Positions 1 through 64,000 of a DNA stretch of 64,000 nucleotides are shown here, piece by piece. Positions within the stretch are counted from its first letter, which is position 1. Each line of letters begins with the position of its first letter. The notes beneath the pieces are model-generated. The model saw nothing but the letters and a program-made list of their open reading frames with translations, did not search any database and was not told the DNA's origin. A program made the position numbers and the translations under genes. The DNA comes from Ianthella basta (taxonomy: Eukaryota; Porifera; Demospongiae; Verongiida; Ianthellidae), in the NCBI GenBank assembly GCA_964019415.1, contig OZ025875.1:481001-545000 (forward strand), written 5' to 3'.

Positions 1-13
1 AGTTAATGCATTT

Positions 14-3000
14 CTACTTGATCCTGGCAGCATTAGTGGAGGTGAGAGGCTTCCTCTTCGCCTTACTCTTCTTGGCGGCCTCTTGCTGCTGTTTCAACTT
101 ATGAGCAGCCTCAAGTCGTTCACGTTGTCTCTCCTCCCTCTGAAGCCTTGAAGCCTCCATTCTCAACCTCAACCGCTCTGGAATCTGCCTCTCGCTTGGT
201 CCCGTCTCGAGGTTGAAGGCTAAGCTCATTCTGCGGTCATCAACCTTCTCACTTGACGCCCCCCCTAGCAGATCACTAGGTCTTCCTGTCGTGTGCTGCC
301 AAGGGTACTCTTGGTGTTGGTGAAGGAGTGTGGAAGTGTTAGTCAACGATGGAGTTACACCCAACCTGACTGCTCGGTTGGAGCGCTTTGGTGATTCTGG
401 CTTGGTCTGTGTCTCAACAGGATATGATGAACGCAAGTGAGGAGGAGCAATTGAGTTTCGCCGCTGGAGTTCAGACAAACGGTTAGGATCATGCAAGGGC
501 TCGGTATTGCGAGGCTGGAGGGTGGAGCTGCAATAGTGGGGATTATCCTTGGAGGCAGCCAGCTTCTGCTGAGGGAAAGGAGGCAGTGGTGTGTTTACAG
601 AACTTGATGGGACCACAGATGTGACACCGAACCGTTCAACATTTTCATCTGTAACTCTCACTGGGCTTTCCCTATCCCTAGCCAAGTGCTGGGATTCACT
701 GCCACTCCGAGCACTGCTGGCTGGTCTCACTCCTTTGTGTCCCTTGGCAGACTGTTCTTCCCCACAGCTGAGGTTGTGAGCAACCCCTGCCTTTTCACGG
801 GTCAGGATGTGAGCCATCCGTTCTTTCCCCAGCTCTGTCAAAGCCACACGCAGTTGTGTCTGGAGAGAATTCGTCGCAGCATCTAGCTGCACCTCACAAG
901 ATTTTCGCTCTTCCGCTAACTCTGCTGTAGCCAACTGCAGTTGTGCTTGGAGGGAGCTTGTTGCATTTTCAAGCTGCACCTGGTGAGCTCTCCGCTCTTC
1001 CACTAACTCTGCTTCAGACGCACACACTTGTGCTTGTAGGGAGTTAGTTGTGCTTTCAAGTTGCAGCCGGTGAACGCTCCGCTCCTCCTCTAGCTCCCAA
1101 TGGTGAGCTGCCAGTAGCTCATCCCTCAGGGCATCCTTTTGCTCCTCCATCTGACGCTGATACACTGCCCTCATCTCCTCAAGTTCCTTCTGGTGGACAA
1201 GCTGCACGCTCTCGAGTTCCTCAAGGTGAGTCCTTCTGGCCTCATCCAATGCCACTTGGTGCACTTTCTGTTCGTTCTCAAGTTTCTCCTGGCAGAGTTC
1301 ACTTTCCTTCTCAAGCTTCAGCTGATGTGCGATTTGCAGTTCTGAAAGGTGGGCCATTCTGTCCTCTTCCATTTTATTGCAGAGGGTGCTAATGCGAGTG
1401 TTTGCTTCCTCAAGAGCACTCTGCTGGATAGCCTTTTCCTCTGCAAAGGTCTTCAGCAAGGCAGCCCTAGCTTCATCCATTGCAACTTTGTGACTGCTTT
1501 CAGCCTCTGCAAGTGTTGCAGCGTGTTCTTCCTCAACCCTTGCTAACAGCTGCTGAAAGGACACCTTCTCTGCTTCTAGCTCACTCTGTACCTCAGCAAG
1601 CATGCCCCGATTGGCCATGTTGCTTTCCTCAAGGGCAGCCAAATGAGAAGCTTGTTCCTCATCAATCACCTCCTGCAGGGCAGTCTTGACTGCCTGCAGC
1701 TTCATCTCCAGGACCTTCCCTTCTAGTGCCATAGCCGCAGTGTGAGCCTCCCTCTCCTCCTCCAGTGTGTGCTGGAGTGACTCCCCCTGACATATCATTT
1801 CCAACTGATGCGTACTCTCAGCCTCTTCCAGCCGCAGCTGGCCAGCTGTCCTTTCCTTTTCAAGAGCTGACATGTGAGCAGCTCGCTCATCCTTGAGAAT
1901 ATTCTGCAAAGCTTCTTCTGTTTCTTTAAGTTTCATTTCAAATGCCTTCTTGGCCACTTCCATTGCTGCAATGTGTCCTTCTCTTTCCTTCTCCATCAAT
2001 CGCTCGAAGGACGCTCGCTCCATTACAAGTTCTTTCTGGTTGGCCTGCTGTGTGGCCTCCACCAGTTGCTGACTGGCTGCTCTCTCTTCTGCAAGAACAG
2101 ATTCCTGAAGTGCCTGCAGCTCAGCCCTGAGGTTGTCCAGTGCTTCTTGTTCGTGCACCTCCCCCTCTGTCCTCACAACCTCCACTTGGCGCTGGAGCTG
2201 TTCTGTCTGCCTCAGGAGCTCAGCCTTCCTCTCCTCCAGGTGGAGGTTGTCATGACTCAAGTGATCACACTTTGCCTCCCACTCTGCTAGCTGCTGCCTC
2301 ATCTCTGACACTTGACAACTAACAGAAAAGCTTTCAGCTCGGAGCTACATAACAAGTGAGAGGAAATTTGCAATGAAGAAAAGTCCATTATGAAGCACTG
2401 AAAGGGGACACCACATGAGGCCTCGGTCTATTTGCTGGTTCTTTTCTATTTTCATTCATTGGGTGCACCAAATGTACAATAAGTGAGCTGTTTTGGGAGT
2501 GTGCGTGACCCTACCTCATTATTCTCCTCCTTCAACTTGGTCAGTCGGGCCTCAGCTGCCTCAGCCAGTGCCTCTTGTCGGGCGGTCTGCCGCTGGGCAG
2601 CCTGCAGCTGCAACTGAACAGACACCACCAGGTTCTTCTTCTCTTCCAGTGCCTATATTGATGACAGCAGCCACTGATAAACATTAGTACTGACACTGAC
2701 CAAGCATGCACTTAAATAATACACACACTGTGCACACAGTACATAACACCACAGGCTAGTGTGCGTCCTATCCACCAACATACGTAGAAGTGCATATAGG
2801 ACACTGAGGGCATGCGTGCTTACCTTCTCCAGCTCTTGGATGCAGCTGTGTTGCCGAGAAGACTCCTCCTCAAGCAGCTTAACCTCTTCTGCTTTCTTCT
2901 CAGACTGCCGGCTCAGAACTTGCTCCAGCCTAAAGATGAATATGACATACGTAGACAGGTGACTATAAATTGGGGAGACCACTTGTAAAACAACAATGTT

Positions 3001-5580
3001 GAACTCAAGCAGACTCTACACATGGCAGTACTGTACAACTACTTCTACGACAGCATGGGAATGAGCTGAGTATTCCCTCAGTGTATGCCAATGTGGTGGG
3101 AGGAGTGGTCTGTACCTGGTGTTAGTCTTCTCCAGCTGGGCCATCTTCAGTGTCATACTGTCCATTTCATCAATCCTGTCCTTGTAGACCTGCACCTGAC
3201 TCACCTCAGCTCTTAGGACCTCATTCTCGTACCCTATAGTAGAGGGCACAGACACAAATAAGAGACCCATTCCAAATCACACACAAGACACCCATTCCAA
3301 ATCACACACAAGACACCCATTCCAAATCACACACAAGAGACCCATTCCAAATCACACACAAGAGACCCATTCTACATCACACACAAAAGACCCATTCCAA
3401 TTTTCCAAATCATACCCGTGAGACACGTTTCCAATACTTAGTGCATTAGAAGTGAGTGTGAGCTCATGACGTGTGTGCACCAGTACATGATGTGCTAACT
3501 CACTCAGCCTCGCCATGTCCTTGGACAGCGCTTGGTATTCCGTATCTGATGCTTCCAGGAGTGCTGTCTGACTGCGCAGGGACTCTTCCAGGGTCTGCAC
3601 ATGCCTCTTCAGCTGTACCACCTGTGGACAGGGGCAGGAGGGACAGCAGTAATGGTAGCTTGCAGGAGAGTCAGTGCACACCATAGAATTGCATAGACAT
3701 TTGGATTACAGTAGGAGTGGGCGACACCCACCCACCCACACCCACCCACACGCACGCACACACATACACACACACACACACAAGCACCTCTCTTTCCTTC
3801 TTGTCGCCCTCAGTGCTGTGTGTGACCTGTTCAGAGCGTGCAGGTTTGGTTGTCCTCCTCCTCCTGATCCCTGCACTAGTGTCAGGACATATTGCAGGGG
3901 AGCAGAGCCATCGGATGGCAGCAGGTGAGTTCAGTCCAGAGTAGTACATTCGGCTACGAGTGGAGGGTGTGGCAAGGAGAGCCCTGTGGGTGGGTCTCTT
4001 TGGGGTATTCAAGATCGGCGAACAGTCACTTGGACTGCTGCTTGTCAACGAGTCCTTGCCAGCACTGCCAGGTGAGACTGGTAAAGAGAACATGCACAAA
4101 CACTTTAGATTATTCCAGATATACACTATTCCAACACTCCCTCTTGACTATCACACAGAACCCTTCTTCCTCCCTTAAAAGCCCTCATTGAGGCTACAAA
4201 CATGGCATTGCACCCTCCCTGAAGGCACCACTAGCCACGTGGTGTGAGCAACAGCATGTGCATGTACGTATTACACACTGTGTCAAGGGCTCTCCTTGTA
4301 GCCAGCCACTGTATGCAATCACTAAAGATTGATGGCACCCTTTCCCCCACACCTATGTAATTATCCTCTCAGGGTTCTTTGGGAGCAAGAAGGATTCTGT
4401 ACCCTTCAAAAGCAGCCTGGAGAGAACACCACATCCACTAGCCACTCCTTACAGAATTTATGGCCCACTGCACCCTTCCTTAACTATTTCTATGGAGAAC
4501 TTCCCACAGTCCTTGAACATTAGTGACAGTGCCATCCACTGGCTAACTGCTGCCCAACCCCACCCCACCCCACCCCACTGCAGCAGCTCAGCGCTGCACC
4601 ACACTACGTCTGTGTCACTCACATATGGAGATGGTCCCGTGCAGGAGGGCACCCTGCTCGTCAATCTGCTCGGCAGCCTTCTTGATAGTGTCCATGATGC
4701 TGAGCTGCATGACCTCGTCCAAGGCCTGGATCAGCTCAATGAAGTGCTCATTAGGGCGGCACTGCACAGCCCAGTAGAGGAGAAGGATGGTGCCATCAGC
4801 CAGCGCACGCCAATCCCCCTCCACCACTCGTCTATGGTCAAGGCAGCTGGATGCCTTGCACTGATAAAACACTGCAAGGAGACAAGCAAAGCACACAGTC
4901 ACAGCATTGCACTACAGTTTGGTGCTAACACTTGGACAAGTGGAATGGAAGGGGAAATGAAGCATTTAGATTTGTAAAAATAGATAAGTATACACTGAGG
5001 AACGAGTTGAGTAGCTTGTACTGTAGTGTGGGGCTGTGTGTTACAAGTGCATTTCATGAAACTGCTTTGCAGAACACATGGACCAGCAAAGCTGTCTGGT
5101 GGGGAAACACCTGGTGGATTCCCACTTATGATGGTAAGGATGTAATTGTATTCATTCACTACTTTGATCTGCACCTACTAGTCAATGTATGTGTCTACAC
5201 TGGACAGCACAACACAGAGTTGCATGATTCGACATGTGGTGGTGGTGGCTTAGTGTCTCCCTGCCCCTCCTTACAGCTTGCTCGTTCAGCGACATAGGAA
5301 GCGATTCCATCCAGGTTGTCCTCTGACAAGGAAGGGGCTCCATCAGCATCTGGCTCACTGGAGAGAGAGACAATCAGGACCTTAAATCGCAGGACTAGTG
5401 CTACACTGTCCCCTCATCGCATGTCATCAAGTAAGGAAGGTCCCACCTAAAGACTAGCAAGTTCTTAAGTGTTTAAAATACAACATAAATGATAGCACGT
5501 GCATAATGCCACCTAACAGTGCCTGCGTTGTTCCTCGTTGCATCAGTGCTTACATCTTCTGCAGCAGTCTGATCCAGCAT
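14..5580 (-). CDS. NUMA1: NuMA homologue (nuclear mitotic apparatus protein), multi-exon
   Basis: Spindle-pole and cortical adaptor that, in the known family, links LGN/Pins to dynein. Supported exons (reading leftwards): about 5274-5357 or 5361, 4659-4874, 3800-4080, about 3510-3630, 3116-3234, 2824-2929, 2515-2652 and the large last exon 14-2344. The N-terminal part carries a Hook/NuMA-like segment (ADGTILLLYWAVQC near 4760-4800). A Ser/Thr/Arg-rich linker follows, then a very long coiled coil. The tail holds RLSELQRRNSIAPPHLRSSY (about 409-480), matching the human NuMA LGN-binding peptide RIAELQQRNRVCPPHLKTCY, then DDRRMSLAFNLE (human ADRRQSMAFSIL) and a Lys/Arg-rich end. The 5' end is unresolved: a 5' exon with VDVFEMLDQTAAED and a GTAAGC donor fits best, with the only in-frame ATG at 5580; the downstream acceptor choice is ambiguous (CAG/TGAG). 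Shorter than human NuMA. Head-to-head with NARS2. Confidence 0.85.
3265..3410. repeat. 25-bp tandem repeat in a NuMA intron
   Basis: About five copies of ACCCATTCCAAATCACACAC plus AAGAG, decaying at the right edge. Confidence 0.75.
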
Positions 5581-5842
5581 CTCAAACACGTCCACGCACA
5601 GCGAAACGGTTCCTCCTCGTCAACGCGTTCTTCTTCCGCCGCTCTTTTAAGCTGGAACCGGAGCAGAATGTATGATACATGCAAAGAATAAACCAAACCT
5701 CGCAGTCCCCCCCGCTAGTGCGCCTACCCAAGTAAACAGCGGCTCCAATTGCAAGTGGGACTCCATCTAGGTCACTTCCTTAGCGTGGCGCCAAAACTTC
5801 AATTTGAACATTCGCGAATCTGATTGGTCAATCAGTCATAAA

Positions 5843-8484
<2,642 letters not shown>

Positions 8485-8971
8485 GGTATTCATTGACATC
8501 GCTAATCATTGGAGGAAAATCAGTATTTGCACTGTAATGATCCTGCACTGCATTACTCTCAAGGTTTCTTGGTACAACTATCCACTGCACTCAGCACTCT
8601 ATCACACGATTGAAGTACTTGGCACATGCTCATGTGTGGTAGTGCCAAACGATGATCAAATCACATGCAAGTCTACCATCCCAATACTTTACTCACATGA
8701 TCAAGTGCATGACTTCAATCACAATCAGCACAAGAAACCTTGACACCTACAGAGATTGGCTGTCCTATATGTGTGTTATATTTGTATTGTTACATAGTAT
8801 ATTCAACTAGTATAAACTCTGAGTACATTATGCATTTCCTGCCAAGCTGCAAGTTTGCAAAGAAGTAATATTAAGTAATAATGAAACACTGCATGTGTAA
8901 CTGGTAGTTTGTTCAGAATACTACAAAAATACTTTCAAAGTGAGTTGTGATTAGTCATGTGCACCAAGCTT
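8485..8971. other. Intergenic region between convergent NARS2 and HMMR
   Basis: AT-rich, no coding signal. It holds both 3' UTRs; no canonical AATAAA stands out, though AATATTAAGTAATAATGAAAC near 8866-8886 could serve NARS2. Confidence 0.5.
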
Positions 8972-11900
8972 CTAGCAGTTTCGTGTGGCCAGAGGCTTCC
9001 TGTCCACCCCCAATCGAGATGACTCATCCTCGAGTGCTCTCAGCTTCTTCTTCGCCTTCATTTCTTCATCCCGAAGGTGCATAACCTCCTGTGAACACAC
9101 AGTAAAGTACATAGTTCAGTTACATGCTGTGTGTTGTGTGCATATGATCTACATAGGTATGAGACAGAAGGGCACTTGTTGTCTATGTGTGTAGTAAGTA
9201 CCTTCTTCAGGGAAAGATTTTCATTAGTCAGTTTCTGCACATATTGGATCTTTTGCCTGTGGTTGGTGTGTCCGACAAGTTGGGCAAACTGCTGCCCTAT
9301 CCGCACTGCCTGCAAAGAGAGGGAGTGCAAAGGGCCTGGTCACACCCAGCACTCCACACACATCCCACAGCTAGCATATACGTACCTCTGACTCAGCCAG
9401 GTCTGATTGGCTCTGCAGTCCTTTTATCCTGCTCACCAACTGATCAATCTGGTCTTGGTAGGGTAAATACTTTGACTGCAGTTCATAAAACTCCTTCTTC
9501 CACCTACGTACATACGTAAGGTGTGTGTGTGTGTGAATATGCAGGTAGTGACAACCCAACAACACAAGACCCCACATTGGTCTGTCTGGTGTTGTATCCC
9601 ACTCACTTGTCTGCATTGAGGCTCAATTCTGTCTTCTCTGTCTTCAGCACATCAATTTCGTATTCCAGCTGAGAGACCAGCAGAGTGCTGTAGTCAATAG
9701 GAAGAAATTATATATATGGTTAGAGTGCACACTCCACAATATTCATTACATACACAAGCCTATGTGGATGCTACTATAACTTGCCTTGCCTCTGCTCTTT
9801 CAAACTCGCCCAACACTCTCTCCAGTTCAGAGCCCTTTGACTGCACTAACTGCTCCAAGGTTGATTTTTGACCTTGCAATACCCTCACCTCCTCCTCCCT
9901 CACACCTAGTCTCTCTTTCAGCTCCTCTGAGGCAGCCACTGCCTGAGACAGCTTCTGTGCCATCTTCTGCTCTGTGCTATCAGCAGTGTGTCGCACCACC
10001 TCCAACTCTGCCTCAAGTCTTGTGTTGCTCATCTCAGATACAGACAATCTCCTTTGCAGGTCTCGATATGCATCACTCAATGACGCCTTCTCTGCAGTCC
10101 TGTATAAACCATACAACAACATCAAAGCACTGTTGTTCAGTCACTATACTGCCACCCATCACACTGTCAAATAGAAGACTACATCCGTGTGGTTGACATA
10201 CATTGCCTTTAGTGCATTCTGTGTGGACACCAGCTCTGCTTTGGTAACAACTTGTGCCTGTTTGTAGCTCTTCCTCTCGTGATCTGTACAAGGGAGCACA
10301 GCACACACTGACTGCAAAGGCCAAACTACCACACTTCTTGCATTCGAGTGACTGGAATAGTGACCCGGCCACTCGAGCCAACCACCACCTGTGTACACTC
10401 TCCCATCCTCTTACCAAGTTCATCTTCAATCTCCATGCACTTTGCTGTCATCGACTGAAGGGCTTGCATATTCATGTCATTTTGGCTATAAGCAATAGCA
10501 TAAAGAAGCATCAGGTCACACATGATGGTACTGTGCACATGTCACCAACTGCATCTGCATGCATGTACCAGGTACATCCAGCCAACAGGCAATCCCTGCC
10601 AAGAGGGTTAGTAGAATTTACCTCTTCACTTCCTCAAGCATGCTGGCATACTCAGCCTCCTTTTGCTTGTACTGGTCCCTCAAAGTTCTCTCTTTCTCAC
10701 CGGCAGCAGACAGCTGTGTGCCAAGAGACCTGCAAGAAGCATGGAAGCAGGAAACGGTGATTGGGCTAGTTTGATGAGTGGTGTGGGTTGAATGCATGCA
10801 CAAAGCGCACTCACTGGACTTCAGCCACCAATTCCACTACCCTGCCAGTCTCTGTCTGCAACTGCTCAGTCAATGCAGATACTTGCTGTTCACAAGACTT
10901 CCTACAGTAGTCATTTTGTTGATGTAAAGAGTGTACATAAATCATATCCATGCACCACCGGAAAAAGCACACACCTTTCAGACTGGACAGCTTCTGTTAG
11001 TTGCTTGCACTGTGTTTCAAATTCACTTTTTGCAGTGTCCATTGACTCCTTGAGTAGTTTCAACCTACTGTCACACTCCTAAAGGACAAAAAAAACATTC
11101 ATTATGTTAACACGTAAACACTGTACAACACACCATAGCAGCAGCAACTTACCTCGTTCAGTCTTGCACTAAACAGCACGAAATCCACTTCTGTTAACAG
11201 AGAACACAGTAATAAATAATATGATGTGTCAATCAAACAAACCAGTGCTACAGCACTGGAGCCAAGTAAGATGCCCTACACATCCCGGCCACGGCAGAGC
11301 AACATACATACATGTGTAGGACCAAAACACCAACCTTTCGCTGCCAATTGTTCTGTAAAAGAGGCAGTGGTGGCATCCATAGCCCTCTCCGCCTCCTCTG
11401 CCTTCCTGCTTGCTGCCTGCCACTCTTGCCGCACTGTCACCAGCTCTGACTGGACCACCTCCAGTTGGTGCCGAAGGTTGGCAGCCTCAAGGTGCACTTT
11501 GGCAGAGGCCTGCTTGGATGACTCGTGTTTAGCAACCTACAGTACAGCAGCACAAGGAAGCACCACTTGAACATGCAAACCAAAATAAGAACTGTAAACT
11601 TGTGGTACACTAAGGATACATCCTTGTACACACTGTCTCTCAGTTAAGAGTACTGGCCTCTCTTTCTCACCATGCCCTCCAGTTTGGTGACAGATGCCCT
11701 AAGTTCCGCCCTCTCCTTCTGCAGTGAAGCCAGTCCTGACTCCAGTGAAACCTTGTCCCTGCGACAACTCAGCAGTTGCTGCTCTGCTCGTGTTGCCTCC
11801 TCCTGGACCACACCCACCTCTCGCAGTAGGGACATCTTCTCTTGGCGCAGCCGACAGAGCTAGTAAGGGAAGAAGTTAGATCCCTTTATAAAGGACACCT

Positions 11901-12236
11901 CTCTAGTCAGGAGATTAATTCAGGACAGTTGGGCCTGACCCACTGCTGTCAATGAGTGGTGGGCTGTCACTACTGGAAATGTTTTATCATCATGAACATT
12001 AGCTGATGGCAGCACTTGTATGTACCCTCCCTATATCGGGCCACATGAACTAGTTGGATAGATGTCAAACACATGAGCAGACTCTCACTTCAAGCTCCAT
12101 CTGTTTCAGCTTTACTGTAGCAGTGTGGTCCGGCAAGGTAGCTACCTTGCTGACACTTGCCGCTGGCTTTCTCGCAGAAGAGAATAGCTCCTTTTGCTGT
12201 AGGAGACCCACAACAAACGTGCAGTATCATGCTACA

Positions 12237-12273
<37 letters not shown>

Positions 12274-12734
12274 ACACTACGGCCGCTCACCAGTGTGGCC
12301 CTAATGAGGCCCTCATCCGCTGTGACGTTGAGGTTCTCTGCAGAGAAAAGAGTAAGCGTTCTTGTAGCTATCTATCATCTGGAAAACACACGTCTTATAC
12401 TGTTTCAGACTAGAAGGGTGAGTGTTTTGGTTTGTGCTGGACCAGCTCTTACCAACCTTTGCCGCGGGAGGACGACTCAGCCTTCTTCCCCCACCGCTGG
12501 CTCCTGTCGAAAGTTGTCGGTCCCGTGGATCCCTGCACGGGTAGCTTCACGTCATACGCACCGACGGATGGACCTATTGGGACTGTACAATGAAGAGTAG
12601 CAAGATAGAGAGTAAGTCACAGAGAAGTGCATGCAGTTGGGCCCAAGGCTCCAAGCCCAAAGACAGACTAATGTTCCTGTGGGTGGACGAAACTGCTTAC
12701 CTTTTTCGTCAAATCGCTTGGACTTAGAGAACAT
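8972..12734 (-). CDS. HMMR: Hyaluronan-mediated motility receptor homologue (RHAMM/HMMR)
   Basis: Microtubule- and spindle-associated coiled-coil protein. The start MFSKSKRFDEK (12734) is followed by exon 2 (about 12447-12568) with PIGPSVGAYDVK and GPTTFDRSQRWGKK, matching the human N-terminus (PSPGAYDVK..GPVSFQKSQRFKQQK). Then come about ten coiled-coil exons, e.g. 11670-11866, 11370-11535 and 9790-10100. The C-terminal exons carry WKKEFYELQSKYLPYQDQID (about 9480) and FAQLVGHTNHRQKIQYVQKL (about 9230-9290), the latter corresponding to human LLGHQNLKQKIKHVVKL, a region of the centrosome-targeting bZIP-like motif. The last exon, 8972-9088, ends KPLATRNC and TAG. Not every small exon was delimited. 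Divergent from SCLT1 (241 bp between start codons), convergent with NARS2. Confidence 0.85.
12238..12275. repeat. (CA)n microsatellite
   Basis: About 18 units in an HMMR intron; shorter tracts of the same kind lie at 3757-3782, 13321-13351, 20140-20164, 28744-28781 and 48758-48793. Confidence 0.85.
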
Positions 12735-12975
12735 GATTGCACGCAAACCTTTCTCTACCAGCACGACCTTGCTAAAGTGACATTCAAGTTGGCGGCGGTT
12801 TCAATTTTCCCGCTTGTTTCTATAGAGCTGAGGAGGCGTGTTCATTCATGCATGAGGAATAAACAAAGGGTTCTCCTTTCACTATGGCAACACTGACTAT
12901 GAATATTATTAGAACGCCTCAAGTGGACAAAGGGGTGTGCATCCAGCTGAGCGTGCAGCGAGTCGGAGGCCAGGA

Positions 12976-13317
12976 ATGGAGCCCTCCGTGTCAACGCCAA
13001 ATGAAGCCGGAGAGGTGGACTTTTTAAAGGATCAAGGTTATTATTGATAAGTGCAGCAGTGCCATGCACGCACCTGGTGACGACACTGTGTGCAGACAAG
13101 CGACATTTCCCTGACTCGGCTTGTCGACGTCTTGTGCACTTGCAGTTCAGAGACTAAGTGCAGTGGTAGCCAAGTACCAGAAGAAGTACCTCCCTCTGGA
13201 CCCACCCACTGAAGGAGTACGGCTCATTTTAGTATATGACTGACATTATTAATGATAATTCACTCTTGTGTAGTGAGCACTGACTACTGGTCATTGGTTC
13301 AAGCACCTTTACTGCTG

Positions 13318-13352
<35 letters not shown>

Positions 13353-14782
13353 GATGACCTCTACAGTACAGATGGGCCCAAACCAGTCTGGCTCTTTAAC
13401 AAGAGGTAAGCTGGCTAGCACAAGGTCACATTGTCATGTAGCACACAGACCGCCTCCTCCTCCTCCTCCTCCTCCTCCGCCTCCTGTCCCCTGTTGCCCC
13501 ATTGCCCTCTACAGCCTGTTAGTGCCTCTACTTACAGAGTATGACAGTGTTATTCAAGAGCTGAGTCGGCAAGGAGAAGTATGCAAGGTGTGTAGCCGAT
13601 CTTAGTCACTGGGAGAGGCTGGTAGAGTGTATTCACGGTGTGGGTGTGGGCATGTGCTAAGTGCCAGCACTAGGCCATTGGTAGTTGCTTTGTTTGTTAG
13701 AGTGAAGTTGCAAGACTCTCAAAAGCCATCAAACAAGTAACCGAAGAGAACGCAAGGTATTTCGGGAGGTCATGCATGTCTTCGTGCTTGCTGTGTTCTT
13801 GCCGGATTATACACTTCCACCAACCCCCCTCCCCCCCTTCTGTGCAGACTTCATGAAGAGCTGCGTAAGACACTAGAGCACCAATTGCAGGCCTCCCCTT
13901 CACATTCACTACGGCTGTCGGGGCGAGGGCTAGATGTTGACCTGGTGGACCACCTACACCAGCAGCTGGATACAGTTACGCAGGAGAGGAACAGCTATGA
14001 AGGGCTGGCCAAGCAGAGCGAGGAGGAGTTGAAGGAGCTACGCAAGTCACATCATGACCTCTCTCAAACTGCCAAGGGAATGAAAGAAGCTCTTTCCCAC
14101 TGCAAGGTAATGTCCTCTGGAGCAGTTGGTAGGGTGCTGCTGCACTTGACAGTGGGTGAAGCATTCTCTGTTGGTTGAGGAACACTTCTTAGCACTGCTA
14201 GCGAATGTTCTGGTGTGTATGTATACGAGAGTGACAGGTGTCTACTTAGCTCAGCGCTTCACATACAAATGAGCCGTTTTGTGTTAATGTTCAGTGTTAA
14301 GGTTAATTTTCTATTACGTAAACGGCTGAGTGAACATATTTTGTGCTTTTTAGTTGAACAGTTGACCAATTTTTGTGTCTACCACATTAATTTTATGATG
14401 TCATGTGACAGTCACATGACTTCACCCCATCTGCTTTATATACTTACGTACAAATAGGCCAAGGAGTCCGAGGCCACTGCCATAGCACAGAAGCTGCAGC
14501 AGATATGTCAGGCACTGGAGCACGAGAAGCAGAAGCTCATGGCCACTGCACAGGCCCAGGACGGAGAGCTGTCCTCCCTGCAGGAGTCACTTGTGTGCGT
14601 ACAGCCTGTGTGTGTGTGTGTGCTTTGTCTTGTGAACCAGACTGCTACGCCCCTCCATTTTTATCTGATGACGTTATCCAAAAAATGGAGGCAAGGTAGC
14701 GGTCTGGCTAGCGACACTAGTGTGTACTAACAGTGCACTGTGTGTGTCTATCATTGTATCTGCTACATATACCTAAATATAG

Positions 14783-14820
<38 letters not shown>

Positions 14821-15431
14821 GTGTGCGTGTGTGTGCGTGTGTGTGTCTTGTGTATGCACAGCCGGTGCAAGGCAGATCTGCAGAAGGAGACTGCAAAGAA
14901 TGGACAGATGAAGAAGGCACTGGACACAATTACTGCTAGACTCAAAAGAAAAGTAAGGCACACACACACACACACATGGCAGGCACAGGGCACAGGACTT
15001 GTATATAGTGACTATCCAAGACTGGCAGTGTTCAACACTTGATGAGGTGCTCCAAACCTGCTCCAATCCCTGCTACAGGAGGAGGACTCAGAGTTGTGGC
15101 GAGACCATGAGAAGGCAGTGGATGACAGAGTGCATCAACTGGGGCACGCTAACGCCAGCCTGGAGTCCAAGTGAGAGGAGGAGGGGGATTGGGCTCAGAT
15201 GGAGTGGGTGGAGTGGATGTGCTGTGCTGCCTTGTGTTCTAACGCTAGGTTGATGATTTCTTCTACAGTGACATGAGTGTGGGGTGGGTTGATGTGTGTG
15301 TTTGTACCTCTGGACAGATTGGTAGCCACAGAGCGAGAGCTCGTGCTGCTGAGGGAGGAGAAGATGGACTTTGAAGGGAAAATGGGGGTGCTCCAGGGCA
15401 GAATGTTAGTCACTGGAGCAGCCAAACCTAC

Positions 15432-15499
<68 letters not shown>

Positions 15500-15540
15500 C
15501 ACACACATACACACACACACACGTGCACGCACGTGCACAT

Positions 15541-15607
<67 letters not shown>

Positions 15608-17184
15608 CACACAGTGGCACTATATCTCTGTAATGGACTTACTGCCCTTTGTCCATGCTCAGATCTTCCCTTGAGGAGAAGGAGGTGGAGATGCTTGTCC
15701 ATGTCAAGGAGAGCATGCAGATGGTGGAGAATGCCATAATGGAGAAGGAGCAGGCTCAGGTCAGTGACAGGCAGAAGGCTCAGGAGATTGCACGGCTGAA
15801 GGATGTCCTCAGTAGAATCTTGAATGAAGCCGGAGAGAGAACAAGAAAAGAGGTGTGTGTGTGCGTGTGTGTGTGTGTGTGTGTCGTGTGTGTGTGTCGT
15901 GTGTCAGTGTGTGTGTATATGAAATAATGTCTTTACGTGTTATGCTGTCCTGTGAAGGTTGACGAGGTGAGAGCCGAATACAACAAGAATGTAGAGTCCA
16001 TGGCAGAAGAGATCAGACAGCTAGAATTGGTGAGCACTGGATGAGTAGGGCTTGTTGTGTGCATGTTGAGGTGCGCACCAGTGTCAGCTGGAACCCATTT
16101 CCCATCTCTGCTTCACATCATCTTCCTCCTCCCCTTTCTTTTCCCTCCATTCTTCCTCTCCTCTCCCTCCCTCCCTCCCTCTCATCCTCTCCCCTCACTC
16201 CCCCCACCCACACCCAGGAATGTAATGAGAAGCAGGCCAGGTTGGAGCGAGCTCTGCGAGAGAAGAAGGCTGTGGCGCAAGAGCTGTCTAAGGTAGCACT
16301 AACCCAATCATCACTCTCCCTTCACCTCCCTTTAGTGTCCCCTCAGTCTCCCCACCCTTGGCCTCACCCACCTCAGATGCAGTACACAAGCCCTTCCCAG
16401 TCTGACCAGTACAGCGCAGCCGTGCAGCACCTCCAGGGGCAGGTGAGGGCTGCACAGAGGGAGAAGGATGAGGCAGTGGTGGTGCAGGTACGATTGAAGG
16501 AGACTGTGAAGAAGATGGAGGAACGGTGAGTACTGTTGAGAGAGTCATAGAAACAGCTTTAGTGGTGCCACCACCATTCATCAGCCATCTCCATTCATTG
16601 TCTAGTGCTGTGTCTTGCTGTAAAAGTTCCCCTGCAAAGTTCCTCAAGCCTAAAACTCTCTTAAAAAGCTCTCTATAAGTTACTTGTTGTTCAACTGTCA
16701 TGCCCTTTAGTCCTTGGTTGTTGGCAAATGCTCCATAGATGTTAGCGCAATAATATGCATGCATTCTGGAAGTGAGACCAGGTGCTGGCTATGTTTGATA
16801 GCCTTAAAACGTATTGGCTAAGCCTCTTCAACTGCCTATCTCCTCCTATATATGCATTTATGTGTAGTGTTGCTGATGCTAAGAAGAAGCTGGCAAGTGT
16901 GGATGAGGGGCACCGCTCACTTGAGGTGGAGTTGGAGCGTGAGGCGGAGCAGCTCCGTGAGGAGAAGCTGAGCCTGCTGCAGGAGGTGGAGGTGGTGCGG
17001 CACCAGCTGGGCGAGGAGAAGAGGGTGAGGGCTGACCTCCAGCAGAGAATGGGCAAAGAGGTGAGGTGGGCGGGGCAGAAGGGAGGGGAGGGGAGGAAGT
17101 GTTGGCATGAGCGGTGGGCTGGATAGCAGTGGCCGGCCGCAGAGGGAGATCACAACTAACAGTAGAGAGCAGCACACACACACA

Positions 17185-17272
<88 letters not shown>

Positions 17273-19282
17273 CCGTGTGTACGTCCATCATTCCCTGCCC
17301 TGCAGATATCCAGCATGACACAGACACAGGAACTCCGTGAAGCAGAGGTTGCAAAGCACCTTGAGGCAGTGAAGCAGACCCACAAGCAGTCTCTCCATAA
17401 GCTGAGGCAGGACCTCATGGGACAGCAGAGGACCAGCAGCAGGTCAGCTCCTCAGTGAATGCTCCCATCACTCTCACACACACACACATACGTACCTTGA
17501 GGAGGAGTGAGGGGCTCATGACTTCTTGACTCTCCACTCTCCTCTCCCTAGGTACAGGGAAGAGGTCAAATCTGTCATGGAGAAGTTTGAGCAAGCAGTT
17601 GCAGAGCTGAGGTGTATATATGCATACTCACACACTATGTACTGTACTGTACCACTGTCTCAGCTACATACATAAATGCATACTCACATACTATGTACTG
17701 TACTGTACCACTGTCCCAGCTACATACATAAATGCATACTCACATACTATGTACTGTACTGTACTACTGTCCCAGCTACATACATTGAGATGTGTACAAA
17801 ACTACCTCTGAAATAAGGACTTCTCTGTGATGAGGACACTTGGGCTTGTCCCTAAGGTGTCTGGCATAAAGAGGTCCCATTGTAGTCGAGCGACACCTTC
17901 AGGTGGTTTTAGACCTCTTCCTGCCACTCCCCTGTCTCCACACAGGCGGGACATTGAGCGACACAAACATGACAATGGAGTCCTGAACACAGAGCTGGCA
18001 AGGTCAAGGACCGCACAGCAATCTGTAAGTAGTTGACACACAGACCCCGCCCACTATGAATGTACGTAACGCTCTGATGGCCACACTTGTATCATATCCT
18101 AGTGCTGAGCAACAGTACTTAATTCACCAACACATTAATTACACATTCTACATATATACACTTCATTTGTACACATCTAACAAGCATATACGTGTACCTA
18201 CTTTGGCTACAGTAACCATTGAGGCCATTTCCCCAGTATATGTACCCAGCCTGCTGCTATGGTATACATCAGTGCCTAAGAGGTTGGGAGGGGGAGGGGG
18301 AGGGGGTCTCATGTCGCCAAACTGCCCCTGAGAAAGTGGTCTGGCTACACAAGATTTGGGGGGGGGGGGCAGGTGCTCCCCCTACTGATTAGCAATTAGG
18401 CAGTCGCTCACCCTATTAGTCGGCAACCAGTGATATACACGTACACATCTCATTTGTATGTATGTGTGCACGCAAGTGTATGCTTTCTACTTGCTCACTT
18501 CCTCAGCTCGAGGAGGAGGTGTCTCGCCTCTCTAGCAGCCTAGCACAGTGCCAGGAGCGTCTTGCAGAGTCAGAGGCACAGTGTGATGAGGCACTGGGTC
18601 AGGTGGCCACCCTGCTGTCCAGGGAGAAGCAGCTACGGGTGGAGAGGAGGGCTCTACAGCAACAGGTGGACAGAATCAGGCTAGAGATGTCAAGGAATCT
18701 TGGGTGAGGGGTATTTTTGGCCACACTAGCTGGCCTAAATGGTCACATAAGATTGCCAATGGGGGGGGGGGGGAGGGGGAATGTGCCATGTTTTATGGAC
18801 TTGCGTAAGCTACCCCTTCACCCAACACCCAGTCTCGGTGTCACAGACCTGACAAACACTTCTGGGTTAGGTCTTTCTGCCACTTTTGGACACACCACTG
18901 GGCTTGGCACTGGGAGGTGGAGTGAGAGAGGGGGAGGGGCTGTCAGCCTAGGAGGAGGGGCAGATCCCACCCTTGATGCTCTTCTTGCTTCAGCAGCAGC
19001 AGAGAGAAAGAAGAGGTAAGCAAACAGGTTTGGTCACGACCGGCAGTGTGGTTAGCTGCATCCATCACTGAACTGTGAACTGCACTGCAGTGGCACTGTT
19101 GAACTCTACACTGTCCATACGTATGTATGTAGCTACCTCTACGCACAAACCTTACCCGGTTCACTCCACTCCTCAGGCGACTGGCCACCTCAAAGAGGAA
19201 GAGCAAACATGTGGACACCAAGCAGGGCAGTGACTCTGAGGATGGCACCAGCACAGCCACCCTCTCACAAGGAGACCTCTGA
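12976..19282 (+). CDS. SCLT1: Sodium channel and clathrin linker 1 homologue (centriolar distal appendage protein)
   Basis: Coiled-coil protein; in vertebrates a distal-appendage component needed for ciliogenesis. ATG at 12976, exon 1 to 13036 (..AGEVDFLKDQ, cf. human AAEIDFLREQ). It continues VQRLSAVVAKYQKKYLPLD (about 13145), DDLYSTDGPKPVWLFNKR (13353-13406), LLVPLLTEYDSVIQELSRQG (about 13517-13578; human FLAPLVTEYDKHLGELNGQL) and EENARLHEELRKTLEHQL (about 13745-13890; human KENERLHSELKDAVEKKL). Also KESMQMVENAIMEKEQAQ (15708-15760; human RNSMQLLEEANLQKSQA) and CNEKQARLERALREKKAV (about 16220-16275). The tail is Gly-rich then basic, ending TSTATLSQGDL and TGA at 19280-19282. At least 15 exons; several splice sites abut (TG)n tracts (acceptor after 13352, donor at 15853). 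Confidence 0.87.
14783..14847. repeat. (TG)n microsatellite
   Basis: TG tract with CG interruptions in an SCLT1 intron, ending close to the acceptor TTGTGTATGCACAG. Confidence 0.9.
15436..15613. repeat. (CA)n microsatellite, interrupted
   Basis: About 178 bp of CA with GCAC interruptions (ACGTGCACGCACGTGCACATG) in an SCLT1 intron. Confidence 0.95.
15853..15915. repeat. (TG)n microsatellite at a splice donor
   Basis: Follows directly on SCLT1 exon end ..RTRKE; the donor GT is the first repeat unit. Contains two CGTG interruptions. Confidence 0.85.
17174..17269. repeat. (CA)n microsatellite
   Basis: About 48 units in an SCLT1 intron. Confidence 0.95.
17620..17790. repeat. 57-bp tandem repeat, three copies
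   Basis: Three copies of a unit beginning GCATACTCACA and containing TATGTACTGTACTGTACCAC, in an SCLT1 intron. Confidence 0.85.
17803..17890. repeat. MITE-like fold-back element
   Basis: Ends are partly inverse: ACCTCTGAAATAAGGAC at the left and CATAAAGAGGTCCCATTGTA at the right, around GAGGACACTTGGGCTTGTCC. Related sequences occur at 11876-11945, 19960-20105 and 21335-21432. Confidence 0.45.
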
Positions 19283-19589
19283 TCAAATCCCTCCCCCCTC
19301 CCCACTTGTTCCCAGTGACACACTACTGTATGCCAACTCACTGATCATCATCACCACATGCATGCAATCTGCCTTAATGTACCATTTGGACCTCACACCA
19401 TATCTGTCTGGACATCATTGCATTGTGCACCAACACGACATTGTAATTACAACACAGACATTACACAAGCTACATACAAATAGACTATGAATGATATTAA
19501 AACATTAATGCAGCTTGCAGGGTGGCTGACAACAAGCAACTTGTGCAATAAGCTCGTGTATGTACGTACATAGGTGTACACGAGGTGGG
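19283..19589. other. Intergenic region between convergent SCLT1 and SGCB
   Basis: Short 3'-3' gap of 307 bp with AT-rich sequence (ATGATATTAAAACATTAATG near 19490). No coding or repeat signal seen. Confidence 0.5.
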
Positions 19590-20907
19590 TCAGGAGGAGC
19601 AGGGATGGTCAGGGGAGTTGCAGCCATCTTTAGTTTGTGAGTCTACCAGGAACAATTTTCCACTGCCACAAGCGCAGAGCTTGAAGGAAGGCGCAGCACT
19701 CCCACTGTTCATTCCCTCCAAGGTTGACAGGAGAACTCCACCGCCACCGGGCCGGACCTCCAGACTGTGAACAGTGCTGATCTGAAGGCAAAGAGCAAAG
19801 GAGCTAGTTACTTGGTTCTCCAACAACACTACACATACGTATACAAGAGGTGTATTCCTGAAAGCTACATGATATAGCTAACACCAAGCACTAGCTGTTG
19901 AGACATACAATGTTGCAACAGCCATTGGTGCAGTGAAACACACTCGAAACTGATTACATGGCAGCCACCTCTATATTTAAACAGCCAGCTTTCCTGGCCC
20001 CATACACCAACATTGCAGCCTACCTCTGAAATGCAGCCACTTCTCTATAAAGGCCAATTACGTGTGTACTGTACAACTGCCCTCTGGTCTTAGACAGGTC
20101 TCACTGTATTATGGCTGCCCCAGGGCAGCAATGACATCCAACACACACGCACACACACACACACAACCAACCCTCAGACCAAGAGACCTGCTTACTGACC
20201 ATTTCTGGTAGTAATCTGTGTGTTGTGAAGTGGATCCCTTCATTCTCAGAACGGAGAGTAACATTCTGCCCACTTGTCACTTGTATTCCAGCCAAACCTC
20301 TCAAGAGCAGTGTACCACTAGACTGGACCGTTGGAGAGGTGCCTTCAAGGAGCACCTGTGAGCACATTGTGACAAGGAGTAACACATAAGCATTAATGAG
20401 GCGTCTCCCTAGTAACCAAAATGGCTTGGATAAGAGAAAAATGGCCACTCACTACATTTGCACACTACATCAAATACTCATCTTGCTAAAGCATACATTT
20501 CACAAATAATATCACATACACTGTAAGAGTTATAGTACTTGGTCTATAGAGTTATATGTATGCATTAGGGCTACTGCCTCCAAATAGGATATTTGTACAT
20601 GTAGTATGGCCATTAATGCCATACAATAAGGGACAGTGCTATTAACACATCTCACATTGTTTGTCATCAATGTGTTGTCCACTGTCAACTGTGATACTGC
20701 ATCTGGGCCTTGTGTTACCATGGCAGCCTCGCTGATGCTGAGGGCCTCCTCTGCTCCCTGTCCTGCTACGTGGAAGGAGGAGAAGGGCTCAACGCTCACC
20801 TGCCCACTGCCCTCGGCCCGCAGTCTGGAGGGTGGCAGCACTGAGTCTGAAGAGGAGAGGGAAGAGGTGAAGATGACGTCTTGCAGGATGAGTACATGTA
20901 CCATGTA

Positions 20908-20974
<67 letters not shown>

Positions 20975-21981
20975 CCACACACACACACACACACGCATGC
21001 ATGCACGCATGCACACACACACACACACACACACACCTCCATAGGGTGTGTTCCTATAGTTCCCTCCCCGCACAAGTATTCCTTGGTTCTCGCCAGCTGT
21101 CACCTCCAAGGGACTCCCTGGAGGAGAAGTCACACCTTCCCGTCCAACCTGCACCACATTGATGGCTGCATTGCCGGGGAACACCACTGATGAACCAGAG
21201 AAGGAGATGAGAGAAGATCCAGAAGCTGTGAACCGGAGGGCACCAAGGATGTATGCTGTAATCTGTAGCAAAGAGAAGCATGTCACATGACAACATAAGC
21301 ACAGTCAAAGTTGTCTAAGATGGTCACTGTGTTAGGCAGCCACCTCTCTAACACAGCCAGCCTCCCTGGCCCCAAATAACGCTAACACAGCACTAATTCA
21401 TTGCAGTCTACCTCCGCAACGCAGCCACCTTTTCCACATTAGATGAAAGTGGGCATCAAAAGCTACCATAACAGAAAAGTTGCACTGGGGCAGTTTCACA
21501 AACATTTAAGTGTTCGACCACAAACATGTGACGTTACAAGCAACAACAAGACTCACCACAAGGTTGCTAATAGCAACAAAGTACACAAGGAAGAGCAGAC
21601 AAGCACAGAATGCAAGCTTCCGTCCTCGCAGTCCTGTCCGATGCAGTGCTCGTTCGTTGACAGTAACATGACCCGCTTGAAAGTTCCTTGAATGCTCCTT
21701 CCCTATTGACTTCTTCTGGAGTGCACTCTTCCACATAGTCTGGGGGAAGAAGTAAGGAGAGGAGGAGGAGGAGGGGGAGGGGAAGAAGTGAGGAGAGGAG
21801 GAGGAGAAGGAGGAGGGGGAGGAGGAGGGAGAGGCTTCATTTCTCCACGCTTTGGTCAATGTAGAAAGTGCAGGGTGATAAAAATAGCTACTTTAATTTG
21901 CACACGCAGCTGGCTCAATGCCTTCCTTACTAGCATGCACTAAAGCTATTATCCCTCCTAGTGGTAGAGACTTACAGGCAT
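19590..21981 (-). CDS. SGCB: Beta-sarcoglycan homologue
   Basis: Type II single-pass glycoprotein of the sarcoglycan complex. Exons (leftwards): about 21976-21981 (ATG CCT then a GTAAGT donor), about 21560-21739, 21042-21262, 20654-20886, 20198-20357 and 19590-19782. KKSIGKEHSRNFQAGHVTVN and LHRTGLRGRK just before the membrane segment match human beta-sarcoglycan (RRSVNKEHNSNFKAGYIPID, LHKTGLRGRK). The TM segment is LAFCACLLFLVYFVAISNLV. The C-terminus KLCACGSGKLFLVD..DGCNSPDHPC keeps the conserved cysteine pattern of the family (human YKLCMCADGTLFKV..MGCQISDNPC). Joining ATGCCT to ACTATGTGG keeps the frame; if that exon is not used, translation begins at 21736. Divergent from the Rab gene (95 bp between start codons). 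Confidence 0.88.
19960..20108. repeat. Dispersed CAGCCACCTCT-type repeat, copy 1
   Basis: Shares CAGCCACCTCT, CAGCCAG.TT/CCTGGCCCC, GCAG.CTACCTC and TGCAGCCAC with the copy at 21335-21432; both lie in SGCB introns. Confidence 0.5.
20913..21040. repeat. (CA)n microsatellite, compound
   Basis: CA tract interrupted by CCAC and by GCATGCATGCACGCATGCAC in an SGCB intron. Confidence 0.9.
21335..21432. repeat. Dispersed CAGCCACCTCT-type repeat, copy 2
   Basis: Second copy of the element at 19960-20108, about 1.4 kb apart, same orientation. Confidence 0.5.
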
Positions 21982-22076
21982 CTTGCGTATGTTCTGCTCC
22001 TCCTCCCTCTGCGACACGCCCACTTCTTTATGATCCCATTTCCATTGTAATCGGGACTTGGAATAGCGTTTTCAAA

Positions 22077-23358
<1,282 letters not shown>

Positions 23359-23826
23359 CACTTGTGTTTTGTTCAGCTACCATCAGACAACACACCGCCA
23401 GTGTTATTTTCACCCTGCTTGTGTAACATATCATCATTAATTTTGTTCAGTATTTTACAGTTTTTCATGCCTGTAATTATTAATTGACCTTGTCAATATC
23501 CCCGTCCCACTCATGATTATGATGTGTATATACATGTACAATAAAATTAATACTGAAACCTTGAACTGCATTGATGTATATACATTGAATGTACATGGCC
23601 ACCAGTGACACAGCATAGAGTACGATAGCTATATAGGGGTGCGTTAACCTGGTAAAGATGGTTACCATGGCTACATGTAGACCAATCACTAAGCAGTATT
23701 CACATCACATGCAGATTGATACATACGGCTACAAACTAAAACGAAACAGAATTGTACGTATCTTATTCAATATACACACAGTGAGGGTGGTCTATAAACA
23801 CACAGTTACATGTAGTGGTGGATGTG
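23359..23826. other. Intergenic region between convergent Rab and sulfatase genes
   Basis: Holds the Rab 3' UTR and poly(A) signal. It also contains an X-box-like palindrome GTTACCATGGCTAC at 23661-23674. No coding signal. Confidence 0.5.
23540..23545 (+). terminator. Polyadenylation signal of the Rab-like gene
   Basis: Canonical AATAAA about 180 bp downstream of the Rab stop codon, followed by AT-rich sequence. Confidence 0.6.
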
Positions 23827-25347
23827 TCAGATGTAGGTGAGTTTGGCAAAGGCCGGTTTGGTTGACTCTCCACTGGAGTTGTACAGAATGGGGTGGTTCT
23901 GCCCTCGTCCTGTCACAGGAAGATGCCAGCCACTCAGGAAGGGATCCTCGTAGAAAGAGAAGAAGTCTCTCAGTGCTTCGTCTTGTGAGTGAAGCACAGG
24001 AATGGAGGAGACAGTGGCAGCAAGGTTCTTTTCCTCCTTGGGGTCATCCTCCAGATTGTACAGTTCCTGCTGGTTTGTGAAGCGAGTGATATACTTAAAG
24101 GTACCATTCCGCACATATCGGACTTGCCCGTATTCACCAAAAATGGTTCCTTCCACTGCCCATGGGAGTTTCTCCATGGGAGCACCTGTCAGAAGAGGGG
24201 CAAAGCTGCGACCAGGGATGTTGGCACTGTGTGGAAAAGTGAAGTTTCCCCCGTACTCCAGCAACGTTGGCGCAATGTCCATCACTTGTACAACCGCAGA
24301 TTCCACCTTTGGTTTAATGGTACCGACGTGCCTGAAGATAAGGGGGATCTTGAGCGAGGTGTCAAACATGTTTATAGGGTAGGCAGAGTTCCCCTTGCCC
24401 CACAGACCGTGCTGGCCGGCATTGAAGCCGTGGTCACTTGCAAATACCACCAGTGTGTTCTCATCAATGCCCAACGTAGACAGAGTCTTCAAAATTCGAC
24501 CAATGTTCAAGTCCATAGCTGTCATGGCAGCAAAGTAGCCCAGGAGGCACTGCCTGTTGGCAAGGCAATGGTCAGTGAGGGTGCTTGTGTGCTCAGCATA
24601 CGGGTTCTTTGGTTCCTGAGGCAGCGTGTGGAAGCTGCAGTTCTTGTACATATCAACAATTTCTTTAGGGTGCTCCGAGTCCGCTCGGCCGTCAGCACCT
24701 GTGTAGGGACTGTGTGGAGCAGTGTAGTGCACAGAGAGGTAAAATGGAGCGGAACGATTCCATCCATTGAGGAGAAAGTCGATTGCATCGTCTGTGATGA
24801 TATCTGTGACATAGCCCTTGATGTTAACACACTTTCCATCCTGCACCATTGGAGGGTCATTGTAGTCTGCACCGCCTTTTTGGTGAACAAACCAGTGCTG
24901 GAATGAATGCTGTGGGACCTGTTGGTCGCCCAGGTGGAACTTTCCACTGATGGCACACTGATAGCCATTCTTGGTGAGCACATCAGTGTAAAATGTCTCC
25001 TCTCGCATGTAATCATCTGCTTCTTGGTCACAGCCGTTTCCACCAGACAGCCAGTCGTGAATACCATGCTGGCTGGGAAGGCGGCCAGTGAAGTAGGTTG
25101 CGCGACTGGCCGAGCACACCGGGGTGTTACAAAAGGCATCGGTGAAGCGAACACCTTCACTTGCAAGTTTGTCAATGTTGGGGGTGTATATTTCATAGTT
25201 ACCATAGCAACCAGCAGCCCACTGCCCCATGTCATCAGCAAGGATAAATAGTATGTTTGGATTTGTCTCCCGCTGTCCAGTGGAAAGGGCTGGGGAGAAG
25301 ACGGCCCCAATTGAAGCAAAGGCAAGGAACAGCAGGGATCTCTCCAT
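23827..25347 (-). CDS. Secreted/lysosomal sulfatase, intronless
   Basis: 506-aa type I sulfatase hydrolysing sulfate esters, probably on carbohydrates. A signal peptide (MERSLLFLAFASIGAVFSPA) precedes NILFILADDMG with metal-binding Asp38-Asp39. The formylglycine site is C78-S-A-S-R82, with Ala in place of the usual Pro of CxPxR. Other family landmarks are GKFHLG (Lys/His pair), HYTAPHSPY, ASDHGFNAGQHGLWGKGN (metal-binding Asp-His plus Lys) and a C-terminal LYNLEDDPKEEKNL block typical of sulfatases. Several N-glycosylation sequons support secretion. The whole protein is one open frame, unlike its intron-rich neighbours. The substrate cannot be told; the sequence looks closer to bacterial-type and iduronate/choline-sulfatase-like enzymes than to arylsulfatase A. 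Confidence 0.88.
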   Translation of the reverse strand: MERSLLFLAFASIGAVFSPALSTGQRETNPNILFILADDMGQWAAGCYGNYEIYTPNIDKLASEGVRFTDAFCNTPVCSASRATYFTGRLPSQHGIHDWLSGGNGCDQEADDYMREETFYTDVLTKNGYQCAISGKFHLGDQQVPQHSFQHWFVHQKGGADYNDPPMVQDGKCVNIKGYVTDIITDDAIDFLLNGWNRSAPFYLSVHYTAPHSPYTGADGRADSEHPKEIVDMYKNCSFHTLPQEPKNPYAEHTSTLTDHCLANRQCLLGYFAAMTAMDLNIGRILKTLSTLGIDENTLVVFASDHGFNAGQHGLWGKGNSAYPINMFDTSLKIPLIFRHVGTIKPKVESAVVQVMDIAPTLLEYGGNFTFPHSANIPGRSFAPLLTGAPMEKLPWAVEGTIFGEYGQVRYVRNGTFKYITRFTNQQELYNLEDDPKEEKNLAATVSSIPVLHSQDEALRDFFSFYEDPFLSGWHLPVTGRGQNHPILYNSSGESTKPAFAKLTYI

Positions 25348-25633
25348 GCCTGAGGGTACGCCTAAAGCACAGAAGGAAGAGGGCGCGTGACATTAGTAGC
25401 AAGTGCATGGTACGAGCAAGCGCAGCATCCCTTTAGCAGGCTACAACTCACAGAGAAGTTATCTTCCGGCCCAAGTCACGTGCATCCTGTCACGTGGACT
25501 ACTCGCCCGTCTCAATTGTTCACTTTTTATACTCGGCTTCTCAGGGCAACCGTATCAAATGAACAAAATGGCCGTCGGAAGCAGTGCTTAGCGAGATCTG
25601 CAAAAGTGCCCCCCTTTGTGCATTGTGCAGAAG

Positions 25634-49256
<23,623 letters not shown>

Positions 49257-49379
49257 ACCAATCACCCTATGGAGCGGACTTTGTGTTGTTTGTAATGCCA
49301 TTATGCTTGCATGGACAGCACATAATGTGATTTACTGTTTGCACCATAATTATGTCATAGTTCAGCTGCTGACGTTAGC

Positions 49380-49580
49380 AGCCAATCAAAGAACGTTGCC
49401 ATGACGTTACCATAACACTGACCCTAATATCACCTCATATGTCCCATTACGTCAGCTACTAAATTGGTCCTACCTCCCTATAAGGTAAAGAAATTTTTGG
49501 TCATCCTGTTAGGATCCGGTTATAACTGGTTGGACCAACCCAAGTCTATAAATTCCTGCGGTCGGTCCGTTGTCAACAAA
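49380..49580 (+). promoter_or_regulatory. CCAAT/CRE/TATA promoter-like region
   Basis: In order: GCAGCCAATCAAAG (about 49379), GTTGCCATGACGTTACC (about 49395), TTACGTCAGC (CRE-like, about 49447), AATTGGTCC (inverted CCAAT, about 49462) and TATAAA at 49547-49552. The start site would fall near 49577 (CAAACCAGAGAG). This is the clearest TATA promoter in the window, and no ORF begins behind it. An LTR U3 region is an alternative. Confidence 0.5.
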
Positions 49581-49898
49581 CCAGAGAGAAGAGAAAACTA
49601 GAGAGGAGGAGCGTGTGCTGGTGTGTAGCGGTACAGAGAAGAGCACAAAGAAGACGAGATGCCTGTTGAAGAATTAAGCGAAAGTCGGAACAACTGAGCG
49701 AAGACTTCTAATGGTCAAAAGACAGTGGGCAGATGAGTCTGTAGTCGTAGCCGAAGAAGATGTCATGGTTGTGTCGCTAGCAAATATCCGTGTCGTGTGC
49801 TTACCGTTTATCGGGCGTGTGGTGATGACGGCTAATGTGTGGCATAGCGAGCATCCAGTAGACGGTAGCGCAGTGAGTAGTTAACAGAGCACTAAACC

Positions 49899-49912
49899 GT
49901 TACCATGGTAAT
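49899..49912. promoter_or_regulatory. X-box-like palindrome
   Basis: GTTACCATGGTAAT, one base from a perfect palindrome, within the presumed first exon of the non-coding locus. Confidence 0.3.
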
Positions 49913-50195
49913 AGCCCGCGGGACGAGAGGAGAGCGCATAGGAGTGGAGTGTGCCCTGTGTGGGTTGTGTGCCATGATGTGTATGCCCCTGTGGGTAGAT
50001 AATCATGAGCATGAAGAATTGTTACCACCGATGTGCCTTAACACCTGTGTGCGCTGAAGTGTGTACCAGTATGTGTAGAATTAACCAACCGTGGAGTGCT
50101 GTGTTCGTTAGCTTTATCTGGTTCATTAAATGCTCAGAAATTTGCTTCAGTTTTTAGTATACTTTGTGTCCGGTTGGTTTTCATTGAGTCGACCT

Positions 50196-50201
50196 AATAA
50201 A
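50196..50201 (+). terminator. AATAAA polyadenylation-like signal
   Basis: AATAAA followed by AGAGTGTTTTGATATC, a GT/T-rich downstream context. It could end DNHD1 (a 3' UTR of about 950 nt) or a short transcript from the TATA box at 49547; a solo LTR with U3-R-U5 would look similar. Confidence 0.35.
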
Positions 50202-51407
50202 GAGTGTTTTGATATCCGTATTTATCATCAATCTATCGTGTTCAATGTGTTTTGGAATTGATATGGGCAGTCAATATTTTCCTAAGTGCATTGTGAAATA
50301 TGTCTTGCGTAAGAGGTAGACGACCCAGTGTTCACAGCTTAGGAGGCGTTTATGCACACATGTATGCAGCAGCTCAACTAGCAGGGACAAGGCCGTGTAA
50401 AGAAGTAGTACCAACACCACATATCACTTACCTGGCCCGTTCACCTGTATCTAAGCAGTGAAGCATGTAGTAGAGTACCACGGTTCCTCAGGAGCAGCCC
50501 ACCAGTATGTGTATTCACCATGTGTTGTCAGTCAAGCACCTACACCTGTGGATTTTAACTTGGGTTACCTAATCTGGAGTGTAGCTAGCTATCTCAGTGA
50601 ATGGACATCTAATGGAGTGGCATGCATCTGGTATCACTATGTATTACATAGCAGAGAGTTTAGCAGTGTTAATGCCGGAATGAGACAGTGTTCATAAGAA
50701 CCCCATCACAGCAGCACAGGTTTGTTTTGATAGTGTTAGAGTAGGGATGAAGATCAGGACCAGCTATGCCTTAGGGTGATGATATCCAGCAATCAGCAGC
50801 ATGTGTGTGTGTGTGTACCACGAGGCACTTGTAAAGTCAGTATTGCAGATTTGTCGGGGAAAAAGAAATTCATGCTCTAATACTTGAAGAGATTCCATAT
50901 TGCACCAGGATGTGATGGCATGCAAGTGGATAAGTAGTGTCAGTGTACAGGTAGTAATACAAGACTAAGTGGATGGATTAAGTATGGAGCAAGTTGTTTA
51001 GCAAGCTGGCAGAGTGGTGTTCAGGACAGGTCAGTAGGCTATTGTAGGTGGGGGAAGGGCCTGTGTACTTCATTTTGCAGGACAGGATTGGCAGCTAGAT
51101 TTGGATGTACCATAGATTTGGCAGGGCAAGAGTGAATTCAGGACAATAAAGCACAGGTCATCACGTAGAAGTACAAGCACAAAGCTGTAAGTATTGTCTA
51201 ATCGTAGGACAGTGCCTTCCATTTTTTTAGGACCCTATTGAATGCAGGAAGTTAGCAGTGATTGTTACCGTTATGTCAAATTGGGTAGGCCTACTGGAAA
51301 GGGAGAGGGGGCTTTACCATCAGTGTTTGCAGGAGTTCAAGCAACTGTGGCGTTGGAGAGGGTCACCATACTGGATCATTAGGCTTCAGCTTTCTATCCT
51401 TCACTAG

Positions 51408-53760
51408 GTTGGTTGGTTTTAGGAGTAGGAGCGTGCGTGTACCTTCAGTTTTGCAGGACATTTAATGTAAAAGCAGGAAGTATGTATGTAGCCCACAGCA
51501 GCCTGGCCATGCCCACAAAGTACCAGACAGCTTATGGGACACCTAAGCCAGCAGACAAAGCACCGCAGATTTTGGTGTAAGATAGCTATTTGTAGGCGAT
51601 GGGGGGAATATCTGAATTCAGTTCCGCAGGGCCTTGGAAGCACCAGAGTATCACAGCCCAGTCCAGCTGAACACATAGGCAATGAGCAGCTTTATCGCCA
51701 TCTTGCAACATATGTATGTATCTACAGCATATGGAGTCCTTAGTGATAGCATGCACGTAAGCTTGCAGTAGTGATGGTTTCGTGAGTCTCACTTGAGCTA
51801 TAGTATCCTAGGCAGGGAAGGGGGGTCTCTCTTGTCAGTTTTGCAGGACTACAGCACATCCAATTGGCAGCAAACGAAATGGCCACATTAGGGAAATACA
51901 AGCCACTACAGGCATCATCAGTACGTCAACAGTGTCTAGGCTATTTGTTGCGGGGGAGGGATGTACCTTCAGTTTTACAGGACTAAATGGGCAGCTAGTG
52001 GTGTGAGGATCTGATCTGAGCAAGTTTGTGCGAGAGCAACTTGGGAAGAGCCTCATTAGACAAGCAAAGAATGTAAAACCATCTTTGATTGTGCAACTTG
52101 GTGAACTCCACCTTATTCCACCTCGTCCCTTGTCTTGGTTAGTTGCATGGTGTATGGTAGGTGCATAGTGTGTTCAATTTCACTTCTAGGTGACTACAAG
52201 CACCCTATGGATATAATCCAAGAATACACTAAGCAGTTTGCGAGTTACGAGAGGTTCGCCGTAATCAGTGCTAATTGCTTCCTGTTTGGTTCATGTGAAC
52301 ACTACCTATGTGCTTTTCCGTAAGTTGTCGTAGCAATAGTGGGGGAGGGGGGTATCTGTTGTCAGTTTTACAGGACTTCACAGAAAATTCATGGTGTGGA
52401 GCAAAGCCACCGACCACTGTCAGTGCCGTTAGATGGGATACATCTGCTTCTACCCCACAAGTTGTTACCCTGTTGTGGCATCTACAGTACTGCAGCATCA
52501 GTGTGGTTAAATGTAGTAGGCAGGTTATCTGTAGGGGGAAGGGTGTGTGTATCTTCGGTTTTGCAGGAGAAGTATTGCAGAGGCAACAAAAGCATGTACA
52601 TCACACACAGCCTGGCCTTTCACCATGGAGTACCAACAGCTTACAGGACATCTAAGCCAGCAGCTTAAAGTCCCACAGATAGGAGCCCAGCCAATCTTTC
52701 AATGTACAATAGGTAGTCGTAGGCGGCGAGGGGGTATCTACCATCAGTTTCACAGGTACCAGTGGCTGTCAGGATCCAGTCCATTTGTAGGCACATGACT
52801 TTATCTCAACATCTTGGCACTGTGTATTACAGCACCTCGGCCTTGAAATGTGATTTAGCCGTAAGTGGGTTAAACTGTGTTCATGGATGTTTTAACATGC
52901 AGTAGCATTGGACTTCTTGGTTTACATCACCTGTGTGCATCTTATTTAGTTGCAAGAGTTTCATTGTTAGCTGTTAGTAGTTTTAGGCAGGGAGGGGGAT
53001 CTCTCTTGTCAGTCTTTGCAGGACTACAGCGTTTTTTTGGCGACAAGATATGGCCACAATTCAATGTGATTACAGAGTGTTAACCAATCAGTATGTACAA
53101 CGCTAGGTGTAGGAAGGAAGAGGTGTATCTTTAGTTGTGCAGGATTAAGCCAACCAGTGGTGTGAGGAGCTTTCATGCAAATCTCTTCGACGAGGCCAAT
53201 TAGGCAAGCCAGGAAAGTAAATGTATGTGGCAAAAGTTTGCATCTCCACTAGTTAGTTTTCCAGTGAATTTTTCTTTTATTCCATTGCCTTGGTTGGATT
53301 CAGTGTGTTGCATGGTGCATGGTAGGCGGAAGTGTGTGTGCTTGGCTTCACTCCCAGGTTAAATATGTACCGCAAGCAGCCAAGGGATAAAAGAGAATTC
53401 TGAGACAGTGCAAGATTCTGAGATTTGCCGGCGTCAGTGCTAAATGCTTCCTTAGGTGGGGACAGGGCGGTCTGTTGCTAATTTTACAGGTTGTAAAGAG
53501 AAATTCGCTGCTGAAGCAATCAAGCACATTTTACATGAGAATTCTGGAAAGTATTGGTGAAAACATTTGATTCTAACCCATGTTGCTTGCTGCATGATAG
53601 GTTAGTGTGGTGCATCTTGTCCATTACAGGAAGTGTAAATGGTCTGAATCAGCATTGCATGTGATAGCCATAGTTTGGACGGCGAGCGTTTGCAGTGAAA
53701 TGTGCAGTTTTGTCGTTAGGTAGCTTGTGGTGGGGAGGGAGTGCGTATCTTCACTTTTGC
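51408..53760 (+). repeat. Diverged tandem duplication of about 1.1-1.2 kb
   Basis: Segment 51408-52520 recurs at 52531-53700 with the same order of landmarks: CAGCCTGGCC..GTACCA..ACAGCTTA..CTAAGCCAGCAG (51490/52605), CTCTCTTGTCAG..GCAGGACTACAGC (51828/53001), AGTGGTGTGAGGA (51990/53155), GTTGCATGGTG.ATGGTAGG (52142/53307) and CAGTGCTAA.TGCTTCCT (52266/53434). Offsets run 1113-1184 bp. A third partial copy may begin near 53715. Confidence 0.7.
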
Positions 53761-54050
53761 AGAATTCAGATGCAACCACCTAGAGGCTGGGAGTGTATGG
53801 TGTCCTTCCTTTAAAGCTCGAGTGCATTTCTTCACATTCCAAGTATCAGTCCAGTGACTTCTTTACCTGTATCGTCCCAATTCGCATGGTGTGTTGCACA
53901 GGTACAAAATCCATTAATGTGATTTGGTGTTTGCTCGAATTGAAATTGCCGTTGGTTGGATGTGTGTGTGGCAAAGGGGAGGGGGGTCTCTATCACTGCA
54001 GGAGTGAACAGGTGTTCCAGAGCTAAGATGAAGGAATAAGATAAAATTGA

Positions 54051-55136
54051 ATCCAGTGTGAAATTCATTGTGCAAAGGGGTGTCGTATTGCTTGCAAGAT
54101 TGTGACAATTGCTCAGTGGCTAAAATGCAAAAAAAAATGGCAAGGTTTTTGTGTGGCTAATATAAGAATGTGTAAGAGTGTTGATGCAAGTGTGTGCACA
54201 TAATTTCTTGTCCATTTTTCATATGCGTGACGTACAGTGTGCAATATATGGAATGTGCTTTGTTTTGTGCCGTTTTACGTAAATCGTGGATTTGTTTGGT
54301 TTGGAGAAGTGATGTGATCTTGTCGGAGTTTTGCTTGTGCATAAGGAGTGTGTTATCTCGTAACATTTTATGAATGTCGTGTTGGTGTTTGAATCATATG
54401 GAGTGGAGTATGGTAATGGTCGTTATGCTGTAATGAGATGGTTTACAAATTGCATATTGGTTGATATTGGACAGCTTCACCTTGTCACTACTGTTGTGTG
54501 TTGGTCTGTAGCGCATGCTTGAGAATTTGCTGAGGTAATTGTAAAAATCGTGTGTTTCAGTTGCTTGTAACGGATGAAGGTGCAGTATGTGTTGTGGACT
54601 TGCCTCCTATGCACACACATCATTCACCAGGACTATGTCGTCATGGGGAGAATAACGAATGTAATCAATGCTATCGGCTGTGTAAGATTGGAAATGTGGA
54701 AAATTTGTTCGCAATGCCAACCATACCAACCTCAAATTGTTCGTGTCAGCTGTACTACAAGGTATATGTTGCAACCATGCGTATGCCGCAGTGTATGTCC
54801 CTCCTGCATGCACACATGCACAGCCATGCATCAGGGCCGGCCGCGTAAAGTAATGCAAGGCATCTGAAAGAGCAAACCAGCCTCCAGTCTACTTATCTTC
54901 GCTAAAAGGCTATAAAAGCATTACCTTCCAAGTTATCATCATGCATCCATGCTGAGTATGGGTAGAGCTATTGTGAGTGCACAGTGATGTGAAATGCAGT
55001 TGATACCATATCACAGATTGGCTTTATAATTGTGGTAGCTTGTTGGTAGGTATGCGTTGTTCCATCTCCCAAAGGCATACACTCCTATCTCTAGCCAACA
55101 TGAAAGCCCTCAGCACTACAGCAGAGTGTCAGTAGA
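54051..55136. other. Gene-poor stretch, no convincing feature
   Basis: AT-rich to neutral sequence. Two overlapping open frames of about 98 codons at 54552-54867 are rich in Cys and Met but show no splice context, codon pattern or recognisable motif; treated as non-coding. Confidence 0.4.
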
Positions 55137-56320
55137 ATGTCGCCCCCTTGACTGCATGAAGCGGAGTGGGATGGATAGCTAACAGCAAAAAAAAGAGTAG
55201 GACAGCTAGCTTACAGCGAGGGAGAGAGTGGAGCGGATAGCTAACGGCACGGCGAGAAGAGAGAATAGGACGGATAGTTAACGGTGAAAAGAGAGAATGG
55301 GACAGATAGCTAACCTCGAGAAGAGAGAATAGGATAGATAGCTAATGGCGAGAAGCGAGAGCGAGTAGGACAGACAGCAAGGAGAGAAGACGGATAGCTA
55401 ATGGCGGGAAGAGGGAAAGAGTAGGATGGATAGCTAACAGCGAGGAAGAGAGAGTAGGATAGATACATAGTTAACAGCGAGAAGAGAATAGGACAGATAG
55501 TTAACAGCAAGAAAGAGTAAGACTGATAGCGAGAAGCGAGTAAGACGGATAGCTAACGGCGAGATGAGAGAATAGGATAGATAGTTAACTGCGAGAAAGA
55601 GAATAGGATGGATAGCTAACAATGAGAGGAGAGCGAGCGAGTAGGACTGACAGCAAGGAGAGAAGATGGATAGCTAATGGCGGGAAGAGGAAAGAGTAGG
55701 ACAGATAGCTAACAGCGAGAAGCGAGTAAGACGGATAGCTAACAGCGAGAAGAGAGAATAGGACAGATAGTTAACGGCGAGAAGAGAGAATAGGACAGAT
55801 AGTTAATGGCGAGAAGAGAGTAAGACGGATAGTAGGACAGATAGCTTACGGCGAGAAGAGAGAATAGGACAGATAGCTAACGGCGAGAAGAGAGTAAGAC
55901 GGATAGCTAACAGCGAGAAGAGAGAATAGGACAGATAGTTAACGGCGAGAAGAGAGAATAGGACAGATAGTTAACGGCGAGAAGGGAGTAAGACGGATAG
56001 TAGGATAGATAGCTTACGGCGAGAAGAGAGAGTAGGATGGATAGCTAACGACGAGAGGAGAGCGAGCGAGTAGGACTGACAGCAAGGAGAGAAGATGGAT
56101 AGCTAATGGCGGGAAGAGGAAAGAGTAGGATGGATAGCTAATAGCGAGAAGCGAGTAAGACGGATAGCTAACAGCGAGAAGAGAGAACAGGACAGATAAT
56201 AGGACAGATAGCTAACAGCGAGAAGAGAGTAAGACGGATAGTAGGACAGATAGCTTACGGCAAGAAGAGAAAGTAGGATGGATAGCTAACGGCAAGAAGA
56301 GAGAAAGTAGGACAGATAGA
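55137..56320. repeat. 33-bp GATAG-rich minisatellite with higher-order structure
   Basis: About 35 tandem copies of a unit close to GACAGATAGCTAACGGCGAG plus AAGAGAGAATAG, drifting by substitution and small deletions. A composite block (GAGCGAGCGAGTAGGACTGA then CAGCAAGGAGAGAAGA) recurs near 55345, 55630 and 56066, which indicates expansion of multi-unit blocks. Confidence 0.85.
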
Positions 56321-56681
56321 AGCTCCAGCATGTAATACATATACTTGTGTACTGCGTGTAAATATGTAGGAGGGGAGTTTTTTTGTAAGTCCTGTAGACT
56401 GCTCGAGAGCAGTAGGTTAGCAATAGCATCTCCCCTGTGCATGTCCATGGGGCACGCTGCACCCTCAGGTCCTCGTCCTGTGCCCTGGAGCTGGTCACCG
56501 TGGCAACACGAGACCAGTACCGAGAGGGGTGCTTTGCATGTATGTTTGCTGTACACCATGATAAACCAAAGTGCCCAGATATTCTGGGACCTGAATAATT
56601 ATATTATTTGTATCTTAACTATAAGAGTCTATACTTAATGACGAATATAATAATTTGTAGCACGCTAGTACTACTGTACAT
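56321..56681. other. Intergenic stretch downstream of PLBD
   Basis: Unique sequence between the minisatellite and the PLBD stop codon. Short open frames here lack support; it likely includes the PLBD 3' UTR. Confidence 0.4.
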
Positions 56682-59656
56682 TTAGTTGTTAAAGTTGATC
56701 ATGACAGGCTGAAAGTTGAACTCATCAGGATGTCCTTTGGGCCTTGCCCACTCGGTGTTGGACCATTTGAAGGGGGGTAACTCCTGGTGGGTGGGACCAC
56801 TGGTTGCCATGACGGTGAAATTCTTAAAGAACTCGTAGTTCACCACCTATAAACACAGGAGACAGCAGTGTTGGTATGTTACTGAGGGAGACTTGTGCAG
56901 AAAACAGTTGTGTGTAAATGACACACTAATTGCCCAATAATCCAATTAAACCTTGCCAGCTTGCCTAGAAAATGCTAGTAATGGTAGGTAGGTAGCCATG
57001 GTAACAATTGCCCATGGTTTGGGAGTACTGCCTGTATTTGGGTCATACAAACCTTGTTGTCTGTGCCGCCATGGCAACGGTGCCCCAGTGCACCAAACGG
57101 GTATGTTCCGTTAACTGGGTTGAGGTCACAGCGGGCACTGATACCGTTTTCACCCGAGTAGGGTGGTGTGCAGTTACAAGCAGCCAGTGGATCATTCATG
57201 AAGTCATTGTACCTGCATTGGCCAAGCATTGGGGTGCATGGTAATTCAATCTCAGTAGACCACAGACCCCACCCACACCAAACCCTCAGTAGACACACAT
57301 CCTCCCATACAAAACCCTCAGTAGACATGTCCTCCCACACCAAACCCTCAGTAGACACAAGTCCATCCACACCAAACCCTCAGTAGACACACGTCCTCCC
57401 AGACCAAACCCTCAGTAGACACACGTCCTCCCACACCAAACCCTCAGTAGACCACAGACCCCACCCACACCAAACCCTCAGACACACATCCCCCACACCA
57501 AACCCTCAGTAGACACATGTCCTCCCACACCAAACCCTCAGTAGACACATGTCCCCCACACCAAACCCTCAGTAGACAGATGTGCTCACCTCATGAGTTT
57601 GATGACACCATCCATGTTCACTGCCTTGCTCTGGTCCCTAGCATAGATAAGAGCCCGGGGGCTTCCATAATGGGTGAACCAGAGGCCATACTTGGCAGCA
57701 GCATCAGCAAAGCCACTTGCTTCATAAATGTCTGGGAAGTACCTGAGTGCAGGAGGAGGGGGAGGCAGGGGGGGGGGGGGGGGGGGGGCAGGGATTAGTC
57801 TCAGACTCGCCATTCTTCAGTCAGCACTGAAACGTCATGCTGGAAACCCACTCATTGCAGATTCGTGCGTGCACACAAGTATCAACACACACTGCTGCAC
57901 TCACATACGCTCACCTACTTCCACCCACTCACCCAACACACCACACACTCACGGGATGTTAAAGCTGCCCCAGTACTTCTCCTGTTGCAGGTAAGCCGAC
58001 ATGTCCCTGTACTCCACCTTGTTAGGAATCTGCTCAAGAACATAAAATGTGCCAGCCTTTAAGTGAGGGCTCCGAGGCTGGAACTTGTTGTAGTCTGCAA
58101 TCATCCACTGGTTGTTGTAAGTCCCACTGTTGTACACCTCAAATATCTGACACCAGTCCTCGGCTGTCAGAGCCAACCGGTTGGCCACGACACTTCGAAC
58201 TCCTTCCAATACTGACTCAGGCACGACGTACTTCCACAGGTCACTGTTCATGTTGCCGTTAGTGGTCTCCATGGTTGCCAGGCCAGAGCTGAGCACATAG
58301 AAGTCGTCTCCACTCATGAGTATCCCTGGATACGAGGAGAAGCTCTGATTGGCTGCTGGCACTGTTGTCTGCTGGGAAGGTGTCACGAGGAAGGGTAGAT
58401 CGTAACGCTTGTACACTCGTAGCATGCTCTGGTAGACATCCCAAGTATCGTGGGTGAAGAAGAGGTCTGCATTGTTCAGGGCAAGCTTGACCAGCGCAGA
58501 ACAGGAGCCCGAGCCAAACACACCATTAGTCTGTCCACCTCCCAAAACAGCCTCCAGTGCCTCCAAATCACCGGCATACTGAAGCAGCCTGAAGGAATGG
58601 AAGAGGAGTGTATTGTTGTTGCTGGCTTGGTGTAGAATCAATGTACCCAATGAACGGAGATTGTCGTGCTAAAGGCAATAGGTGGCAGTTGAAGCACTCA
58701 CTTGAAACCAAAATCTGATATTGCCGGCTGCTCTGAGGAAGAAGCATAGCCATCCACTAGACCTGCCAACTGGTCATAGAACAAGCTTACCTGAGAGAGG
58801 ACAGAGGTCACACTATTCAATCCCATCACACCTTGTGCCACTCCTACCACACCTCGTGTAACTTCTACCACACCTTGTGTAACTTCTACCACACCTTGTG
58901 TCACTCCTACCACACCTCATGTCACTCCTACCACACCTCATGTCACTCCTACCACACCTCATGTCACTCCTACCACACTTCATGTCTCCCACCGCATCAT
59001 GTCACACCACATCACTGTAAAGCAGAGCACACCACACAGCAGTATGCCATACACTTGCCTGGAACCAGTATGGGTCATCTTTGTTCTTTGCAATCTGCTG
59101 TTTCAACCAGTTAGTGTTGTTGTCAAGAAACTCCATCAAGTTGGTGCAGTATTTGGAAGGTTTCTCACAGTAGCCTGCATAGGTGTTCTGCCAGTGCATG
59201 GAGATGTAAGGCGCAGTTGTGAAACCTTCAACAAACCCAGCAGCGTAGGCCAGTGCTGAGGAGTTGATCTGACTCGTCAATTCGCCGTACACATACAACT
59301 CCATCCAACTAAAAGATTGACAAAAGCACCAATCATATTTTTATAAATAGCAACGTGACGTTTCGAACTACTTGGAGAATTTAATAGCAGTAGCAGTATT
59401 AGCAGAAGCAAAAGTAGCTCACAACTGCACAAGTCGCTCACCCCGTTGACGCGTATAGAGAAGGGTCGAACCAGGCCTGGACCGGAGACACGTCCCCTTG
59501 TTCCAACAGTGGACGCTTTGTTGCTCCATCCAGCTCCACAACGCGGTGATTTCCATCACGGGCCACGATAACACCATAATACTTCCTCTCCGCACACACG
59601 GAAATCAACTGAAAGGACAAACAAACGCAGAAGCAAAGGAAAACAGATGACGCCAT
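56682..59656 (-). CDS. PLBD2: Phospholipase B-like protein (lysosomal Ntn hydrolase)
   Basis: Lysosomal or secreted lipase/amidase of the phospholipase B-like family. Start MASSVFLCFCVCLSFQLISV (signal peptide) at 59656. Exons (leftwards) include 59442-59656, 59055-59308 (AAGFVEGFTTAPYISMHWQN), 58703-58792, 57957-58590, 57590-57745 (YGLWFTHYGSPRALIYARDQ), 57050-57215 (GENGISARCDLNPVNGTYPF, HRCHGGTDNK) and 56682-56846, ending FQPVMINFNN. The autoprocessing cysteine is in GSGSCSALVKL (about 58481-58515), with DTWDVYQSMLRVYKRYDLPF and SGTYNNQWMIADY further on, both family hallmarks. The GENxISARxDLNPxNG block is closer to PLBD2 than PLBD1, so the paralogue call is moderate. Introns carry two minisatellites and a poly-G run. 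Divergent from the GTPBP8 gene. Confidence 0.85.
57266..57592. repeat. 31-33-bp minisatellite in a PLBD intron
   Basis: About ten copies of CACCAAACCCTCAGTAGACA plus a variable CATGTCCTCCCA tail. Unit lengths drift. Confidence 0.85.
57767..57789. repeat. Poly-G run
   Basis: About 21 consecutive G in a PLBD intron. Confidence 0.85.
58830..58985. repeat. 21-bp minisatellite in a PLBD intron
   Basis: About seven copies of TCACTCCTACCACACCTCAT plus G, the same unit as at 35574-36005 in DNHD1, with a TAACTTCTACCACACCTTGTG variant at the left. Confidence 0.85.
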
Positions 59657-59797
59657 TTTGTCTTGATTTCGCAATAAAATTAATGTCCTCCTGGCCTGCT
59701 GTACACTTTGTCAGTACCATCTCTTTGCCAATGCGTCTGGTACCTACCTAGGGGCATGCGAAGCTGAAGGGCGATTGTGATTGCATGGAAGTCAAAG

Positions 59798-61559
<1,762 letters not shown>

Positions 61560-62261
61560 CTACTGTGAGCAAATGCATCATGTACTGGTTGTATAGAGTG
61601 GAGAGGAGAATTGTTCCACTGGGTCTTGAGTTCTGGGTACTTACAATTCCCTTTGGACAGTTTGGGACAGGCTAGACCTGGTTAGCAATGTGTTCTTATT
61701 TCAGAGGTAGATTTATACACATCTCTATGTAGTTGGGACAGTATAGGTGAAGTCATTGCTAGAGAGGTGCCCCACATCAGGGTGGCTTACAAAGGGATTG
61801 ACTGCATATAATATACATGCCCTTACTGCAATGTACTCCATTGGCCTCTGTTGGAATTTCACTCAGTGTGAAGGCCAACACTGGTATCAACCTTCTACAG
61901 TGCTATTTGCTCAGCAATGCCGGGTTGCTGCGTCCAGGCATGCATCCAATCAGATTACACCATCAGTCAATTGAAGAGTCAAGGTAGCTACTAACGGCTG
62001 CATGTACATTTAGACTCATCTGCAATGTATTGGTCATCTTTTTGCAGCAATTTTGCTGAATGTGATCCAAATTTTGCACTCTCCAGACAATGCCATGTAA
62101 ATGTGAGGTATAGTGACTGTTTGAGAACTGCTTTTTAATACACAGCCATCCACTGCATTCAATTGCATTCAGCCACACTGTGGGTCTCTGTACCTTATAT
62201 ATATATATTTTGGACACAATATCAGGTTGACATTACATACATTTAACATATTTAGTAATAC

Positions 62262-62345
62262 CATACTCAAGTGTGATGCATAAGTGGTATCCACCCGAGG
62301 CCAAAGGCAATTTCATTCATCACACCAGATATCACCTGGTTGCCA
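62262..62345. repeat. Fold-back-like dispersed repeat
   Basis: CTCAAGTGTGATGCATAAGT..CCACCCGAGGCCAAAGGCAATTTC..CATCACACCAG has GTGATG/CATCAC inverted ends and a GAGGCC core, in the style of a small non-autonomous element. Only one copy was noticed here. Confidence 0.3.
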
Positions 62346-62452
62346 TGATAATGTGATATATTAAGCCACAGTGTACAAAAATGAAGCAAGGAGAATACAT
62401 CACAGAATACATTACATGTGACAAATTTAATAATCCACCATTGAACAGGCAG

Positions 62453-62453
<1 letters not shown>

Positions 62454-62526
<73 letters not shown>
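62454..62526. repeat. (CA)n microsatellite
   Basis: About 36 units downstream of the membrane coiled-coil gene. Confidence 0.95.
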
Positions 62527-62528
<2 letters not shown>

Positions 62529-62613
62529 CAGTGCTGGAGCCTGCAAGAGTACATGGACATCTCACATACATCAAGAACATGGACACGCCAATGACACACT
62601 AGACCCCGCATTG

Positions 62614-63297
62614 CTATGTGTCCACCTTCTCCAACAGCCCAACACCACAGCCAGCTTGTACTAACTGCACTTTCAAGTCCTTTATTTGCTGCTTGCATTC
62701 CTCCACCTCCTTCTCGCGACTGGTAACCTTATCTCTCCACTGTTTGGTCAACATCTCGAAATTCTTGTTATTGCTGTCTGTGCGAACCAGTTTGGTCTTG
62801 GCGTCCTGGACGTCTCCCTTTAGCCCACCAACCTCCATTAAGCAGGTGATCACGCTATGCTTCTTCCCCATCAATATTACAGCACTCTGGTTTTTCTTGA
62901 GGACCGACGTCCAATCGTTGCACACACTGAGCTCCTCTGCAAGACGGTCCAAGTCCTTGTACAATTGCTGCTCCGTCTCGCGATGCTCCTGCTTGAACAG
63001 TTCGATCTGTTCTCTTCCGTTCGACCTCACACGATCCAGAGAATCGCTGGTAGAGAGTATTCTATCCTCCAGAATGTGCACCTCCCGCATGTACGCTTTA
63101 GTTGCTGCTCGCGTCGGTTTGATCAAGCTGTGGAAAAAGTCAATTTCTCTCTCCAACCTTGAGGTTAACCCCTGCAGTGATGCCAGCTCCAACCTGAGGT
63201 TTCTCGCATGCAAGATGAGAAACGATATTGCCCACACGGCAAGAACGAAGCCTGCAGCCTCCGTCCAGCGCCCTAGAACGGGAGGCCGTGTTCTCAT
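62614..63297 (-). CDS. Small membrane-anchored coiled-coil protein, unrecognised
   Basis: Single-exon protein of 227 residues. From MRTRPPVLGRWTEA there is one hydrophobic segment (GFVLAVWAISFLIL, residues about 15-28), then a heptad-rich coiled coil to the end (e.g. REIDFFHSL, REQIELFKQEHRETEQQLYK, KEVEECKQQIKDLKVQ), finishing GVGLLEKVDT. The layout suggests a signal-anchored protein with a long coiled domain. The start at 63297 puts the anchor at the N-terminus; the frame stays open to 63387 and an upstream start would add 30 residues. Only 50 bp separate this start from the divergent gene at 63348. No family identified. Confidence 0.6.
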   Translation of the reverse strand: MRTRPPVLGRWTEAAGFVLAVWAISFLILHARNLRLELASLQGLTSRLEREIDFFHSLIKPTRAATKAYMREVHILEDRILSTSDSLDRVRSNGREQIELFKQEHRETEQQLYKDLDRLAEELSVCNDWTSVLKKNQSAVILMGKKHSVITCLMEVGGLKGDVQDAKTKLVRTDSNNKNFEMLTKQWRDKVTSREKEVEECKQQIKDLKVQLVQAGCGVGLLEKVDT

Positions 63298-63347
63298 GTC
63301 CTTTCTTTGTTTGCAGACCACGTGACAACACGTGACTGTAAGAGAAA
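63298..63347. promoter_or_regulatory. Bidirectional promoter or 5' UTR overlap
   Basis: Only 50 bp lie between two divergent start codons, with CACGTGACAACACGTGAC (two E-box CACGTG motifs, about 63319-63336). The transcripts probably overlap at their 5' ends. Confidence 0.45.
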
Positions 63348-64000
63348 ATGGCGTCCTATTCAAAACGACCTCGGTATTCTTGGACAATGCTGTCGAGTGC
63401 TCATATGATCAGGAAAAGGAAGAAGAGAAAGTTGAAGGCGCTGAAAACTCAATGTCGGCAAGTGTTTGATGTTCATTCCCTTCACTCGAGTGAAGCCGAA
63501 CTCGCTGCAGATACAATCGCTCCTGGAATGGTTACCGGCTCCGACTTGGCAAGCAGTAACATCGACGGGAGGACTAGAGTGGATGTGACGGATACTGAAA
63601 TAGGACGAAACCCCAAGAACTCAGCATCTAGCGCAAAAGACCCAAGTATGCCGTCACCGCGCGCTCACAGGACAGCCCGTCGCGAACGCGCGGAAGCTAA
63701 ACACATGCACAGGACGGCACTACGCCGAAGGTTGCGCGTGCCTGTCAACGGTGATGAAGAAAGTACTGACTGTGTCCCTGAAACGTCTCAAGAGTCTCTT
63801 CCCTCCCATCAACCTAATTCTTGTAGTCCCTCGAATGGGGCAGACATTGACAATGAACCGGCTGCACCACAGCCAATGTTAGGAGTTGGTAGTAGAGCCT
63901 TGGAGGGTGCCCTCTGTGCACAAGAGGCAAGGAAGAAGAAGAAGAAGAAGCACAAGAGAAGGGAGCTACATGATGCCGTCAAGGAGTCTAAAAAGAAAAA
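63348..64000 (+). CDS. N-terminal part of an unrecognised basic protein (partial)
   Basis: Open reading frame from ATG at 63348 to the window end (217 codons, no stop). It begins MASYSKRPRYSWTMLSSAHM and an IRKRKKRKLK block, is Ser/Asp/Glu-rich in the middle, has an Arg-rich segment (HRTARRERAEAKHMHRTALR) and a poly-Lys run KKKKKKHKRRE near 63936. Such basic blocks suggest nuclear localisation. No domain recognised. Start chosen because it is the first ATG after the divergent promoter region. Confidence 0.55.
   Translation, partial: MASYSKRPRYSWTMLSSAHMIRKRKKRKLKALKTQCRQVFDVHSLHSSEAELAADTIAPGMVTGSDLASSNIDGRTRVDVTDTEIGRNPKNSASSAKDPSMPSPRAHRTARRERAEAKHMHRTALRRRLRVPVNGDEESTDCVPETSQESLPSHQPNSCSPSNGADIDNEPAAPQPMLGVGSRALEGALCAQEARKKKKKKHKRRELHDAVKESKKK

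What the first reader, a model, noticed from the sequence alone, without database searches (positions are those of the whole stretch)
51044..54001. Array of at least 18 ultrashort intron-like cassettes in a locus with no ORF
Seen: 18 segments of 29-51 nt start GT (often GTAGG or GTTAGG), carry a G-run, then TATCT/TCTCT and a pyrimidine-leaning TCAGTTTTGCAG end, and are followed by GA. They are spaced 98-260 bp. The segment I translated between them (51081-51186) is closed in all frames, and no long ORF crosses the region. Known: GT-AG introns this short are near the physical limit for animal spliceosomes. Inference: a non-coding RNA locus built from micro-introns, or a repeat whose unit mimics an intron. 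I know no described family with this grammar.
Basis: partly seen in the sequence, partly recalled or inferred. Interest (0 to 1): 0.8.

Follow-up and report, generated by a model that had tools for sequence, protein, structure and literature searches.

The report
Splice-like repeat array, one locus
In a stretch between two genes of an unnamed animal, a G-rich motif of about 50 letters ending in CAG recurs eleven to fourteen times at uneven distances; its end looks like the end of an intron, but the start signal an intron needs is not conserved, so it is best read as an old, decaying repeat rather than a gene full of tiny introns.

Summary
The array is real. Fourteen copies of a ~50-nt motif (TAGG, G-runs, TATCT/TCTCT, TTCAGTTTTGCAG|GA), all on the + strand, lie in 51.03-54.01 kb. 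Models trained without a copy and its presumed block partners recover 11 of 14 at E<0.004, three weakly (E 0.13-1.4), and 0 of 4 further weak segments. They sit in a ~1.1-kb higher-order tandem duplication (61% identity). No coding frame beyond control, spliced or not. Searches of the 209-Mb genome found no second locus, but they are insensitive to diverged copies.

The micro-intron reading is not supported. GT stands at the 5' boundary in 6 of 14 copies; 326 of 379 AGs in the locus have a GT 29-51 nt upstream anyway. Donor strength equals dinucleotide-shuffled upstream sequence (P 0.58, 0.13). Twenty introns read by eye in two conserved genes of this genome are 63-411 nt. Block copies show no slower substitution in cassettes, though fewer gaps.

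Best reading: a decaying higher-order repeat whose unit mimics a 3' splice site. RNA-module function or real splicing is not excluded; RNA data would decide.

The parts
51032..51093 (+). cassette, AG end 51080
   Evidence: 30.1 bits; held-out E 0.0029
51289..51341 (+). cassette, AG end 51332
   Evidence: 29.6 bits; held-out E 0.00051
51405..51467 (+). cassette, AG end 51456
   Evidence: 35.9 bits; held-out E 0.00051
51577..51641 (+). cassette, AG end 51629
   Evidence: 33.2 bits but held-out E only 1.4
51796..51854 (+). cassette, AG end 51846
   Evidence: 37.4 bits; held-out E 1.1e-5
51932..51993 (+). cassette, AG end 51980
   Evidence: 38.3 bits; held-out E 4.1e-6
52324..52386 (+). cassette, AG end 52373
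   Evidence: 42.1 bits; held-out E 7e-7
52516..52574 (+). cassette, AG end 52566
   Evidence: 37.9 bits; held-out E 0.0003
52704..52762 (+). cassette, AG end 52755
   Evidence: 33.8 bits; held-out E 0.0023
52971..53030 (+). cassette, AG end 53021
   Evidence: 40.9 bits; held-out E 3.7e-5
53100..53150 (+). cassette, AG end 53142
   Evidence: 30.2 bits; held-out E 0.0033
53437..53502 (+). cassette, AG end 53489
   Evidence: 30.2 bits but held-out E 0.38
53716..53774 (+). cassette, AG end 53762
   Evidence: 30.7 bits; held-out E 0.00035
53954..54013 (+). cassette, AG end 54001
   Evidence: 23.0 bits; held-out E 0.13
51187..51230 (+). weak intron-like segment without the cassette motif (GTAAGT, T-tract, TAG)
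   Evidence: not hit by the profile; donor score 2.2
52157..52190 (+). weak intron-like segment (GTAGGT ... TCTAG)
   Evidence: not hit by the profile; donor score 4.1
53322..53358 (+). weak intron-like segment, block duplicate of the previous one
   Evidence: not hit by the profile; aligned; donor score 2.5
53601..53629 (+). weak intron-like segment (GTTAGT ... TACAG)
   Evidence: not hit by the profile; donor score 3.3
51405..52283 (+). higher-order repeat block 1: cassettes 51456, 51629, 51846, 51980 and weak segment 52190
   Evidence: aligns to block 2, 602 of 987 columns identical, 159 gap positions, E 2e-36
52517..53452 (+). higher-order repeat block 2: cassettes 52566, 52755, 53021, 53142 and weak segment 53358
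   Evidence: a further partial copy may begin near 53702 (52506-52566 vs 53702-53762, 69%, E 0.001)

Best explanation
A decaying two-level repeat array in non-coding DNA between two convergent genes. A ~50-nt G-run / T-tract / CAG motif exists in many same-orientation copies with unrelated spacers (shown). A block of ~1.1 kb holding four of them and one weak segment was tandemly duplicated, with signs of partial further copies (shown by alignment; that the motif multiplied before the block is inferred). Since the block duplication, cassettes and spacers have collected substitutions at the same rate (shown). The likeness to introns comes from the unit's CAG|G end and G-runs in GT-rich DNA, not from a maintained donor and acceptor pair (inferred). 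The mechanism I commit to: local copying and unequal exchange, with no maintained splicing function; whether the array is transcribed is unknown.
For: Block duplication with single-base indels. Flanks of 84 pairs outside the block relation align like random places of the locus (means 43.2 downstream and 42.1 upstream vs 40.9 in 354 controls), while 7 block pairs score 82.0 and 56.6. Ungapped identity in the block pair is the same in cassettes and spacers (0.812 vs 0.814; mismatches 38 of 194 vs 108 of 588, Fisher P 0.75). Unevenness of column conservation fits a neutral star simulation (P 0.29). Donor-like GTs no better than in shuffled upstream sequence. No RNA-family match; none of 8 segments folds better than 1.7 sd from its shuffles; best spliced frame 217 aa vs control mean 194, 31% of 100 control sets as long. 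No second locus found.
Against: Cassettes of the block pair have fewer gap events than spacers (13 per 194 aligned vs 78 per 588, Fisher P 0.026) and, gaps counted, are slightly more alike (0.764 vs 0.71; 7.5% of circular shifts do as well): a hint of constraint. C, A and G of the final CAG are 14 of 14, though A and G were fixed by how the copies were anchored. Best donors of cassettes beat random AGs of the locus (P 0.019; in the 29-51 nt range P 0.002), an advantage that composition explains. Why ~50-nt units were copied without flanks is not explained.
Confidence: 0.55

Rival explanations
1. A long non-coding RNA (or its DNA) in which the cassettes are repeated binding modules for an RNA- or DNA-binding protein, multiplied by tandem repeat expansion as proposed for Xist repeats.
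For: Island of similarity about 45 nt long, chance level outside; 14 of 14 copies in one orientation; fewer gaps in cassettes than in spacers of the block pair (P 0.026); TATA-like box at 49547 and AATAAA at 50196 and 51145 on the + strand; G-runs and a T-tract are plausible protein targets (recalled).
Against: No slower substitution in cassettes; the neutral model fits column conservation; no transcript evidence; no consistent fold in 8 segments; G-quadruplex predicted in only 3 of 14.
Confidence: 0.27
2. Real ultra-short, G-rich spliceosomal introns (about 28-68 nt) in a non-coding transcript.
For: CAG|G acceptor with a T-tract. Short introns of this genome can be G-run rich: a 65-nt chaperonin intron has five G-runs. 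In human, 12 of 22 listed ultra-short introns have G as the commonest base and several have very poor signals (PMC4463651, passages). Sponge ribosomal-protein introns go down to 37 bp (PMC3412847, passages), relevant only if this animal is a sponge, which was not tested. Best donors beat random AGs of the locus (P 0.019; 29-51 nt P 0.002; all 18 P 0.0006). The four weak segments have donor scores near those of real introns (mean 3.03 vs 3.46).
Against: GT at the 5' boundary in 6 of 14; the donor advantage vanishes against dinucleotide shuffles of the same upstream sequence (P 0.58, 0.13); cassette donors are weaker than those of 10 real introns (P 0.0013); no donor enrichment at 48-75 nt (P 0.14) or 55-130 nt (P 0.99); 20 of 20 real introns read are 63 nt or longer.
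Confidence: 0.12
3. Local intron multiplication: one intron copied by reverse splicing into its own transcript (introner-like), now decayed so that many copies have lost their donor.
For: Unit copied without flanks, one orientation, CAG|G junction; introner families with median lengths from 30 nt upwards exist (PMC9860276, passages).
Against: Same donor failure; introner families have 5 to over 2,000 copies per genome and sit in many genes, and no copies elsewhere were seen here (with limited sensitivity); among animals and land plants that paper reports introners in only two groups, both animal.
Confidence: 0.06

Closest known systems
Higher-order tandem repeat (minisatellite-like) arrays
   Same: tandem blocks made of diverged shorter units, one orientation, non-coding, decay by substitution and indel
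   Different: the short units are separated by roughly 70-340 nt of unrelated sequence instead of standing head to tail; Tandem Repeats Finder reports no array between 48.8 and 55.1 kb
Human G-rich ultra-short introns (43 nt in ESRP2, 49 nt in NDOR1; PMC4463651, passages)
   Same: length range, G-runs, weak or missing branch site and splice signals
   Different: those have GT-AG ends and experimental evidence of splicing; here GT is not conserved among copies and no splicing is shown
Xist local tandem repeats (PMC6316617, abstract and outline)
   Same: non-coding, locus-specific, expanded sequence modules
   Different: no transcript, protein partner or function is known here
Introners (PMC9860276, passages)
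   Same: short repeated units resembling introns, with unrelated flanks
   Different: seen at one locus only, GT not conserved; target-site duplications and terminal repeats were not searched for

Membership tests
Spliceosomal GT-AG intron | GT at the 5' boundary of every unit | tested here: not met
   GT at the conserved 5' boundary in 6 of 14; other GTs lie further upstream at no fixed place
Spliceosomal GT-AG intron | donor context better than composition predicts | tested here: not met
   P 0.58 (28-70 nt) and 0.13 (29-51 nt) against dinucleotide shuffles; better than random AGs of the locus, P 0.019; matrix recalled
Spliceosomal GT-AG intron | AG acceptor with pyrimidine tract | tested here: met
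   C before AG 14 of 14, T 11-13 of 14 at -7 to -4; AG itself was fixed by anchoring
Spliceosomal GT-AG intron | length within the range used by this genome | tested here: inconclusive
   20 introns of two genes are 63-411 nt, a small sample read by eye
Spliceosomal GT-AG intron | removal from RNA | not testable with these tools
   no RNA data
Protein-coding gene with short introns | open frame after splicing | tested here: not met
   217 aa best path vs control mean 194, 31% of 100 control sets as long
Introner | copies in many genes of the genome | tested here: inconclusive
   none comparable in 200 kb of flanks; the genome pattern finds 3 cassettes here, 1 place on C7 and 1 control match, but detects only 3 of the 14 known copies
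Higher-order tandem repeat | tandem blocks with internal diverged units | tested here: met
Known structured RNA family | Rfam model match | tested here: not met
   0 at gathering in the window; one match in 49300-56700 at E 0.89, 19 bits against a cut-off of 43
lncRNA with repeat modules | transcription | not testable with these tools
   only promoter and poly(A) look-alikes

The most novel reading that the evidence does not exclude
One non-coding gene of an animal multiplied a ~37-55-nt G-rich intron inside itself to 14 or more copies, by reverse splicing or block duplication, and still removes them through G-run-dependent splicing with relaxed 5' sites.
Probability: 0.08. Interest if true: 0.8.

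Novelty: new member of a known kind. Interest (0 to 1): 0.27.

Why it matters
If ordinary, it warns that G-run plus CAG units in GT-rich DNA look like introns by chance: 326 of 379 AGs in this locus have a GT 29-51 nt upstream. If spliced, it would be a dense test bed for how micro-introns are recognised and how introns multiply within one gene.

Tried and rejected
Rejected: protein-coding gene with tiny introns (eight window ORFs scanned with Pfam, the two from the array region without match); known structured RNA; tRNA; hairpin or G-quadruplex unit (8 segments folded; 3 of 14 with a predicted quadruplex); LTR or dispersed element upstream (49400-50400 found only once); longer introns with donors 55-130 nt upstream; other shared motifs in the spacers (top 8-mer count 4, shuffles mostly 3-4). 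A donor/acceptor distance histogram over 264 kb showed no short-intron peak.

Limits of the tests. Introns were read by eye, guided by an asparagine-tRNA-ligase alignment and PF00118 exon matches, with frame used to choose between sites; one of the 20 was mis-indexed by one base, which lowers the mean donor score printed there (2.42; about 3.3 over the other 19, by hand). The donor matrix is recalled and approximate. The background mean is distorted by a -99 filler and is replaced. One search counts 85 non-block pairs and 6 block pairs, 84 and 7; in both, pairs such as 51080/51980 and 51332/52373 stay among the non-block pairs although one search treats them as partners (they give two of the four best downstream flank scores). 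One search takes five cassette segments of the block pair (one weak), four. The 11 rows reduce to 3 cassettes here and 1 place on C7. DNA searches of the genome are coarse: one search did not list even the paralogous copies within this locus.

Literature: the listings showed no description of such an array; papers opened are PMC3412847, PMC4463651 and PMC9860276 (passages) and PMC6316617 (abstract and outline).

Full report
SETTING. The window is G000:C8:481001-545000 of a 209-Mb, 96-contig assembly. Wnt genes are present (34 exon matches; none in the 14 prokaryote control genomes), so it is an animal; the phylum was not determined. The array lies between a + strand gene whose frames end near 49.2 kb (dynein-heavy-chain-like by eye; Pfam matched neither of its two ORFs tested) and a - strand phospholipase-B gene (57949-58668, E 2.4e-76; 59002-59340, E 3.9e-19).

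OBSERVATION. Fourteen copies score 23.0-42.1 bits with a model made from them, the best other place in the window 8.1 bits. To avoid circularity each copy was held out together with its presumed block partners: 11 of 14 were found at E<0.004 (best 7e-7). The other three gave E 0.13, 0.38 and 1.4, the last no better than the best place outside the array, and 0 of 4 weaker segments were hit. Pairs that are not block duplicates are 0.5-0.8 identical at -30 to -21 and -10 to +4 around the AG, about 0.4 at -20 to -11, about 0.33 at -40 to -31, and near chance (0.23-0.30 vs 0.257) beyond +4 and upstream of -40. With a 5' anchor, similarity begins at about TAGG (0.6-0.86 at the four letters) and is 0.18-0.35 upstream of -14.

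ARCHITECTURE. 51405-52283 aligns to 52517-53452 over 987 columns, 61% identical with 159 gap positions, including single-base indels. Each block holds four cassettes and one weak segment; a partial further copy may begin near 53702. Gapped flank alignments of 84 pairs outside the block relation look like random pairs (means 43.2 and 42.1 vs 40.9 in 354 controls), unlike 7 block pairs (82.0 and 56.6). So short units without recognisable shared flanks came first and block duplication later (inference).

SPLICING TESTS. A GT lies at the conserved boundary in 6 of 14. A GT 29-51 nt upstream is found for 326 of 379 AGs of the locus. Against dinucleotide shuffles of each cassette's own upstream sequence the advantage is gone (0.52 vs 0.65, P 0.58; 29-51 nt: -0.29 vs -1.45, P 0.13). 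Donors at 48-75 or 55-130 nt are not enriched (P 0.14, 0.99). Twenty introns of that gene and a chaperonin gene, read by eye, are 63-411 nt. On the other side, short introns of this genome may carry G-runs (a 65-nt chaperonin intron is 46% G with five runs; four short introns of the other gene have none), the four weak segments have real-intron-like donor scores (mean 3.03), and human ultra-short introns often have poor signals (PMC4463651). Splicing stays possible but unlikely.

CONSTRAINT. In the block pair, cassettes and spacers differ equally by substitution (38 of 194 vs 108 of 588, P 0.75), but cassettes have fewer gap events (13 vs 78, P 0.026). Column conservation is no more uneven than in a neutral star simulation fitted to the mean (P 0.29). 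Changes at T columns are not biased to C beyond the block background (22 to C and 15 others, against 45 and 44; P 0.43).

GENOME. DNA searches that together cover 51000-54100 list only this locus. They are coarse: one search listed only the query itself, not the paralogous copies beside it. The pattern GGGGN{4,26}TCAGTTTTRCAGG hits three cassettes here and one place on C7, with one match for the reversed control; it misses 11 of the 14 cassettes, so diverged copies elsewhere cannot be ruled out. The 14-copy model finds nothing comparable in 200 kb of flanks (best 12.1 bits).

VERDICT. A real repeat array, known so far from this one locus, with an intron-like unit; micro-introns not supported; most likely no function that depends on splicing.

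Noticed in passing
55164-56319: Purine-rich ~32-bp minisatellite, about 30 copies with nested periods (62, 94, 168), downstream of the array.
   Followed up: no
35571-36010 and 58827-58986: The same 21-bp minisatellite unit (up to rotation and one base) occurs at two places 23 kb apart, in the regions of two different genes (rotation compared by eye).
   Followed up: no
49547-50220: TATA-like box, a short open frame from about 49710 (by eye) and an AATAAA at 50196: possible small + strand gene, found once in the genome by DNA search.
   Followed up: partly
L038:2035-2099: A 65-nt chaperonin intron with five G-runs, which may point to G-run enhancers in some short introns of this animal.
   Followed up: partly
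G000:C18:6639233-6692383 and G000:C16:1991483-2026924: Apparent tandem copies of a CCT chaperonin gene and of Wnt genes (several matches to the same part of the profile).
   Followed up: no
57251-57578: 32-bp minisatellite (CCCACACCAAACCCTCAGTAGACACACGTCCT) in the region of the phospholipase-B gene.
   Followed up: no
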